Shown here piece after piece: positions 1 through 64,000 of a stretch of 64,000 nt of DNA (position 1 is the first letter of the stretch; the number at the start of each line of letters is the position of its first letter). A program made the position numbers and the translations under genes. The DNA is from Sphingobacteriales bacterium. Its GTDB lineage: Bacteria; Bacteroidota; Bacteroidia; Chitinophagales; CAIOSU01. The stretch spans positions 552,814 to 616,813 of the forward strand of contig JAIXUD010000009.1 of assembly GCA_027483645.1 (NCBI GenBank). The letters run 5' to 3'. Below the pieces are notes generated by a model that had not been told where the DNA came from, did not search any database, and worked only from the letters and a program-made list of their open reading frames with translations.

Positions 1-852
1 ACCTATTATGCTGGGCAAAATAGCAGTGTAACACTATCCTTTAAAGGGCAATTCCCGCTTTTACTAAAAGATACCAACGAGGTATACCTTACTAACGGAA
101 CCTTTAAAATAGGATACTCCCACGCCACCGATACCACCATCACGTTTCAGTTTTCCAGTGAGCAGTTGGGGCTAACCAACGCATCACCTATGTCAGTTAA
201 CCGGTTAGAGATGCATTTGGTAGGGCAAGTAGGCAAAAAAGTGAATAAGAAGAAGCAGTTCATATCAGTATATCACCTACAGGCCATCGCCTTACCTACT
301 TCCCCTGGTAAGTTGACCATAACCCGCAACAGCAAATCGAGCAACACCGAAAAGCAAACCAAACGTACCCGCACCTTTTTGCTGAACGGCAGCAAGGGCA
401 ACCTAGTGGAAAAGCAGTGCATACCCAACCACGATGGTTGGAGCCTAATTCCCGAATCGGTAGACCTAGTGGTAGAATCATCAGGCGGACAGAAAAACAG
501 GGATTGGGCGTATCGTAAAACCAACACGGGTGGCAAAACATGCTTCACTACCGAGGTGTTTTTCAACAGTTCGGGCCCCAGCGGCAAGCTAGAGTACCAC
601 TTGAAATATGACATACAACGCAGCACTAAAGCCGAGCAAACCGAAACCAGCGAAGTGGCCCTTTCTTGGGGAGAGAACAAACAATTGGATTTCGAACTGC
701 CGATAATTAGCGTGGTTTATACCAATTTTTTAGGCGAAACCGTGAGGGTTGATGGCACCAGTTTTCAATCGCCATGGTTGCAACTGGAATTGAGGGGGCA
801 GAACATTGCGGTAAAAACGCCCAACATTACAAGCCAAACCATTATTCCCTGA
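1..852 (+). CDS. Unknown protein, 5' truncated by window edge
   Basis: The reading frame is open from base 1 and stops at 850-852, so the start lies outside the window; about 283 residues are visible. A TTG at 166 is internal and there is no reason to take it as the start. The visible part is polar and rich in Ser, Thr, Asn and Lys, with no membrane segment and no motif I recognise. It probably folds as beta strands, judging by alternating hydrophobic stretches. It ends 17 bases before the sensor kinase gene at 870, so the two may be co-transcribed. The function is unknown; secreted or cytoplasmic location cannot be judged without the N-terminus. Confidence 0.75.
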   Translation, partial: TYYAGQNSSVTLSFKGQFPLLLKDTNEVYLTNGTFKIGYSHATDTTITFQFSSEQLGLTNASPMSVNRLEMHLVGQVGKKVNKKKQFISVYHLQAIALPTSPGKLTITRNSKSSNTEKQTKRTRTFLLNGSKGNLVEKQCIPNHDGWSLIPESVDLVVESSGGQKNRDWAYRKTNTGGKTCFTTEVFFNSSGPSGKLEYHLKYDIQRSTKAEQTETSEVALSWGENKQLDFELPIISVVYTNFLGETVRVDGTSFQSPWLQLELRGQNIAVKTPNITSQTIIP

Positions 853-869
853 AGAAGATACTGCAATAA

Positions 870-3800
870 ATGATAAACACTATTCGTATTTGTTTACTCC
901 TATTGGTAGCGATGCTACCGGCGGTAAAGGCTATTGGCCAAAATGCCAAAGAAATAGCCTACCCCATAATGCGTGTGTATGCCGATAAGGAATATAAGGG
1001 CAGCAAACGCAATTATGCCATAGCTAGCGACAACCGTGGGCTGATGTACTTTGGCAACGAGAGCGGCATTATGGAATTTGACGGCACCCGTTGGCGCATC
1101 ATTACTGTTCCGCCTGGTGCCATTGTGCGTGCCCTTACGGCAGATGCCAACGGCCGCATATATGCTGGCCTTGACGGCGACTTTGGGTACTTAAAGCCCG
1201 ACTCAACGGGTAGCTTGGAGTATACATCGCTAGCCGCTGGCTTGGCGGGCGATGGCTCATTGGGTAGTTTCCTCAATGTGTTTACCAATGCCAATGCTAC
1301 CTATTTCGTTTCCCTTAATAAGCTATTTGTATATAGCAATGGCAAAGTAACCGAAACGGTGCTGCCTGCCCCGCTGTTGCGCAACCCCGCTTTTTATATC
1401 AACAGCCAACTGTACCTATCCTTAACCGATATGGGCCTAAATGTGCTGGAGGGAAATGGTTTTAACAATGTATTTGGCGAAAAATATAACGCCTGGGCCA
1501 ACGAAGGCATACAGGCAGTAGTGCCATTTGGCGATAAAAAGCTCCTAATTGCTCGCAAATTTGACGGCCTAATGTTGTGGAATGGCAGTGAACTGCAACC
1601 ATTCCCTACCCAAGTAGACAATTACCTAAAAGAAAACCTCATTTCGGGCGGCATGGCCCTGCCCGATGGCAACATAGCCATTACTACCCTGCGTGGTGGC
1701 TTGGTTATTATTAATGCCAGCGGAAAGGTGAGCAATATTTTGAACCGTGAAAGTGGCTTGCCAGACAATACCATTAATTCCGCTTATTTAGATGGGCAAA
1801 AAGGGCTGTGGCTAGCTACCGATAATGGATTGGTAAGGGTTTCGCTCTACTCATCAGTTTATCTATTTAATGAGCGCTCTGGGCTACAGGGCAATGTAAA
1901 TAGCATCGTTCGGCACAATGGCACCTTATATGTATCTACTACGCAAGGCATCTATCACCTAAAGGATGTAAGCAGCACCGAGCTTAGTAAGAGTTATTTT
2001 AAGTACCACTCCACTTTTACCGATATCCCGGGCTTTTATACCGAGTTCCATGGTATGATTAGCAATCCGCAGGGCTTGTTGATAGCAACTACCGATGGTA
2101 TATACAACCTACAAGACAACCTGCCTACAAGGGTGATAAGCCCCAATACCCAGTTTCTATATGCACACCCTAAAAATGCCGATGTGGTTTTTGCGGGCTT
2201 AACCGATAGTTTGATTGCCCTAAAAAGCAATGGCAATAAATGGGAAGCACACCCCGCCTTCCAATCGATACCCGGTACATTTACTTCGGTAGTTATTATT
2301 GGCGACGGTATTTGGGCCGCCACCCAAAACGATGGCCTTATGTATATGCCATTGAACAAAGACCTTAGCCCAAAAAAGCCACAATACTATACCACCACCG
2401 AGGGTCTGCCAGCGAACAGCCTCAATAAGATCTTTTTAATGGATGGCAAACTGCTGGTAAGCACCAATGAAGGCGTATATCAGTTTGACGAGGCCCAAGG
2501 TAAGTTTTACCAATCATCGGTATTTGGTAAAGAGTTTAACGATGCTGGCAAACGCCTGGTAGCTATGATGCAGCTGTCCGATTCGGCATACTTTGTTGTC
2601 AGCAACTTGGATAAGGGCATTGCTAAAAACAACGGCAGTGGGTCTTATGAAATGACTACCCGGGCCTTTAATAACCTAGCCGACCGCTCATACAACACCA
2701 TCTTCAAAGATAAAGATGGCCAAATATGGCTGGGTGGCAACCAAGGACTGATACGCCTTGCAGGCGAAACCATGGGTAGCGGCAATAGCTTTCAGTGCCT
2801 GATACGCCGCGTGCAACTAGGCGAAGGCGAAATGCTGTTTGATGGCACCTTCTTTAACGAGCAAGGCAACCCTGCACTAGAGCAGAACGAGTTGCTTACT
2901 CCTACCCTATCTTTTAATGATAATGCACTGAGATTTGACTTTGGTGCCACTAGCTACGATTTGCCAGAGTTTACCGAATACCAATACCAGTTGGTAGGCT
3001 TTGACCAAGACTGGAGCGAGTGGACCAGCGATACCAGGAAAGACTATACCAACCTACCCGAAGGTAGCTACAACTTTAAGGTACGAGCCCGCAATGCCTT
3101 TGATGAGCTGAGCACCGAAAACGAGTACTACTTTTCTATTACCCCGCCATGGTACCGTACTTGGTGGGCGTATATGCTTTTAATTGTCGCCATCGGTTTG
3201 CTTTTTTACCTCATCATCTTCATTCGCTCACGACAGTTGCGCGTGGAGAAAAAGAAACTGGAAGATTTGGTAACTGAGCGCACCAGCGAGCTAAAGGAAT
3301 CTCAAAACCGATTAGTAGAGCAGCAGAAGCTAGCATCGCTTGGGCAGCTTACGGCGGGCATAGCTCACGAGATAAAGAACCCACTAAACTTTGTAAACAA
3401 CTTTGCGGAGCTATCAGAAGAGTTGGTAAACGAGCTGGACGAAGAACTGAAGCAGCAACCGATAGCAGAAAAAGACCGTTCTAATATAGAAGACATACTA
3501 ACCGACATAAGGCACAACGTGAAAAAAATAAACGAGCACGGAAAGCGCGCCGATGACATTGTAAAAGGCATGTTGATGCACTCCAGAAACCAAAGTAGCG
3601 AAAAAGAAGCTATTGACCTGAATAAAATGGTAGAAGAAAACGTAAACCTCGCATACCATGGCCTACGAAGTAAGCAGCAAGGGATAACAGTACATTTCGA
3701 TAAACAATATGACGACGGCGTGCCACCAATAATGCTGGTGAAGCAAGATATATCCAGAGTAATACTGAATATAGCCAATAATGCTATTTATGCAGCGTTT

Positions 3801-4088
3801 AAAAAGAAGCAAACTATTGGCGAATCGTTTGCGCCTGTAGTTACAATTGGCACAAAACTGGTAGGTAATATGGCACAGGTTATTATTCGCGACAACGGTA
3901 CGGGTATATCAAAGGAAAACCTTGATAAAATTTTTAACCCGTTCTTCACCACCAAACCAACTGGCGAAGGTACAGGCTTAGGACTCTCTATTAGTTACGA
4001 TATAGTAGTGAAAGGGCATAGTGGAAAACTAGAATTGAACAGTAATGAAGGTGAATACACCGAGTTTGTTATTAGTTTGCCGGTATAA
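870..4088 (+). CDS. Sensor histidine kinase with periplasmic two-component propeller (reg_prop/Y_Y_Y)
   Basis: A membrane sensor kinase of 1072 residues. A signal peptide (about 1-23) is followed by a long periplasmic beta-propeller built from reg_prop-like blades (about 40-690), then a Y_Y_Y domain (about 700-765, with the FKVRARN-type strand). One membrane helix lies at about 766-787, then a short coiled coil, a HisKA-like region with phospho-acceptor His833 (AGIAHEIKNPLNF), and a HATPase with the N box (NIANNAIYAAF) and G boxes (DNGTGIS, GTGLGLS). The architecture resembles the hybrid two-component systems of Bacteroidetes that sense glycans, but there is no fused receiver or AraC output. 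Output therefore probably goes to the receivers encoded immediately downstream. The ligand cannot be read from sequence. Confidence 0.93.
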   Translation: MINTIRICLLLLVAMLPAVKAIGQNAKEIAYPIMRVYADKEYKGSKRNYAIASDNRGLMYFGNESGIMEFDGTRWRIITVPPGAIVRALTADANGRIYAGLDGDFGYLKPDSTGSLEYTSLAAGLAGDGSLGSFLNVFTNANATYFVSLNKLFVYSNGKVTETVLPAPLLRNPAFYINSQLYLSLTDMGLNVLEGNGFNNVFGEKYNAWANEGIQAVVPFGDKKLLIARKFDGLMLWNGSELQPFPTQVDNYLKENLISGGMALPDGNIAITTLRGGLVIINASGKVSNILNRESGLPDNTINSAYLDGQKGLWLATDNGLVRVSLYSSVYLFNERSGLQGNVNSIVRHNGTLYVSTTQGIYHLKDVSSTELSKSYFKYHSTFTDIPGFYTEFHGMISNPQGLLIATTDGIYNLQDNLPTRVISPNTQFLYAHPKNADVVFAGLTDSLIALKSNGNKWEAHPAFQSIPGTFTSVVIIGDGIWAATQNDGLMYMPLNKDLSPKKPQYYTTTEGLPANSLNKIFLMDGKLLVSTNEGVYQFDEAQGKFYQSSVFGKEFNDAGKRLVAMMQLSDSAYFVVSNLDKGIAKNNGSGSYEMTTRAFNNLADRSYNTIFKDKDGQIWLGGNQGLIRLAGETMGSGNSFQCLIRRVQLGEGEMLFDGTFFNEQGNPALEQNELLTPTLSFNDNALRFDFGATSYDLPEFTEYQYQLVGFDQDWSEWTSDTRKDYTNLPEGSYNFKVRARNAFDELSTENEYYFSITPPWYRTWWAYMLLIVAIGLLFYLIIFIRSRQLRVEKKKLEDLVTERTSELKESQNRLVEQQKLASLGQLTAGIAHEIKNPLNFVNNFAELSEELVNELDEELKQQPIAEKDRSNIEDILTDIRHNVKKINEHGKRADDIVKGMLMHSRNQSSEKEAIDLNKMVEENVNLAYHGLRSKQQGITVHFDKQYDDGVPPIMLVKQDISRVILNIANNAIYAAFKKKQTIGESFAPVVTIGTKLVGNMAQVIIRDNGTGISKENLDKIFNPFFTTKPTGEGTGLGLSISYDIVVKGHSGKLELNSNEGEYTEFVISLPV

Positions 4089-4161
4089 AAACTAGATCGA
4101 AAATTACGTTTTTATACGTAGATAAGCTTTATTTGTAGCAATATATAAATTGGATGTGGTG

Positions 4162-4536
4162 ATGAAAATATTAGTGGTTGACGACGAAAGGGACGTGGAA
4201 GCACTTTTTCGCCAAAGATTCCGGAAGGAGTTGAGGGCGGGTGAAGTAGATTTCAAGTTTGTGTTTTCTGCTGAAGAAGCACTTGAATATCTGCGTCAGC
4301 TAAGTCCGTTTGATTTGGTACTGGTGCTATCCGACATCAATATGCCTGGCATGACGGGGTTGGAATTACTCAAAATAATAAAAGAACAGTTCCCCCACTT
4401 ACGTGTGTTTATGATTTCGGCATACGGTGATGATCAAAACTATAGCACGGCCAAAACTTTTGGTGCCGACGATTTTGTAACCAAACCAGTAGATTTTACT
4501 AACTTGAGGGACAAAATTCTGTCTTTAAAGCAATGA
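4162..4536 (+). CDS. Single-domain response regulator (REC)
   Basis: A stand-alone receiver of about 124 residues. The acidic pair is in LVVDDE near the N-terminus, the phospho-acceptor is Asp58 (LSDINMP), and the conserved Ser and Lys follow in ISAYG and VTKPVDF. There is no output domain. The ATG at 4162 begins directly at the first receiver strand; an in-frame TTG at 4150 would add only four residues. The gene follows the propeller kinase by 73 bases and its stop overlaps the start of the next kinase by four bases (ATGA), so it is translationally coupled to it. It is closely similar to the first receiver of that kinase, which suggests tandem duplication. It likely shuttles phosphate in the local relay, as inferred from context. 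Confidence 0.9.
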   Translation: MKILVVDDERDVEALFRQRFRKELRAGEVDFKFVFSAEEALEYLRQLSPFDLVLVLSDINMPGMTGLELLKIIKEQFPHLRVFMISAYGDDQNYSTAKTFGADDFVTKPVDFTNLRDKILSLKQ

Positions 4537-6563
4537 CAACACTTACGCCCCCCAAAATACTTCTGGTTGATGACGAACCAGATGCGGAAGACCTTTTTAG
4601 ACAACGATTCCGTAAAAAAATTAGGCAAGGGGAAATGGAGCTATACTACGCCAACAATGGCGTTGCCGCCCTTAAGCACCTCAATGAAATGCCAGATGTT
4701 GATGTGGTAATTACCGACATCAATATGCCCGAAATGACTGGGCTAGAATTGCTTCAGAAAATAAAAGAAAACAAGTTTGTTGCACGGGTAATAGTAATGT
4801 CGGCCTACGGCGATATGGGCAACATACGTGCTGCCATGAACAAGGGAGCGTTCGACTTTATTACCAAACCCGTTGACTTTAACGACCTTGAACTTACCCT
4901 CAACAAAACCCTTGATGAGGTAGGCGAAATAAAAGAAGGGCAAAAAGCCAAGCACCAACTGGTAGATGCCGAACTGGCCCGAGAACGCGCCGAGCAAAGC
5001 AAAAAATTCAAGGAGCAGTTTTTGGCCAACATGAGCCACGAGATACGCACCCCGATGAATGCAGTGGTGGGCATGACTAACCTGTTGCTAAAATCGGAAC
5101 TGGTACCGCAGCAGTTAAAGTACCTTAAAGCCATCAAGCAATCAGCAGATAACTTGATTGTAATTATCAATGATATACTTGACATAAGTAAGATAGAGGC
5201 CGGAAGACTGGAGTTTGAAAACGTTGACTTCTCGCTTGCCGAAGCTATGGACGGGGTACTGAACACCATTACATTCAAGGCCGAGGAGAAAGATCTGTCC
5301 GTAACCACCCTCATCGACGATAACGTACCACCAGTGCTAAAGGGCGACCCAGTGCGCCTCAACCAGATATTGCTAAACCTTGCCAGCAACGCGGTAAAGT
5401 TTACTGACATTGGCGGCATTACTATACAAGTGAGCATGCAAGGCTATGAAGACCGAAAGGTGCGGCTAAGATTTGATGTGATAGATACTGGCATCGGCAT
5501 ACCCGAAGATAGACTGGATGCCATTTTTGAGAGTTTCTCACAAGCAGACAGTACCACTACCCGAAAATATGGCGGTACCGGCTTAGGCCTCACCATCAGT
5601 AAACAGTTGGTGGAGCTACAAGACGGGCATATAGGTGTTACCAGCAAAGTAGGCCAAGGTACTACCTTCTACTTTGAGCTAGCCTTTGAGCCAGGCCAAC
5701 TTGAAATAGCCGACAAAGCCGCCGACAAAGTAGCAGGCCCATCGATGAAAGGGGTGAAGATACTGTTGGCCGAGGATAACGCCTTCAACCAGATAGTAGC
5801 GCAAGATACCTTGGAAAACATGTTTGCAGGGGTAAGCGTGGAGATAGTAGAAAACGGCAAGTTGGCGGTAGATAAGGTTATGCAAAATCATTATGACCTG
5901 GTATTGATGGACATCAACATGCCCATTATGAACGGGCTGGAAGCTACCATTGCGATAAGAAAGCTGCCCGCACCCAATGGTAATAGCTTAATAATGGCCA
6001 TGACCGCCAGTGCTACCCAAGAAGCTATATATGAGTGCACCCAAGCAGGCATGAACGATTACATATCCAAGCCATTTGTGCCAGAGGAACTGGAAGAGAA
6101 AATAACCCGCCTGCTCACCACACACCGAGGCTCATTGCAACAAGAGGTGAAAGATACTTTCGACGATAATGAGCCCTTGCACATATTGGTGGTTGATGAT
6201 AACGATTTCAACCAGATGGTAGCTCAAGATACACTCAACGCCCTGTTCCCCGATGCGAAGCTAGACGAGGCGCTTAACGGTAAAATTGCCATTGATAAAA
6301 TTGAGGCGGGCCACTACCACTTAATACTGATGGATATAAACATGCCTGTAATGGGCGGCCATGATGCTACGCGTTATATACGCACCCAGCTACCATCTCC
6401 AAAAAATGCAGTGCCGATAATGGCAATGACAGCCAATGTCGAGAAATTTGAGGTGGAAAGGTGTTTAGAATCAGGCATGAATGATTATATTAGCAAACCT
6501 TTTGACCCCGAGGATTTAAGGGGCAAAATTTTAAAGCTCACCAGCAAACCACAGCTTGCATAA
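4533..6563 (+). CDS. Hybrid histidine kinase REC-HisKA-HATPase-REC-REC
   Basis: A soluble hybrid kinase of 676 residues with no membrane segment. The domain order is: receiver 1 (phospho-acceptor Asp62 in VITDINMP), a coiled linker, HisKA with His169 (ANMSHEIRTPMN), HATPase (N box LLNLASNAVKF, G boxes DTGIGIP and GGTGLGLTIS), receiver 2 (Asp460, LVLMDINMP) and receiver 3 (Asp601, LILMDINMP). The two C-terminal receivers share the same strand and QMVAQDTL/QIVAQDTL pattern and look like a tandem duplication. The N-terminal receiver probably gates kinase activity. The start overlaps the preceding receiver gene by four bases. An Hpt protein follows at once, which completes a four-step relay. Confidence 0.95.
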   Translation: MTTLTPPKILLVDDEPDAEDLFRQRFRKKIRQGEMELYYANNGVAALKHLNEMPDVDVVITDINMPEMTGLELLQKIKENKFVARVIVMSAYGDMGNIRAAMNKGAFDFITKPVDFNDLELTLNKTLDEVGEIKEGQKAKHQLVDAELARERAEQSKKFKEQFLANMSHEIRTPMNAVVGMTNLLLKSELVPQQLKYLKAIKQSADNLIVIINDILDISKIEAGRLEFENVDFSLAEAMDGVLNTITFKAEEKDLSVTTLIDDNVPPVLKGDPVRLNQILLNLASNAVKFTDIGGITIQVSMQGYEDRKVRLRFDVIDTGIGIPEDRLDAIFESFSQADSTTTRKYGGTGLGLTISKQLVELQDGHIGVTSKVGQGTTFYFELAFEPGQLEIADKAADKVAGPSMKGVKILLAEDNAFNQIVAQDTLENMFAGVSVEIVENGKLAVDKVMQNHYDLVLMDINMPIMNGLEATIAIRKLPAPNGNSLIMAMTASATQEAIYECTQAGMNDYISKPFVPEELEEKITRLLTTHRGSLQQEVKDTFDDNEPLHILVVDDNDFNQMVAQDTLNALFPDAKLDEALNGKIAIDKIEAGHYHLILMDINMPVMGGHDATRYIRTQLPSPKNAVPIMAMTANVEKFEVERCLESGMNDYISKPFDPEDLRGKILKLTSKPQLA

Positions 6564-6572
6564 AACCAATTT

Positions 6573-6923
6573 ATGAGCGACAAGGTTACCGATCTTACAT
6601 TCTTGGGCAGTTTCACTGGAAACGACCCACAGAAGATAAAACGATACGTACAGATGTTTCTGGATAGGGCGCCAGAGCAAGTAGAAGAGATACGCACTAG
6701 CCTTGGTACTGGCGACTATGACAACCTTCGGGTGGCCGCGCACTCCATTAAGCCGCAACTGGCTTATATGGGCATCAAAAGCTTGGAGCAAGATATACGT
6801 TCGATTGAAGAAATAAGTGGGTCAAAAAATAATTTGGATGCATTACCAGCCTTGATTGACAAGCTGGAAACCATTATGAAACAAGCCTTTGGCGAACTAC
6901 GCGAATACGTAAGTGCCAATTAA
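6573..6923 (+). CDS. Hpt domain phosphotransfer protein
   Basis: A 116-residue helical protein matching a histidine phosphotransfer domain. The phospho-acceptor is His57 in VAAHSIKPQLAYMG, the usual AHxxKxxxxxxG signature. The length is typical of a stand-alone Hpt. It begins nine bases after the hybrid kinase stop and is followed by a receiver gene 29 bases on, so it is almost certainly in the same operon. It should take phosphate from the C-terminal receivers of the hybrid kinase and pass it to a downstream receiver, either the lone one at 4162 or the membrane-anchored one at 6953. The partner choice is inference from gene order. Confidence 0.9.
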   Translation: MSDKVTDLTFLGSFTGNDPQKIKRYVQMFLDRAPEQVEEIRTSLGTGDYDNLRVAAHSIKPQLAYMGIKSLEQDIRSIEEISGSKNNLDALPALIDKLETIMKQAFGELREYVSAN

Positions 6924-6952
6924 CTATATCACCACAAACCACTTTACCACCT

Positions 6953-7480
6953 ATGGCTAACTCTGATACTCGCAGGATATTTTTGGTTGATGACGACCCT
7001 ATGCACCTGCAAATGCTGAAAGACCACCTTTCAAGCAAGTTGAAACTGGACATTACCACCTTCTCAACCGGAGAAGATTGCTTGGCAAACTTGGACAAGC
7101 AGCCCGATGCAATTGTGTTGGACTATTACCTGAACAGCGTGGAGAAAAGTGCTGCCAACGGTATCGAAATCCTCAAAAAAATCAAAGCTCGCCAACCCGA
7201 TACTGAAGTAGTAATGCTTTCGGGCCAAGAGAAAATTGAAATAGCTGTAGAAACTATGGCCTGCGGTGCTTTCGATTACGTTATCAAAAACGAGAGCTCT
7301 TTCCTCCGCACCGAAAACAAGCTAGTAAACGTTTTCAAGCACAAAAAACTGCAAGAAAACCTGAAGCTTTACAAGAAGGGTGTACTGTTTATGGGTATAG
7401 CCATTGCAGTAATCATAATTGTTGCTGTTATACTAGTAGCTACTGGAATAGCCAGTAAAAATCCTCAAGTTTCTCTGTAA
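6953..7480 (+). CDS. Response regulator with C-terminal membrane anchor
   Basis: A receiver of 175 residues with the acidic triad Asp13-15 (FLVDDDP), phospho-acceptor Asp57 (IVLDYYLN), switch Ser90 (MLSGQ) and Lys112 (YVIKNES). No DNA-binding or enzymatic output follows. The chain instead passes through a basic segment (about 128-143, rich in Lys) into one hydrophobic helix at about 144-166 (FMGIAIAVIIIVAVILV) and ends nine residues later. This is the topology of a tail-anchored protein with the receiver in the cytoplasm. It is the last gene of the two-component cluster, and a 174-base gap separates it from the next gene. It could be the terminal receiver of the relay, acting on a membrane partner that is not in the window. 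Confidence 0.9.
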   Translation: MANSDTRRIFLVDDDPMHLQMLKDHLSSKLKLDITTFSTGEDCLANLDKQPDAIVLDYYLNSVEKSAANGIEILKKIKARQPDTEVVMLSGQEKIEIAVETMACGAFDYVIKNESSFLRTENKLVNVFKHKKLQENLKLYKKGVLFMGIAIAVIIIVAVILVATGIASKNPQVSL

Positions 7481-7654
7481 AACTTAGTCTTTTTTCCTTA
7501 ATTCCCTTTTCTATGGCTGATAGCTCAGCCAGCATATCCTTTATTAGCTTTCCAGTCAACCTGCGTAATCAAGGCTAAGGTATATCACATGATAAATCTC
7601 AGAAAAACAGTTAAGCATTAGCCCCTATCTTTACTAGCTAAATATCTCCATATT

Positions 7655-9058
7655 ATGCAAATAGGATTTTACGGCGCAGCAGGTACAGTAACTGGAAGCA
7701 AGCATTTGATAACCCTCGATAACGGTAAGAATATACTATTAGATTGCGGCATGTTTCAAGGGCGAGGTAAGGCCACCGAAGAGCTAAATCTGCACTTGGG
7801 TTTTCAACCACATGAAGTGGATGTATTGATACTATCTCATGCTCACATTGACCACAGCGGCCTGATACCCAAATTGGTGAAAGACGGCTTTCGCGGAAAC
7901 ATATATTGTACACCAGCCACCGCCGACCTATGCGAACTAATGCTAGCCGATAGCGCCGGTATTCAAGAAAGTGAAGCGGCATATGTAAATAAAAAATTAC
8001 TAAAAAAGGGTAAAAAACCAATTGAGCCCCTATACGGTACCGCCGATGCCGAGCGGTGCATGAAGCAGTACCGCACCATAAATTACGATACCCCTACGGA
8101 AGTGTTGCCCGGTGTGGAAGTGACCTTTACTGATGCGGGCCATATTATCGGCAGCGCGGTAGTAAACCTAAAAATTAGCGAAGGGCACCAAACCAAACGA
8201 CTTACCTTCACAGGCGATATTGGTAAATACGGCAGCCGCATTCTGCGCGACCCGCAACCTTTTCCGCAGGCCGATTACATCATTTGTGAATCAACTTATG
8301 GCGATAGGCTACACGATGCTTTTGGCTCAGTAGAGAAAATATTGCTTAAGGTTGTGGAAGAAACGTGTGTGGCGAAAGGCGGTAAGCTCATCATACCCGC
8401 CTTCAGTGTAGGGCGCACGCAAGAGGTGGTAAACGTATTGAACAACCTGGAATTTGAAAAGAAGCTGCCGCACATACCCGTATATGTGGATAGCCCAATG
8501 GCCGTGGATGCTACCGAAATAATGCGCAGCCACCCGGAGTGTTTCAACGAGGATATGGTTGAATACATGCAGCAAGACCCTTCGCCATTTGGGTTTGACA
8601 GGCTGCACTACGTGCGCGATGTGGCCGATTCCATTGCGCTGAATACCATGAAGGGACCAGCAATCATAATCTCTGCATCGGGCATGGCAGAGGCCGGCCG
8701 CATAAAACACCACTTAAAAAACAATATTGAGGATGCCCGCAATACCGTGCTCATTGTGGGTTGGGCTACCCCAAGCAGCCTTGCTGGCCGACTACGGAAT
8801 GGCGAAAAACTGGTGAGCATCTATGGCGATTGGTATAGCGTGAATGCTGATGTGGTAATCATGGACCCTTTTAGTGCCCATGGTGATTACAAGGAAATGC
8901 TGGAGTTTTTGAGCTGTCAAAAGCCCGAGCAAGTAAAACGCATGTTCTTAGTGCATGGCGACCCTGAGGTAATGCCCACATGGAAAAGCCATTTGCAGAA
9001 TGCAGGCTTCAGCAATATTACCGTCAGCGAGTACCAGCATGTGTATGAGGTATTATAA
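7655..9058 (+). CDS. MBL-fold metallo-hydrolase with beta-CASP domain (RNA-processing nuclease type)
   Basis: A 467-residue metallo-beta-lactamase-fold enzyme of the beta-CASP/YSH1 group. The metal motif HAHIDHSG holds His62, His64, Asp66 and His67. A further metal Asp is in FTGDIG, and the C-terminal His motifs are in SASGMAEAGRIKHHL and FLVHGDPE. Such enzymes (KH-less relatives of CPSF73 and RNase J) cleave RNA in the cytoplasm; the exact substrate is unknown. The ATG at 7655 starts right at the first strand. The gene converges on the minus-strand gene at 9072 with a gap of only 13 bases. The family assignment is confident, the RNA substrate less so. Confidence 0.92.
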   Translation: MQIGFYGAAGTVTGSKHLITLDNGKNILLDCGMFQGRGKATEELNLHLGFQPHEVDVLILSHAHIDHSGLIPKLVKDGFRGNIYCTPATADLCELMLADSAGIQESEAAYVNKKLLKKGKKPIEPLYGTADAERCMKQYRTINYDTPTEVLPGVEVTFTDAGHIIGSAVVNLKISEGHQTKRLTFTGDIGKYGSRILRDPQPFPQADYIICESTYGDRLHDAFGSVEKILLKVVEETCVAKGGKLIIPAFSVGRTQEVVNVLNNLEFEKKLPHIPVYVDSPMAVDATEIMRSHPECFNEDMVEYMQQDPSPFGFDRLHYVRDVADSIALNTMKGPAIIISASGMAEAGRIKHHLKNNIEDARNTVLIVGWATPSSLAGRLRNGEKLVSIYGDWYSVNADVVIMDPFSAHGDYKEMLEFLSCQKPEQVKRMFLVHGDPEVMPTWKSHLQNAGFSNITVSEYQHVYEVL

Positions 9059-9071
9059 GGACATAACAGCA

Positions 9072-9881
9072 CTACTCATAAGTAGGGCAGGTATTGCCAA
9101 CTTTCGGCCTTAATAGTACCCTGAAGCCAACATATGGGCTAGGGAGTTCAAATTCTTGCCTTTTAGTAATGGCACATTCGTCAATGGTGTTATCCCAGCT
9201 ACCGCCTTTTATGTACCCTTCGCTAGTTAGTTCGGCTACTTTGCCAATTATATTATACAAGCCAAACTTGTTGGGATAGTAGCTTTCTATTTGCGCAGTA
9301 AGCCAAATACTGCCAATACCTTCGTTTTTCAAAAAAGCATTTTCATCAATGCGCTCTACCTTTACATTACAAAGCATATCGCCTTTTTCGTCGTAGGCAT
9401 AGGGGCCGTACCAGGGATATGGGTTATCGAGAAAAGGTGCCGAAGCTGATATCCATTCATTTTCAGAAGGCAAGATGCACAACGCATTGGGCAGATTTAA
9501 TTTAGGATCGGCTTTTACTTGCTTTGTTAACCAAGCACAAAAAGCATTGGCCTGAGCGACATCAATACCTACAACAGGAAAATTATGGTAAGCTGGATGT
9601 CGGAAATAATACTCCACCAAAGGGTTGCCATAAGTTAAGGCACTACGCCAGGAAAGTGTATCAGGTGTGTACTTCAGGGCATCTTCTGCCCTACCTTGTT
9701 TAATCAAATCATTCAAAAAAGCTAAATACTGCCCGTTGGTAATCTCTTGGCTCATATACAAACCACCAGGCACCCGCTGCAAGTTTAAATCAAGACTTTT
9801 GATATGGATGGCGTCATCTTTCTTCGCCATAACACCAAAAGAAAGTAATACACTTAGCAGTAAGAAAGTAAAGCTTTTCAT
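9072..9881 (-). CDS. SUMF1/formylglycine-generating-enzyme-like secreted protein
   Basis: A 269-residue protein with a signal peptide (1-19, LLLSVLLSFGVMAK) and a SUMF1-like domain: MSQEITNGQYLAFLNDL, FPVVGIDVAQANAFCAWL, GLYNIIGKVAEL, GYIKGGSWDN and the terminal GFRVLLRP. These match the FGE-sulfatase fold used by the gliding-motility lipoproteins GldJ/GldK and by many Bacteroidetes secreted proteins. I do not see the paired active-site cysteines of true formylglycine-generating enzymes, so a catalytic role is doubtful. It has no lipobox. The gene has a 62-base gap to the aminotransferase upstream on the same strand. The role is unknown beyond an extracytoplasmic SUMF1-fold protein. Confidence 0.82.
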   Translation of the reverse strand: MKSFTFLLLSVLLSFGVMAKKDDAIHIKSLDLNLQRVPGGLYMSQEITNGQYLAFLNDLIKQGRAEDALKYTPDTLSWRSALTYGNPLVEYYFRHPAYHNFPVVGIDVAQANAFCAWLTKQVKADPKLNLPNALCILPSENEWISASAPFLDNPYPWYGPYAYDEKGDMLCNVKVERIDENAFLKNEGIGSIWLTAQIESYYPNKFGLYNIIGKVAELTSEGYIKGGSWDNTIDECAITKRQEFELPSPYVGFRVLLRPKVGNTCPTYE

Positions 9882-9943
9882 CTTCGGATTTTTGACTATA
9901 ACGGCAGATGCAAAAGATTATTACATGCGTAAATTACAAAATT

Positions 9944-11071
9944 TCACGCATAAAACTCCAATACTTTGCCAACTACAAAATCAACCTGCTCTTCCGTTAA
10001 ATCATAATAAAGCGGCAGGCGCACCAAGCAGTGAGAATAATGCTGGGTATTGGGCAGGTGCGTAGGTTCGCTATGCTGCAGGTGGAAGGGGCTTTTATGC
10101 AACGACAGATAATGGAACACCGCCTGCACACCATGCTCCTTAAGGTGGTTGATTAAGGCGATGCGCTCATCAGCAGTAGCGCAGATGAGGTAAAACACAT
10201 GCGCACTATGACTAGCATGTGCCGATACTACGGGTAGCTGTACCTGTTGCTGTACTTGCAAAATCCTCAGGGCATTGTAGTAGCGTTGCCACAGCTTGCG
10301 TCGGCGCTTTTGTATAGCATCTAGTTGCTCCAATTGTGCGAACAGAAATGCAGCGTTCAACTCCGATGGAGCAAATGAGGAGCCAGCATCAATCCATTCA
10401 TACTTATCTATCTCGCCCCTTAAGAATGCCGAACGGTTGGTGCCCTTTTCGCGAAGTACTTCCGCACGCTTAATAAATCGCTCATCATTTATCACCAAAG
10501 CACCGCCTTCGCCAGCTATCACATTCTTGGTAGCATGGAAAGAGAACGCAGCCAAGTGGCCCAACATACCAGCAGGCTTACCCTTATAATAGGTATCCAA
10601 AGCGTGTGCGGCATCTTCCACTACATACAGGCCATATTCTTCGGCAATTTCATTAATGGCATCCATTTCGCAAGGGATACCGGCATAGTGCACTACTACA
10701 ATAGCCTTGGTATTTGGGGTTACCAGGCTACGGATGCTCTCTGGGTCAATATTTGGGCCGTTGTTGGTGGAATCAGCAAAAAGTATCTTCGCCCCACGCA
10801 ACATAAAGGCATTGGCACTAGAAACAAACGTGTAGGAAGGCACTATCACTTCATCGCCAGGGCCAATATCCAGCAGCAGTGCGGCTAGCTCTAGCGCGTC
10901 GGTACAACTGGTGGTAAGCAGGCACTCCTTAAACCCAAACTTTTCTTTGAGCAAGTTTTGGCACTTAACCGTAAACTGCCCATCGCCCGATACGGCCCCA
11001 TCCTCAATGGCGGTTTGGATGTACCCTAACTCATTGCCCGTAATGTATGGTTTATTGAAAGGTATATCCAT
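9944..11071 (-). CDS. wecE: dTDP-4-amino-4,6-dideoxygalactose transaminase
   Basis: A PLP aminotransferase of 375 residues from the DegT/DnrJ/EryC1/StrS family, close in motif spacing and length to E. coli WecE/RffA. Visible hallmarks are PGDEVIVPSYTFVSSANAF, VVHYAGIPCEMDAI, VVEDAAHALDTYYKG, the PLP lysine Lys182 in FSFHATKNVIAGEGGA, and REKGTNRSAFLRGEIDKYEW. The reaction is amination of dTDP-4-keto-6-deoxyglucose for envelope polysaccharide. Other nucleotide-sugar genes are absent nearby, so it is a stand-alone gene here and its pathway lies elsewhere in the genome. The start ATG at 11071 gives the canonical IPFNKPYITGNEL N-terminus. Subfamily confidence is good; the exact sugar is inferred. 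Confidence 0.9.
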   Translation of the reverse strand: MDIPFNKPYITGNELGYIQTAIEDGAVSGDGQFTVKCQNLLKEKFGFKECLLTTSCTDALELAALLLDIGPGDEVIVPSYTFVSSANAFMLRGAKILFADSTNNGPNIDPESIRSLVTPNTKAIVVVHYAGIPCEMDAINEIAEEYGLYVVEDAAHALDTYYKGKPAGMLGHLAAFSFHATKNVIAGEGGALVINDERFIKRAEVLREKGTNRSAFLRGEIDKYEWIDAGSSFAPSELNAAFLFAQLEQLDAIQKRRRKLWQRYYNALRILQVQQQVQLPVVSAHASHSAHVFYLICATADERIALINHLKEHGVQAVFHYLSLHKSPFHLQHSEPTHLPNTQHYSHCLVRLPLYYDLTEEQVDFVVGKVLEFYA

Positions 11072-11133
11072 GCGGAATAGCCCCGTTGGCGGAAACTTGA
11101 TAAAAATACTAAAATCTATTGTGATGCTGCAAA

Positions 11134-12792
11134 CTAGCGTATTACCGTAAGTGGACCGGTAAGTACTTCGTTTATGTTATCCAGCTTTATGAGGTAATAA
11201 TAAGTACCTGCAGGCGATTCGGTGCCGTTGTAGGTTCCATCCCAATTGCGGGTATATGGACCTTGGCGGTACATTTCGCTACCCCATCGGTTGAGGATAA
11301 TAATTTCGTTGTTGGGATATAGACTCAGGTTACGTATGTTCCAGTTATCATTGGCCCCATCGCCGTTAGGTGTTATAGCATTAGGGATAAATAGTACCTC
11401 TCTAGGGTCAATCTCAGGACTGGTATATATCCAAACCGTATCCCCGGCTTTACAGCCAAACTCATTGGTAACGGTAAGCAAGAACTTAGTATCCTCAAAC
11501 ACATTCGCCAATGGATTTTGGCAAGTTGCGCAATTAATTACTGTATCGGGCGTCCATAGGTAATCTAGCCCTCCGTTGCCCTGAAGGGTAACATCGGCAC
11601 CAAAATATACAGTGGTATCAAGGCCAGCATCTGGCACTGGCACTGCCCAAGCGGTAAGTAAGCTACCACTACCGTAAGCAATACAAGTAGTATCAACACC
11701 AATCGCCCAAATAGAATCGCCGCTGTTGAGGGTATTTACAATATAGGTATTGATATTGCTATCCTGCACCAGCTCGGTTCCATTGTAAAACTGGTAGCCC
11801 ACAAAGCGCTCATCAATGGTAAAGGTGATAGTATCTCCAAAGCAAAATTCATCAAGGCCATTCACTTCAAATGGTTTGCTCACATTGCCGAGGGCAAATG
11901 CAGGTAGGGCAAAGTCGGCCCAATTGGTCACCTCCAAAGTGCTAAATGGCGCACCGATGATATTGCTTACCGTGCCTACATCTTCCCACTGTGGTTGGTT
12001 TTGCCAATGTAGGATATTTTCAAAAGCGCCGTCAGCCACATCATCATAGTAGAAACGTAAAGACGCTGGGTTGCTGCCCGAGGTTTGGCTGAAAATGCGA
12101 TGATAATAATTTTCGTTCACAACGCAAATAGTTGGTTGGCGCACTTCCGTATCGAAGCCTTCAGTGGTTGCTAGCACATTGGCCATGCGTACTTTATAAA
12201 CCCAAGCACTACCCAGCGATGGCGTAACCATTACCGGGCGGTAGCGGGCAGTGCCTAAACTTGACCCAACAGGGTACCAGTACTCACCAGTGCTGTTAGT
12301 AAAGCGGGCGAGGCCACCGTTTTCCAAACTGCTTACAAAGCCATCACCAATGTTAGTTACGGCGGTAAGTGCTGCATTGGTAACTGTAACGGTGTTTGTA
12401 TCAAGGCTGAATTCTTTATCGTTTAGCAGTAGCTCTTCGTCCACTACCACATCTAAGTCGCCATATTTGTTGTTGGTGCCGCGCAAATCGAGCCTACCGA
12501 AGTGGGTTACATCATTGCCTTGTATGCGCTGTGCATCGCCATCGAGTATCACTGTTCCTCCAGCATTGGCGTTGAAGCCCGTATTGCCGGCATCATTTAT
12601 CCAGTTGCCATACAAAAAAATACTATCGGTATTGTCTACAATGCCTGCATCGGTGCTTATGTAATCGCCATGTACAGAGATAAAAGCGCCATCTTTGATA
12701 GAGATGAGCGCACCTTTATTGCTTACCGAAAGCTGGGCAAATGCCGAGCCGAAAGCGAGTATAGAGCAAAGGAGGAGGAGAAACTGTTTCAC
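11134..12792 (-). CDS. Secreted protein with gliding-motility-type C-terminal domain (T9SS type B, CHU_C)
   Basis: A 552-residue surface protein. A signal peptide (about 1-19, ending AFAQ) is followed by a Bacteroidetes-type region with a repeated GDYIS/GNWIN pattern (about 25-130). An Ig/PKD-like part holds ITFTIDERFVGYQFY, and a classical CHU_C domain fills the last 85 residues: LFIPNAITPNGDGANDNW, LNRWGSEMYR, WDGTYNG and PAGTYYYLIKLD. CHU_C (TIGR04131) is the type B sorting signal of the type IX secretion system, so the protein is exported across the outer membrane. No enzymatic domain is visible. The gene is probably monocistronic: 62 bases separate it from wecE on the same strand, and a repeat-bearing gap lies upstream. 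Confidence 0.9.
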   Translation of the reverse strand: MKQFLLLLCSILAFGSAFAQLSVSNKGALISIKDGAFISVHGDYISTDAGIVDNTDSIFLYGNWINDAGNTGFNANAGGTVILDGDAQRIQGNDVTHFGRLDLRGTNNKYGDLDVVVDEELLLNDKEFSLDTNTVTVTNAALTAVTNIGDGFVSSLENGGLARFTNSTGEYWYPVGSSLGTARYRPVMVTPSLGSAWVYKVRMANVLATTEGFDTEVRQPTICVVNENYYHRIFSQTSGSNPASLRFYYDDVADGAFENILHWQNQPQWEDVGTVSNIIGAPFSTLEVTNWADFALPAFALGNVSKPFEVNGLDEFCFGDTITFTIDERFVGYQFYNGTELVQDSNINTYIVNTLNSGDSIWAIGVDTTCIAYGSGSLLTAWAVPVPDAGLDTTVYFGADVTLQGNGGLDYLWTPDTVINCATCQNPLANVFEDTKFLLTVTNEFGCKAGDTVWIYTSPEIDPREVLFIPNAITPNGDGANDNWNIRNLSLYPNNEIIILNRWGSEMYRQGPYTRNWDGTYNGTESPAGTYYYLIKLDNINEVLTGPLTVIR

Positions 12793-12937
12793 TAGAACAC
12801 TAAGTTACGCAAAAGACAAAAACTTTTCATAAATCGTCTTGAAATTAAAGAGTTAATGTTGGGGAGAATAGTTGCTTGGTGAGATGAAAGAAAAAAAATC
12901 TTATGGTACACCGCAGACCGACGTACCTTATTAAGGG

Positions 12938-12990
12938 TTCCCCAACGGGGCTAAGTATATTAGCATAGGGCTTTTCCGCCTTATGTACGG
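12938..12990. repeat. Dispersed hairpin element, copy 1 (partial)
   Basis: This stretch of the 290-base gap between divergent genes is near-identical to 43638-43690. It holds a CCCC-aac-GGGG mini-hairpin, the shared core TATATTAGCATAGGGC, and a stem CATAGGGC paired with GCCTTATG across a six-base loop. The pairing contains one G-U where the other copy has G-C, so the structure rather than the exact sequence is kept. No protein is encoded. The rest of the gap (12793-12937) shows nothing I can name. Confidence 0.7.
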
Positions 12991-13054
12991 AATGGAAAGC
13001 ACCTTAACTAATAACCTTAACACAGCTGCGCTCATACAAAGCAAGCTTCTTGTT

Positions 13055-13062
13055 TATCTTTG
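13055..13062 (+). promoter_or_regulatory. Bacteroidota -7 promoter box upstream of e(P4) phosphatase
   Basis: TATCTTTG matches the TAnnTTTG consensus exactly and sits 20 bases before the ATG at 13083. No good -33 TTG element is seen at the usual spacing, so confidence is moderate. Confidence 0.45.
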
Positions 13063-13082
13063 CCTGCAGCTAACCTATCGAT

Positions 13083-13907
13083 ATGAAAAATTACCTCCAA
13101 TATGCCTTTGCGGCAGTTGTATTATTTACCGCTTGCAACCAAGAGCCTGCAACAGCGCCGATAGCTACAGAAGCGCCCGCCCCAAGCCCTTACAAAGATT
13201 CCGAATTTACGGTGCAGGCTATTTTGTACCACCAATTTGGCTCGGAGTACCGCGCTTTGTGCTACCAAGGGTATAACTTGGCCACTGAAAGGCTTATGGC
13301 AATTGTAAAAGCAAAACCTAAAGGCAAGCTGGCCATCATCACCGACCTTGACGAAACTGTGGTGGATAATAGCTACTACAATACTTGGCTGGTAAACGAA
13401 GGCGCCCTATACACCCCTGAAACCTGGAAACAGTGGACGGCTGAAAGCAAAGCCACTTTGGTACCGGGCAGCTTGGCTTTCTTTAAATTGGCCGACTCGT
13501 TGGGCGTTGAGATATTTTATGTATCCAACAGGGGTGTTGATGAATATAAGGCAACCCTAAAAAACATGCAAGAGCTGGGAATGCCGCAATTGGATAGCAG
13601 CCACTTTTACCTAAAAACCACTACCAGCGGCAAAGAAGAACGCAGGCAGAGCGTTGCAGCGTTGGGGTATGAAGTGGTAATGTTTTTGGGCGATAACCTT
13701 AACGACTTTTCGATGGCATTTGAGAAGCAGACCAACGAACGCCGCCATGCAATTGCTGATAGCTTGGAGGGAAGATTTGGCAAGGACTTTATCATCTTCC
13801 CGAATGCGATATACGGGGAGTGGGAAGTGGCACTGTACGATTACAACCATAAATTGACTGCTGCCGAAAAAGACTCCATCAGGAAGTCGGTATTAAAGGG
13901 ATTTTAA
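13083..13907 (+). CDS. 5'-nucleotidase, lipoprotein e(P4) family (class C acid phosphatase)
   Basis: A 274-residue lipoprotein. The lipobox LFTAC puts the acylated Cys at 18, so the mature protein is envelope-anchored. The body is a HAD-superfamily class C acid phosphatase: the nucleophile and acid/base Asp88 and Asp90 in ITDLDETVVDNS, the middle motif FYVSNRG, and the late motif FLGDNLNDF. Members dephosphorylate nucleoside monophosphates, and NMN in Haemophilus, at the cell surface. Length and motif order are normal for the family. The annotated ATG directly precedes a typical signal peptide. It is a single gene; the neighbour at 13939 is on the opposite strand. Confidence 0.93.
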   Translation: MKNYLQYAFAAVVLFTACNQEPATAPIATEAPAPSPYKDSEFTVQAILYHQFGSEYRALCYQGYNLATERLMAIVKAKPKGKLAIITDLDETVVDNSYYNTWLVNEGALYTPETWKQWTAESKATLVPGSLAFFKLADSLGVEIFYVSNRGVDEYKATLKNMQELGMPQLDSSHFYLKTTTSGKEERRQSVAALGYEVVMFLGDNLNDFSMAFEKQTNERRHAIADSLEGRFGKDFIIFPNAIYGEWEVALYDYNHKLTAAEKDSIRKSVLKGF

Positions 13908-13938
13908 TATGGAGTCAAACGGTTTTTTGTGCTCCATT

Positions 13939-14139
13939 TTAAGCTGAATATTGGTACTGCGGGCGATTATCTCGAAGGTATTCATCGAACTCAATAACCA
14001 ATTCGGAAAGGTCTTGAGCATGTGCCACATGTCGCATCTCTTCTGCAAGCGCAAACTGACCCTGCCTGCAATAGGTATAGAAACGGTTCCTAATTAGGTG
14101 CAGCATTATGTCATCTTGTCCGTAGCACATCAGTATCAT
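13939..14139 (-). CDS. Small hypothetical protein
   Basis: A 66-residue ORF starting at the ATG at 14139 (MILMCYGQDD). A longer frame back to 14220 would add an unlikely Cys/Trp-rich N-terminus. The sequence is mixed charged and helical (LAEEMRHVAHAQDLSELVIEFDEYL), which looks like a real soluble protein rather than a chance ORF. No family is recognised. It lies between two plus-strand genes and converges on the phosphatase gene (31 bases apart). Confidence 0.5.
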   Translation of the reverse strand: MILMCYGQDDIMLHLIRNRFYTYCRQGQFALAEEMRHVAHAQDLSELVIEFDEYLRDNRPQYQYSA

Positions 14140-14338
14140 AGTATTGTTTTTGTAAAGGTCACCATAGCACCAGCAACTACAAAAGCAATCTTTATGATCT
14201 TTAGGAAGTCTAAGGGCCAAAATAGCGTTTCAAATCCTTATTAAAATGCCATTTGTGAGCAGTAAGACTATTGAATACGAGATGATTATGGAAATATGTA
14301 CTTTTAAGGCAAATGAGCTATTTTTAAGTGTTTATTCT

Positions 14339-15496
14339 ATGAAAAAGGCATCATTATTCTGCTTTTTGGCCTGCATACTGCTACATTCTTGCCAAACTAA
14401 TGAAGCAAAGATCACTGCCGATGGCTTTCGGGAATTTAAGCCAGGGTACTTTTGCCAACTAGAAGCGGTGGCCGTTGTTGGAGACACTATCATTATCGCC
14501 GGCTCTTATATACCTGAGGAGGACCCAAACTTAACTATACAGCCAGTACATTCATATTTGGCAGCCTTTGGCATGGATGGTGAGTTATATTGGGAGCAAA
14601 AGCCAGAGGTGGCTGATTATATTAGCTGGCAACAGTTGCTCCCATTGGCTAATGGGGGTATAAATGTAATTGGTATTGAAGAATCTCCAATAAATGGCTA
14701 CGCCACGCATATCCAACAAGTAAACTTAAAAACCACCCGATTACAGCACTTTAAGCGCGTACCTGAAAAAGACTTGCCTGTAATAAATGATGCAGCCCTA
14801 AATAGTACCAATGAAACAGTTCTTCTTAAAACAATAAGGAACGATACAATGCAATGCAGCGATGTTCAGGTTATTGGTATTGAATTTGTTCGAGACATTC
14901 TCCCCGATTGTAGAAAGGGGCAATTGCAGCAAGCTAAATTTACAAGAGAATTTACTGCTTCCCTGGAATACCTTATTGCATACGGAAATGAAACATGGAC
15001 CACTGAATTGTATTTCTATACCACAACGCAACTTCCATGGCAAATTCCACTGCCAAAGGAGTTTTCCCAAAATCTAGTGAACAATATTGAATATCAAAAT
15101 TCAAAACACATTTTACTTGGCACAACCACCAAAAATGCCCAAGGCCCCTGCCTTTGGAAATCGGGAACCGATAGCACCTGGCAGCATACTTGCCTTGAAT
15201 ATTGGCCCCTGCACGGTACTGCGCAGCTCTTGCAATACAACGATTGCACTTTAATGGCCTTCAGCGCAGCCGATACCGTGAAGGCTTCGGCTAGCTATCT
15301 AGTAATGTTTGATAAGGACTTAAAGGTGATATGGGAACAAGAAATCTCTCGAACGGAAGTTTTTGTAATTAAGGATTTGGCCGTTCAGCACGATAACATA
15401 ATTGTAGCAGGCACCATCGAAACCGAAGGCAAAGGCTCATCCATGGCCGTGAAAGTGATTACACTGCCCTCATCAAAGTGCAATACACTTTATTAG
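14339..15496 (+). CDS. Hypothetical lipoprotein
   Basis: Starting at the ATG at 14339, the protein (385 residues) opens with a clear lipoprotein signal: MKKASLFCFLACILLHSCQ, with the acylated Cys at the end of LLHSC. The longer frame from 14246 would bury this signal behind 31 residues, so the internal start is preferred. The body is beta-rich with recurring strand patterns (VAVVGDTIIIAGSY, HDNIIVAGTIE, SYLVMFDKDLKVIWEQEI), which resembles a beta-propeller of the kind found in many secreted Bacteroidetes proteins. No catalytic motif is seen. The function is unknown. Confidence 0.75.
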   Translation: MKKASLFCFLACILLHSCQTNEAKITADGFREFKPGYFCQLEAVAVVGDTIIIAGSYIPEEDPNLTIQPVHSYLAAFGMDGELYWEQKPEVADYISWQQLLPLANGGINVIGIEESPINGYATHIQQVNLKTTRLQHFKRVPEKDLPVINDAALNSTNETVLLKTIRNDTMQCSDVQVIGIEFVRDILPDCRKGQLQQAKFTREFTASLEYLIAYGNETWTTELYFYTTTQLPWQIPLPKEFSQNLVNNIEYQNSKHILLGTTTKNAQGPCLWKSGTDSTWQHTCLEYWPLHGTAQLLQYNDCTLMAFSAADTVKASASYLVMFDKDLKVIWEQEISRTEVFVIKDLAVQHDNIIVAGTIETEGKGSSMAVKVITLPSSKCNTLY

Positions 15497-15578
15497 CTCG
15501 CTATTTTCAGCCAAAAATTATTTAATATTGGCTTTTCCATAAAATTTCTGGTAACTTTTGGCTAATCAATCCTCAACT

Positions 15579-16103
15579 ATGAAACTACAATTTAACAGAA
15601 CTGATAAAAAAATATCTTGGTTGGACATTATTATGGCCGTCGTGTTGATTCCTTTAATATCATTTATGACAACTGCTTTCAACTCCAACGACATTAACCA
15701 TGACCCCAAAACAGACCTATACTGGCTGGTAGGCACTTGGGAAAATGCTGATAAAGCTGGTTTTTTTGAGAAGTGGGATTATGGCGTGAACGCCCTTACA
15801 GGAAAAGGCTACTCCATAAAAAAAGATAAAGAAAAGCTTGTTGAAACCTTGTCAATTACTTCGCAAGGTCATTCTTTGTTTTACCATGCAACGGTAGAAG
15901 GACAAAACGATGGTAAAACCATCACTTTCAAACTCACAAAAGCGGAAAATAATAGCTTCACATTTAGTAACCCCGAGCACGATTTCCCGCAGGATATTAC
16001 TTACACCAAAGTGAGCAACGAAGCATTTAAGGCCGTGCTAACAGCCAAAGGCCCGAAAGGCGATGCGGTGTCAGTTACTTTAAACATGAAAAAAGTAAAG
16101 TAA
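15579..16103 (+). CDS. DUF6265-family protein with N-terminal membrane anchor
   Basis: A 174-residue protein from the ATG at 15579; an upstream TTG would add seven residues without support. A hydrophobic segment (about 14-36, WLDIIMAVVLIPLISFMTTAF) acts as signal or anchor. It is followed by a lipocalin-like beta-barrel domain with the DUF6265 hallmarks LVGTWENADKAGFFEKW, and later FSNPEHDFPQDITY. The family is found across Bacteroidetes and its role is unknown. It lies 82 bases after the lipoprotein gene and converges on the MarR regulator. Confidence 0.8.
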   Translation: MKLQFNRTDKKISWLDIIMAVVLIPLISFMTTAFNSNDINHDPKTDLYWLVGTWENADKAGFFEKWDYGVNALTGKGYSIKKDKEKLVETLSITSQGHSLFYHATVEGQNDGKTITFKLTKAENNSFTFSNPEHDFPQDITYTKVSNEAFKAVLTAKGPKGDAVSVTLNMKKVK

Positions 16104-16124
16104 CAAGCTCTTGAGCAAGGGCAA

Positions 16125-16574
16125 TTAACCCCGCAACCTATCCAACACCTCATTCACCATCCGCGCTTCCGATTCAGTAATTATTTGGATGCGCTTTTCG
16201 ATTTGAGCAACAGTATCCTCTAGTGTTTTAAGTAATTCCAAGCCCTTTTCCGTAATGATAACATCTGCTTGGCGACGGTCGCTATCGTTTTCCTTGCGCA
16301 CCACTAGCCCCTTTTGCTTTAGCTTTTCTACCAACCTTGATGCATTGCTCATCTTGTCGAGCATGCGTTCAATAAGTAAATTGATAGTGGCGGGATTGGG
16401 GTATTGGCCGCGCAGGATGCGTAGCACATTATACTGCTGCAGGGTAAGCCCGTTGGGTTTCAACAAGTCGGCATGCATCGATTTTACCCAACTACCGGTA
16501 TAGATAAGATTTACCAGCAGTTTATGCTGTTCAGTTTTAAACTGCTTTTGCTTTATCTCGTCCTCCAGGCGCAT
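16125..16574 (-). CDS. MarR-family transcriptional regulator
   Basis: A 149-residue winged-helix regulator. The recognition region is NGLTLQQYNVLRILRG, then PATINLLIERMLDKMSNASRLVEKLKQKGLVVRKENDSDRRQADVIITEKG, the classical MarR helix-turn-helix and wing with the DxRxxxxxxT pattern. It binds DNA as a dimer and usually represses genes close to itself. The upstream neighbour on the same strand is the DUF4412 gene, 11 bases away, so the two likely form one transcript. No operator palindrome stands out. Confidence 0.9.
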   Translation of the reverse strand: MRLEDEIKQKQFKTEQHKLLVNLIYTGSWVKSMHADLLKPNGLTLQQYNVLRILRGQYPNPATINLLIERMLDKMSNASRLVEKLKQKGLVVRKENDSDRRQADVIITEKGLELLKTLEDTVAQIEKRIQIITESEARMVNEVLDRLRG

Positions 16575-16585
16575 ATAAGCTAGGC

Positions 16586-17248
16586 TTACCTGCCGATTTT
16601 CTTCGGGTCGAAGGCTTCTACGGTATAGCCTGCAGGTATGGCAAAAATGCTGCCTGGGTCGCCCTCTTTAATATTGGTAGCAGTCATTACCATCGTAAAA
16701 CCCATGCCATTTTGCTTTACTTCCAACTCAATCTTTAAAGGCAATCCTTTAATTTTATCAGTAAAGGCTGCCAAAGCCTCCATATTATCTACATTTTTGG
16801 GCATTATGGGTTGTAGCGCTTTTGCTGCCCAAATATATTGGGTCATAGTACCTTGCTCACTAACAATTACAACTTTGTACTTATCGCAGCTATAGCCTAG
16901 TATATCTACTTTTTCGCCAGTTTCGGTAATGGTAATGTTCGATTTTTTATCGTCGCTAGCGCTTATCTCTTGCGCTTTTTTAGACGGAACGCTTATTACA
17001 TATGTTTTATTCTCCTTGGCAAGGTACAACACATCTGCTTGGCCGCCCATCATGCCACCGGTGGTTTCCATTTTAAAGTTACCGTTGCCGTAATGGTAAA
17101 GTTGCTTATTGGGCAACATGCTAGCAAATGCGGCTACGCCATCGCCTTTATACTCAACATTAAAGGAAACAGTACCGTTAAATTTGGTTTGTGCAATAGC
17201 AGCTGCACCAATCATTGTAATTATCAATACTATTAATAGCTTTTTCAT
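16586..17248 (-). CDS. DUF4412 domain-containing secreted protein
   Basis: A 220-residue protein with a signal peptide (about 1-19, MKKLLIVLIITMIGAAAIAQ) and a DUF4412-type beta-rich body: FNGTVSFNVEYKGDG near the N-terminus, VDILGYSCDKYKVV in the middle and a C-terminal IFAIPAGYTVEAFDP. The pattern of a short processed peptide followed by antiparallel strands fits a periplasmic or outer-membrane-associated LolA/LolB-like fold. The biochemical role is unknown. It lies immediately upstream of the MarR gene and is the first gene of that transcript. Confidence 0.85.
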   Translation of the reverse strand: MKKLLIVLIITMIGAAAIAQTKFNGTVSFNVEYKGDGVAAFASMLPNKQLYHYGNGNFKMETTGGMMGGQADVLYLAKENKTYVISVPSKKAQEISASDDKKSNITITETGEKVDILGYSCDKYKVVIVSEQGTMTQYIWAAKALQPIMPKNVDNMEALAAFTDKIKGLPLKIELEVKQNGMGFTMVMTATNIKEGDPGSIFAIPAGYTVEAFDPKKIGR

Positions 17249-17414
17249 AGGGATATGGTTTCAATATCTGTACCAAAAATAATAAATCCCAGCACAATTT
17301 AGTTATTAGTTAATGGTTATTGGTTTTAATGCGCGTTTTTGGCAACGCTTAGGAGTACGCACAACCGTGGAAAACTCAACATTATTTCCACTCCAATCCA
17401 AAGCATTTTTTGCC

Positions 17415-17422
17415 TATTTTTG
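17415..17422 (+). promoter_or_regulatory. Bacteroidota -7 box directly before guaA
   Basis: TATTTTTG matches TAnnTTTG exactly and ends seven bases before the guaA ATG at 17429. Transcription from this box would begin at or beside the start codon, so the guaA mRNA may be nearly leaderless. There is no convincing -33 TTG. Confidence 0.45.
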
Positions 17423-17428
17423 CACCTT

Positions 17429-18970
17429 ATGCACGAAAAAATTCTCATCGTCGATTTCGGTTCGCAATACACGCAATTAATCGCCCGTAGGGTGCGCGAA
17501 CTCAATGTTTACAGTGAAATTGTTCCCTACACCAAAGTCCCAAAGCTGGATGATACCATCAAAGGTGTTATACTCTCCGGTAGCCCGTGTAGCGTGAACC
17601 AAGAGAACGCGCCAGATGTGGATGCCGATGCTTTGCTTAACCACCGCCCTGTATTGGGTGTTTGCTATGGTGCGCAGCTTTTGGCAAAAAAACTAGGCGG
17701 CGAGGTAACCCCAAGCAGCACCCGCGAATATGGCCGTGCCAACTTGGATACCATACATAGCAAAGACACCATTTTTAAAGGTATTAGCGACGGCACCCAA
17801 GTATGGATGAGCCACGGCGATACCGTGACCCGCCTGCCCGAGCAGTTTGAGCTATTGGCTAGTACCCGCAGCATCAATATTGCGGCCTACCAGAGTAAGC
17901 CGGGCGCTTACAAATTCCCGGTATTCGGCTTGCAGTTCCATCCAGAGGTTTACCACTCGTTGGAAGGTAGCATGTTGTTGAAGGATTTTGTGATTGACAC
18001 CTGTGGCTGCACTGGCGACTGGACCCCAGCATCGTTTGTTGATGATACCGTAGCACAGATAAAAGCCACTGTTGGCAACGATAAAGTTGTTCTCGGCCTT
18101 TCGGGCGGAGTGGATAGTACTGTTGCGGCCATATTGCTGCACAAGGCTATCGGCCACAACCTTTATTGCGTGTTTGTAAACAACGGTGTGCTGCGCAAAG
18201 GCGAGTTTGATAGCGTACTAGAAAGTTATAAAGGACTTGGCTTGAACGTAATAGGTGCAGATGCATCTGACGATTTTATTAACGGCCTAGAAGGGGTAAG
18301 CGACCCGGAAACGAAGCGCAAGATTATCGGCAAAACGTTTATTGATGTTTTCGACCGCGAGGCGCATAGCATACAAGATGTAAAGTGGCTGGGCCAAGGC
18401 ACCATCTACCCTGACGTTATCGAGTCGGTATCCGTACATGGGCCATCGGTTACTATTAAGAGCCACCACAACGTGGGTGGTTTGCCAGAGCGTATGGGCT
18501 TAAAAATTATTGAGCCGCTTCGCAACCTGTTTAAAGACGAAGTGCGCCGCGTAGGGCGCGAATTGAGCATACCCGAGAACATATTGAATCGCCACCCCTT
18601 CCCTGGGCCAGGCTTGGCGATACGCATTATTGGTGCCATAAGCCGCGAAAAGATTACCATTTTGCAGGAGGCTGATGCCATCTTCATTAACAACCTAAAA
18701 AAGCACAACCTATACAACGAAGTATGGCAAGCGGGCGTAATGCTGCTACCTGTGCAGAGCGTAGGCGTAATGGGCGATGAGCGCACCTACGAAAGTGTGG
18801 TTGCATTGCGTGCCGTAACCAGCACCGATGGCATGACAGCCGACTGGTGCCACCTGCCGTACGAGTTTTTGGCAGAGGTGAGCAACGAGATTATCAATAA
18901 AGTGAAAGGAATAAACCGTGTAGTATATGACATCAGCTCGAAACCACCGTCTACTATTGAGTGGGAGTAA
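17429..18970 (+). CDS. guaA: GMP synthase (glutamine-hydrolysing)
   Basis: A 513-residue enzyme that converts XMP, glutamine and ATP to GMP, the last step of guanylate synthesis. The N-terminal class I glutamine amidotransferase domain carries the nucleophile Cys79 ([15 protein letters not shown]) and [12 protein letters not shown]. The ATP-pyrophosphatase domain has the P-loop LSGGVDST (about 224-231), and the C-terminal dimerisation domain ends in [11 protein letters not shown], the canonical terminus. The start at 17429 ([20 protein letters not shown]) is chosen because the frame upstream does not resemble the family. The next gene begins inside its last 44 bases in another frame. Confidence 0.98.
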
Positions 18971-20318
18971 TATATGGCTATTGCTACTTTGCCTGCTTTG
19001 TGTAGGGGCTTGCGCTTCGCAAAAGAAGGGCGGTGGTCCTCCTAAAGGCTATGAGGTAGTGGGCGATACCAAAACCGATCCAAAAACACCTAAACCAGCG
19101 CCTGCCAAAACACAGAAAGATACAGTACCAATCCCGAAAGATGTTGTTAAGCCAGGTTCAGGTAAGTATACCCACAAGCCGGTTTATAATGTTGCGCTCG
19201 TGTTGCCCTTCTATCTTGATTCTTTCCCGACTGCCAATGGGGGCATTTACCCACCTTCGCGCATTGGGGTTGAATATTACAGAGGCGTTTTATTGGCTTT
19301 GGATACTTTAAAAACCCTAGGCCTGAGCGTAAAGCTACACGTATACGATAGCTACCCCGAGACCTATTTGGATGTATTGATAAAGAGCGGTGCCCTGAAA
19401 CAGATGGACCTGATTATTGGCCCAGTGTTTAATAGCTCCATGAAATTGATGGCCCAGTACGCGCAAACAATCGGTGTGCCGGTATGGTCACCTTTCTCGC
19501 CAGCATCCGATATTACTACGCACAACCCGTTCTTTTTTATGTCGAACCCACGCATGGAAACCCATGCACGCCAAATGATGCAATATGTGGCAGATACCTT
19601 TAAAGAAAGTAAGATAACGATACTGTACCAAAACAACGACCAGGAGAAAGAGTACCTAAACCTGTACCGGAAATTTGTGGCAGACTACAACAAAGCCATT
19701 GACGACTCGCTTAAGGTGAACACCCGCTACCGAGTGGCCAAGCTAGTGGTAAATGAAAAATTGATTGAGGGCTATGGCAAAATATCCACAGGCCAGTTGA
19801 GTACCATGCTTAAAGATGGGGAGCACAACCTATTTATTGTGCCCAGTATGAAGGTTCCTTTTCTAGTAAATCTATTGAGGGAATTTTATCCGTTGGCCGC
19901 CAGCAACTTAATCAGCATCATCGGTACCCCTACCTTTGGCAATGATGTGGACTTACAACTGGACTATATAAATGCCTTAGACGTGCACTATACCCAAAGC
20001 TATTTTTTGAAGCCCGGCTTTTATGAAAGCGGTTTCTATGCAGCCTACTGGGCCCAGCACAAAGTAGAGCCATCGGAATATGCCGTAAACGGTTATGACC
20101 AGATGCTTTACCTTGGCATAATGCTCAAAAAGTACGGTATCAACTTTAGGGTTGAGTCAGGTAACGAAGTGGTAGAGGGCTTGGGCAATGGCTTTTCTAT
20201 AAACCCGGTATTTGCTCCAGTTGTGGATGTTAAAGCGCCACCTGCTATCAATTATTGGGACAACCAGCACGTATACATCTTGCGCGTCAAGGATTTTACT
20301 GTTGAACGCGTAAGGTAA
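18927..20318 (+). CDS. Lipoprotein with periplasmic-binding-protein-like (type 1) fold
   Basis: A 463-residue lipoprotein. The signal ([18 protein letters not shown]) ends in a lipobox, then a Pro/Lys-rich linker (about 35-80) leads to a domain resembling the leucine-binding-protein/PBP1 fold ([63 protein letters not shown]). In Bacteroidetes such domains occur in LysM-associated envelope proteins; no LysM motif is seen here. The only usable ATG lies 44 bases inside guaA in another frame and fits the positively charged n-region of the signal. The thioredoxin gene follows after two bases. Ligand and role are unknown. Confidence 0.85.
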
Positions 20319-20320
20319 CC

Positions 20321-20830
20321 ATGGACGCAACTCGCAAACAATGGCTTATACGTGGGTTGGTGGTAATAGTGGCGCTGGCCATTATCGTAAGGCAATATGT
20401 GAAGTATAAAATTGCCCCCGAACTAAGCCTGCAGCAGGTAGAATTAGTAAGCTTGCAAGGGGATGCGGTAGACTTAGCTACCAACTATCAAGGCAAGCAC
20501 CTATTGCTCACCACTTTTGCTACATGGTGCGGCCCTTGCCACGCTGAGGTGCCCGAGATGGAAAAAGTAAGGCCTCAATTAGAGGCAGCAGGCTTTGTGC
20601 TGATACACGTAAGCGATGAAGATGTGAACAAAATAAACGGCTTTATGCTTCAGAACCCTTCAGGTATTACCTATTTACAAAGCATCAGACCCCTTGCTGA
20701 TATTGGGGCGCACACCTACCCGACCCATTTTGTATTCGATAAAACAGGTACTTTGCGCTTCAAGCAAACCGACCCTTTGGATTGGCAAAACCCTGAAACA
20801 GTACAGGAGTTGATTGATTTAGTAAATTAA
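20321..20830 (+). CDS. TlpA-like membrane-anchored thioredoxin
   Basis: A 169-residue thiol-disulfide protein. One N-terminal membrane helix (about 8-24) anchors a periplasmic thioredoxin fold with the active site Cys70-Gly-Pro-Cys73 (FATWCGPCHAEVPEMEKV) and the cis-Pro region YPTHFVFDKTG. TlpA/ResA relatives reduce disulfides in the envelope, for example during cytochrome c maturation. The partner is not evident here. The gene starts two bases after the preceding lipoprotein stop and is clearly in the same operon. Confidence 0.92.
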   Translation: MDATRKQWLIRGLVVIVALAIIVRQYVKYKIAPELSLQQVELVSLQGDAVDLATNYQGKHLLLTTFATWCGPCHAEVPEMEKVRPQLEAAGFVLIHVSDEDVNKINGFMLQNPSGITYLQSIRPLADIGAHTYPTHFVFDKTGTLRFKQTDPLDWQNPETVQELIDLVN

Positions 20831-20858
20831 ATATTTTTCTCTTAGGCAACGAAACTAT

Positions 20859-20866
20859 TAACTTTG
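20859..20866 (+). promoter_or_regulatory. -7 promoter box before small membrane ORF
   Basis: TAACTTTG matches the TAnnTTTG consensus and lies 26 bases upstream of the ATG at 20893. The -33 region is T-rich but has no exact TTG. Confidence 0.4.
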
Positions 20867-20892
20867 TCGTTTACAGAGAACAACCACATACA

Positions 20893-21075
20893 ATGAAAAA
20901 GCAAACCAACCACCGCATACCTACTTACATCTTTGTTATGGCAGCAGTACTAGGGAGCTGGGGCATTGCATTTTTTAAAGCCGTAATAGCATCTAGCTAT
21001 CCCCTACTATCGGGCGCTAGCCTCCCTTCTACTGATTTGCAGTACCAGTATATTTTTGCGTTTTTGTTTCAGTAG
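20893..21075 (+). CDS. Small putative membrane protein
   Basis: A 60-residue ORF with one hydrophobic stretch (about 11-35, TYIFVMAAVLGSWGIAFFKAV) after a basic N-terminus, which fits a small inner-membrane protein. Support comes from a good -7 promoter box just upstream and from the lack of any competing frame. No family is recognised. It could still be a chance ORF. Confidence 0.4.
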   Translation: MKKQTNHRIPTYIFVMAAVLGSWGIAFFKAVIASSYPLLSGASLPSTDLQYQYIFAFLFQ

Positions 21076-21160
21076 AATAACCTTGCCTAGGACTATTGTC
21101 TATCCCGAGCATCTTAATTTCTTCAGGGTTATTGTTTACAATTGACATTTATGCATTTTT

Positions 21161-21278
21161 AACCACGAAGTACACGAAGGGAATCACAAAGAACACAAAG
21201 CACGTACTATTTACTTAGTGAACTTAGTGCCTTTTACTTAGTGAACTTAGTGCCTTTTACTTAGTGCTCTTAGTGGTT
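21161..21278. repeat. Nonamer repeat array with inverted ends
   Basis: The left end reads AACCACGAAG and the right end CTTAGTGGTT, which are inverted copies with one mismatch. The left half repeats CACGAAG/CACAAAG units. The right half is a 23-base direct repeat (units starting at 21211, 21234 and a partial one at 21257), each built from ACTTAGTGN nonamers. The whole element could fold into one long imperfect hairpin. It fills most of the gap between the small membrane ORF and the convergent asmA-like gene. Confidence 0.75.
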
Positions 21279-21305
21279 GAATTTTCTCACACCAATTATT
21301 ACCCG

Positions 21306-23993
21306 CTACCAAGGAACCTTAATCTTGTCTTTAGCTTTTTTGGCTTCTTCTTCCGCTTTTTTGCGGGCGTCTTCTTTGGCTTTATTGGCAGCCTCTTCAG
21401 CTTTGCGCTTAGCCTCATCGGCTTGCCTTTTGGCTTCGGCTTCTGCTTTACGTTTCGCTTCTTCCGCTTGCTTTATGGCAGCGTCTTTTTGTGTGTTGAA
21501 TTCTTCTTTCACCTTATCCACTTGATCGGTTACCAAATCTTTCACAGGGCTGGTAGAACCGCCTTTACCCAATAGCTTAATATCAATTTTCGGGTTGCTC
21601 ATATCACCCGTAAGGCCAATACGGAAACGCAGCACATCCGGCAGCGCGGCTGGCGTAATGCCCGGCAGCGGCGACTGGGATAGTAGGCCATCAACCAAAC
21701 CTTTGGCTGGACCCATTTTGTTGCTCGGCACATCCATCAGCACGCCATAGTCCATTACATTCAGTAAACTGTGCGAGCCCCCAATGTTCATGGCGATGTC
21801 TTGGTACTTTAAGTCAAAGGGCTCCACGAAGATTTTACCGTTTACCAATTTGATAATCGTCCACGATTTCGGAATGTCGATTGTTTTAAGCTGTGGCAGT
21901 TTAAATTTCTCGGCAAGGTTGTTCAATACTTTGTTGCCAGTAATCTGGGCACCGCTAAGCTCAACAGTGCCTTCACCCAACAAAGTAGTAAGGTCTGGAG
22001 CTAGGTCATCACCCAAGAAACCCTTCATATCAAACTGGGTACTAAACTTGCCATTAATTTGCTCCGCCAATGGCATAATCTTCTCTACCGAATTAAAAGT
22101 TTTGTATGCTTGCTGAATATCAACGTTGTTGAATGAAAACTTTAAATCGAGCGCAGGCCTTTCTGTTTGGAAGGTACTGTAAGTACCCGCTAAGGCCAGA
22201 TCGCCATCCAATATGCGGGCCTTCAAATCAGTAATGGTTACTGTTTCATTCCTAATAGTGATGGTACCGCTGGCATTTTTAATCTCTATGTTATCATAAA
22301 TAATGCGGCTCATAGTAGCAACCAAGGTAAAGTCAATATCAGCGGGCACATCAGCATTGGTGGCTTCCACGGTGGTATTGGTATTGCTCTCTTTATTGGT
22401 GCTGGTTGTAGTGGTGGTGGTAGTTTCCTCTGTCATAAACTCGTTAAGGTCAATCAACTTAGAGTTTAAGGTAAGATTGCCTTTTAGAACATCGCGAGCA
22501 AAAATGTAGTTAAGCAAATTATCAAATCGTCCCACGGCATCAAAGTCGCTACGGCCCAATTTCGCTACCAACTTATCCAAGGTTACAAACTGTGGGTTGA
22601 AGGTCATGTTCAGCGCATCCACCTGTATCGGCTGGGGCACATCAGGGCCAGCATAGCGCAGGTTGGTAATAGCAATAATACCGCTGGCATCAAAGTCTTG
22701 GTACTTCTCAGCTTCAATGGCGCTTAGGCGGCCTTTGGCGGTTACGTTCATATCTACCATGCCAGTTAGCGTTTCGCCTTTAGCCAACGGGTAGAAATTC
22801 TTCACATTATCCAAATTGATTTTGCCTTTCAGGCTGGCATCAATATTAGGGTCGCTTATAGGCGTACGCACATTTACACGGGCTTTAAAAGGGTCAGCAC
22901 CGGCAACGAAATCAAACTTCGGTACATTTATCACTATTCTATCCAAGTCGCCACCCGGGCCTTTCACATCGGCTAATATGTTGATGCCGCTTACGCCCAC
23001 AGGCAAATCAGGATATTGGAAACTGGCATTGTCTACCTTCAAGTTGAATGCAAATGCCGGGTAGCTCTCCCCTACTAGCTTACCTTTCGCATAACCATCA
23101 AGAGCAAGGCTGCCGGTAGTTTTTACGTCATCAAAGTTAGTTGCATATACGGCAGGCAATAGCGAAAGGATGTTTTTAAACTCCGTCTTTTTAGCAGCAA
23201 AGCTCAGGTCCATATCCATCGCGCCGTCGGCTAAAGTTTGCAACCAGCCATTAAAGCCTAGTTCCAATTGGTTTAATCGGATGGTGTTTTCTTTAAAGGT
23301 GTATTTACTGTTCGGCAGATCGAGGTTCAGGTCTAGCTTTGCATCTAATTCAGCTTTGCTTAGGTAAGCCATACCGCCACTTTTCACCGTAAGCGATTTG
23401 ATGGTAGTGGTGGTGCTTAGGTCCACAATCTCTACGGCAAAGTCCCCTTTACCCTCGTGGTTCAGTTCTATTATTTCCGCATAGATGTCGCCAGCGCGGT
23501 CATCATATACAATATAGCCATTGGTAATGCTGTAGCCATTAATTTCGATAGCGGGTGTAGCACTGGTAGAGGTATCCACGGTTTCGCTAGGCTTCATAAT
23601 ATCGTAATTGGCTGTGCCATCTTTTAGCACTTTCACGTGTATGCGGGGCTCATTGAGCGCCACATTGCGTATAATGTATTGCTCACCCTTTATTACACTC
23701 ATAATATCAAGGCTCACGGTCACGTCTTTTATACCCGCTAAGGTATCTCCCTCAAACGGGGCGCCGTTTACTACCGATACATCGCCTAAAGTAAGGCTGA
23801 TGTTGGGGAAATCCTTAAAGATGGAAACGCTGAAATCGTCATCGCTAAAGTTTACCGTGGCGGTAAGATAGGTGTTGATTTGCGTTTTTGCAAAAGCTAA
23901 CAATTGGTCTTTAAAGATAAACGGAATGGCGGCCAAAGCACCTATCAACAATACGATTACGATGACAAAGCCGATAATGATCTTACGTAGCAT
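21306..23993 (-). CDS. AsmA-family protein (first of two in window)
   Basis: An 895-residue envelope protein of the AsmA/TamB-related group. One N-terminal membrane helix (about 4-27) is followed by a long repetitive beta-rich periplasmic region with the AsmA-type start (DQLLAFAKTQINTYLTATVNF, FPNISLTLGDVSV) and a late conserved block (LTGDMSNPKIDIKLLGKGG). The last 70 residues are an Ala/Lys/Glu-rich coiled coil of AEEAKRKAEAEAKRQ-type repeats ending in KIKVPW. AsmA-like proteins are thought to bridge inner and outer membranes and affect lipid transport. A poly-Thr/Ser linker (about 515-535) lies in the middle. Confidence 0.88.
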   Translation of the reverse strand: MLRKIIIGFVIVIVLLIGALAAIPFIFKDQLLAFAKTQINTYLTATVNFSDDDFSVSIFKDFPNISLTLGDVSVVNGAPFEGDTLAGIKDVTVSLDIMSVIKGEQYIIRNVALNEPRIHVKVLKDGTANYDIMKPSETVDTSTSATPAIEINGYSITNGYIVYDDRAGDIYAEIIELNHEGKGDFAVEIVDLSTTTTIKSLTVKSGGMAYLSKAELDAKLDLNLDLPNSKYTFKENTIRLNQLELGFNGWLQTLADGAMDMDLSFAAKKTEFKNILSLLPAVYATNFDDVKTTGSLALDGYAKGKLVGESYPAFAFNLKVDNASFQYPDLPVGVSGINILADVKGPGGDLDRIVINVPKFDFVAGADPFKARVNVRTPISDPNIDASLKGKINLDNVKNFYPLAKGETLTGMVDMNVTAKGRLSAIEAEKYQDFDASGIIAITNLRYAGPDVPQPIQVDALNMTFNPQFVTLDKLVAKLGRSDFDAVGRFDNLLNYIFARDVLKGNLTLNSKLIDLNEFMTEETTTTTTTSTNKESNTNTTVEATNADVPADIDFTLVATMSRIIYDNIEIKNASGTITIRNETVTITDLKARILDGDLALAGTYSTFQTERPALDLKFSFNNVDIQQAYKTFNSVEKIMPLAEQINGKFSTQFDMKGFLGDDLAPDLTTLLGEGTVELSGAQITGNKVLNNLAEKFKLPQLKTIDIPKSWTIIKLVNGKIFVEPFDLKYQDIAMNIGGSHSLLNVMDYGVLMDVPSNKMGPAKGLVDGLLSQSPLPGITPAALPDVLRFRIGLTGDMSNPKIDIKLLGKGGSTSPVKDLVTDQVDKVKEEFNTQKDAAIKQAEEAKRKAEAEAKRQADEAKRKAEEAANKAKEDARKKAEEEAKKAKDKIKVPW

Positions 23994-24041
23994 GTGCGGA
24001 AAATTTTCATAAAGATACCATTCTGCTTAAATTCGCAGCGA

Positions 24042-24638
24042 ATGGAAGATTTGTTAAGCGTCCGTAAGCAAAAAATGCGCCAAGTATTGCAGCGCAGGCA
24101 ACCTAATTTAACGGTAGTGCTGGAGGATGTGCACGACCCGCACAACCTTGCGGCAGTAATGCGTAGCTGCGATGCTGTGGGCATTATGGAGATCTATTTG
24201 GTAAATACCTTAACACCCCCCATAAACAAGTTGAGCAAGCGTAGCTCGGCAGGTGCCAAAAAGTGGGTGGAGCTGCATGCATTTGAGGACATTGATGCCT
24301 GTATGACTGCCGTAAAGGCAAAGTATGATAAGGTGTTCGCCACTCACCTAAGCCAAGATGCCGTAAGCTTGTACGATTTAGAACTAAAGGGCTCGGTAGC
24401 ATTATTGTTCAGCAATGAGCGCATCGGCCTTTCGCCTAAAATATTGGAATATGCCGATAGTAACTTCATCATCCCTATGCAAGGCATGGTACAAAGCCTG
24501 AATATATCGGTTGCTTGTGCTGTAAGCCTATTTGAAGTGATGCGACAGCGGATTGATGGTGGGCAATACCAAGTACCACAACTACCACCCGAAACGCAAA
24601 GTAATATTTTTGAAGGATGGGTAAAACGCGAACTGTAA
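24042..24638 (+). CDS. TrmH-family RNA 2'-O-methyltransferase
   Basis: A 198-residue SPOUT methyltransferase. Family motifs are VVLEDVHDPHNLAAVMRSCDAVGI (motif 1), VALLFSNERIGLS (motif 2) and IIPMQGMVQSLNISVACAVSLFEVMRQR (motif 3), all in the correct order. The sequence resembles TrmH, which methylates the ribose of G18 in tRNA; related members act on 23S rRNA. The start at 24042 (MEDLLSVRKQK) matches the family, whereas the longer frame from 23994 adds an unrelated 16-residue tail. It is divergent from the AsmA gene, with 48 bases between them. Confidence 0.9.
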   Translation: MEDLLSVRKQKMRQVLQRRQPNLTVVLEDVHDPHNLAAVMRSCDAVGIMEIYLVNTLTPPINKLSKRSSAGAKKWVELHAFEDIDACMTAVKAKYDKVFATHLSQDAVSLYDLELKGSVALLFSNERIGLSPKILEYADSNFIIPMQGMVQSLNISVACAVSLFEVMRQRIDGGQYQVPQLPPETQSNIFEGWVKREL

Positions 24639-24680
24639 AGTTTTAGCGAGTAGTTACCGTTGGTATAGGCCGGGTTTAGT

Positions 24681-24974
24681 TTGATGTTTTGCAGAGTATC
24701 CCATATTGAAGTTAATAATCACAAGGTTAGTAACCTCATCAAATCTGTTACCCTTGCGAAAGTAGACCAGGTAAAGCGCGAAATGGCGTACCATGGCGAT
24801 ACCATCAACGCACCAGCCCGCAAACAGGAAGAGGGCAACAACTACCATGTAAACCTATTGATTTCGGCAGAAGCCCGAAACGTTTTGACTTTAAACGATT
24901 TTAGTGCCCTGCGCTCACTAGGCTCGCTCAAATTGCGAGGTAGGAAGGAAGATATTGAGGTGTTTACGATGTAG
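24681..24974 (+). pseudogene. Remnant of a class III adenylate/guanylate cyclase C-terminus
   Basis: The last 65 residues of this 97-codon frame match the C-terminal end of a class III nucleotide cyclase: VTLAKVDQVKREMAYHGDT then INAPARKQE (the GDxxNxxAR region), VNLLISAEARNVL and the terminal SLGSLKLRGRKEDIEVF. The catalytic metal-binding N-terminal half is missing, and no upstream frame supplies it; the 42 bases after the methyltransferase stop encode nothing similar. It is therefore read as a decayed fragment, though a short expressed protein cannot be excluded. The identification rests on motif recall, not alignment. Confidence 0.6.
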
Positions 24975-24986
24975 TGGCTTTTTAGT

Positions 24987-25439
24987 ATGTTTGATAAAAT
25001 ACTCAATATGCAACAACACGAACAACTACTTGATGCCCCTATAAATGATATTAATAACACACCCATATACTCAAGCGTTGCTGTTGGGCTATTTACATTT
25101 TTCTTTACCCCCCTATTTGGGATGATATTGGCCTATCAAAACTTAAAGAGCGTAGGGAAGGCTAACCTGGGATTAAAGGTAGTGCTTGCCAGTATTGTAG
25201 CATTTACAGGATTGATAGTAGTCGAAATCTTTTACATAGAATTACCAGGTGTAGTAAATATGGGAGTAAGTATTGGGTTTGCTTTATTACTAGGCCGCAA
25301 TTTGCACGATACATATATACCTAACCATAAGCAAATGCCCAAAAAGAAAATTTGGGTGCCGCTTGTTATTGGAATTGTACTATTGGTGATAATGGTAGTA
25401 GTGACTATAAACACGTTAGGATTGATAAGTTTATACTAA
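24987..25439 (+). CDS. Small polytopic membrane protein
   Basis: A 150-residue protein with about four hydrophobic helices (about 28-48, 64-84, 90-106 and 124-147) and a polar, Asn/Asp-rich N-terminus. An alternative start at 25008 would remove seven residues. No family or motif is recognised. It begins 12 bases after the cyclase remnant and is followed by the cysteine leader region. The membrane location is confident, the function unknown. Confidence 0.7.
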   Translation: MFDKILNMQQHEQLLDAPINDINNTPIYSSVAVGLFTFFFTPLFGMILAYQNLKSVGKANLGLKVVLASIVAFTGLIVVEIFYIELPGVVNMGVSIGFALLLGRNLHDTYIPNHKQMPKKKIWVPLVIGIVLLVIMVVVTINTLGLISLY

Positions 25440-25543
25440 TTAACTGGAGCTATACCGATTTAGGGTTAAAACTTTTTCACCTCACAATCAACACCTTGCA
25501 CTACCACACCACCCACATTTAACACTTTTTAATGAACTAATGA

Positions 25544-25574
25544 TTGACAATTGGGTTATTATATCATAGTTTAG
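25544..25574 (+). promoter_or_regulatory. Putative promoter of cysteine leader 1
   Basis: A TTG at 25544-25546 and TAGTTTAG at 25567-25574 (seven of eight to TAnnTTTG, ignoring n) are separated by exactly 20 bases, the Bacteroidota spacing. Transcription would begin near 25581, so the leader ORF should start at an internal ATG rather than at 25582. Confidence 0.55.
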
Positions 25575-25581
25575 CAGCCGA

Positions 25582-25686
25582 ATGAAGATAACTACAAATA
25601 TCACCCAAGCAATGAACAACATGATGTGTTGTTGCTGCTGTTGTATCGCCACCGGCGGACAGGGTGCATTGCATTTGTGTAGGTAA
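25582..25686 (+). CDS. Cysteine-run leader peptide 1
   Basis: A short ORF of at most 34 residues. Possible starts are 25582, 25612 and the tandem ATG at 25621/25624. Because the predicted transcription start is about 25581, 25612 or 25621 is more likely. The core reads MMCCCCCC (six consecutive Cys codons at 25627-25644) and the peptide ends Leu-Cys-Arg-stop with a TGT AGG TAA. A run of six cysteines is hard to explain except as a sensor of charged Cys-tRNA. Nine bases after the run, GGCGGACAGGG (25654-25664) can pair with the 5' arm of the downstream terminator. Compare the twin at 29968. Confidence 0.75.
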   Translation: MKITTNITQAMNNMMCCCCCCIATGGQGALHLCR

Positions 25687-25742
25687 TCTTTAACTAGAGA
25701 GAACGTAACCCAACACGAAAGTATATACAAAGCCCTTCCGCC
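25654..25742 (+). promoter_or_regulatory. Candidate antiterminator pairing of attenuator 1
   Basis: GGCGGACAGGG at 25654-25664, inside the leader ORF, can form ten base pairs with CCCTTCCGCC at 25733-25742, with one bulged C. The latter is the 5' arm of the terminator, so the two structures exclude each other. A ribosome stalled on the Cys run would leave this segment free and favour read-through. Confidence 0.6.
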
Positions 25743-25761
25743 AACGCGGAGGGGCTTTTTT
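25731..25761 (+). terminator. Intrinsic terminator / attenuator of leader 1
   Basis: AGCCCTTCCGC pairs with GCGGAGGGGCT (eleven pairs, one G-U) around a CAAC loop, and six T follow. It lies after the Cys leader and 64 bases before the peroxiredoxin ATG, so it can stop transcription of that gene. Confidence 0.85.
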
Positions 25762-25825
25762 CATTTTAACCTTTTACGAAACAATAACAGCTGGCCGCAA
25801 AACGTCAGCAATAAAACACAAAGCA

Positions 25826-26494
25826 ATGAGTACCGTAACCGAAAATCAAATTGTAGCTACCGGAATCCCACGCATTGGCGATGCAGCACCAGACTTTACG
25901 GCCATTACTACCGTGGGCAGCCTAAACTTCTACGATTTCAAAAAAGATAGCTGGGCTATACTTTTCTCTCACCCTGCAGATTTTACGCCGGTATGCACTA
26001 CCGAGCTGGTAGAGTTTGCCCGCGAGAAGGAGTTTTTTGCCGCTCGCAATACCAAATTGATTGGCGTGAGCATTGATAGCATACACAGCCATGTGGCTTG
26101 GGTGCAGAATGTAAGGGAGAAAGTGGGCGTGTACCTTGATTTCCCTATAGTTGCTGACTTGGATACCAAAGTAGCCCAACTGTATGGCATGATTCACCCA
26201 GGTGCTAGCGCAACCGCAACAGTACGTGCCGTATTCATCATCGATCCTAAGAATGTAATCCGCACCTTGATTTACTACCCACTAAACGTGGGCCGAAACT
26301 TGGATGAGATTAAACGTGTTATTGAAGCCCTACAAACGGCAGATAAGCACAGCGTAGCACTACCAGTTAACTGGCGCCCTGGCGATAAAGTAATCGTTCC
26401 AGCGCCAAAAACCTTGGCAGAAGTGGAAGAGCGCGTAGCCAACACCACTTACGAGAAAGTGGACTTTTACTTGAGTAAGAAAGATTTAGTGTAA
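25826..26494 (+). CDS. 1-Cys peroxiredoxin (Prx6-type)
   Basis: A 222-residue AhpC/TSA-family peroxidase. The peroxidatic Cys57 is in SHPADFTPVCTTEL and is the only cysteine in the protein, so this is a 1-Cys enzyme of the Prx6 type that reduces peroxides with an external thiol. The length and the C-terminal extension (LPVNWRPGDKVIVP) agree with Prx6. The ATG at 25826 lies 64 bases after an attenuator terminator whose leader senses cysteine. A possible reason is that thiol status and cysteine supply are regulated together. It is the first gene of a same-strand series leading into cysM. Confidence 0.94.
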   Translation: MSTVTENQIVATGIPRIGDAAPDFTAITTVGSLNFYDFKKDSWAILFSHPADFTPVCTTELVEFAREKEFFAARNTKLIGVSIDSIHSHVAWVQNVREKVGVYLDFPIVADLDTKVAQLYGMIHPGASATATVRAVFIIDPKNVIRTLIYYPLNVGRNLDEIKRVIEALQTADKHSVALPVNWRPGDKVIVPAPKTLAEVEERVANTTYEKVDFYLSKKDLV

Positions 26495-26500
26495 AGAAGG

Positions 26501-26517
26501 GATGTACATCGTACATC
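26501..26517. promoter_or_regulatory. Small palindrome after peroxiredoxin gene
   Basis: GATGTAC-atc-GTACATC is a perfect seven-base inverted repeat six bases after the stop codon. No T-run follows, so it is not a typical terminator; it could be a protein-binding site or chance. Confidence 0.3.
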
Positions 26518-26554
26518 AAGATAAGATGGTTTGTCAATAATGCCTACATTGACG

Positions 26555-26602
26555 CGGGATTCGAACTCTGCTGGTTCGAAAGGATACAGAGGTCGAATCC
26601 CG
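26555..26602. repeat. Long hairpin with two tRNA T-arm-like sequences
   Basis: CGGGATTCGA-a-CTCTG pairs with CAGAG-g-TCGAATCCCG (15 pairs, one internal mismatch) around a 16-base loop. Each arm, read on the appropriate strand, resembles the T-arm of a tRNA (TTCGAATCCCG). No complete tRNA can be folded. It lies in the 215-base gap before the cysM-like gene. Confidence 0.6.
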
Positions 26603-26664
26603 ATACCAAATGCTAAAAGAGGAAATAGAAATTAGTAATTAGAAAACGAGGTGTGAAAATACAA

Positions 26665-26703
26665 TTAACCAACCCGTAATTCGCAACTCGTAACCCGTAA
26701 CTA
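26665..26703. repeat. Heptamer array (CGTAACC type)
   Basis: Degenerate CGTAAYC/CGCAACT heptamers end about six bases before the cysM-like ATG at 26710. It belongs to a set of similar arrays seen in at least ten gaps in this window. Confidence 0.6.
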
Positions 26704-26709
26704 AAAAAC

Positions 26710-27633
26710 ATGCTCATCAAAGAATCCAAATCGAGCTTACTGCATAGGGTTTTTTCATTGGAACCGTTTATCGGGAACACCCCCCTGTTCCCGATAAACG
26801 GAACTTTTACCAAGCCCGGCGTAACCATTTATGCTAAGCTGGAATGGTACCAATTGGGCAACAGCGTAAAGGCACGCCCTGCCTTCAACATCATTAAAGA
26901 AGCGGTAGCTTCTGGCAAACTGCACGAAGGCATACAACTGCTAGATGCCAGCAGCGGCAACACTGGCGTAGCCTACGGTGCCATTGGTGCAGCGCTGGGA
27001 ATTCCGGTAACGCTTATATTACCAGAGAACGCCAGCCAACAAAAGAAAAACGCCCTAAAAGCACACGGCGTAAACATTATAGAAACCAGCCGCTTTGAAG
27101 GTACCGACGGTGCCCAAGAATATGCGCTTGAACTATACAACGCCAACCCAGAGCAGTACTACTATGCCGACCAGTATAGCAACGAAAATAACTGGAAGGC
27201 ACACTATTACAGCACTGGCCGCGAAATATTTGACCAGACCCGAAGCAAGATAACCCACTTTGTGGCTGGCCTTGGCACTACGGGCACCTTTACCGGCACC
27301 GCCCGCCGATTGAAAGAAAACGACCCGCGTATCGAGGTAATCAGCTTACAACCCGACTTTGCCATGCATGGGCTGGAAGGTTGGAAGCACCTAGAGACCG
27401 CCAAAGTACCGAAGATATATGATGCCACGCTCGCCGACCGCAACTTGGAAGTAAGCACTGAAGAAGCTTATGCGCTGATAAAGGAAGTAGCTAAAAAAGA
27501 TGGCCTGTTATTAAGCCCATCATCAGCAGCTAACTTGGTGGGCGCCATAAAGGTGGCTAACGAAATTGATAAAGGTGTAGTGGTAACGGTGTTTCCAGAT
27601 CATGGAAGCAACTATCCGGAGCTGGCAATTTAG
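26710..27633 (+). CDS. cysM: Cysteine synthase, CysM-like (PLP, beta-substituting)
   Basis: A 307-residue fold-type II PLP enzyme. The PLP lysine is Lys54 (GNSVKARPAFNII), the substrate loop is DASSGNTGVAYGA (Ser80-Gly85), and the phosphate-binding loop is FVAGLGTTGTFTGT. The N-terminal IGNTPL motif is present. In the actinobacterial pathway CysM takes sulfide from the CysO thiocarboxylate instead of free sulfide. The genes for a JAMM peptidase, CysO and a MoeZ-like enzyme follow here, so this one probably does the same. Whether it uses O-acetylserine or O-phosphoserine cannot be decided; the region after LQPDF differs from both model enzymes. Codons 19-31 contain a perfect 15-base inverted repeat. 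Confidence 0.92.
   Translation: MLIKESKSSLLHRVFSLEPFIGNTPLFPINGTFTKPGVTIYAKLEWYQLGNSVKARPAFNIIKEAVASGKLHEGIQLLDASSGNTGVAYGAIGAALGIPVTLILPENASQQKKNALKAHGVNIIETSRFEGTDGAQEYALELYNANPEQYYYADQYSNENNWKAHYYSTGREIFDQTRSKITHFVAGLGTTGTFTGTARRLKENDPRIEVISLQPDFAMHGLEGWKHLETAKVPKIYDATLADRNLEVSTEEAYALIKEVAKKDGLLLSPSSAANLVGAIKVANEIDKGVVVTVFPDHGSNYPELAI
26764..26801 (+). promoter_or_regulatory. Perfect 15-bp inverted repeat inside the cysM coding region
   Basis: CCGTTTATCGGGAAC and GTTCCCGATAAACGG flank an eight-base ACCCCCCT loop. It covers codons 19 to 31, including the IGNTPL motif. In mRNA this would be a very stable stem-loop early in the message. It may be regulatory or a coincidence of codon use. Confidence 0.55.
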
Positions 27634-27665
27634 ACGCAAGACACAAGACATAAGACACAAGATAA
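27633..27665. repeat. Heptamer array (GACACAA type)
   Basis: GACGCAA, GACACAA, GACATAA, GACACAA and a partial GATAA follow each other with an exact seven-base period, starting at the last base of the cysM stop codon. Confidence 0.75.
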
Positions 27666-27729
27666 ACCAGGGACATAATGAATTCTAAAATTCTAGAATT
27701 CTGTAAATTCTGATTCAGACAAAAAGACA

Positions 27730-28191
27730 ATGGCAGATATAATAATAACAGAAAACGCTCGCAAAGTAATCCTGAAAGATGCGGAGCAAACGTACCCGCA
27801 TGAATGCTGTGGTTTTTTCTACGGAACGGATGAAGATACACGCACCGTACTAGAAGCGATACCGGTAGAGAATACCAAAGAGGAAAACCGGGAACGGAGA
27901 TTTGAGATTTCAGCTAAGGATTATCTGAAGGCAGAGCAATATGCGGATGAAAAAGGTCTGACTTTGCTAGGGGTATACCACAGCCACCCTGAGCACCCAG
28001 CCATCCCGAGTGAGCACGATTTGAGGCAGGCGTTGCCATACTTTTCGTACATCATTGTATCGGTAAAGAAAGCCAAAACCGTGAACGTACTCTCTTGGAA
28101 ACTGAACGACCAAGGCCGTTTTGCAGAAGAGAAAGTAATCAACCAAAACAACCCGTTTGATGTGGATGTATTCTTATCAAGCTATCAATAA
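27730..28191 (+). CDS. JAMM/MPN metallopeptidase, Mec-like (CysO-cysteine peptidase type)
   Basis: A 153-residue JAB1/MPN/Mov34 zinc peptidase. The JAMM motif is complete: Glu25 (YPHECCGFF), His84 and His86 (VYHSHPEHPAIPSEHD), Ser94 and Asp97. In Mycobacterium the homologue Mec+ releases cysteine from the C-terminus of CysO-Cys. In Pseudomonas quinolobactin synthesis QbsD trims extra residues after the Gly-Gly of its carrier. The next gene here encodes a CysO-like carrier ending in Gly-Gly-Cys-Cys, so this peptidase may do both. It is 96 bases after cysM on the same strand, across a heptamer array and a short EcoRI-site-rich AT stretch. Confidence 0.92.
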   Translation: MADIIITENARKVILKDAEQTYPHECCGFFYGTDEDTRTVLEAIPVENTKEENRERRFEISAKDYLKAEQYADEKGLTLLGVYHSHPEHPAIPSEHDLRQALPYFSYIIVSVKKAKTVNVLSWKLNDQGRFAEEKVINQNNPFDVDVFLSSYQ

Positions 28192-28200
28192 AACCAAGTT

Positions 28201-28249
28201 TTAACCAGTACCAATAACAAATCAACCAATAACAAGTAACCCTACAACA
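28201..28249. repeat. Degenerate CAATAAC/AAGTAAC array
   Basis: Repeated CCAATAAC-like units directly before the CysO-like ATG, part of the heptamer array family of this window. Confidence 0.5.
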
Positions 28250-28528
28250 ATGGCAAAAATTATTATCCCAACCCCGCTAAGGAAGTTTACAGATAACCAG
28301 AGCAGCTTTCAGGCAACTGCAAATAACGTGGGTGCGGCGTTGAGCGAATTGACCGAAACCTATCCGGGCATTAAAGGCCACCTATACGATGACCAAGGCC
28401 AAGTGCGGCAGTTCATCAAAGTATTCGTGGGCGAAGACGATATCAAATCGCTTGACAACGAAAATACGGCAGTAGAAACAGCAACGGTAATCAGCATAGT
28501 ACCAGCGATAGCTGGCGGTTGTTGTTAG
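28250..28528 (+). CDS. cysO: CysO/ThiS/MoaD-like sulfur carrier protein with C-terminal GG-CC
   Basis: A 92-residue ubiquitin-fold sulfur carrier. It matches mycobacterial CysO in length and in segments such as IPTPLRKFT, IKVFVGEDDIKSLDNENTAV and VISIVPAIAGG. The di-glycine (residues 89-90), normally the last two residues, is followed by Cys91-Cys92 and the stop. The tail must be removed before the glycine can be adenylated and converted to a thiocarboxylate, presumably by the JAMM peptidase encoded just upstream. This is like QbsE, whose tail follows GG. The adenylating MoeZ-like enzyme is the next gene. The tail is read directly from codons GGC GGT TGT TGT TAG. Confidence 0.93.
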   Translation: MAKIIIPTPLRKFTDNQSSFQATANNVGAALSELTETYPGIKGHLYDDQGQVRQFIKVFVGEDDIKSLDNENTAVETATVISIVPAIAGGCC

Positions 28529-28560
28529 TATACCGTAATAACAAGGATAAAGAAAAGAAC

Positions 28561-28670
28561 TTGTCCTCGCTTTCAGCGAGGACAACATAACGCTGAGCTT
28601 CCAGCTCGACACCATATATAAAAATGAGCCAAAGGCTCACCGTTAGTTCATCCTCGCTGAAAGCGAGGAC
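28561..28670. repeat. Four-hairpin dispersed element, copy 1
   Basis: Four consecutive perfect stems: 28561-28585 (eleven pairs, loop TTC), 28595-28607 (five pairs, loop TCC), 28625-28639 (six pairs, loop AAA) and 28651-28669 (eight pairs, loop GAA). The outer two share the sequence TCCTCGCT/AGCGAGGA. A second copy lies at 32630-32742. It fills most of the gap between cysO and moeZ. Confidence 0.85.
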
Positions 28671-28680
28671 GAGTAAAAAA

Positions 28681-28715
28681 CAACCCATAACCCGTAACTC
28701 GAAACTCGTAACAAA
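28681..28715. repeat. CGTAACT heptamer array before moeZ-like gene
   Basis: CCCATAA, CCCGTAA, CTCGAAA and CTCGTAA repeat with a seven-base period up to the ATG at 28716. Confidence 0.6.
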
Positions 28716-29870
28716 ATGTCTTTCAGTAAACAAGAATTAGAACGCTATAGCCGCCACATCATTATACCCGAATTTGGTATCGAGGGACAGCGAAAGCTTA
28801 AAGAGGCCAAAGTATTGGTGGTGGGCACTGGCGGCTTGGGCAGCCCGGTATTGTTGTACCTTGCCGCAGCCGGCGTGGGCACAATCGGTATTGTCGATTT
28901 TGATAAAGTGGACGATAGCAACTTGCAGCGCCAAGTATTATTTGGCGTTGGCGATGTGGGCCGCCCGAAGGTGGATGCCGCCGCCGACCGCCTACGTGCG
29001 CTGAACCCGTACATCAACATAGTAACCTACAACGTACAACTGCACAGCAGCAACGCACTGGATATTTTGAAAGACTACGACCTAGTTGCCGATGGCACGG
29101 ATAACTTCCCTACCCGCTACTTGGTAAACGACGCTGCCGTAATATTGGGAAAAACCAATGTGTACGCCTCTATCTTCCGTTTCGATGGGCAGGTAACGGT
29201 TTTCAATTATAAACATGCCGACGGTACGTTTGGCCCGCATTACCGCGACCTGTACCCTACCCCTCCGCCTCCGGGCCTAGTGCCAAGCTGTGCTGAAGGT
29301 GGCGTGTTGGGTGTGTTGCCGGGTATTATCGGCAGCTTGCAAGCCAGCGAAGTAATTAAAGTAATTACAGGCATTGGCGAGCCATTGGTGGGTAAACTGT
29401 ACTTGTTTGATGCGTTGAGCTTTGAGAGCCGCACGTTGAAATTCAAGAAAGACCCTGCCACGCCAAAGGTTGAAAAGCTGATTGATTATGAGCAATTTTG
29501 TGGTATTGTGAAACCGGCCGCCGAGGCTAAAAAAGACAATACCGTGAAAGAGATAAGCGTAAAAGAACTGAAAGCCCTGCAAGACCAAGGAGCTGACTTC
29601 CAACTGATTGACGTGCGCGAAGAGTACGAATATGAGATTGCGAACTTAGCCAACCTAGGTGCCGAACTGATACCACTAGCTACCGTACCTGCCAATGCCG
29701 AGCGCATTGCGAAGGACAAGCAAGTTATCATCCACTGCCGCAGCGGTGCCCGCAGTGGCAATGCCGTTCGCCTGCTAGAGAGTCAGTTTGGTTATGATAA
29801 CTTGTATAATTTGAAAGGCGGTATTTTGGCCTATGCTGATGAAGTAGATACCTCTTTGGCGAAGTACTAA
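28716..29870 (+). CDS. moeZ: MoeZ-like adenylyltransferase/sulfurtransferase (ThiF-MoeB fold plus rhodanese)
   Basis: A 384-residue two-domain enzyme. The N-terminal E1-like domain has the ATP loop VVGTGGLGSPVLLYLAAAG, DGTDNFPTRYLVND, and the active Cys192 in PPPPGLVPSCAEGGVLG. The C-terminal rhodanese domain (about 275-384) has LIDVREEYEYEIA and the persulfide Cys341 in VIIHCRSGARSGNAV. The zinc CxxC pairs of classical MoeB are not visible. In actinobacteria MoeZ adenylates the CysO C-terminus and delivers sulfur from a rhodanese persulfide to form the thiocarboxylate. Its position right after the CysO-like gene supports the same job here, although other carriers (MoaD, ThiS) could also be served. 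Confidence 0.93.
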   Translation: MSFSKQELERYSRHIIIPEFGIEGQRKLKEAKVLVVGTGGLGSPVLLYLAAAGVGTIGIVDFDKVDDSNLQRQVLFGVGDVGRPKVDAAADRLRALNPYINIVTYNVQLHSSNALDILKDYDLVADGTDNFPTRYLVNDAAVILGKTNVYASIFRFDGQVTVFNYKHADGTFGPHYRDLYPTPPPPGLVPSCAEGGVLGVLPGIIGSLQASEVIKVITGIGEPLVGKLYLFDALSFESRTLKFKKDPATPKVEKLIDYEQFCGIVKPAAEAKKDNTVKEISVKELKALQDQGADFQLIDVREEYEYEIANLANLGAELIPLATVPANAERIAKDKQVIIHCRSGARSGNAVRLLESQFGYDNLYNLKGGILAYADEVDTSLAKY

Positions 29871-29886
29871 TCTAGTTTCAAGTAGT

Positions 29887-29969
29887 GAGTATCAAGTATC
29901 AAGACTTAAATTCAACACATTACTCGTAACCCGTAACCCGTAACTCGAAACCAATAACCAATAACCAAT
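29887..29969. repeat. TATCAAG and CGTAACC/CAATAAC heptamer arrays
   Basis: TATCAAG-TATCAAG at about 29890-29903 is followed after a short gap by CGTAACC units and then CAATAAC units (about 29932-29969), all with a seven-base period. The last unit provides the ATG at 29968 that could open leader peptide 2. Confidence 0.65.
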
Positions 29970-30045
29970 GATCCAGTACACCCAAAATATGATGTGTTGT
30001 TGTTGCTGCCAACCGCGGCAACCGGATAGCTATTGGTGTAGGTAA
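29968..30045 (+). CDS. Cysteine-run leader peptide 2
   Basis: A short ORF of 25 residues from 29968, or 18 from the tandem ATG at 29989/29992. The latter is favoured because 29968 arises from a heptamer repeat. The core is MMCCCCC (five Cys codons at 29995-30009) and the end is Trp-Cys-Arg-stop with TGT AGG TAA, the same ending as leader 1. The bases before the tandem ATG (CACCCAA) are also shared. Seven bases after the run, GGCAACCGG (30017-30025) can pair with the 5' region of the following terminator. No -7 box is seen immediately upstream, so it may be read from the preceding operon. Confidence 0.75.
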   Translation: MIQYTQNMMCCCCCQPRQPDSYWCR

Positions 30046-30082
30046 TAATATACTCCTCCATATGTGAACCCGGCCGGCTGCC
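30017..30082 (+). promoter_or_regulatory. Candidate antiterminator pairing of attenuator 2
   Basis: GGCAACCGG (30017-30025) in the leader can pair with CCGGCTGCC (30074-30082) in eight of nine positions. It overlaps the inner part of the terminator's 5' arm. The pairing is weaker than in attenuator 1, but its distance from the Cys run is nearly the same. Confidence 0.45.
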
Positions 30083-30105
30083 ATGCCCGTGCCGGGTTCT
30101 TTTTT
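30066..30105 (+). terminator. Intrinsic terminator / attenuator of leader 2
   Basis: GAACCCGGC pairs perfectly with GCCGGGTTC (nine pairs), enclosing a partly structured 16-base interior, and six T follow. It ends 60 bases before the sulfhydrylase ATG, nearly the same distance as terminator 1 to its gene. Confidence 0.85.
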
Positions 30106-30153
30106 ACCCAAACCCAACGAAATTCTTTCAAATCAACCTTTTATAACCCATAA

Positions 30154-31491
<1,338 letters not shown>

Positions 31492-31510
31492 AACAATTTG
31501 AAAATGTGGC

Positions 31511-31590
31511 AATTTGAAAATTTGAAAATGGAATTACGTTAATTCTCTTACCGACTTTTTTTTTTTTTTTCATCTTCAAATTTTCAAATT
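31511..31590. repeat. AT-rich inverted repeat with T15 run
   Basis: The 20-base arms at 31511-31530 and 31571-31590 (AATTTGAAAATTTGAA core) are inverted copies with one mismatch. The 40-base loop between them ends in fifteen consecutive T (31556-31570). It lies in the gap between metY and metX. Confidence 0.75.
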
Positions 31591-31596
31591 AACCCT

Positions 31597-32685
31597 ATGG
31601 CTGAAAAAAGATTTCAAATTCCCGATGGCCTCAGGCTGGAGAGTGGGCAAGCCCTTCTCCGGCCTGAAGTTGTTTATCATACTTACGGTACGCTAAGCCC
31701 TGCAAAAGATAATGTGGTATGGATATGCCATGCCCTCACCGCCAACGCCGATGCCGCCGATTGGTGGGATGGCTTGGTGGGCGAAGGCAAATTCTTGGAT
31801 CCGGCGAAGTACTTTATTGTTTGCGCCAACATTCTCGGCTCTTGCTATGGCACTACCGGCCCGTTAAGTACAAATCCTGAAACGGGCGAACCTTACTACC
31901 ATACCTTCCCGTTGATAACCGTGCGAGATATGGTAGAGGCGCATGTACTACTTCGTGAGCACTTGGGCATCGAGCGAATCCACTTGGCCATCGCGGGCTC
32001 TTTGGGTGGTCATCAAGTATTGGAGTGGCTGGTGCGAGAGCCAGGCATCTTTGACCAAGCAGCCGTTATAGCTACCAGTGCAAGGCATTCGCCGTGGGGA
32101 ATTGCTTTTAATGAGAGCCAGCGCTTTGCCATAGAGCAAGACCCTACTTGGAAAGAAAGCAACGCAGAAGCAGGCCTATATGGCTTGAAAGTGGCCCGTG
32201 CCATCGCAATGCTTTCTTACCGCTCTTACGAAACCTACCATATAGCTCAACTAGATAAACCTGGAAAAATAGATGGCTACCGAGCCAGCAGCTACCAGCG
32301 TTATCAAGGCGAGAAGCTGGCCAAGCGCTTTAATACCTTTAGCTATTGGGCACTTAGCAAAGCCATGGACAGCCACGACCTAAGCCGAGAGCGGGGCGAT
32401 AGTTTGGAAGCGGTGTTACAAAGTATCACTACCCCCCTACTCACGGTAAGCATCACCAGCGATTTGCTTTTCCCGCCGCACGAGCAGGAATTCATCGCGA
32501 GGCACGTGCAAAACGGCATCCATCAAAGCATTACTTCTATTTATGGGCACGATGGGTTCTTGTTGGAATTTGAAGCGTTAAGCAAACTATTGGTTGATTT
32601 CGTAAAAGCAACGAACGCTGCGCCAACCCTTGTCCTAACTTCCCGCGAGGACAATGTAACTCCGAGCTTTCAGCTCGACACATAA
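31597..32685 (+). CDS. metX: Homoserine O-acetyltransferase
   Basis: A 362-residue alpha/beta-hydrolase that acetylates homoserine with acetyl-CoA. The nucleophile Ser135 is in AIAGSLGGHQVLEW, the acid Asp289 in SITSDLLFPP and the base His318 in YGHDGFLLEF. CHALTANADAADWWDG near the N-terminus is typical of the family. The last 18 or so residues (after ATNAAPT) are encoded by a four-hairpin dispersed element (copy 2, from 32630), so the natural C-terminus has been replaced or extended; the catalytic core is intact. It lies 105 bases after metY on the same strand. Confidence 0.95.
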   Translation: MAEKRFQIPDGLRLESGQALLRPEVVYHTYGTLSPAKDNVVWICHALTANADAADWWDGLVGEGKFLDPAKYFIVCANILGSCYGTTGPLSTNPETGEPYYHTFPLITVRDMVEAHVLLREHLGIERIHLAIAGSLGGHQVLEWLVREPGIFDQAAVIATSARHSPWGIAFNESQRFAIEQDPTWKESNAEAGLYGLKVARAIAMLSYRSYETYHIAQLDKPGKIDGYRASSYQRYQGEKLAKRFNTFSYWALSKAMDSHDLSRERGDSLEAVLQSITTPLLTVSITSDLLFPPHEQEFIARHVQNGIHQSITSIYGHDGFLLEFEALSKLLVDFVKATNAAPTLVLTSREDNVTPSFQLDT

Positions 32686-32742
32686 TATGTAATAAATGAA
32701 CCGAAGGCTCAACGTTACCACATCCTCGCTGGAAGCGAGGAT
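32630..32742. repeat. Four-hairpin dispersed element, copy 2, overlapping the metX 3' end
   Basis: The order and sequence match copy 1 (28561-28670): a weakened first stem (32630-32654, seven pairs), 32663-32677 (six pairs), 32697-32711 (one mismatch) and 32722-32742 (nine perfect pairs). The first 56 bases, including the metX stop codon at 32683-32685, are translated as the end of MetX. Confidence 0.85.
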
Positions 32743-32764
32743 GTATGTTGCGGATAATAACGAC

Positions 32765-32786
32765 ATACTTGATACTTGATACTTAC
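32765..32786. repeat. TACTTGA heptamer array
   Basis: TACTTGA-TACTTGA-TACTTAC, the reverse complement of the TATCAAG units near 29890, ends just before the hom ATG. Confidence 0.6.
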
Positions 32787-32789
32787 AAA

Positions 32790-33971
32790 ATGGATATAGC
32801 ACTTTTCGGATTTGGATGCGTAGGCCAAGGCCTCTATGATGCCCTTGGACAGAGCCATGGTTTTAAGGCCGGCATCCAAAAAATTGGCGTAAAAGACCGC
32901 CACAAACTGCGCAAAATAGCCCTCGACCATTTCTCTTTTGATAGTCTGGAAATACTGGGCCGCAGCGACATACAAGCCATTGTGGAACTGGTGGACAATG
33001 CTGAAGACGCGCTGGACATAGTAACCAGCGCCATGCAGCGGGGCCTGCACGTGGTATCAGCCAACAAAAAGCTGCTGGCCGAGCATTTTGATGTGCTGTT
33101 TCAATTACAACAAAAGCATGGCGTGGCTTTACTTTACGAAGGCGCGTGCGCGGGTAGCATCCCTATCATTCGCAACTTGGAGGAGTATTACGATACCGAA
33201 TCGCTTATCAGCGTCAGCGGCATCATCAACGGCAGCAGCAACTACATCCTCACACGTATGGACAGGGATGGGCTAGATTATGAAACCGCACTGAAACAAG
33301 CGCAGGAACTCGGTTTCGCCGAGATTGATCCTTGGCTGGATGTAGCGGGCTTCGACCCAAAATATAAACTGGTATTGCTGGTAGTGCATGCTTTTGGGGT
33401 AATATTCAAACCCGATGCGGTGCTCAACTTAGGCATACAAAACGTATCAGCCTTCGATATTGAACATGCCGCTTTGAAAGGACAGCGCATTAAGCTAGTA
33501 GCGTATGCCGCCCGCAACGGCAATAACATACAAGCCTTTGTACTGCCCAGGTTTGTGGGTAAGGAGAGCAACCTCATCAATATCGACAATGAGTACAACG
33601 CCGTAGAAATAGAAGGAGCATTTTCGGGCAAACAACTGTTGGTGGGCAAAGGCGCGGGCAGCTACCCTACCGGTGCGGCGGTATTGTCGGATGTGGCGGC
33701 ACTTAGCCACCAATACCGCTATGAGTACAAAAAGCTGCACCAAAATATAGCCGCTAACGGGCATGGACTGCAAGATTTGGATAAAGATTTTACCCTAAAA
33801 CTATACATCCGCTACCAAGATGATGCGCAGTTGCAAGCATTGGATATCAAAGAAGTGATAGAGCAATACACCTCTCCGCGCGCTAAATATTTGATAGCTG
33901 AAGTGGGCTTTGAATCGCTATATAATATCCGTGGAAAAGAGAATAAGCTGTTTGTGGCTTTGGTGGGGTAA
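32790..33971 (+). CDS. hom: Homoserine dehydrogenase
   Basis: A 393-residue enzyme that reduces aspartate semialdehyde to homoserine. The NAD(P) loop is FGFGCVGQGLYDAL, followed by VSANKKLLAEHFD, the catalytic region GACAGSIPIIRNLEEYYD and INGSSNYILTRM, and the substrate-binding LGFAEIDPWLDVAGFDPKYKL. The start at 32790 (MDIALFGFG) is chosen because the longer frame begins in repeat DNA. There is no N-terminal aspartokinase domain. It follows metX by 104 bases and supplies the homoserine that MetX and MetY turn into homocysteine. Confidence 0.93.
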   Translation: MDIALFGFGCVGQGLYDALGQSHGFKAGIQKIGVKDRHKLRKIALDHFSFDSLEILGRSDIQAIVELVDNAEDALDIVTSAMQRGLHVVSANKKLLAEHFDVLFQLQQKHGVALLYEGACAGSIPIIRNLEEYYDTESLISVSGIINGSSNYILTRMDRDGLDYETALKQAQELGFAEIDPWLDVAGFDPKYKLVLLVVHAFGVIFKPDAVLNLGIQNVSAFDIEHAALKGQRIKLVAYAARNGNNIQAFVLPRFVGKESNLINIDNEYNAVEIEGAFSGKQLLVGKGAGSYPTGAAVLSDVAALSHQYRYEYKKLHQNIAANGHGLQDLDKDFTLKLYIRYQDDAQLQALDIKEVIEQYTSPRAKYLIAEVGFESLYNIRGKENKLFVALVG

Positions 33972-33983
33972 TATTGCGATATC

Positions 33984-34343
33984 CTATCTTGTTAGCGTAA
34001 CGCTGATATCAATAAAGCCAGCATTAACACCAACTTCCACTTTGTTTTTCTTTTTTACATCCACGGGAAATTCTAGCTCGGCCGTACCACCAGCATTATC
34101 ATCGAAATTCATGGTTAAGTTATCGCCATTAAGTTCCCATAAAAAGTCTTCTATCGGACCATTGCCTAAGTCAATCTCAAAAAATTCAGAACCGCTAGTG
34201 GTGCCACTATTATCATTATCAAAGGTAATGGTACCCCCATCAGAGGTATCCCAAGTGCCTGGCAAAACCTCAGCGGCATCTTTGCTGCAAGCGGTCATTA
34301 AAACAGTAATGGCTATCAATAGAATGGGTAGCAGATTTTTCAT
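33984..34343 (-). CDS. Small lipoprotein, lipocalin-like
   Basis: A 119-residue lipoprotein with the signal MKNLLPILLIAITVLMTAC and a lipobox Cys. The short beta-rich body begins LPGTWDTSDGGTITFDNDNSG and contains alternating strands (FLWELNGDNLTMNFDD). Small single-domain lipocalin-like proteins of this kind are common in Bacteroidota; the role is unknown. It converges on hom (12 bases apart) and is separated from the next minus-strand gene by 52 bases. Confidence 0.8.
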   Translation of the reverse strand: MKNLLPILLIAITVLMTACSKDAAEVLPGTWDTSDGGTITFDNDNSGTTSGSEFFEIDLGNGPIEDFLWELNGDNLTMNFDDNAGGTAELEFPVDVKKKNKVEVGVNAGFIDISVTLTR

Positions 34344-34395
34344 TATTATGGGTTTTGCATAAAGTTAGAGATAATAATTTGAGTTAATGCAATTA

Positions 34396-35094
34396 TTACT
34401 TCGCCAGAGTTAAGTCCAAAAACCAAAACGCATGCTTAGAGTCGGCATAGGTTTGCGCCACTAATTCTCCTTTAACTATAGCAATAGGTTTGCTGAAGTA
34501 TGGCGCATCAAATACAAATGTATGGAACTCGCCATTCTCGCCGCAGGGATCAACGGTTTCGGGCAAATCGGCCAATAGACCTTTATCAAACAACAGCCCA
34601 GCACAGCTTTCAGGCAATTTGCTACTATCCACACATACCAGTATCGTTTGTATATCGCTATTTATCACTTCTTGGGCTAGTTGGTCGGTTGGTTCTTTCC
34701 ACAATGGGTAGATGCCCTTAATGTATGCTTGATTCAGCAATCCATCTCGATATTGCCGCAGGTCTTCAAGAAAAATATCGCCATAAATTACATGGTTGAT
34801 GCCTTCTGTTTTTAACCAATCAAATACCTCCAAAAGCGACCGCTCATAGGCACTGTTATCCAGCGCCGTGGCAACGGGCATCCACTTGATGGGAATGCCG
34901 ATCGCGGCTGCCTGACTTTCCATCAACTCTTTACGCACGCCGTGCATGCTTACCCGGCCGAGGGATTCGCTAATGGTGATGATTAGGCACTGCACTTGGT
35001 AATCCCCCTGTTGCATGATGCGCCATAGGGCTAGGGCACTGTCTTTGCCCCCACTCCAAAATATGGCTGCAGGTATGAGTTTGGCTTGGCTCAA
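34396..35094 (-). CDS. Dph6-related ATP pyrophosphatase (diphthine-ammonia ligase-like)
   Basis: A 232-residue PP-loop ATPase. The nucleotide motif is FWSGGKDSALALWRIM, followed by SMHGVRKELMESQAAAIGIPI and NHVIYGDIFLEDLRQYRDGL, and a C-terminal CGENGEFHTFVFDAPYF block, all typical of the Dph6/MJ0570 group. In eukaryotes the relative amidates diphthine; bacteria lack diphthamide, so the substrate here is unknown. The stop-proximal region of the upstream kinase gene overlaps its start by four bases, so the two are translationally coupled. Confidence 0.9.
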   Translation of the reverse strand: MSQAKLIPAAIFWSGGKDSALALWRIMQQGDYQVQCLIITISESLGRVSMHGVRKELMESQAAAIGIPIKWMPVATALDNSAYERSLLEVFDWLKTEGINHVIYGDIFLEDLRQYRDGLLNQAYIKGIYPLWKEPTDQLAQEVINSDIQTILVCVDSSKLPESCAGLLFDKGLLADLPETVDPCGENGEFHTFVFDAPYFSKPIAIVKGELVAQTYADSKHAFWFLDLTLAK

Positions 35095-36146
35095 GCCAGT
35101 TCCTCCACTTTGCTACGGATGGCTACCTTTTCGGGTTTATGGATGGCTGGTACGGTAATGGTAAAAATACTGCCGTGAGGTGTATTGTCTTTTACCGTTA
35201 CCTCGCCCTTATGGTTTCGCACTACACGCTCAACAATAAACAAACCCAAACCCGTGCCTTTGGCAGTTCGGGTAAGCTCATTGCCCACCCTATAAAACTT
35301 CTTAAACACCTGCTTCTTATCTGCTGCCGAAATACCGATGCCAAAGTCAGCTATGGCAATATTCGCCACGCCACCTGTTGCACTAAGGGTTATCCGCACT
35401 ACCCTACTTTCGCCCGAGTATTTCACGGCATTTTCAAGCAAGTTCCAAATGGCCGAGGTAAAAGGGGAAGGGTCTAGTGCCATCCACATGTTCTCTTTTA
35501 TATCGGTTTCGAATGTCCACTGTTCGCCGTATTGGGTCTGCGCCTTCTGTACAAGGTCACTAACAAACGCCGATAGATTGGTCTCATCAAAACTGTAGGT
35601 ATAAGAGAGTGATTCAATCTTCGCGGCCAGCAGTATATTGTCCACCAAGGTTTCAAGTCTATCTACATCAGCTACGGCATTATTTGCCAACTTCTTATAC
35701 CTATCGTCCATCCCTGCCCATCGGTTAAGGGTTTGCAGGGAGAGTTTAATGGAAGTCATGGGCGATTTAAGCTCATGTGTAATGCTGAGCAGGAAATTGT
35801 TTTGCTGCCTCGCGAGGGCTATTTCTTTATAAAAAGTACGGGTTAATTGCCAAGCCCCTAAGGCTAAAAGCGACATAAAAACCAGCCCCTCGCTACGTAT
35901 CATCCACTTTTGTCGATTAAATTTGGCATCCAAATCTTGGAAGTGGGGAGTGCTGAAGTATGTTCGGTCATCCAGCTGCAAATCGTTCTTGATGTTGTAA
36001 AGCACCTGCTCCTTTTCAGCAATCGCATCAAATGCCCGCATGTTCTTGTCAGACAAGAGATACGTCCACCACATATAGCTGGCAAATATGTAGAATATCA
36101 CTACATAAAAAAGGGCTGGCGGACTGATGTATTTACTATTGGGCAT
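35091..36146 (-). CDS. Sensor histidine kinase
   Basis: A 351-residue membrane kinase. Two hydrophobic helices (about 9-28 and 84-104) enclose a short sensor region of about 55 residues. His124 is the phospho-acceptor in SITHELKSPMTSIKLSLQTLN. HATPase motifs are NLLENAVKYSG, ADFGIGIS and GTGLGLFIVERVV. No receiver is encoded next to it, so its partner is elsewhere. It lies six bases downstream of the large kinase gene on the same strand and overlaps the Dph6-like gene by four bases, making a three-gene operon. Confidence 0.93.
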   Translation of the reverse strand: MPNSKYISPPALFYVVIFYIFASYMWWTYLLSDKNMRAFDAIAEKEQVLYNIKNDLQLDDRTYFSTPHFQDLDAKFNRQKWMIRSEGLVFMSLLALGAWQLTRTFYKEIALARQQNNFLLSITHELKSPMTSIKLSLQTLNRWAGMDDRYKKLANNAVADVDRLETLVDNILLAAKIESLSYTYSFDETNLSAFVSDLVQKAQTQYGEQWTFETDIKENMWMALDPSPFTSAIWNLLENAVKYSGESRVVRITLSATGGVANIAIADFGIGISAADKKQVFKKFYRVGNELTRTAKGTGLGLFIVERVVRNHKGEVTVKDNTPHGSIFTITVPAIHKPEKVAIRSKVEELA

Positions 36147-36152
36147 AGCTCT

Positions 36153-39100
36153 TTATTTGTGCAAAGGGAGTTTCACCAAAAAGGTGGTGCCAACCTCAGG
36201 TTCACTGTTAAACCATACCTCACCGCCCGCGTTTTCCACTATCTGCTTGCTTATGGCCAAGCCGAGGCCCGTGCCAGAGCTTTTAGTAGTAAAGTTGGGC
36301 ACAAACACCCGGCTGCGCTGCTCTTCGTTTATCCCTATACCATTATCTTTAACCCATACAGTGGTATAATGGTTCTCACGTTCAATGCCTATTTCTACCG
36401 TGCCATCCCTATCATCGGGTATAGCCTGCACTGCGTTCTTTACCAAGTTGTTAAACACCCGCAGCACTTGGTTTTTATCGGCATATATCCAAACAGGTTC
36501 GCCTCGGGTATGCACTATACTCACATTTTGCTCATCGCGGAACAAATCTGCTACCGATGCCACCACTTCCGCAATATCGAACACCTCATTGTGTGCCGTA
36601 GGCATCTTGGCAAAAGACGAAAACTCCGATGCTATGTGAGAAAGGCTGTCAATCTGCTCAATCATGGTAGCCATTACCCGCTGCGCCAGTACATCCACAT
36701 TCGGGCGGCCATCGGCCATGGCGCGCTGTAAGTGCTGTATACTCAGCTTCATCGGTGTAAGCGGGTTCTTTATCTCGTGGGCAATCTGCTTAGCCATTTC
36801 GCGCCAAGCACTCTCCCTTTCTGATCGGGCCAGCAGGTCGGCGCTTTGCTCCAGCTCGCCTATCATTTTGTTGTATTCGTTTACCAGCTTGCCTATCTCA
36901 TCGTTGTTCTTCCACTCAATCGGTTCGTTCTTACGGCCTAATTGGGTTTCTTTGATCTTTTCGCTGATAGCGGATAGTGGCGAAGTAATGGACCGAGAAA
37001 GTAAATAGGCAATAGAACCAGCCGCGATCAACAAAAGCACATACACGTTGATAAGCGCCACTAGGAACGATGATATTTCGCCTTGCAACTCCTTTTCCCT
37101 GGCAAAATATGGCAGGTTCAAGTAAGCCACCAACTCGCCGTTCATGTTGCGCAAGGGTACGTACACTGCCAAGTAGGTAAGGTCTCCGATGGCTTCGTTT
37201 TGGAGCACTTGCGAACGCTTATTTACTTCCAATTCCTTGTAAGCTATTGGGTTGATGACATCTGATAGCAGGCCCTTTTCAAATATATCGGGCTGGCTGG
37301 TATTGATGAGGCTGCCACTGCGATTGTATATGTTGATATCCATATTATGGATGTCGGCCAACGTAGGCAGGTCTGATTGGCGATCGTTTACGTTCTGTAT
37401 TGAGCGGTAATCCCTTATCTGCAAGAAATCCTCGTTTTGGCGCAAGTTATATTCAATGGCCGATTTAATGGCAATTTGCTTACGGATGAGCCTATCAATG
37501 TGATAGAAATCATATTCGCCCCTGAAGTGCAGCAGCGTTACAAAACCAATGGTTAAGAAACTGAACACGAGCATCGCAATCATGGAGTACTGTATCTTAT
37601 CTTTAAATGACAAGTCTAGTAGCCCGCGCCACGTGGTTTGCCGATTGTATAGCTTAATTATTACGCCCAACATGAGCACAATGAACGCAAAGAGCAAGTA
37701 AAGCCCGAATAGGTAAGAAAACAGCGTAACCGGCTGCAGCCAGCCGTCGCTAGGTTTGGAGATGATTACCCATTTATCATTACCTGCGAAGTATGCTAAG
37801 TGGCTGGTGCCATTGCGCACCCGGTGGAAATACTCCTCCTCAATTAGGCTATCCATCGGGAAATCGAATTCATAACTGTAGGCAAAGTTACCCTCCTTCC
37901 GTATCAAGTTACCGTTTTCGTAAACCGCATGGCTATACAGGTCGCTTTCCTCGGGTAGCTTTATTTTCTCCTCCAGCAGGAGCTCCGGGTATAGGTTGGT
38001 TTTGGCGTAGCTTTTCGGGTTCATCTCAATGATGATGGTACCGATAAACTTGTTTTTGTAGAGGATGGGCAGGTTGCACAGGTAAGCATAGCTACCGCCG
38101 GTTTTGGGTATGAAGTAAAGGTAGTCGCTCGGCGGGGTAAGCTCGGCATTCTCGTCCAGCAAGTCGAAGAACGAATCTCCCTCACCCAGTATCAAATCGC
38201 CAGACTTATTTATTAGGTAAATACTGATGTCATACTTATTAAAGTACCCCCCAAAATACAGCGTGCGTATACGCTTCACGATATCTTTGGTAGAGATAAA
38301 GGGCGTAAGGAAGTAGTTTTTCACAAACTGGTCGGCAAAAATGCGGTCTTGCAAATCAAGGAAGAGGTACTCGGTAATGCGATCGCGCTGGTCGGCTAGT
38401 TTGCGGGCTGAAGTTTTGCGTTGCTCCAGCTCGCGCATCTGGTTGTAGTGGTACATGTGCACCGATGAAAATACCGCGAACAAAATAATGAGTAAAGTAA
38501 GGTTGGTAAAACTGGTCAAGTCGCGCTCATGGCTCACCTGCCTCAGCATAAAACCCAAGTACAACAGCACCCAAGGCACGGATACGAGCAATACCATGGT
38601 TTCGCCAAGGGCAAATAGTATCACTAAAAAACCCAACCCTAAAACCAGCAGTGCAATTACATGAAACAAGGTAGGCAACTTGAAACCGCTGATGTACCGC
38701 ACAAACTTGAACGTAAGCAAATAATAACTGAGCAACAACATACTGATGCCGAGCATGCCCAGCAAACTATAGCTGGTAAGGCTCATAAAGTTGTTCAAGT
38801 CGAACGGAATGCGAGAGTTGAGCATGAGGTTGTTGAACAACAGCCCAATCCAATAAGCACTTAAGAACAATAGGATGTAACTACCAACGGTGATGAGTTT
38901 GTTGGCCAAAGGCATGCGAAAATCGAGCTTCCGGAAAGGTGCATACCTGAACAAGAACCATGTGCTATTAAATAAGAAGAGTAGGTTAAAAAGCAAATCG
39001 CCCAGCGACTTGTTGATGGTAGACGAGGCGAAGTATTGCGGGTCGAACAAAGCGAGCTTGCTAAACTCTTTTGGCATATCCAATAGTACCATTACGGCCC

Positions 39101-39863
39101 TGATGCCTACCAATATGGCCAACAAAAATGCAAAGGCCCACCAGCCGTTACTTCTACGCTGTATGAATACTGCAAAAGTGTTTACCGCTGCCAGAATAAG
39201 CAATAGCATGGCAAATTGCATCCAAGCCAACGACTCGTTGGGCAACTTGTTGTATTGAAACATATCGGCACGCAAGTGAAACAAGGCTTTACCTTGCTGA
39301 TCATTTACCGGTACCGCGTCGGGGAAACTCTCCAACTCCAACTGCACAAATGCTGGCATATTGAATTTGGGGTTGAACTGGTCTTTCAAGTATTGATTCT
39401 GCACCGGAAAATAGCTGTAGACCGGTACCATACCAATAAAGTAGTACTTGCTACCGGCAATTACCCTAGTGGTTTTCAATATTTGATAGTAGCTGCTTTG
39501 CTGTTTGAGGAAACTACTGCCTTCCTCAAGGGCTTTTGCCAAGAAAGGCGGTGGCACCGCATCGTTTTTACTCCAGAAAACCAAGGAATCATCAGAAAAG
39601 ACCAGCAACTCATAAGGCCGGTTGCGAATGTCGTCAAGGCTTATCGAGTTGAAACGTTTCTTTACCACATCTTCAATAAGGGCTTGGTCGTTTACCAATG
39701 CCTTATAATCATCGGCCCATAGGTGCAGGCGGGTTTCCGTTTCGGCAGCTATTTGTGCCGTATTTACCCTCCAAGTACCCCGCCAATCGAGCAGCAAAGT
39801 AGTAAGCAGCACCAGCAAAAAACTGATGAGCAGGGTAAGAGATATTTTCAGGTAGCGATGCAA
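36153..39863 (-). CDS. Large multi-pass sensor histidine kinase (NtrY-like, HAMP)
   Basis: A 1236-residue membrane kinase. After one N-terminal helix and a periplasmic loop comes a block of about six further helices (roughly 215-450), a second extracytoplasmic region with a dCACHE-like look, helices near 730 and 770, and a third sensor region. A HAMP-like segment follows (SRSITSPLSAISEKIKETQ), then His1029 in KQIAHEIKNPLTPMKLSIQHLQ, and a HATPase (NLVKNAVQAI, DNGIGI, GTGLGLAISKQIV). The kinase core is closest in motifs to NtrY. The exceptional length of the sensor part suggests several signals. It is the first gene of the three-gene minus-strand operon. Confidence 0.92.
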   Translation of the reverse strand: MHRYLKISLTLLISFLLVLLTTLLLDWRGTWRVNTAQIAAETETRLHLWADDYKALVNDQALIEDVVKKRFNSISLDDIRNRPYELLVFSDDSLVFWSKNDAVPPPFLAKALEEGSSFLKQQSSYYQILKTTRVIAGSKYYFIGMVPVYSYFPVQNQYLKDQFNPKFNMPAFVQLELESFPDAVPVNDQQGKALFHLRADMFQYNKLPNESLAWMQFAMLLLILAAVNTFAVFIQRRSNGWWAFAFLLAILVGIRAVMVLLDMPKEFSKLALFDPQYFASSTINKSLGDLLFNLLFLFNSTWFLFRYAPFRKLDFRMPLANKLITVGSYILLFLSAYWIGLLFNNLMLNSRIPFDLNNFMSLTSYSLLGMLGISMLLLSYYLLTFKFVRYISGFKLPTLFHVIALLVLGLGFLVILFALGETMVLLVSVPWVLLYLGFMLRQVSHERDLTSFTNLTLLIILFAVFSSVHMYHYNQMRELEQRKTSARKLADQRDRITEYLFLDLQDRIFADQFVKNYFLTPFISTKDIVKRIRTLYFGGYFNKYDISIYLINKSGDLILGEGDSFFDLLDENAELTPPSDYLYFIPKTGGSYAYLCNLPILYKNKFIGTIIIEMNPKSYAKTNLYPELLLEEKIKLPEESDLYSHAVYENGNLIRKEGNFAYSYEFDFPMDSLIEEEYFHRVRNGTSHLAYFAGNDKWVIISKPSDGWLQPVTLFSYLFGLYLLFAFIVLMLGVIIKLYNRQTTWRGLLDLSFKDKIQYSMIAMLVFSFLTIGFVTLLHFRGEYDFYHIDRLIRKQIAIKSAIEYNLRQNEDFLQIRDYRSIQNVNDRQSDLPTLADIHNMDINIYNRSGSLINTSQPDIFEKGLLSDVINPIAYKELEVNKRSQVLQNEAIGDLTYLAVYVPLRNMNGELVAYLNLPYFAREKELQGEISSFLVALINVYVLLLIAAGSIAYLLSRSITSPLSAISEKIKETQLGRKNEPIEWKNNDEIGKLVNEYNKMIGELEQSADLLARSERESAWREMAKQIAHEIKNPLTPMKLSIQHLQRAMADGRPNVDVLAQRVMATMIEQIDSLSHIASEFSSFAKMPTAHNEVFDIAEVVASVADLFRDEQNVSIVHTRGEPVWIYADKNQVLRVFNNLVKNAVQAIPDDRDGTVEIGIERENHYTTVWVKDNGIGINEEQRSRVFVPNFTTKSSGTGLGLAISKQIVENAGGEVWFNSEPEVGTTFLVKLPLHK

Positions 39864-39867
39864 AATT

Positions 39868-40048
39868 GGTTATTAGTTACTGGTTATTGGTTATTGGTTA
39901 TTGGTCAGGGTTAATTATTACTGATTTATTACTCAATAGTTAGAAGTGGTTGTCCGGTAAAAATAAAGAGGCAAAGTAGTTTATCGCAATTCATATCTGA
40001 TAAATGCAAACCAATAACTAATAATTTATAACCAATAACCTGTAACTA
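39868..40048. repeat. Paired inverted CAATAAC arrays in an intergenic gap
   Basis: GGTTATT units at about 39868-39904 face CAATAAC units at about 40010-40045, the two ends of the gap between divergently repeated minus-strand genes. They could pair over the 105-base stretch between them, in which nothing else is recognised. Confidence 0.55.
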
Positions 40049-40052
40049 AACA

Positions 40053-41342
40053 TCATGGAAAACGAATACCCGGTAGCTGCACTACCGAAACGGTAGGGAT
40101 GGTAGCACGGTACTCCGCGTTCATTACTGCTATAAACTCATTGGCTATCAAGGCCGCACCGCGCTGGCTGGGGTTCAACCCATCCAGCGAAAAAAAGCCC
40201 CCACTTACCAATTCATTGTTAAACTCTTGGCCGTTTATCTGCAAACCAGTCTCTAGCTTGGCATACAATGCATTAATATCCACCACGCTCAAGCCCTTCT
40301 CTTCAGCCAACTCCCGGATAATAACATTGTAACCCAACACCTGCGAGCGGATTTCGGCTAATTCGGCCTCATCCAACACATATTGTGCCGAAATGGGCGT
40401 TAAAGAGCCTAGAAATAAACATTTTACCGAGTCGAGCGGTAAGGTGAGTAGCAGCTTCTCTGTTGCCTTAATTTGGCGCTTGCCACCAGGCGCATTCGCA
40501 TCGGCAATGATAAACGCATTCGGCCCCGGTTGAAACGAAATGCCCTGCCCTACATACGCTTGGTTGAGTGCATCAGCAAGGGGTTGGTCTAGCTCCAACG
40601 CGTTATAAGGTATGGTATTAAAAAACGGAAAGGCTGTGACATCAGGCAGAGTAGCAACAAAGCCCGCCGCGGCAGTATCTTGCGCTAAACTATCAACCAG
40701 CGGCAATAGGTAGTTGTAATATTGGATGGCAGCCGGGGCCGGTACTTGGCTAATGGCCTGGGCCAGCAAATCTTCCATACCCAGCCAAATGGTAAACAAC
40801 CTGGGCGACTGGGCTAGGACAGCCTCAGCAACGGAAATGGAATCCAGTCCTGTGCGGAAATAGTACCTATTGCTTGCCGACAAATTGACGTTATCAATAT
40901 CAGCGACCTTCAAAAACGGTATGCCCATGTTGCCATAAGGCCCACCCTTCGATGCGTAGAACGAGCTGGCAAAGGTACCATTGGTCACTTCCCTGCGCAC
41001 CGGTATTACTGATGTTTCGCCCAAACAATCCTCCTTATTGCCTAGATCAAACTTGGCTAAAAGTATTCCATTTATAAAAGCAAATCCGCCCGTATCCGCC
41101 GTTAGCGGTTGGGTAAAGCTGTTGCCGCCCACCAACTGCAATTGTTGGGCGATTAATGCGGGATAACTATACTGCTGGGCCTCAAAATGTAATGCACCAT
41201 CGGCAAAGCCAGCCGTTTCGCTGCCACCAATAGCCACATAGGGCGTTAGCGGTAGCACGCCACGGTTGATGGGGTCAGTATCCAACAGGTCTTTTCCGCA
41301 ACCCGCAAGTACCAGCAAAGCTATGGCGTACCAATACTTCAT
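40053..41342 (-). CDS. SGNH/GDSL-type hydrolase-like lipoprotein, degenerate active site
   Basis: A 429-residue lipoprotein (lipobox VLAGC, Cys15) with an SGNH-hydrolase fold. Block I is VAIGGSETAGFADGA, with Ser41 in the nucleophile place. Block III reads WLGMEDLLA, where family members in Bacteroidetes usually have a GNND-type Asn. Block V reads SLDGLNPSQRGAALIANEFI, where a catalytic His is expected in place of the Asn. With two of the four SGNH residues changed, esterase activity is doubtful. The gene overlaps the next gene upstream (FadL-like) by four bases, a pairing common in Bacteroidota. The comparison is from memory of the family. Confidence 0.8.
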   Translation of the reverse strand: MKYWYAIALLVLAGCGKDLLDTDPINRGVLPLTPYVAIGGSETAGFADGALHFEAQQYSYPALIAQQLQLVGGNSFTQPLTADTGGFAFINGILLAKFDLGNKEDCLGETSVIPVRREVTNGTFASSFYASKGGPYGNMGIPFLKVADIDNVNLSASNRYYFRTGLDSISVAEAVLAQSPRLFTIWLGMEDLLAQAISQVPAPAAIQYYNYLLPLVDSLAQDTAAAGFVATLPDVTAFPFFNTIPYNALELDQPLADALNQAYVGQGISFQPGPNAFIIADANAPGGKRQIKATEKLLLTLPLDSVKCLFLGSLTPISAQYVLDEAELAEIRSQVLGYNVIIRELAEEKGLSVVDINALYAKLETGLQINGQEFNNELVSGGFFSLDGLNPSQRGAALIANEFIAVMNAEYRATIPTVSVVQLPGIRFP

Positions 41343-42646
41343 GGGGCAGCGGGGGTTGTGGGGGTTGAAGGACTTTCTGGAGTTTCGGGCAGTAAAGGCT
41401 TGTTCTTCTTTCCAAAATTGAAATTGAGCGCCACCCCAAAGGTGATGCCCCTACCACGGTAGGTACCGCCCAACTTGGCGTAGTTTTCCGCTTGCTTTTC
41501 TGCACGGCCTACACCTTCTAGGTAGGTGAAGCTTACATCCAATTCAAAGCGCTCGCTGCTGCGCATGGTAGCGCCAAGGGTAATGGCAAACCTATCGGCA
41601 TCGGGCGTTTCGGGTGATACAAAGCCGTCGCGCACAGGGTTCAAATCCAAGTAGGTACCCGCGCGAATGGTGAACGTACTATCAATATCATAACTGCCGC
41701 CCAAGCGAATAGTAAAAGCGTTTTTGAAGTTTCGAGGAAGGTAAATATCATCCAGTACGCTGGTATTCTCCTGGAAATCGATGGCAACGGTATCGTACAC
41801 CTTCCAGCCCACATAGTTCACATCCAAATTGATGGCCAAGCGGGACTCAGGGCGGTAAGTGATGCCCATATCTAGTATCCAAGGGGTATTGAGTTCAGTA
41901 CTGATGGCTGTATTGAGGAATGAATCGCGCAAGGCGGTTGGCACTGTAAAGCGCGCCTCGCCATTTTTAGCCTTATACTTGATGGCCGATTTGTAGCTTA
42001 CCCCTACATCCAGCTTTTTGCTAATGCGCACATGCACCCCAGCGTTAAAGCCATAGCCGCCAGCTTTGCCGCTCAGCCTTGCCTCGCCATCCAAGCCTGA
42101 TGGTAAGGTCACCGGCAGGTTGCGCGCAAGTGCCACACTACCGCGGCCATATATAAACCCAGCCCCAATGCCTACCCTATCTTTAATATTGTAACTGAAC
42201 GTAGGCTGTATATGAATGGTGCGCAACGACGTGCTAGTAAGCACATATTTGCCTGCCCAGGTTCTACCCCAATCCACGCTGCTACCAAAGGGTGTATACA
42301 CACCCAAGCCTATCTTCCAAGGTTGGTTTTGCTTGGCATTCCAGCTCCAGTAGGCAGCAAACGGGAAGGCAGCACCAGCATCCATATCGTATATGTCACC
42401 CGTACCTTCTTCCTTAAATTGAAGTTTAGGTAATAGCACATAGGCATTTACGCTCAAGTTGTTTTTGCGAGTAAGCGATAAACCGCCAGGATTGAAATAA
42501 ATGGATGTGGCATCTAGCGGATTGGCAATGCCCGTATGGCCCATACCGGTTTGCTTGATGCCCTGTAGCGATACCTGAAAGCCGCCCGCGAATACCGCCG
42601 GGCTCCCTAAAAGCATCAACCACCAAGCCAACCACCTGTATGCCAT
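41339..42646 (-). CDS. Outer membrane transport protein, OmpP1/FadL/TodX family
   Basis: A 435-residue outer-membrane beta-barrel protein. A signal peptide (about 1-20, ending VFAGG) is followed by the FadL N-terminal region (FQVSLQGIKQTGMGHTGIANPLDATSIYFNPGGL: hatch-type NPG motif) and regular amphipathic strands through GRGITFGVALNFNFGKK. The C-terminus after the last strand is a Pro/Thr/Ser tail (about 415-435). FadL channels pass hydrophobic substrates such as long-chain fatty acids. The downstream lipoprotein of SGNH fold is translationally coupled and may act on or bind the same lipids. Confidence 0.92.
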   Translation of the reverse strand: MAYRWLAWWLMLLGSPAVFAGGFQVSLQGIKQTGMGHTGIANPLDATSIYFNPGGLSLTRKNNLSVNAYVLLPKLQFKEEGTGDIYDMDAGAAFPFAAYWSWNAKQNQPWKIGLGVYTPFGSSVDWGRTWAGKYVLTSTSLRTIHIQPTFSYNIKDRVGIGAGFIYGRGSVALARNLPVTLPSGLDGEARLSGKAGGYGFNAGVHVRISKKLDVGVSYKSAIKYKAKNGEARFTVPTALRDSFLNTAISTELNTPWILDMGITYRPESRLAINLDVNYVGWKVYDTVAIDFQENTSVLDDIYLPRNFKNAFTIRLGGSYDIDSTFTIRAGTYLDLNPVRDGFVSPETPDADRFAITLGATMRSSERFELDVSFTYLEGVGRAEKQAENYAKLGGTYRGRGITFGVALNFNFGKKNKPLLPETPESPSTPTTPAAP

Positions 42647-42647
42647 G

Positions 42648-43427
42648 TTACTTGCCGTGGGTTTTTGCTTCGTTCCAAAGTAGGTCCATTTCGCCCAAGG
42701 TCATATCGCGCAGGTCGCGCTGCTGTTCTTTGGCTTTGGCCTCAATGTATTGAAAACGGTATTGGAATTTTTTATTGGTGCGCTCCAAGGCGCTTTCTGG
42801 ATCTACATTGATAAACCGGGAGTAGTTAACGAGCGAAAACAGCAAGTCGCCGAACTCCTCTTCCACTTTCGCTGGGTCGGCGGCATCACCTTTGATTGTA
42901 TGCTCCTTCAGCTCGGCAAGTTCCTCTTCTACTTTCTCCCAAACCTGCTCGCGGTTTTCCCACTCAAAGCCTACTTGTTTCGATTTGTCTTGCAACCTAT
43001 AAGCCTTTACCATGGCAGGCAAAGAGACAGGCACGCCAGATAATACAGATTTCTTACCTTCCTTTAGCTTTATTTGCTCCCAGTTTTCCTTTACTTGGTC
43101 TTCCGTATCGGCCACCACATCGCCATATATATGCGGGTGTCGGGTTACTAGCTTATCACACAAGTCGTTGATAACGGTACTAATGTCAAAAGCGCCCTTT
43201 TCATCCCCAATTTTTGCATAAAACACGATGTGCAACAACACATCGCCCAGCTCTTCTTTAATGTTCTTCAAATCCTCCTCCAGTAAGGCATCTGCCAGCT
43301 CGTAGGTCTCTTCAATGGTGAGGTTTCGCAGGGTTTGGAAGGTTTGCTTACGGTCCCAGGGGCATTTTTCCCTCAGGTCGTCCATAATATTTAGCAACCT
43401 TTCAAAAGCTTTCAGTTTTTCCTGCAT
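42648..43427 (-). CDS. mazG: Nucleoside triphosphate pyrophosphohydrolase MazG
   Basis: A 259-residue protein with two MazG domains. The first has RLLNIMDDLREKCPWDRKQT, then EETYELADAL and EELGDVLLHIVFYA with the metal-binding Glu/Asp pattern. The second has VEEEFGDLLFSLVNYSRF. The length is that of E. coli MazG (about 260). It hydrolyses non-canonical or surplus NTPs to NMP and PPi in the cytoplasm. The stop is adjacent to the FadL start (one base between), so the three genes MazG-FadL-SGNH form one operon on the minus strand. Confidence 0.95.
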   Translation of the reverse strand: MQEKLKAFERLLNIMDDLREKCPWDRKQTFQTLRNLTIEETYELADALLEEDLKNIKEELGDVLLHIVFYAKIGDEKGAFDISTVINDLCDKLVTRHPHIYGDVVADTEDQVKENWEQIKLKEGKKSVLSGVPVSLPAMVKAYRLQDKSKQVGFEWENREQVWEKVEEELAELKEHTIKGDAADPAKVEEEFGDLLFSLVNYSRFINVDPESALERTNKKFQYRFQYIEAKAKEQQRDLRDMTLGEMDLLWNEAKTHGK

Positions 43428-43570
43428 GGGGTTTGGTTACTGGTTATTGGTGGATTAGTTATTGGTTTTTTGTCACTCCAATAACCCTAGAACTTCCTCC
43501 CAAAACTACATAAAAGACGGCAATTGTACGGTGGTCGCCGCGGTAAGGATTGCCAGAAAACGCATTACGT

Positions 43571-43690
43571 GCGTCGGGCGAGGCCCGACGCTATCATTCT
43601 TATGGTCCGCCTCAGGCGGACATAACCGAATTGCGGATTCCCCAGCGGGGTCTGGTATATTAGCATAGGGCATTTCCGCCCTATGTACGT
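43571..43690. repeat. Four-hairpin dispersed element, second family (full copy)
   Basis: Consecutive stems: 43571-43591 (GCGTCGGGC/GCCCGACGC, nine pairs, loop GAG), 43605-43621 (GTCCGCC/GGCGGAC, loop TCA), 43640-43650 (CCCC/GGGG) and 43664-43685 (CATAGGGC/GCCCTATG). The second half recurs at 12938-12990. It occupies the 372-base gap between mazG and sixA, which otherwise holds a CAATAAC-type array at 43436-43490. Confidence 0.75.
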
Positions 43691-43799
43691 AACCCCCGAC
43701 ATAAAACCATACACCCCCATGTTACCATTTGTTAACCTTTTTCATAATTACTTTCTATTGTTAACGATAGTTTAGTAGCTTTAAGCAAAGCAATTGTTT

Positions 43800-44297
43800 A
43801 TGCGCACTCTATACTTAGCAAGGCACGGAAAATCATCATGGGGATACCCGGAATTGGATGATAGCAAGCGCCCGCTAAAGCCTCGCGGCGAAAAAGACGC
43901 GCACTTTATGGGCAAGCTGCTGCGTAAAAAGGACATAAAAGCTGGCCTTATCATCAGCAGCCCTGCCACCCGCGCCTATGAAACGGCCGTAATATTTGCC
44001 GAGGAGTTGCGGTACGATGTGAAAGATATGGTAGTGAACAACGATCTATATCTCACCAGCATGCAAAAGGTATTAGAGGTGTTGAAGCAAGTGGATGATG
44101 AGCATAACGATGTGTTCGTTTTTGGGCACAACCCCGTAACACTTGAATTGGTAAACAACTTTGCGGATACCAACTTCGAAAATGTGCCCACCGCAGGCGT
44201 GGCCTGCATACAGTTTTCGGGCGATAGCTGGAAAGACGTAACGTTGCAAAATGGCCGGCTGCGTTGGCTTGATTACCCCTCGATGCACAAAGAGTAG
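43800..44297 (+). CDS. Phosphohistidine phosphatase, SixA type (histidine phosphatase family)
   Basis: A 165-residue histidine-phosphatase-superfamily protein. The phospho-accepting RHG is in LYLARHGKSSWG near the N-terminus; a second Arg is in SSPATRAYETAVIFAEEL and the catalytic His in VFVFGHNPVTLELVN. The short form lacking a long insertion is that of SixA, which removes phosphate from histidine of phosphotransfer proteins such as ArcB Hpt. The ATG at 43800 is preferred over the TTG at 43794. The partner Hpt is unknown; an Hpt gene is present at 6573 in this window. Confidence 0.9.
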   Translation: MRTLYLARHGKSSWGYPELDDSKRPLKPRGEKDAHFMGKLLRKKDIKAGLIISSPATRAYETAVIFAEELRYDVKDMVVNNDLYLTSMQKVLEVLKQVDDEHNDVFVFGHNPVTLELVNNFADTNFENVPTAGVACIQFSGDSWKDVTLQNGRLRWLDYPSMHKE

Positions 44298-44312
44298 AAT
44301 CTATTACCCACC

Positions 44313-46871
44313 CTATGGTACTTCATCTTCCCAATCCAAATAAACTGGTTCTTCGGGTATTTCCCAGTCTTGCTGCTCTTTGTCGGTATTGTACTCTTCA
44401 TAAACCCCTTTAATAGCATTTCTGATTTCTTCGCCTTGTTTCTTAAATTGCTGTTTTACCACTTGGCGATCAAATTTTATCTCTGGGTTATCTAGTGGGC
44501 CCTTCATGGTAATGAAGAAGTTGAAGCTGTTATCGTTCACTAGCTCGTACTCATCATCTTTGCGAGCATTCTTGCGGAATTTATTGGCGAGAATGTCGTA
44601 GATATTCAGTTTGATGCTGTAATCAATATAGTTATTAAAGGTATGCGTGCCCGAAATAGCCAAGTTGAGCGCAGATGATTTAATAATCATCTGCGGGAAA
44701 TAAATTATCTCGTTCTTGATTTCGATCTGGTTCTGCAGAGTGGCAAACTTAATGTCCCTCAACTCATCAATCCTGATGAATTTGCTCAATTTTTCTATTG
44801 GCTTAAAGCCCACCAAGCGGCCATCTTTAATGGTGATATCAGCTAATAAGTACAGGGTTTTATATTCCAAATTGCCCTTATAAATATCAGCATTCAGCTT
44901 AAAGGTAGTAGAAAGTTTTCCTTTCAGGTTTTCATTGGTGAGATCGGTTTGCCCGAAGTTGTTCAATTCCCGCAGCATTTCGCTAATGTCCACGCTGTTT
45001 ATGTTGCCATTAGTTACTGTCCGCAGCCAATCTCCATCACGGGTTATGGTACTGGTAAACCGCACATTGCCGCCAAACATGGCGGTATATATCTCATTCA
45101 GCACCACCTTGCCAGGTGTAAACATCACTTGGCCGTTTATCTCTTTTATGTTCAGTTTTTCGTGCTTAAAGTGGTCGCACCATAGCGTTATCTTGCCGGT
45201 CACGTTGGTAGCTAAGCGAGCCGTAGCACCGTTATCCTCCAACTCGGTAGCTTTGCCTGCTGATGCTGGTGCCTTAAAGTCATCCATATATAGGTAGTCA
45301 ATCTTCAGCTGTAGGTCTACCTCAAGCGGTTTTACGTTGGCCTCTTTGTTAGTGGCAAGGGTGTAGTAATATCCTTTCCAATACTGTAGTTGCCCATCCA
45401 GTTGCGCCTTGAGGCCGGGCACTTGCACTTGTAGTTTTTCCATCTTCAATATCCATGGGCTCACCTCCACCTTCCCTTGGGCGAAGTAGAACGTATCCAC
45501 ACCATAATTCATGCGGGCCTCTTGAAAACTTAAGGTACCCCTAAGCTCTACCGGGCCTTCGTGATTGGTCATGCTCAGGTCGGCCAAGCTGCCCTTAAAC
45601 GCCAAATCGTTAAACACGAGTTTACCCGATAGTTGGTGCACACCAGTAGTATCAGTGAGTATAGAGTTGAGCAAATCTAAAGATAATACGCCGTTGGCCA
45701 CAAAATCATATAGCGGCGTTTCCAAGTTTTTGATGCTGGCTTTCAAATCCAGCTTCTCCCCTTCTAGCGTGGCGGTAAGTTCGTTTATCACTACCTCCGA
45801 AGTGCTCAGGCGCTGCTTGCTGCCGTTGGTAAAGCTGCCACTAAGGCTTACGTTTTCCACAGTGCGATTCAAGGGTACATATAGCACAGTGGCCTTGTTT
45901 AGCTCAAAGGCCATATCCACCCGCGGACTCTTGGTTTTAGAGAGTTCACCGTTTATTTTCAGGCCGAATTTCAACCCACCTTCAACTTGGTAATCTTTCG
46001 TGTAACTAAGTACCGAATCCGGGAAAAGCTGGAGGAAATTCGATACCGCCAAATCATGCCCTTGAATATCCAGATCAAATACTGTTTTCTCCTCGGGGAC
46101 CTCAAAACTGCCCTTAACACTAAAATGGTTGCCCTGTATTTTGAGCGTCGGTATTTGTATGCGGTATGCATCCTTTTGAGGTAAGATGCGGATGTTGCCT
46201 TCCAATTCCATATTCTTGGCTTGGGCATAGTCGGTACCTTTTATGGTGAGGTGATTGGAAAGCAGCGTGGCTTCGGCTTCAATATATAAGTCGCTTTCGG
46301 TAAAGTTGCCTGCCACCTCGGCATCGTATACCTGTAGGTCGATAAGCACATTACTAGGCACATCCTCATAAATGTATTGCATGTTGCGGAGGGTGGCCGA
46401 TGATAGGTTTACCAAGAAATGCGCCGCGCTAGTATCTACCTCTTCGGCAGGCTTCATTATCTGGAAATTGGTAACCCCCGGTGAGAGGGTGCGCATATGC
46501 ATTTTGCCATCCTCAATCACAATGCCATGTATGTTCCAATCTTGGCTGATGAGCTCCCAGATATCGGCAAGCAGATACACCCGCTTGGCAATCAACAAAG
46601 TATCATCAGGCTCTTTGGTACTGCCCATTACCACTATATCCTTCAGCTCTAGCGATGCCTTTGGGAATTGGCTAAACACAGAGAACTCCAACCCGCCGCT
46701 AATCCTAATCGGGGTTTGGATATTGGCGTTCATTTCATCAATTACGCGCTTCTTTATCTCCTCCTCAAACACTACTGTGATTGTAATCAAACCCCCGATA
46801 ATGAGCACCACCGTGCCCGCCACCGCCCACGCAGTGTATTTCAACCATTTCAATATCCTTTCCCGCTCCAT
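44313..46871 (-). CDS. AsmA-like protein (second in window)
   Basis: An 852-residue AsmA-family protein. The N-terminal helix (about 14-37) is followed by the same type of opening as the gene at 21306 (MNANIQTPIRISGGLEFSVFSQFPKASLELKDIVV) and a long periplasmic beta-rich body. The conserved C-terminal part contains TFNNYIDYSIKLNIYDILANKF and GPLDNPEIKFDRQ. There is no Ala/Lys coiled coil; the end is acidic (EEPVYLDWEDEVP). It is probably involved in outer-membrane lipid homeostasis like other AsmA/TamB relatives; this is family-level inference. It is convergent with sixA (15 bases). Confidence 0.87.
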   Translation of the reverse strand: MERERILKWLKYTAWAVAGTVVLIIGGLITITVVFEEEIKKRVIDEMNANIQTPIRISGGLEFSVFSQFPKASLELKDIVVMGSTKEPDDTLLIAKRVYLLADIWELISQDWNIHGIVIEDGKMHMRTLSPGVTNFQIMKPAEEVDTSAAHFLVNLSSATLRNMQYIYEDVPSNVLIDLQVYDAEVAGNFTESDLYIEAEATLLSNHLTIKGTDYAQAKNMELEGNIRILPQKDAYRIQIPTLKIQGNHFSVKGSFEVPEEKTVFDLDIQGHDLAVSNFLQLFPDSVLSYTKDYQVEGGLKFGLKINGELSKTKSPRVDMAFELNKATVLYVPLNRTVENVSLSGSFTNGSKQRLSTSEVVINELTATLEGEKLDLKASIKNLETPLYDFVANGVLSLDLLNSILTDTTGVHQLSGKLVFNDLAFKGSLADLSMTNHEGPVELRGTLSFQEARMNYGVDTFYFAQGKVEVSPWILKMEKLQVQVPGLKAQLDGQLQYWKGYYYTLATNKEANVKPLEVDLQLKIDYLYMDDFKAPASAGKATELEDNGATARLATNVTGKITLWCDHFKHEKLNIKEINGQVMFTPGKVVLNEIYTAMFGGNVRFTSTITRDGDWLRTVTNGNINSVDISEMLRELNNFGQTDLTNENLKGKLSTTFKLNADIYKGNLEYKTLYLLADITIKDGRLVGFKPIEKLSKFIRIDELRDIKFATLQNQIEIKNEIIYFPQMIIKSSALNLAISGTHTFNNYIDYSIKLNIYDILANKFRKNARKDDEYELVNDNSFNFFITMKGPLDNPEIKFDRQVVKQQFKKQGEEIRNAIKGVYEEYNTDKEQQDWEIPEEPVYLDWEDEVP

Positions 46872-47147
46872 AACTCAATAACGCTAACTGCCTGAAAATG
46901 TGTATACAAAGCTAGAAAGAATGAAATCAAGGCATCTTGTGGTTATTAACATGGGCGGGTGCCAATGTGTATTGAAATACAAACAGGTAAAACCATGTAA
47001 AGGAGCTATTTGAAGTACTGTACCTCAACAATTATCAAAACCAAAACTATCCCCACGCTCTCAACTTATTAATATTACCTCGTACTTTGCAACGCGTAAA
47101 TACAAAATCGATTTCCTAATTTCTACTTCCTAAATACCTCCTATAAA

Positions 47148-47552
47148 ATGAACTACTGGCTTGTAAAATCGGACCCGGAAACCTATGGTTGGCCCGAAAT
47201 GAAGAAAGATAAAACTACCAACTGGAGCGGCGTGCGCAACCATTCGGCAAGGCTAAACCTGCTGGCAATGAAAAAAGGCGAAACGGTGCTCTTCTACCAT
47301 AGCAACACTGATAAGGCCATAATGGGCACTACCAAAGTAAGCAAAGAAGCCTACCCCGATGACACTGCCGACGACCCACGCTGGGTAATGGTAGACCTAA
47401 CCTTTGATACAGAATTTAAGACCATGGTTACGCTTGCCGACATGAAGCAGGTACCGGCACTTTCCCAAATCGGTCTTATCCGCATTGGCCGCCTATCGGT
47501 AATGCCAATTACGAAGGAGGAATATGATATAATTTTGAAGATGGGGGAATAA
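47148..47552 (+). CDS. EVE domain-containing protein
   Basis: A 134-residue protein that is almost entirely one EVE domain: NYWLVKSDPETYGWPEMKKD, TNWSGVRNHSARLNLLAMKKGETVLFYHSN, and PRWVMVDLTF. The family has a PUA-like fold thought to bind modified nucleic-acid bases or RNA. Single-domain EVE proteins are widespread in bacteria without defence context. The gap upstream (46872-47147) shows no other gene. Binding specificity is unknown. Confidence 0.93.
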   Translation: MNYWLVKSDPETYGWPEMKKDKTTNWSGVRNHSARLNLLAMKKGETVLFYHSNTDKAIMGTTKVSKEAYPDDTADDPRWVMVDLTFDTEFKTMVTLADMKQVPALSQIGLIRIGRLSVMPITKEEYDIILKMGE

Positions 47553-47610
47553 TATTAGACCAAAGACGATGGACCACGGTTGATACAGATGGTAACACTC
47601 TAAGGCCAAG

Positions 47611-47988
47611 TTAGCCTTGCAACTTTGCGCCAAGCCAAAACCCTACAAATACCAGCAGCACGCCCAGTACATTAGTGAGCAGCATATATAGCATGGCCGA
47701 CTTTACATCGCCAGCTTGGAAACGCTGCATTACTTCGAGTGCGAGGGACGAAAAAGTAGTAAAGCCGCCCAGCAAACCGATAAACAAAAAGTTTTTGGCA
47801 GCATCGCTCAGTTGGGGTACATCCAGCGCACCCCATAGCAGGCCAATAAGCAGTGACCCCAACATATTTACAGTAAAAGTACCAAGGGGCATACCCATCC
47901 ACTCACTACGGCCTAACCACAGCAAGGCACCATATCTTCCTAAGATACCTAATGTTCCACCTATTAGCAGCGAGAGCAAATTGAGCAT
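47611..47988 (-). CDS. crcB: Fluoride ion channel/exporter CrcB
   Basis: A 125-residue integral membrane protein with four helices. Family marks are IGGTLGILGRYGALLWLG at the N-terminus, PLGTFTVNMLGSLLIGLLWG (helix 2 with the Asn) and LLGGFTTFSSLALEV (helix 3, Phe/Thr/Ser pore motif). CrcB/Fluc dimers export fluoride. The length is the normal size. No fluoride riboswitch was recognised in the 223 bases upstream. It converges on the EVE gene. Confidence 0.94.
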   Translation of the reverse strand: MLNLLSLLIGGTLGILGRYGALLWLGRSEWMGMPLGTFTVNMLGSLLIGLLWGALDVPQLSDAAKNFLFIGLLGGFTTFSSLALEVMQRFQAGDVKSAMLYMLLTNVLGVLLVFVGFWLGAKLQG

Positions 47989-48062
47989 AGCTATCGTTTG
48001 ATTATATTCCTGTTTTCAAAGCTAACCGTTTTATACCTTCTGTCTCTTGTAGGCATGTCAAA

Positions 48063-48105
48063 TTATCAATTAACCAATAACCAGTAACTAATAACCAATA
48101 ACCAC
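48063..48105. repeat. CAATAAC heptamer array between crcB and 48212 gene
   Basis: CCAATAAC, CCAGTAAC, TAATAAC and CCAATAAC units with near seven-base spacing, in the divergent gap. Part of the window-wide heptamer family. Confidence 0.6.
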
Positions 48106-48146
48106 ACACCAATTAAAATTTTTCCTATAAAATGTAGCCAAAGTAC

Positions 48147-48177
48147 TTGGGAGTAACAGGCAAAGCACCTATTTTTA
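48147..48177 (+). promoter_or_regulatory. Bacteroidota-type promoter of gene at 48212
   Basis: TTG at 48147-48149 and TATTTTTA at 48170-48177 (seven of eight to TAnnTTTG) are spaced by exactly 20 bases. Transcription would start about 48184, 28 bases before the ATG. Confidence 0.6.
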
Positions 48178-48211
48178 CACCCGCAAAGAAATCAAGACCT
48201 TAAAACTTGTC

Positions 48212-48547
48212 ATGAAAAATACTCAAAATAAAGCGTTGTTCGATAAGGCAATCAAGATTGCCAAAGACGGGAAAGATATTACCGATGCCATTCCGGTATT
48301 GATGCAGTTGCGCGAGGCAAGCAAGGAAGCGAACGACCCTTTGGTGACCAAAGTACTTCGCTTGGCTAGCCAGCACATCGAAAACAATAGCAGTTTTGAT
48401 GTGGCCGACCACTTTGAAGAAGAGCCACTACCAGATGACATGAGCAACCTGGAGTACTTTCTACAATTGGTAGCAGATAGTGACAACAAATTCAACCGTG
48501 AGGAGCTGGCCCAGTTTCGTGATATATTGACCCAACTAGCGCAATAA
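48212..48547 (+). CDS. Conserved hypothetical small helical protein
   Basis: A 111-residue, charged, all-helical cytoplasmic protein with no cysteine, no signal and no known motif (AIKIAKDGKDITDAIPVLMQLREASKE...). The reading frame is well supported by a good promoter upstream and a strong terminator downstream. The function is unknown. Confidence 0.8.
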   Translation: MKNTQNKALFDKAIKIAKDGKDITDAIPVLMQLREASKEANDPLVTKVLRLASQHIENNSSFDVADHFEEEPLPDDMSNLEYFLQLVADSDNKFNREELAQFRDILTQLAQ

Positions 48548-48573
48548 GCAGCTTCGCCTTCAACTAAATATCG

Positions 48574-48612
48574 AATAGCCCCGTGGTAAACACCGCGGGG
48601 CTATTTTCTTTT
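48574..48612. terminator. Intrinsic terminator after gene 48212
   Basis: AATAGCCCCG pairs perfectly with CGGGGCTATT (ten pairs) around a 12-base interior with a further GTG/CAC pairing, then a T-rich tail (TTTTCTTTTT). The remaining bases up to 49188 (about 580) show no gene; a weak promoter-like TAACTTTAG lies near 49110. Confidence 0.85.
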
Positions 48613-49188
48613 TATTAGTCGCTAATTAAATTCAACTGCTTATCTATTGCTAATGCACAACCATAGCGGGGAATTATATGCCGACATGAGAACCACCTAC
48701 TGATTTATTTCTACAGAGTTAAGTAGGCCTCTTCAACCAATTTCAATACTACATCTAGATTATTGACAAGTCGTGCCCGCTGGCATTCCATTTGCTTTAC
48801 CTTGTAACTGAAAAATAAAATTGCATAGTAGCACAATCATCCCACTTACTGTAGGATAACTATTTCGGGAGTTTTGTTAAGCTAATGCAACGTTCCACGC
48901 AAAAATTACCTCCATGTTAATAAAAAGTTAAAATGGACGAACTTAATGCTAACGAGCGTTTGGATACCGTATTCAAAACTATTTGCTCAACCACGCGTAT
49001 ATCGTCGTTATAATCTATTGACACATTACAGAAAACAAACTACTTTTAGGCTAGATTTCGAAGAGGTATTTTTATTTTTTGCCATACTTACGCTTTACTA
49101 CTCTTAACTTTAGCATAACAGAACCACAATAACCGGATGGAAACCCGCCTATATTTTCATCCACCAAACCAACTTATACTGCCACAAA

Positions 49189-52100
49189 ATGAGGAAAATT
49201 TATACTAGCCTTTCAACTGAACGGTTAAGAGGCTTTTTGCTGCCTATCTTGGGGTTGTTGTTTTTTGTTATTTCCCTACCTGTTTTTGGGCAAGTAAGTG
49301 GTTATACTACAACTATAACCTCGGGTACATATGCAGCCATTGCGGGCACTAGCGCTCATGCTAGTGGCTGGGATGATGCAGTAGCCAACGCTACCATACC
49401 ATTTACCTTTACATTCAATGGCATAGGCTATACCAGTTGTTCCATCAACACCAACGGTTATATAACCTTTGGCACTACTGCATCAAGCAGCACTGGCTAC
49501 ACACCTATTTCGGCTACTACCGGCTATGCGGGGGCTATTTCGGCATTAGCGAGAGACTTGGGCGCTAATGGTTCGGCCATTACCTATACCACTTTGAATA
49601 CAACGCCTAACAGAATTTTTGTAATCCAATGGGCCAATGCCTTAAGATTTAATACTACCACAACTGTTGCCGGTAACTTTAATTTTCAGATAAGGCTTTA
49701 CGAAACCACTAATGTAATAGACCTGATGTATGGTGCTTGCGTACCCAGCACTACTAATGACTTGGGAGTTCAAGTAGGCCTTCGAGGTTCGGCAAATACT
49801 GACTTTAAAAACTTCTCACTTGCATCTGGCACAGGCCAATGGAGCGCCGCTGCTGCTGGTACACTCAATACCAATACTGTGAATACGCGCAGTACCAGCA
49901 CCCAATACCCTTCCAACGGATTGATATATAGGTTTACGCCACCTACCTGTTCAGGCACCCCAACACCGCCCACTGCAGTTATAAGTGCAGCCAGCGGCCA
50001 AGCAGGAACTGCTTTCAACCTTACTTATTCTGGTGGCTCTACCGGTGGCGCATTTTCGAGCCTATGGCAATATTCTTATGACAATTCCACATGGACAGAT
50101 TGGGGAACAAACAGCGGAACTCCATTTGCTGCTAGTGCACAAAGCACGCTATATGCTAGGGTAAAAAGAACTTGTAATACTTCCGGTCTTTCCGACTTCT
50201 CAAACGTAGTAACTTATACAGTTACCTCTTGGATAATGAGCAGCAACAACTCGGCTTACGCTTGTAGTGGCATTTTTTATGATTCAGGCGGCTCGGGGGG
50301 CTCTTATGGCAATAGCCAAGATTATACTTATACCTTTTACCCTGCGATAGGTACTACCGGCCAAAAGGTAAGGCTCACTTTTACAGCCTTTGCAACGGAG
50401 AACCTTTACGATGGCATGATGATTTATAATGGCAACTCCATTGCGGCACCATTACTTTCATCGGGATTGGGCGTAGGTTCGGATGCCACCACCTGCCCGG
50501 CAGGCTCATGGCGCGGAAGTGGAAGCCCAGGTACAATAACTTCTACCGCAGCCGATGGCTCATTAACCATTCGCTTTAGATCGGACAACCTTACTGTAGG
50601 CAATGGCTGGGCAGCAACGGTTTCGTGTTTCAACCCATGCACAGTTCCAACATCCTATTCGGTAACTGGCGGCGGCGCCCGCTGTACCACTGGTGCAGGT
50701 TTGGCCGTGGGCTTAAGTGGCTCACAAGCTGGCCTTAGTTACCAATTGTTTGATGATGGCTCGCCTGTAGGCACTGCCGTGGCAGGTACAGGTGCTGCTA
50801 TAAGCTTTGGTGCGCAAACCGCAGCTGGCACCTACACCGTTGTTGCCAGCGCATCAGGTTTCTGTACCACCACCATGACGGGTAGCGTGGCTATTACCGT
50901 TGACCCTGTTTCTGTGCTCGGCACCCTCAACACCGCCGGCCCAGTAAGTACTTGCGACCACTTGGGCAACATTAGCCAAGTTACGCTAAGTGGGTTTACG
51001 GGTACGCCTAGCTGGGAGTATGGCGATGCCGCGGGCAACTGGTACGTTTGGAACATAAATGCAGCCAATGCGGGCACCTGCTGCTTTTACCCCAACCCCG
51101 GCGCAGACCGTATACGCGTAATTGTACAGAGCGGTGCTTGTGCTGCAACGGCCTATACCTCAACGGTATTGATACAGAACAGAAATGCGCCCGCCCCAAC
51201 CACCCTAGCATCTACCGCCACTACTTACTGCCTGGCAGCAAGACCTACCAACATAACTCTTACAGCTACCTTCCCCGCCACTGGCGATATACTGCCGACT
51301 GCTAGTTTAGGCTATACCACCGTACAGTTCTATAGCGGCGCATGCGGCACGGGTACCTTGCTAGGTACTGGCACCATTAGCGGCAATACTGCCACCTATA
51401 CCCTTACTGCCCCTTCTGTAACTACAACCTATTATGCAAGGTCAACCTCTAGTTGCGAGACAAGCCTTTGCTCCGAAGTAACTGTAACCGTAAACGACGT
51501 TCCGGCGCAGCCTGGCCTAGTTACCGGCTTGGCCGCACCTTGTTCAGGCTCAAGCCAAAACTATTTCGTAACCAACGTGCCAGGCACTACTTACACATGG
51601 GCTTTCCCAGGTAGTGGCTGGAGCATTACTGGCGGCACAGGCACCAGCTCAATAACCGTTACTGTAGGCAGCGGCACAGGCAGCATCACTGTTACGCCTT
51701 CCAACGGCTGTGGCACTGGCCCAGCGCGTACATTTGCCGTGGCTACTGGCGCAGGCCCTACTGTAATAGTAACCCCATCTGCAGGTTCTGCCTGCGGTGG
51801 TGTAGGAGTATCGCTTACTGCTAGCGGTGCTTCAACCTATAGTTGGTCACCATCTACTGGCTTATCAGCCACTACGGGTGCCACAGTAACCGCCAATCCT
51901 GTTTCGCAAACCACTTACACCGTAACCGAAACCAGCAGCGGTTGTGCCAACACCGCTACCGTGGTGGTAAGGGTAGGCACTACAGTAGATGCTACCGCAA
52001 ACGTTTCTACTACTGCGGTTTGCCCAGGTGGCGCAGTTAACCTTACTTCAAGCGGCTCTCAAGCCAATGTTACCTTGCTATCTGGCACGGGTGATGGCGG

Positions 52101-55100
52101 TTTTGAAGCAGCTACCTCTACCCCAGCCGCCAATGGTTGGACAGTGGTAGGCACATCAACCCCTGCCTTTTATGTAGGTACCCCAGCAGGAGCGCAAAAT
52201 GGCACCAAGGCCATGTTTGCGGGCACCAGCTCAGCGAGTAATTCTACCACAACCAGCACTTCTCGGGTCAATCACGTTTATAGGGATATTACCATTCCTG
52301 CTGGCTATACCAATGTATTTCTCAACTACTTCTTTGAGCAGCCCATTACTGACGATACTTACGAATACTTCCACATTTATACCACTACTACTGCGAACAC
52401 ACCAGTGGCAGGTACTATTCCAGGTGCCGGCTACACGCAGCGTTTTGTAAATACGGCTACAGCTTACGCTAATTTTACCGCTATGCCCCAAATTGATTTG
52501 AGTGCATTGGCTGGTACAACGGTACGCCTAGTATTTACTTACAGGTGCGATGGCGCATCACCGTATGGCAACCCAGCAATTGACAACATATCAATAGTAG
52601 GTACTCCACCAGCGGCCACATACTCCTACGCATGGAGTTCATCGCCTGCAGGGTTTACTTCTACCTCACAAAACCCTACTGCCAATCCAACCGTAGCTAC
52701 CACTTATACCGTAACCGTAACCAATACAAGCAGCGGATGTAGCGATGTAGCAAGTACCGCTACCGTAAACATGAATGCGGTACCACAAGGCAGCCTTACC
52801 GCTGGTGGCACCGTTTGCGCTGGCGAAGATGCCAGCCTTACCTTTACCGCTACATCGGGTGTGGGGCCGTTCTCGGTAACCTATAGCAGCCAAACAACTA
52901 CTGGTGTAGTAAGCGGCACACCGTTCCTTACCGAAAACCCAACAGTAAGCGGCACCAATAGCTACACCATGACCAGTGTAACATCGTCGCAGGGTTGCGT
53001 GCGCACCGCAAGCTTTACGGCGGCGGGCCCAGTTACTGTAACTGGAACCGCAGCAGCTACCGCGCCTACCACGCCTACCAGCAGCTACGATTGCAATACG
53101 GGTGCGGTAACCCTTACCACTTCGGGTGCAGGTGCTGGCGAATCGTATAAATGGTATACCGTTGCATCTGGTGGCACGGCAACCAATACGGGTGTTTCGT
53201 CAATTACCGTTACCCCAGTTAATTCAACAACTTACTATGCAGCCAAATACTACACCGCCGGCGGTGCTTGCGAAAGCCCCCGTGTATCGGTAACTGCTTG
53301 GGCAGAAGGTTTAGAAACCTATACCGCTAGCCGCGCCACCGGTATTGTTTATACCGATATATCTGCCGCTACGGCCGTTAGCTCATGGAGGAATGGTACC
53401 TCGGAAGATGATAACCTAAGCAATAACCTTAACATTGGTTTTAGCTTTCCTTATGATGGTGGATGGGTAAGCCAATTCCGGGTGTCATTGGATGGTTTTA
53501 TAACCTTTAATACTAGCAGCAACGCCACTGGCAACTATGTCTACATTTGCGATGACGGTGATTCTTACTCAGCCGATAACACCCGATTTACCACAGGTGG
53601 ACGTGCAGGAAGCTTGCAAACTATTGCCCCGTTTTACGATGACTTGCTAATAGATGATTTTACCCTAAATACCTCGGTGCATTACCAGCTAAGCGGCAGC
53701 TCCCCCAACCGCGTGTTAACCGTGCAATGGCGCGGCATGTCGAAGTATGTGGATACTGACAACTGCTCACCTTGTAGCTATGGTAACTATAACTTCCAAG
53801 TGAAATTGTACGAAACATCTGGCAATGTAGAATTTGTATATAGCACTATGACATCTACCATTGATGAAGACTCTAAGAATTACTCTTGTGGTCTAAATTC
53901 CGCATCGCTTGGTGGTACTTTAAACACGGCTAAGTTGTTTACCCAACAATCGCCCAATACAGCCACCTTTAGCAGCACAGCTCAAAACGGATTAACCACG
54001 GTACCTGCTACCAACTCACGCATTACGCTAACCCGTTCAGCTACCGTTACGCCTACCGTATTGCCTACTTGTATAGCATACAACTACCCTATAAACGGTG
54101 CTACTAACCAGTGTGGCAATGGTTTGCTATCCTGGAGTGCCGTTGATGGCAATCCGACCTCTTACGACGTTTACTTTGGTACATCCTCCACACCACCGCT
54201 GGTTGCAACTAGCGTAGCAAGTACTTATTACAATACAGGCAACCTCGGTTCAGGCACATACTATTGGAGAATCGTTCCAAAAAATGCCACCGGTACTGCT
54301 ACAGCTACCATGCCTACATGGTCATTCACTACCAATGGGGTAAATAGTATAACAGGCTTTACCGTTAACAATGGCACAAAAGTGGGCAACACGGTTAGCC
54401 TTTGCGCTGGCGAATCGGTTACCATTACATTGACTGGAGTAATTGGGGAAGAAAGTGCTTTTGAATGGAGAGCGCCGTTTCTTTTCGACTTAGGTTGCGA
54501 CATCAACCCACCTTTTCCTTTGTTTGGCAATTGCCAAGCTTCTTCTAGAACATTCTCCAATCTATCGGCTGGTACTTATGAGTATTACGTAACTTCTACG
54601 GGTTGTAATGGTGTTACCACTTGTTTAAACTTCTTTATTGATGTTGACGGCCTGGCAAACACTGCCCCAACTTCGATTGGCTCCAGTGCAGGCACCACTA
54701 TTTGTGCAGGCACCTCAACAGTGCTTACCCCTGTAGGTGGTACATTGGGCGCAGGCGCCACATACGAATGGTTTACTGGTAGCTGTGGCAGCACGGTTAT
54801 AGCAACTAGTAGTACTATAACGGTTTCGCCTACAGGCACAACTACCTATTTTGTAAGGCGCACTGGCGGAACTACATGTGCCAATACAACTACCTGCGCC
54901 AGCCAGACTATAACCGTACAGAGCGCCCTTGGTACCAATACCATCGCGGGTACACAAACCATTTGCGAAGGGCTTACCGCTACCTTAACAGGTAGTGCAC
55001 CAAGCGGTGGCAGCGGCTCGTATACTTACGATTGGCAGAGCAGCACTACTTCGGCATCCGCAGGTTTTGGTTCGTTGGGTAGCAATACCATTGGCTACAC

Positions 55101-57303
55101 ATCAGGCACCTTGTCACAAACCACTTGGTTTAAACGCACTGTTACATCGGGCACCTGTACCACACCAAGCGAAAGCAACGTGATACAAGTAACCGTAACC
55201 CCTACCGTGGGTACGCCAGCGGCTATTACGATTTCGGCAGGTAGTGAGCCTAGTTGCCAATTGACTAGCGCAGGAGTAACCACTACGTATGCCACCGCGG
55301 CCACTAACAACACTGGCTACAACTGGAGCCTGAGTAACGGCGCGGCGGGCAGTATCAACTCATCGGGTGTTATGACCTGGACCAACGGCTTCTCGGGCAC
55401 AGTGGATATAAGGGTTACTGCAAACGGATGTGGCGGACCCACCAACCCAGCTGTAACCAGGACGGTTACCATAGCAGCTACCGTAAGCACTCCATCATTT
55501 ACCACAGGAGCTACAACCGTTTGCGCGGGCTCAACAGAAACCTACACAGCCACATCTACCGGTACGGTTACTTATAGCATAGTAGGCGGCATAGGTGCAA
55601 GCATTAACACTACAAGCGGCCAAGTGAGCAGCGTAACGGGCGGCTTCACCGTAAGGGCGAGCGCAGCGGGCTGTAACGGCCCGCTAACTGCGGACCGCGT
55701 GGTGACTGTAACGCCTAACGTGGGCACACCTAGCTTTACCGCCGGTGCCACTACGGTATGTATCGGCTCAACAGAGACCTATACCGCCACCGCCAGCAAT
55801 GGAACGGTAACCTATAGCATCGTTAGCGGTGGGGCGAGTATTAACACTACTACTGGCCAAGTGAGCAGCGTAACCAGCGGATTTACCGTTAGGGCAACCG
55901 CAACTGGCTGTAACGGCCCAACTACCACCGACCGCATTGTGACCGTAACGCCTAACGTGGGTACGCCTAGCTTTACCGCTGGTGCTAGTACGGTTTGTAT
56001 CGGTTCAACAGAGACCTACACCGCCACCGCCAGCAATGGAACGGTAACTTATAGTATCGTTAGTGGTGGGGCGAGTATTAACACTACTACCGGCCAAGTG
56101 AGCAGCGTAACCAGCGGATTTACAGTAAGGGCAACAGCCACAGGCTGTAACGGCCCTACCACTACCGACCGCATTGTAACCGTAACGCCTAACGTAGGCA
56201 CGCCTAGCTTTACCGCTGGTGCCACAACGGTTTGTATCGGTTCAACAGAGACTTATACCGCAACCGCCAGCAATGGAACGGTAACTTATAGCATCGTTAG
56301 CGGTGGGGCGAGTATTAACACCACTACCGGCCAAGTGAGCAGCGTAACTAGCGGATTTACCGTAAGGGCAACCGCAACCGGCTGCAACGGCCCTACCACT
56401 GCCGACCGCGTGGTAACCGTAACTGGCAGCAACACACCAACCGTGAGCATTAGTGCCAACCCTGGTACTTCTATATGCGCAGGCGTTTCGGTTACGTTTA
56501 CGGCTACGCCAGGCAATGGTGGCACCAGCCCAACTTACCAATGGACATTGAATGGCAGCAACGTGGGCACCGGGCCTAGCTACCCTAACTCTTCCCTCGC
56601 AGCGGGCGACGAGGTGGCTGTGGTAATGACCAGCAACGCCACTTGCCTAACAACCCCTACCGCTTCGGATATGGAAACCATAAGCATTGCACAGCCGAAC
56701 CTTACCTCAATAAATGGTAGTGTAAGTACCCCAATGACCACTGGCGATTACTTATGGGCGGGTAATACTTCTACCAACTGGACAACCGCAAGCAACTGGT
56801 ATGTACTCAACAGCAATGGCACCTTTGGTATTGCTAGTACAACACCTACCACTGCTACCAACGTGTATGTGGTGCTGCATACCGTGGCCCAGCAGTGTGT
56901 AAGCAGCACAGCCAATGCTACTATTAGTAGTACTTCCAATGGTGCCAATGTAACCATTGCTACTGGGGCTACTGTAACTGTGACTGGCAGTAACAACCTA
57001 AATGTAGCGGGCAACTGGCTAAGCCAAGGTACTTTTACCGCCTCAACCGGCACGGTAACTTTTACGGGTAGTGGCAACCGAACCATTACATCAAATGGCA
57101 ACCTATTCCATTATCTAGTGGTAAACAAGTCATCCGGTAAAGTGACTATTACTGATGCTTTTGAGGCTACTGAAGAACTGACGGTAACCAATGGTACTTT
57201 CGAAACACCAAGCGGTATAACTGGAACAGCCAAGCGCATAAGCAATGCAACTACCGGCACGGTAAGGGTACTGGGTACTGGTACGCTTAGAGTGGAGCCT
57301 TGA
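49189..57303 (+). CDS. Giant secreted repeat protein (adhesin-like), 2704 residues
   Basis: A very large Thr/Ser/Gly-rich exported protein. Signal peptide about 1-35 (LGLLFFVISLPVFGQ). Two nidogen-like domains (about 40-245, with SINTNGYITFGTT; and about 1395-1590, with SLDGFITFNTSS) are separated by a CUB-like domain (about 350-480, with GMMIYNGNSIAAPLL) and many Ig/PKD-like modules (CxGxxVxLTAS pattern). A fibronectin-III-like module lies at about 1630-1710. Four 79-residue modules are nearly identical (nucleotides 55483-56427). The last 60 residues are beta-rich with no CHU_C or other type IX sorting domain before the stop. Expected role: cell-surface adhesion or matrix; the substrate is unknown. 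Domain limits are approximate. Confidence 0.88.
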   Translation: MRKIYTSLSTERLRGFLLPILGLLFFVISLPVFGQVSGYTTTITSGTYAAIAGTSAHASGWDDAVANATIPFTFTFNGIGYTSCSINTNGYITFGTTASSSTGYTPISATTGYAGAISALARDLGANGSAITYTTLNTTPNRIFVIQWANALRFNTTTTVAGNFNFQIRLYETTNVIDLMYGACVPSTTNDLGVQVGLRGSANTDFKNFSLASGTGQWSAAAAGTLNTNTVNTRSTSTQYPSNGLIYRFTPPTCSGTPTPPTAVISAASGQAGTAFNLTYSGGSTGGAFSSLWQYSYDNSTWTDWGTNSGTPFAASAQSTLYARVKRTCNTSGLSDFSNVVTYTVTSWIMSSNNSAYACSGIFYDSGGSGGSYGNSQDYTYTFYPAIGTTGQKVRLTFTAFATENLYDGMMIYNGNSIAAPLLSSGLGVGSDATTCPAGSWRGSGSPGTITSTAADGSLTIRFRSDNLTVGNGWAATVSCFNPCTVPTSYSVTGGGARCTTGAGLAVGLSGSQAGLSYQLFDDGSPVGTAVAGTGAAISFGAQTAAGTYTVVASASGFCTTTMTGSVAITVDPVSVLGTLNTAGPVSTCDHLGNISQVTLSGFTGTPSWEYGDAAGNWYVWNINAANAGTCCFYPNPGADRIRVIVQSGACAATAYTSTVLIQNRNAPAPTTLASTATTYCLAARPTNITLTATFPATGDILPTASLGYTTVQFYSGACGTGTLLGTGTISGNTATYTLTAPSVTTTYYARSTSSCETSLCSEVTVTVNDVPAQPGLVTGLAAPCSGSSQNYFVTNVPGTTYTWAFPGSGWSITGGTGTSSITVTVGSGTGSITVTPSNGCGTGPARTFAVATGAGPTVIVTPSAGSACGGVGVSLTASGASTYSWSPSTGLSATTGATVTANPVSQTTYTVTETSSGCANTATVVVRVGTTVDATANVSTTAVCPGGAVNLTSSGSQANVTLLSGTGDGGFEAATSTPAANGWTVVGTSTPAFYVGTPAGAQNGTKAMFAGTSSASNSTTTSTSRVNHVYRDITIPAGYTNVFLNYFFEQPITDDTYEYFHIYTTTTANTPVAGTIPGAGYTQRFVNTATAYANFTAMPQIDLSALAGTTVRLVFTYRCDGASPYGNPAIDNISIVGTPPAATYSYAWSSSPAGFTSTSQNPTANPTVATTYTVTVTNTSSGCSDVASTATVNMNAVPQGSLTAGGTVCAGEDASLTFTATSGVGPFSVTYSSQTTTGVVSGTPFLTENPTVSGTNSYTMTSVTSSQGCVRTASFTAAGPVTVTGTAAATAPTTPTSSYDCNTGAVTLTTSGAGAGESYKWYTVASGGTATNTGVSSITVTPVNSTTYYAAKYYTAGGACESPRVSVTAWAEGLETYTASRATGIVYTDISAATAVSSWRNGTSEDDNLSNNLNIGFSFPYDGGWVSQFRVSLDGFITFNTSSNATGNYVYICDDGDSYSADNTRFTTGGRAGSLQTIAPFYDDLLIDDFTLNTSVHYQLSGSSPNRVLTVQWRGMSKYVDTDNCSPCSYGNYNFQVKLYETSGNVEFVYSTMTSTIDEDSKNYSCGLNSASLGGTLNTAKLFTQQSPNTATFSSTAQNGLTTVPATNSRITLTRSATVTPTVLPTCIAYNYPINGATNQCGNGLLSWSAVDGNPTSYDVYFGTSSTPPLVATSVASTYYNTGNLGSGTYYWRIVPKNATGTATATMPTWSFTTNGVNSITGFTVNNGTKVGNTVSLCAGESVTITLTGVIGEESAFEWRAPFLFDLGCDINPPFPLFGNCQASSRTFSNLSAGTYEYYVTSTGCNGVTTCLNFFIDVDGLANTAPTSIGSSAGTTICAGTSTVLTPVGGTLGAGATYEWFTGSCGSTVIATSSTITVSPTGTTTYFVRRTGGTTCANTTTCASQTITVQSALGTNTIAGTQTICEGLTATLTGSAPSGGSGSYTYDWQSSTTSASAGFGSLGSNTIGYTSGTLSQTTWFKRTVTSGTCTTPSESNVIQVTVTPTVGTPAAITISAGSEPSCQLTSAGVTTTYATAATNNTGYNWSLSNGAAGSINSSGVMTWTNGFSGTVDIRVTANGCGGPTNPAVTRTVTIAATVSTPSFTTGATTVCAGSTETYTATSTGTVTYSIVGGIGASINTTSGQVSSVTGGFTVRASAAGCNGPLTADRVVTVTPNVGTPSFTAGATTVCIGSTETYTATASNGTVTYSIVSGGASINTTTGQVSSVTSGFTVRATATGCNGPTTTDRIVTVTPNVGTPSFTAGASTVCIGSTETYTATASNGTVTYSIVSGGASINTTTGQVSSVTSGFTVRATATGCNGPTTTDRIVTVTPNVGTPSFTAGATTVCIGSTETYTATASNGTVTYSIVSGGASINTTTGQVSSVTSGFTVRATATGCNGPTTADRVVTVTGSNTPTVSISANPGTSICAGVSVTFTATPGNGGTSPTYQWTLNGSNVGTGPSYPNSSLAAGDEVAVVMTSNATCLTTPTASDMETISIAQPNLTSINGSVSTPMTTGDYLWAGNTSTNWTTASNWYVLNSNGTFGIASTTPTTATNVYVVLHTVAQQCVSSTANATISSTSNGANVTIATGATVTVTGSNNLNVAGNWLSQGTFTASTGTVTFTGSGNRTITSNGNLFHYLVVNKSSGKVTITDAFEATEELTVTNGTFETPSGITGTAKRISNATTGTVRVLGTGTLRVEP
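55483..56427 (+). repeat. Four tandem 237-bp coding repeats in the giant protein
   Basis: Units start at 55483 (234 bp, most divergent), 55717, 55954 and 56191, period 237 bp (79 codons). The last three differ at only a small number of positions. Each encodes an Ig-like module with VCIGSTETYTATASNGTV. The near identity suggests recent duplication and a site for length variation by recombination. Confidence 0.92.
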
Positions 57304-57328
57304 TAGAACAATAAAATACTTGAAATAG

Positions 57329-57363
57329 AAACAGCCCTATGCGATAAAAGTGTAGGGCTGTTT
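57329..57363. terminator. Terminator between giant protein gene and nadC
   Basis: AAACAGCCCTA pairs perfectly with TAGGGCTGTTT (eleven pairs) around a 13-base loop. The arms carry A on one side and T on the other, so it can act for both convergent genes. Confidence 0.8.
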
Positions 57364-57388
57364 GCTTTATGGTAATTACAACTGATTG

Positions 57389-58222
57389 CTACACCGCCTT
57401 CAAGCTCAAATCCAAGCTCTTAACCGAGTGGGTTAAAGCACCCACGGAAATGAAATTGCAACCCGATTCGGCATAATCTCGCACATTCGATAGCACCACC
57501 CCACCCGACACCTCGGTTTCGTACCGGCCATTGATGAGGTTTACGGCTTCTTTAGCGCCTTCTGGGCTAAAGTTATCAATCATAATGCGATCGATACCGC
57601 CTACTGCCATTATTTCTTCTACTTGCTGTAGGCTTCCAGCTTCAATCTCGATGTTCAGTTTCAAGTTGTTCTCAGCAAGGTATTCGCTAACCCGGTTTAT
57701 GGCTTGGCTCACCCCACCAGCATAGGCAATGTGGTTGTCCTTTATCATAATCATATCGAACAGACCAAAGCGGTGGTTCACCCCACCCCCTATGCGCACC
57801 GCCATCTTCTCAAACTGACGTAGTAGCGGCGTGGTTTTTCGGGTATCCAATATCTTGGCATTTGTTCCCTCAATAGCCTTTACAAACTTATTGGTAACGG
57901 TGGCTACACCGCTCATGCGCTGCATCATGTTCAATACAAGACGCTCGGCCATGAGTATGTTGCGGGCCTGGCCGGTTACATAAAAGGCCACGTCGCCATG
58001 CTTCACGTGGGCGCCATCTTGCAATACCACTTCCATTTGTAGCTCTGGGTCTATGCCCCTAAAAAGAGCCTCGGCTACTTCTACGCCTGCCAGTATGCCG
58101 TTGTCTTTAACCAATAAACGGGCGCGCGATGTTTGCCCAGCAGGTATGCAGGCCAATGAGGTATGGTCGCCGTCGCGGATATCTTCAGCTATCGCGAGCT
58201 CAACAAATTTATTCAGATCCAA
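57389..58222 (-). CDS. nadC: Nicotinate-nucleotide diphosphorylase (carboxylating), quinolinate phosphoribosyltransferase
   Basis: A 277-residue enzyme of de novo NAD synthesis that makes nicotinate mononucleotide from quinolinate and PRPP. Family motifs are EDIRDGDHTSLACIP at the N-terminus, LVLNMMQRMSGVATVT, ILDTRKTTPLLRQFEKMAVRIGG and FDMIMIKDNHI, then IEIEAGSLQQVEEI and MIDNFSPE, in correct order. Length is normal. The other NAD genes (nadA, nadB) are not in the window. It lies 22 bases downstream of the DUF4783 gene on the same strand. Confidence 0.97.
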   Translation of the reverse strand: MDLNKFVELAIAEDIRDGDHTSLACIPAGQTSRARLLVKDNGILAGVEVAEALFRGIDPELQMEVVLQDGAHVKHGDVAFYVTGQARNILMAERLVLNMMQRMSGVATVTNKFVKAIEGTNAKILDTRKTTPLLRQFEKMAVRIGGGVNHRFGLFDMIMIKDNHIAYAGGVSQAINRVSEYLAENNLKLNIEIEAGSLQQVEEIMAVGGIDRIMIDNFSPEGAKEAVNLINGRYETEVSGGVVLSNVRDYAESGCNFISVGALTHSVKSLDLSLKAV

Positions 58223-58244
58223 GGGGAAGGAAATTTAAGAGGGA

Positions 58245-58643
58245 CTAATCTTTTTCGAAACGCATCTCCTGTATATAGAATACAGTACCTTTCTGCTTTA
58301 TGTAAACATAGGTACGGAAACTACCCCCACCGGTAACCAACGTACCGATACCGTATTGAGAACCCTCGTTGCTAGTACCTTTGTGGATGATATTGAACGA
58401 GGAAACAGGGTTTTTCGTAAAAAAGTCTTTAAGTACCATTTCGGCTTGGCTCTTGCTATACACCTTGCTCTCATTGTGAATGGTAATCTCGACACTAGTG
58501 TCAAAATATTTTGCCACTTCGCGGGCATTGCCAGAGCGTATGGCGAGGCTTATATCTTCCAACACTGCTGGCAGGAAAGCAGCTGTAGCCACAACACTCA
58601 CCAATATAAACAGGATAACAGCTTGTACGGTTTTCTTCATCAC
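58245..58643 (-). CDS. DUF4783 domain-containing protein
   Basis: A 132-residue protein with a hydrophobic signal (about 6-28, VQAVILFILVSVVATAAFLP) and the DUF4783 body: LEDISLAIRSGNAREVAKYFDTSVEITIHN, SKSQAEMVLKDFFTKNP and a C-terminal YVYIKQKGTVFYIQEMRFEKD. The NTF2-like fold of this group occurs almost only in Bacteroidetes; its function is unknown. It is the gene upstream of nadC in the same transcript, with only 22 bases between them. Confidence 0.85.
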   Translation of the reverse strand: MMKKTVQAVILFILVSVVATAAFLPAVLEDISLAIRSGNAREVAKYFDTSVEITIHNESKVYSKSQAEMVLKDFFTKNPVSSFNIIHKGTSNEGSQYGIGTLVTGGGSFRTYVYIKQKGTVFYIQEMRFEKD

Positions 58644-58787
58644 GTTTGTTACTGATTTGCCCTGGAAAGGCTAAAATTATGCCAAACTCTTTACCCGATA
58701 TACGGGTTATTACCCGTAATTTCGCACGGCCCCTGCTTGCAAGGGCAACGTTGGATAAAGATAGCATAATTCTATTTGCAAAGTAAA

Positions 58788-59366
58788 ATGCAGCACCGCC
58801 ACTTTTTAGTTATCCCTTGGTTTCTGGCACTTACGGCTTTGGCTGGCTGTGCCAAAAGCGATAAGCCTTTAGCGGTGGATTGTGCCGGGGTGCATTATTG
58901 CTTGGGCGCCTTTGTGCAACAAGAACTGCAAAGCTATGCAACCGCCCAGCCTAGTTTGGAAAAGTATGCTTACCTAAATGGGAAAGAAGAAACCAAGACC
59001 CTACAACTGGATGCGGCCCGCTGGCAGGTAGAGTTTACCGCATTTAAAGAAGCCGACATCGACAGGCCCGCTTTAAGGGGTAAATACTTGGTGGATACGT
59101 TGTACATGGACACCGACTCCCTTACCAAAGTAAGCTACATTGCCCAAGACCCCGACCTACGCACCCAGTACCTGCACCTTTATTTCAAGCCTAACGCTAC
59201 TACCCCTAGCTATATAGAAGCGCACTTGGCTACCAGCAACGTTTTTTACCAATCTCAGCAAGATATCGCATTCGCTCCCGGAGAGTTTTACAGCATTAGC
59301 GGCTATCAGGATATTTGGCTGCTGGGCGAAGACAGCTTTGCAGTGAAGAGCGTTTTTGTGAAATGA
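58788..59366 (+). CDS. Hypothetical lipoprotein
   Basis: From the ATG at 58788 the protein has 192 residues with a lipoprotein signal (FLVIPWFLALTALAGC). The TTG at 58776 would only add four residues. The body has no recognised family, apart from beta-rich stretches such as SNVFYQSQQDIAFAPGEFYS. Two cysteines (DCAGVHYCLG) close to the start of the mature chain could form a disulfide. The function is unknown. Confidence 0.75.
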   Translation: MQHRHFLVIPWFLALTALAGCAKSDKPLAVDCAGVHYCLGAFVQQELQSYATAQPSLEKYAYLNGKEETKTLQLDAARWQVEFTAFKEADIDRPALRGKYLVDTLYMDTDSLTKVSYIAQDPDLRTQYLHLYFKPNATTPSYIEAHLATSNVFYQSQQDIAFAPGEFYSISGYQDIWLLGEDSFAVKSVFVK

Positions 59367-59378
59367 CGAACCCGCCCC

Positions 59379-59780
59379 TCACCACTTAATACTCGTCATA
59401 ATTAGATAGGTGCCCAGCGAGATAGCACCGGTTAGCACCATCCCCCAAATGATATCCACTATTACTATCTGCCAAGGCCAACCCTTCAGCGTGGCCATGT
59501 TAGTGAGGTCGTAAGTGGCATAACACAATCCGCCCAGTATCGCCCCCTTCAATAAAGCCATTTGCCAACTGGCATCTTTAAGTGCAGGGTGAACAGCAAA
59601 ATAAAGGATACCCCCAATATATAACGAATAAAAAATGATAGCAGCCGGCCAATTAACATCGGGCGACAGAAGGCTGCCCAGCTTTTCGCGATAGAAATCT
59701 TTGGCGATGAAGCCTAGCCATACCATATCAATTAATACGAACAGCACGGCAGCAATAATGTAGGAAACGAATATTTGCAT
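59379..59780 (-). CDS. DUF2177-family membrane protein
   Basis: A 133-residue membrane protein with four hydrophobic helices. The pattern IAAVLFVLIDMVWLGFIAKDFYREKLG at the N-terminus and LKGAILGGLCYATYDLTNMATLKGWPW in the middle is that of the DUF2177 group. The acidic and aromatic residues inside the membrane (DMVWLG) suggest a transport or enzyme role that is not known. It converges on the preceding lipoprotein gene (12 bases). The gap to the CsbD gene (196 bases) has nothing striking. Confidence 0.88.
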   Translation of the reverse strand: MQIFVSYIIAAVLFVLIDMVWLGFIAKDFYREKLGSLLSPDVNWPAAIIFYSLYIGGILYFAVHPALKDASWQMALLKGAILGGLCYATYDLTNMATLKGWPWQIVIVDIIWGMVLTGAISLGTYLIMTSIKW

Positions 59781-59976
59781 TGGTACGATTTAGGCTGATA
59801 CAACAAGTAATTCTCTCAATAGTTTTCAAACTTAATGATGGGTCAGGCCCTCCACAAACTGGGGTATGAGTGCCCATTGCCTGTCTCACCAAAACAAGAT
59901 AACCATTTGTTTTTCAACCATTTAATTTTGTGGCTTGGTTTTTTCAGTACTTGTATCGAACTAAAAACTAAGCGCC

Positions 59977-60168
59977 ATGAGCCAAGAAACATATAAAGGT
60001 AACTGGAATGTTATCAAAGGAAAATTGAAGCAATCGTATGCCAACCTTACTGAGGACGATTTAATGTATGCCGAGGGCAAAGAAGATGAACTTTTTGGCC
60101 GCCTGCAAAAGAAAGTAGGCAAAACCAAGCAAGAGATTAAGGACCAAATCGACTCTTGGTTGAAGTAA
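59977..60168 (+). CDS. CsbD-family stress protein
   Basis: A 63-residue protein: ETYKGNWNVIKGKLKQSYANLTEDDLMYAEGKEDELFGRLQKKVGKTKQEIKDQI, the classical CsbD signature of a Trp, Gly-Lys-rich N-terminus and an amphipathic end. CsbD proteins are small cytoplasmic proteins induced by general stress in many bacteria; the mechanism is unknown. The gene is a single unit with its own terminator at 60190. Confidence 0.93.
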   Translation: MSQETYKGNWNVIKGKLKQSYANLTEDDLMYAEGKEDELFGRLQKKVGKTKQEIKDQIDSWLK

Positions 60169-60189
60169 GCCAAAAACAATAAGACCGAA

Positions 60190-60223
60190 AGCCGGGGCTA
60201 GTTGCGACTAGTCCCGGCTTTTT
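60190..60223 (+). terminator. Intrinsic terminator of csbD-like gene
   Basis: AGCCGGGGCTAGT pairs with ACTAGTCCCGGCT (13 positions, one G-U) around a four-base TGCG loop, then five T. It serves the CsbD gene and is also oriented against the convergent TonB receptor. Confidence 0.88.
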
Positions 60224-60242
60224 CATTTTTTGCTATACCTCA

Positions 60243-60272
60243 ATGTTACCAATAACTAATAACTAGTAACCA
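60243..60272. repeat. CAATAAC heptamer array
   Basis: CCAATAACTAATAACTAGTAACC just after the TonB receptor stop (minus strand), the last of the heptamer arrays found. Confidence 0.5.
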
Positions 60273-60274
60273 AT

Positions 60275-62491
60275 TTAAAACCTGATTTTCACCCCGCCCA
60301 GCACATTGATGCCGGCTTGTGGGTAGTAGTAATTGTAATCGGCACGGGCTTCTTCGCCAGCGGTGTTGTACACCTCGCTAAAGGTGTAGCCGTTGCTTTC
60401 GTATAGTTGGTTGAAGATGTTGTTAACTAATACACTCAGGGTTACCTCTTTCAGCACCCAAAACTTGAACGTGTAGTTAAGGTTGAGATTGGTGGTAAAG
60501 TAACCATCCAGCTGACGGTCGTCGCTTTGGGTGTTGTCCAGGTATTGCTTGCCCACATACTTGTTGAGTAGCGAGATGTTGAAGCCCTTAACCGGTGTAA
60601 AGGTAATACCCAGCGCAGCTATCAAGCTCGGCGAAAAGGAGATATCGGTATTCTCGTAAATGTTGCGCTGCTCGCCAAGGAAGGTATAGTTCTCATCGTA
60701 CACGTACAGCACCTCTTCAAAGTCTTTAATCTTATTGATGCTGTAAGTTACATTGGCGTTGATGTTCAGCCATTTTAGGGGTTTCACTGCGCCGACAAGC
60801 TCAATGCCCGTGCGGTAGCTTTGGTCAACATTGGTGCGGATGGGGGCTCCCACGTCGTTTAGCTCCCCGGTAAGTACCAACTGATCTTTATAGTTCATCA
60901 AGTAGTAGTTGGCCGTGAAGGCGTACTTGGTGCTGGTATATTGGTAGCCTACCTCCAAGTTGTATAACCGCTCGGCGGTGGGCTCAAGGCCGATGGGCGC
61001 ATCTATAAAGTCTCCCCGCGTTGGCTCACGGTTACCAATGGCGAAGGTAGTGTATAATGCATTTTTAGTGTTGAAATCATAAGAAACACCAGCCTTTGGG
61101 TTGAAGAAGTGGAAGGTTTTATCCACTGAGATTACCCTGAGGTCGTTATCCGTGCCTTCCAGTTGATGGATGACGTTGCGGTACTGCAAGTCCACGAAGA
61201 AGCGCAGCTTTTCCTTCACCGCATAAGTGAGCTTTGCGTAGATGTTGCCGTCGTTTTTGTAGCCCTTGCTGTAGTAGTATTGGTGATCATTATCGCCCGT
61301 GGCAAACTCCGCCCAAATAACCCGACCAAAGTGCTCGCCGCGGTATTGGTTCCAGCCACCACCGAAGGTAAGGCCTAGCTTCTCGCCCTTATAAATGGCA
61401 CTAAATACCGCACCATAAAAGTGGTTATCCAGCCAGCGGCGGCGCACCAAATCGGTACTGAAAACGGTATCAGCGCCGATGGTTACGGGGCTCAGCAGGT
61501 AGTCGGCCAAGTCCTCGTCTACCTTGTATTGCTCAAAGTAGCCGTAGCCGCGGGTGTAGTGCAGCGCCGGGTTTATGTACCACTTCTGCCCTATCTGGCG
61601 GCTGTAGATAAGCTGGTATTGGTCTTGCCTATAGTTGTCCACCTCGTTTTTGTATGGGTCACCGGCCTTGTTGAAGCCATCGGTACCGGCGCTGTTTTGG
61701 GTGCGGTCGGTGGCTAGGGTGGCCTCGTCCACGCCGTTCCAGGCTTGGTAGGTAACCTCCTTGCCGCCGAACACGTTCAGGCGCAGGATGTCCTTTTCGC
61801 CATAGTAAGCGCCAGAGATAAAGAACGAAGTGAGGTCGCTGGTGGCCCTATCGATGTACCCGTCCGATGCTATCTTGCTCAGCCTGCCCTGTACGGCAAA
61901 CCTGTTGCCCATTAGCCCGGTTCCGAACTGCCCCTGTAGGCGATACGTATTGAACGAGCCGTAGCTGGCACCCACCTCGCCAAAGGCAATCTTGCTCGGG
62001 TCCATGGTTTGGATGTTTACGGTGCCGCCGAACGCGCCGCTGCCGTTGGTGCTGGTGCCCACGCCGCGCTGTATCTGTATATTGTCCACACTGCTGCCCA
62101 GGTCGGGCATGTTTACCCAAAACACCCCTTGGCTCTCGGCATCGTTGTAGGGTATGCCGTTGAGGGTAACGTTGATGCGGGTTTGGTCGCTGCCGCGTAT
62201 GCGCAGGCCGGTGTAGCCCACGCCCGCACCGGCATCTGTAGTGCTTACCAGGCTGGGGGTTTGGTCGAGCAAAATGGGTAGGTCTTGCCCGAGGTTGAGC
62301 GGCTCAATGTCCTCGCGCTGCACGTTGGTGTGGGTTGTGGGCACCTCCTTACCGGCGCGGGTGGCATTGATAACGGCACCTTCCAAAAAGCCTTGCATAG
62401 CAATGCTGTCCACGGCCAAAGAATCGGTTTGCTGCGCCTGCGCAGCCATGGCAATAGCCCCAAAAAAGAGTGAAAGTAAAAAGGACTTCAT
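60275..62491 (-). CDS. TonB-dependent outer membrane receptor, TPP-riboswitch controlled (thiamine uptake)
   Basis: A 738-residue outer-membrane receptor. Signal peptide 1-19 (MAAQAQ), plug domain about 50-165 (LDQTPSLVSTTDAGAGVGY, LRIRGSDQTRINVTLNGIPYNDAESQGV, QRGVGTSTNGSGAFGGTVNIQT), then a barrel ending in GGVKIRF with the terminal Phe. It is preceded on the same strand by a complete TPP riboswitch (62591-62668), so its substrate is very likely thiamine or a phosphate ester. This agrees with the thiamine-regulated receptor class called Omr1 in Bacteroidetes. No SusD-like gene accompanies it. Confidence 0.93.
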   Translation of the reverse strand: MKSFLLSLFFGAIAMAAQAQQTDSLAVDSIAMQGFLEGAVINATRAGKEVPTTHTNVQREDIEPLNLGQDLPILLDQTPSLVSTTDAGAGVGYTGLRIRGSDQTRINVTLNGIPYNDAESQGVFWVNMPDLGSSVDNIQIQRGVGTSTNGSGAFGGTVNIQTMDPSKIAFGEVGASYGSFNTYRLQGQFGTGLMGNRFAVQGRLSKIASDGYIDRATSDLTSFFISGAYYGEKDILRLNVFGGKEVTYQAWNGVDEATLATDRTQNSAGTDGFNKAGDPYKNEVDNYRQDQYQLIYSRQIGQKWYINPALHYTRGYGYFEQYKVDEDLADYLLSPVTIGADTVFSTDLVRRRWLDNHFYGAVFSAIYKGEKLGLTFGGGWNQYRGEHFGRVIWAEFATGDNDHQYYYSKGYKNDGNIYAKLTYAVKEKLRFFVDLQYRNVIHQLEGTDNDLRVISVDKTFHFFNPKAGVSYDFNTKNALYTTFAIGNREPTRGDFIDAPIGLEPTAERLYNLEVGYQYTSTKYAFTANYYLMNYKDQLVLTGELNDVGAPIRTNVDQSYRTGIELVGAVKPLKWLNINANVTYSINKIKDFEEVLYVYDENYTFLGEQRNIYENTDISFSPSLIAALGITFTPVKGFNISLLNKYVGKQYLDNTQSDDRQLDGYFTTNLNLNYTFKFWVLKEVTLSVLVNNIFNQLYESNGYTFSEVYNTAGEEARADYNYYYPQAGINVLGGVKIRF

Positions 62492-62495
62492 AAAA

Positions 62496-62525
62496 CGGTT
62501 TTAGGTTAGTTAAAACTTAAAACCG
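62496..62525 (-). promoter_or_regulatory. Candidate expression platform hairpin before TonB receptor
   Basis: On the minus strand CGGTTTTA pairs with TAAAACCG around a 14-base loop. A TTTTA run and the ATG follow after four bases. It may act as terminator or may sequester the start region, under control of the TPP aptamer just upstream. Confidence 0.5.
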
Positions 62526-62590
62526 AGGTCTACCATAGGTAGGTAAGCATTACCAAATGCGACAGTGCCGCTCGCGATCGGCGCTGTCAG

Positions 62591-62668
62591 ACTCCCTCCG
62601 CCGGTATTACCCGGATCAGGTTCATTGGGTGTAATCTCAGCCCCCGTATTGGCGGGGGCACCCCAGTC
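62591..62668 (-). ncRNA. TPP (THI-box) riboswitch
   Basis: The minus strand reads ACTGGGGTGCC, then a Cys-like hairpin CCCCCGCC/GGGGG, CTGAGATTACACCC, CCTGATCCGGGTAATACC and GGCGGAGGGAGT. These are the conserved parts of the thiamine pyrophosphate aptamer in the correct order and distance. It lies about 100 bases upstream of the TonB receptor ATG on the same strand. Confidence 0.93.
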
Positions 62669-62731
62669 ATTAACAAAGGCAAAGGTAGGGATAATGTGCA
62701 AATGTGCAAATGGGTTGATGTGCGAATGGCA

Positions 62732-62917
62732 GTTTTGTCGTCCACGAAGTGAGTATTGGTGGTGGTTTCAGCGCCAAAAATTACCGTATTAGCGCCGACC
62801 ACCCCCAACCCCTCCTTGGCCAAAACGCGCAAATAAGGCTCGGCGAAGGAGGGGAGCTGCTTCAGTGCCGCGGTCAGAGGGTTTTGTCGTCCAGGAAGTG
62901 TGTATTGGTGATGGTTT
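62732..62917. repeat. Direct repeat GTTTTGTCGTCCA... (two copies plus partial)
   Basis: About 37 bases at 62732-62768 recur at 62881-62917 with four or five differences; a third partial copy begins near 63017 (GTTTTGTCGT). Period is close to 140 bases. They alternate with the inverted-repeat arms below. Confidence 0.7.
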
Positions 62918-63010
62918 GCGGGGAATAGTCAATTTGATGTCGAGAAGTCGGTAGCTCCCCTCCTTCGCGTGGCTAGGAGCGAAAGGCCAAGGAGGGGCTG
63001 GGGGGTGGTC
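62797..63010. repeat. Large inverted repeat (CCCCTCCTT...AAGGAGGGG arms)
   Basis: The left arm 62797-62857 and right arm 62953-63010 are inverted copies of about 58 bases with some differences. Each is itself a hairpin with CCCCTCCTT paired to AAGGAGGGG. Such palindromic elements are known as dispersed intergenic repeats in Bacteroidota. No gene is found in 62720-63326; a small TCTCGC-acaag-GCGAGA hairpin lies at 63062-63078. Confidence 0.75.
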
Positions 63011-63326
63011 AGCAGGGTTTTGTCGTGTACTTTTATGTAGTGGCGGTGTGGGTTTGCCACATCTCGCACAAGGCGAGAGCGAGGGGGTTGCGGCTTAGGT
63101 AGGCGCATGGGGTTGCAGAAGATGTAAGTTGCTGATTGTCAGGATATTGGCTTGGTAGCTTGGAGCCTAAAGTGTTGTTTTACAAGGGGTTACATTTACA
63201 GTGTTGCGCTTAGCAGGTAAATATTTACGAAAGATAAGGGAAAAGATAAACGTTAAGTTAGATAAGGCAATAAGAAAATAAGTTATATTGCATCGCATTC
63301 TTTCACTTATCTATTTGAACGCCCAT

Positions 63327-64000
63327 ATGTATTTACAAGCATTATCTATTAGGAATTTTAGATGTATTGAAAATTTAGACCTAAACTTCAATAAGGGGTT
63401 AAATATATTAATTGGCGAAAATAATGCTGGAAAAACGGCAATAATAGATGCATTAAGGATATGTTTTGGATATGGGGGGCAGAAGCGGGATTTGTATATT
63501 TCGTTATCTGAGTTTCACATTGTAAGAAACGAGGTAAAGCAAGGGGTAGGCGAAATTGAATTCCATTTAACTTTCTGCATAGAGGATGAGAAAGAGGTAG
63601 CATGGTTTAATGATTTGTATTCTGTTGACACAGATGGGAAACAAACTCTTCAGCTTCATTTTAGTTATCATCTTACCGAGGATAATCGGGTTAGATATCA
63701 GGTTTGGGGTGGTTCCAAAAAAGGCCAACCTATAGCCCCTGAAGTGCTTCATCTTATATATTACGTACATCTAGATGCTCTCCGAGATGCTGAACAATAT
63801 TTACGGCCTATCAGAGGCAATAGATTGGGCCAGTTGTACTGTAATATTCAAATAGATAAAGACATTAAAAAGGATTTAGAAAGAAAATCAGAATTAGCTA
63901 AAAAAGTAAGGTCAGCGGTTGACTCAGAACCGGAATGGGTTAGCCATCTTTTGACTGGGAAAAAAAATATTAACGAACACTTAGAACACACAAGTTTCAC
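63327..64000 (+). CDS. AAA ATPase of OLD/RecF type, 3' end outside window
   Basis: At least 224 residues, open to the last base of the window. The N-terminus is MYLQALSIRNFRCIENLDL with the Walker A motif GENNAGKT at residues 30-37, the SMC/RecF/OLD pattern. The following IIDALRICFGYGGQKRDLYI is typical of OLD-family nuclease-ATPases. Codon use is AT-richer than in neighbours and the gene follows a repeat cluster, which suggests horizontal transfer. OLD-family proteins act in phage defence or DNA repair; the TOPRIM nuclease part would lie outside the window. The ATG at 63327 fits the family start. Confidence 0.85.
   Translation, partial: MYLQALSIRNFRCIENLDLNFNKGLNILIGENNAGKTAIIDALRICFGYGGQKRDLYISLSEFHIVRNEVKQGVGEIEFHLTFCIEDEKEVAWFNDLYSVDTDGKQTLQLHFSYHLTEDNRVRYQVWGGSKKGQPIAPEVLHLIYYVHLDALRDAEQYLRPIRGNRLGQLYCNIQIDKDIKKDLERKSELAKKVRSAVDSEPEWVSHLLTGKKNINEHLEHTSF

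Follow-up and report, generated by a model that had tools for sequence, protein, structure and literature searches.

Sequence organization of the leader upstream of the prx-cysM genes

Does a tiny ORF with a run of cysteine codons, followed by a terminator and a series of sulfur genes, act as a switch that senses the supply of cysteine? This question is raised by a locus in a Sphingobacteriales bacterium (contig JAIXUD010000009.1), which we analyzed within a stretch of 64,000 nucleotides (hereafter the window). An earlier note, made from these letters only, had proposed a ribosome-mediated attenuator. For comparison, enterobacterial trp and his attenuators have a leader peptide rich in the codon of the regulating amino acid, alternative 1:2, 2:3, and 3:4 pairings, and a terminator before the first gene.

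Leader ORF 1 (25582-25686, forward strand) is predicted to be translated into a peptide of 34 amino acid residues, MKITTNITQAMNNMMCCCCCCIATGGQGALHLCR, which matched no NCBIfam family. Six Cys codons in a row (TGTTGTTGCTGCTGTTGT, 25627-25644), noticed previously, form the proposed stall site. All the elements that follow are on the same strand. A short 1:2 hairpin (CGCC-ACC-GGCG, 25647-25657) was found in the minimum free energy (MFE) fold of 25645-25765. Segment 2, the 5' strand of the predicted antiterminator (GGCGGACAGGGT, 25654-25665), starts approximately 10 nucleotides past the Cys run. Intrinsic terminator 1 (AAAGCCCTTCCGCCAACGCGGAGGGGCTTTTTT from 25729; 25729-25762) is a hairpin of -23.4 kcal/mol (25729-25758) composed of arm 3 (25729-25741) and arm 4 (25746-25758), with a T6 run after it, in agreement with the strong T-tailed terminator of the earlier note. 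The ATG of prx at 25826 lies 64 bases past the terminator, the distance given before.

Complementarity of the segment after the Cys run to the 5' arm of the terminator had also been claimed, and it was borne out by folding. When 25645-25742 was folded, with arm 4 not yet transcribed, the MFE structure was the 2:3 antiterminator (-29.6 kcal/mol, z -3.2), in which 25654-25665 forms 11 pairs with 25732-25742, with one bulge. With arm 4 included (25645-25765), the short 1:2 hairpin and the terminator were predicted instead (-40.9 kcal/mol, z -3.6). The stop codon of leader ORF 1 is 39 nucleotides past the Cys run; a ribosome waiting there would therefore cover segment 2 only at its end.

The promoter previously placed just before the ORF was retained in part. 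A TTG-N20-TAGTTTAG site is present at 25544-25574 (forward strand) and lies in a block conserved across four genomes, but the match is not exact: the site departs at one position from the Bacteroidota -33/-7 consensus TAnnTTTG, and sites that depart this far are at chance level in the window (34 versus 29.8 expected). If this promoter-like site is real, transcription would start at approximately 25578-25581, and the mRNA of leader 1 would be almost leaderless.

Genes downstream and a second leader before metY

Six genes follow on the forward strand: prx, encoding a peroxiredoxin (25826-26494; NCBIfam PRK13189, 278 bits, cut-off 211); a gene for a cysM-like cysteine synthase (26710-27633; TIGR01138, E 1e-90, below the curated cut-off); a JAMM/desampylase-like protease gene (27730-28191; NF041370, E 2e-20, below cut-off); a gene for a ubiquitin-like sulfur carrier (SAMP1/MoaD-like; 28250-28528; NF041918, E 3e-12, below cut-off); a gene for a MoeZ-like adenylyltransferase/rhodanese (28716-29870; MoeB/MoeZ models, E ~1e-149 or better, below cut-offs); and metY, for an O-acetylhomoserine/O-acetylserine sulfhydrylase (30166-31491; TIGR01326, 692 bits, cut-off 495). 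The names are given by similarity because most model scores are below curated cut-offs. The cysM-like, carrier, JAMM, MoeZ-like, and metY genes fit the synthesis of the amino acid that the leaders would sense, and the first four presumably form a set resembling the actinobacterial CysO/Mec/CysM cysteine pathway. The carrier ends in GGCC, with two Cys residues beyond the usual terminal GG, and the adjacent JAMM protease could trim it. In the genome's own cysS and PAPS-reductase-family gene, no Cys leader was found upstream, and a search of this genome for an NIR_SIR-type sulfite reductase found none.

A second Cys leader with a terminator, overlooked by the earlier note, lies before metY (29968-30105, forward strand). 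Leader ORF 2 (29968-30045) encodes 25 amino acid residues, MIQYTQNMMCCCCCQPRQPDSYWCR, with five Cys codons in a row (29995-30009), and is followed by intrinsic terminator 2 (GAACCCGGCCGGC...GCCGGGTTC-T6, 30066-30105, -23.9 kcal/mol). In an alignment with relatives, the Cys run shows synonymous exchange of TGT and TGC and differs in length by a whole codon, and terminator 2 shows a compensatory change from G-C to A-U. The antiterminator of leader 2 was not distinguished from shuffled sequences (p 0.55), in a test that is weakened by its self-complementary, GC-rich arm.

The 4.27-Mb genome has only five distinct places with a run of five TGY codons, and leaders 1 and 2, located 4.4 kb apart in the sulfur cluster, account for two of them. 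The pattern ATG(TGY)4 occurred 35 times in 61 genomes versus 3 times for the reversed pattern. The arrangement of the Cys run and the terminator in leader 1 is not due to chance.

Other elements were observed in the window. Repeats of the AACCCGTAAC type, located between genes of the sulfur cluster at 26671-26701, 28682-28712, and 29921-29951, gave 11 matches in the whole window versus 0.1 expected. The gap between prx and cysM holds a long imperfect inverted repeat (CGGGATTCGAACTCTG...CAGAGGTCGAATCCCG, 26550-26605) similar to a tRNA T arm, and no tRNA was called there. A TPP riboswitch (RF00059) scored over the gathering score at 62576-62675 on the reverse strand, and no covariance-model match to the SAM-I riboswitch (RF00162) was found in the window.

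Conservation in the genus and in other families

Within the genus, both leaders are kept in two genomes (G002 and G004), whereas G003 has leader 1 and G001 has an altered form of leader 2. The peptide of leader 1 is kept as MNTTTNMTQAMNNMMCCCCCCFAAGGQGALYLCR and similar sequences in G002, G003, and G004. A terminator retained after loss of the Cys run, the pattern that would have spoken against attenuation, was sought and did not appear: the six Cys codons are kept in each of the four terminator-bearing genomes. In their alignment, no change is seen in the Cys run, segment 2, or arm 3, and little is conserved between them, whereas arm 4 of terminator 1 changes from U-A to U-G with pairing kept, and the loop varies. 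An invariant arm 3 opposite pairing-preserving changes in arm 4 is expected if arm 3 pairs with two partners, although from four close genomes this pattern would by itself be a weak indication.

In G003, prx is absent, yet the leader and terminator are retained directly before cysM, which suggests that cysM is the relevant target. In other families, a Cys leader with a terminator was found before cysM (G033), prx (G038 and G050), metY (G020, G025, G028, G038, and G046), and sulfite reductase (G037), so that Cys-run ORFs with terminators do occur upstream of relatives of both cysM and prx, where the earlier note had suggested looking. The prx relatives from other families (L010-L015) had no Cys leader, and the link to prx is thus not general. 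The cysM-like gene is probably the main target of leader 1. Across the recurrent leader-terminator units, the N-termini of the leader peptides are unrelated and the Cys run alone is common. At one Saprospiraceae locus (L082, reverse strand), two tandem Cys-run leaders precede a single sulfite reductase gene, with the Cys runs at reverse-complement positions ~1682 and ~1932 and a strong terminator after the second.

Complementarity between segment 2 and the terminator across leaders

The stretch 8 to 36 nucleotides past the Cys run was compared with the 5' arm of the terminator in 25 terminator-bearing leaders, using dinucleotide shuffles of the spacer as the null and the 3' arm (arm 4) as a matched control. 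The combined Fisher p was 3.6e-13, compared with 0.08 for the control. The values were 3.9e-12 versus 0.045 in 20 leaders after removal of near-duplicates and 1e-9 versus 0.038 without two of the strongest leaders (leader 1 and L132). Leader 1 alone gave p 0.005 (control 0.43), and several leaders other than leader 2 were also individually weak. Shuffling the whole spacer dilutes its GC-rich near region and may inflate the result for the 5' arm, but the control was handled identically. A whole-spacer version of the test was weaker and still significant, and the spacer past 36 nucleotides had no excess complementarity to the 5' arm.

Segment 2 starts 9 to 16 nucleotides past the Cys run in most leaders, and the stop codon is 27 to 45 nucleotides past it in 16 terminator-type leaders, so that a terminating ribosome would sit over or next to segment 2. 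By the footprint of the ribosome, a stall in the Cys run would leave segment 2 free, and a ribosome finishing the ORF would cover it.

Breadth of Cys-run leaders

One genome per species, about 85,000 genomes, was scanned with the pattern ATGATG(TGY)5, which gave 76 matches; 50 of these were short ORFs outside long ORFs. At least 35 of the 50 precede cysteine or sulfur genes. The 50 loci are not all independent, because two (L083 and L125) come from genus mates and several Saprospiraceae are related. The genes downstream were metY (13), sulfite reductase (12), cysS (3), cysK (2), cysH (2), prx (2), cysM (1), and a siroheme-type methylase (1), and also GST-like genes in Lachnospiraceae (5), OsmC (2), DUF4395 (1), and an ABC permease (1); for the remaining five, the downstream gene was cut off or not named. 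The other 26 matches lie within long ORFs or overlap them; cysteine or sulfur genes follow only three of these, and in all three the long ORF is antisense to the leader. A strict scan of the phylum with ATGATG(TGY)4 found 10 of 395 genomes, which indicates that a strict pattern gives too low a count for leaders with fewer Cys codons.

Two groups of leaders precede genes of other kinds. In Lachnospiraceae (L067, L092, L094, L096, and L120), Cys-run leaders (...MMMCCCCCMMRRFIQS...) are located before a GST-like gene. In Chlorobiaceae (L077, at 2514; L113, at 277), a Cys-run leader with a terminator precedes a DUF4395 protein, and a sulfur-related function of this family is possible.

Cys leaders adjacent to SAM-I aptamers

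Terminator-less Cys leaders occur directly after a SAM-I aptamer (Rfam) before metY at 11 loci (L069, L080, L086, L088, L097, L100, L101, L104, L111, L112, and L137) and before OsmC at two (L071 and L134); at L142 the aptamer lies further upstream. At all loci except L142, the AUG of the leader is 3 to 15 nucleotides past the aptamer, and in leaders of this type the Cys run ends 0 to 15 nucleotides before the stop codon. By contrast, nine terminator-type metY leaders (L048, L083, L121, L125, L148, L154, L156, L157, and L158) had no SAM aptamer by Rfam. The coupled loci were mostly found through their Cys run. Among 30 SAM-I loci of the order chosen regardless of Cys, a Cys leader was present only at the two OsmC loci; two metY loci and the metH-, metX-, and metB-type loci (gene names read from sequence, with no model search) had none. 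A Rho-dependent form was considered for the terminator-less leaders and judged unsupported: the excess of C over G downstream was similar in both classes (258 versus 186, and 243 versus 207 in the terminator class), with no clear difference.

These arrangements suggest a second form of Cys leader, located upstream of metY or OsmC, in which the Cys run lies at the stop codon or close to it, there is no terminator, and the AUG stands 3 to 15 nucleotides past a SAM-I aptamer. This form may take two inputs: SAM would determine translation of the leader, and Cys-tRNA would determine stalling of the ribosome. The broader proposal is a portable, phylum-wide Cys-sensing device, to which the window leaders would belong, with two forms, one with a stop codon 27 to 45 nucleotides past the run and an antiterminator and terminator, and the other coupled to SAM-I and two-input; to us the arguments for and against this proposal appear evenly balanced.

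Proposed mechanism and alternative explanations

Both leaders in the window very probably work as ribosome-mediated transcription attenuators responding to charged Cys-tRNA. Transcription would start upstream, and the leader would be translated by a ribosome. When Cys-tRNA is ample, the ribosome would pass the Cys run and cover segment 2 while moving on to the stop codon; with segment 2 occupied, arm 3 would pair with arm 4, and the terminator would stop transcription. When Cys-tRNA is scarce, the ribosome would stall in the Cys run, the free segment 2 would pair with arm 3, no terminator would form, and prx-cysM and the following genes would be transcribed. metY would be switched separately, by leader 2, in the same manner. 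The earlier note's reading of leader 1 thus gains from the second leader, from the sulfur-gene leaders in many families, and from the recurrent antiterminator complementarity. Anatomy and comparison support it strongly for leader 1 and its class, and from them we infer the regulatory behavior, that is, ribosome stalling, the switch, and the size of its effect.

The Cys leader could instead act on how the downstream gene is translated, either through coupling or by making the start of that gene accessible, with the hairpin incidental. Mycobacterial Cys uORFs without terminators (PMC1262725; PMC4633059) and the terminator-less leaders before metY in relatives are precedents for such control, but in the window the leader stop is ~140 nucleotides (leader 1) or ~120 nucleotides (leader 2) from the gene, and a T-tailed terminator lies in the interval. 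The complementarity of segment 2 to the terminator arm across 25 leaders and the retention of leader and terminator in G003 despite its changed target gene also argue against translational control, which we consider improbable.

A riboswitch or protein-binding element that senses cysteine, O-acetylserine, or sulfide directly, with the Cys ORF secondary, would be in keeping with the metabolite-sensing leaders that are common before sulfur genes and with the SAM-I aptamers before some metY genes. However, no Rfam family was over the gathering score in leader 1, sub-threshold matches included, and the conserved positions fall in the ORF, segment 2, and arm 3, with few of them in between; such an element is highly unlikely. 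Equally hard to credit is that terminator 1 ends the same-strand upstream gene (24987-25439) and that the ORF is fortuitous or encodes a small metal- or redox-binding protein: that gene does end at 25439 and Cys runs can bind metal, but the leader-terminator unit recurs ahead of sulfur genes, where only the Cys run is shared among unrelated N-termini, and complementarity of the 3' part of the ORF to the terminator would not be expected.

Relation to known systems and significance

The window element shares with the trp and his attenuators a codon-rich leader, the 1:2/2:3/3:4 alternatives, and a terminator: a conserved ORF rich in Cys codons, terminators of -23.4 and -23.9 kcal/mol with T6, and, in leader 1, an antiterminator were all found. 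It differs in amino acid and phylum, in its weak 1:2 hairpin, and in the possibility that leader 1 is almost leaderless. The uORFC-8-2 motif upstream of cysS in Rhodobacterales, for which attenuation at low Cys-tRNA was proposed, likewise consists of a short ORF with tandem Cys codons and then an intrinsic terminator (PMC8632094). That motif has two Cys codons, at positions 14-15, and belongs to Alphaproteobacteria (PMC8632094), and its target is cysS, whereas the window leaders precede prx-cysM and metY; their sequence relation was judged by the Rfam non-match alone. Leader ORFs with Cys runs also precede the cys operons of Mycobacterium and P. acnes and cbs of B. longum, and thus, as in the window, cysteine or sulfur genes; there, however, the run is near the stop codon, no terminator hairpin is conserved, and Rho-dependent or translational control was suggested (PMC1262725; PMC4633059). 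In the same phylum, leader-peptide attenuation, the same general mechanism, was noted before amino-acid operons of Flavobacterium psychrophilum, in a report whose main text names no cysteine leader (PMC9723704).

Attenuation by Cys codons is therefore an already known mechanism, and for the Bacteroidota case we found no description in the literature searched; a 2010 comparative survey of attenuators (Lopatovskaya and others) was outside our search, and a prior description is possible. Leader 1 would appear to be one of a set of Cys switches spread through Bacteroidota that switch genes on at cysteine shortage.

To our knowledge, little has been worked out about how Bacteroidota regulate sulfur assimilation. 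If the second form of leader acts as suggested, a SAM riboswitch and a Cys leader before metY, whose enzyme can act in the synthesis of homocysteine as well as of cysteine, would be a natural two-signal gate. If Cys-codon attenuators are widespread, they would supply a direct and testable rule for the conditions under which Bacteroidota make cysteine, and a simple search for Cys leaders would name the members of the regulon.
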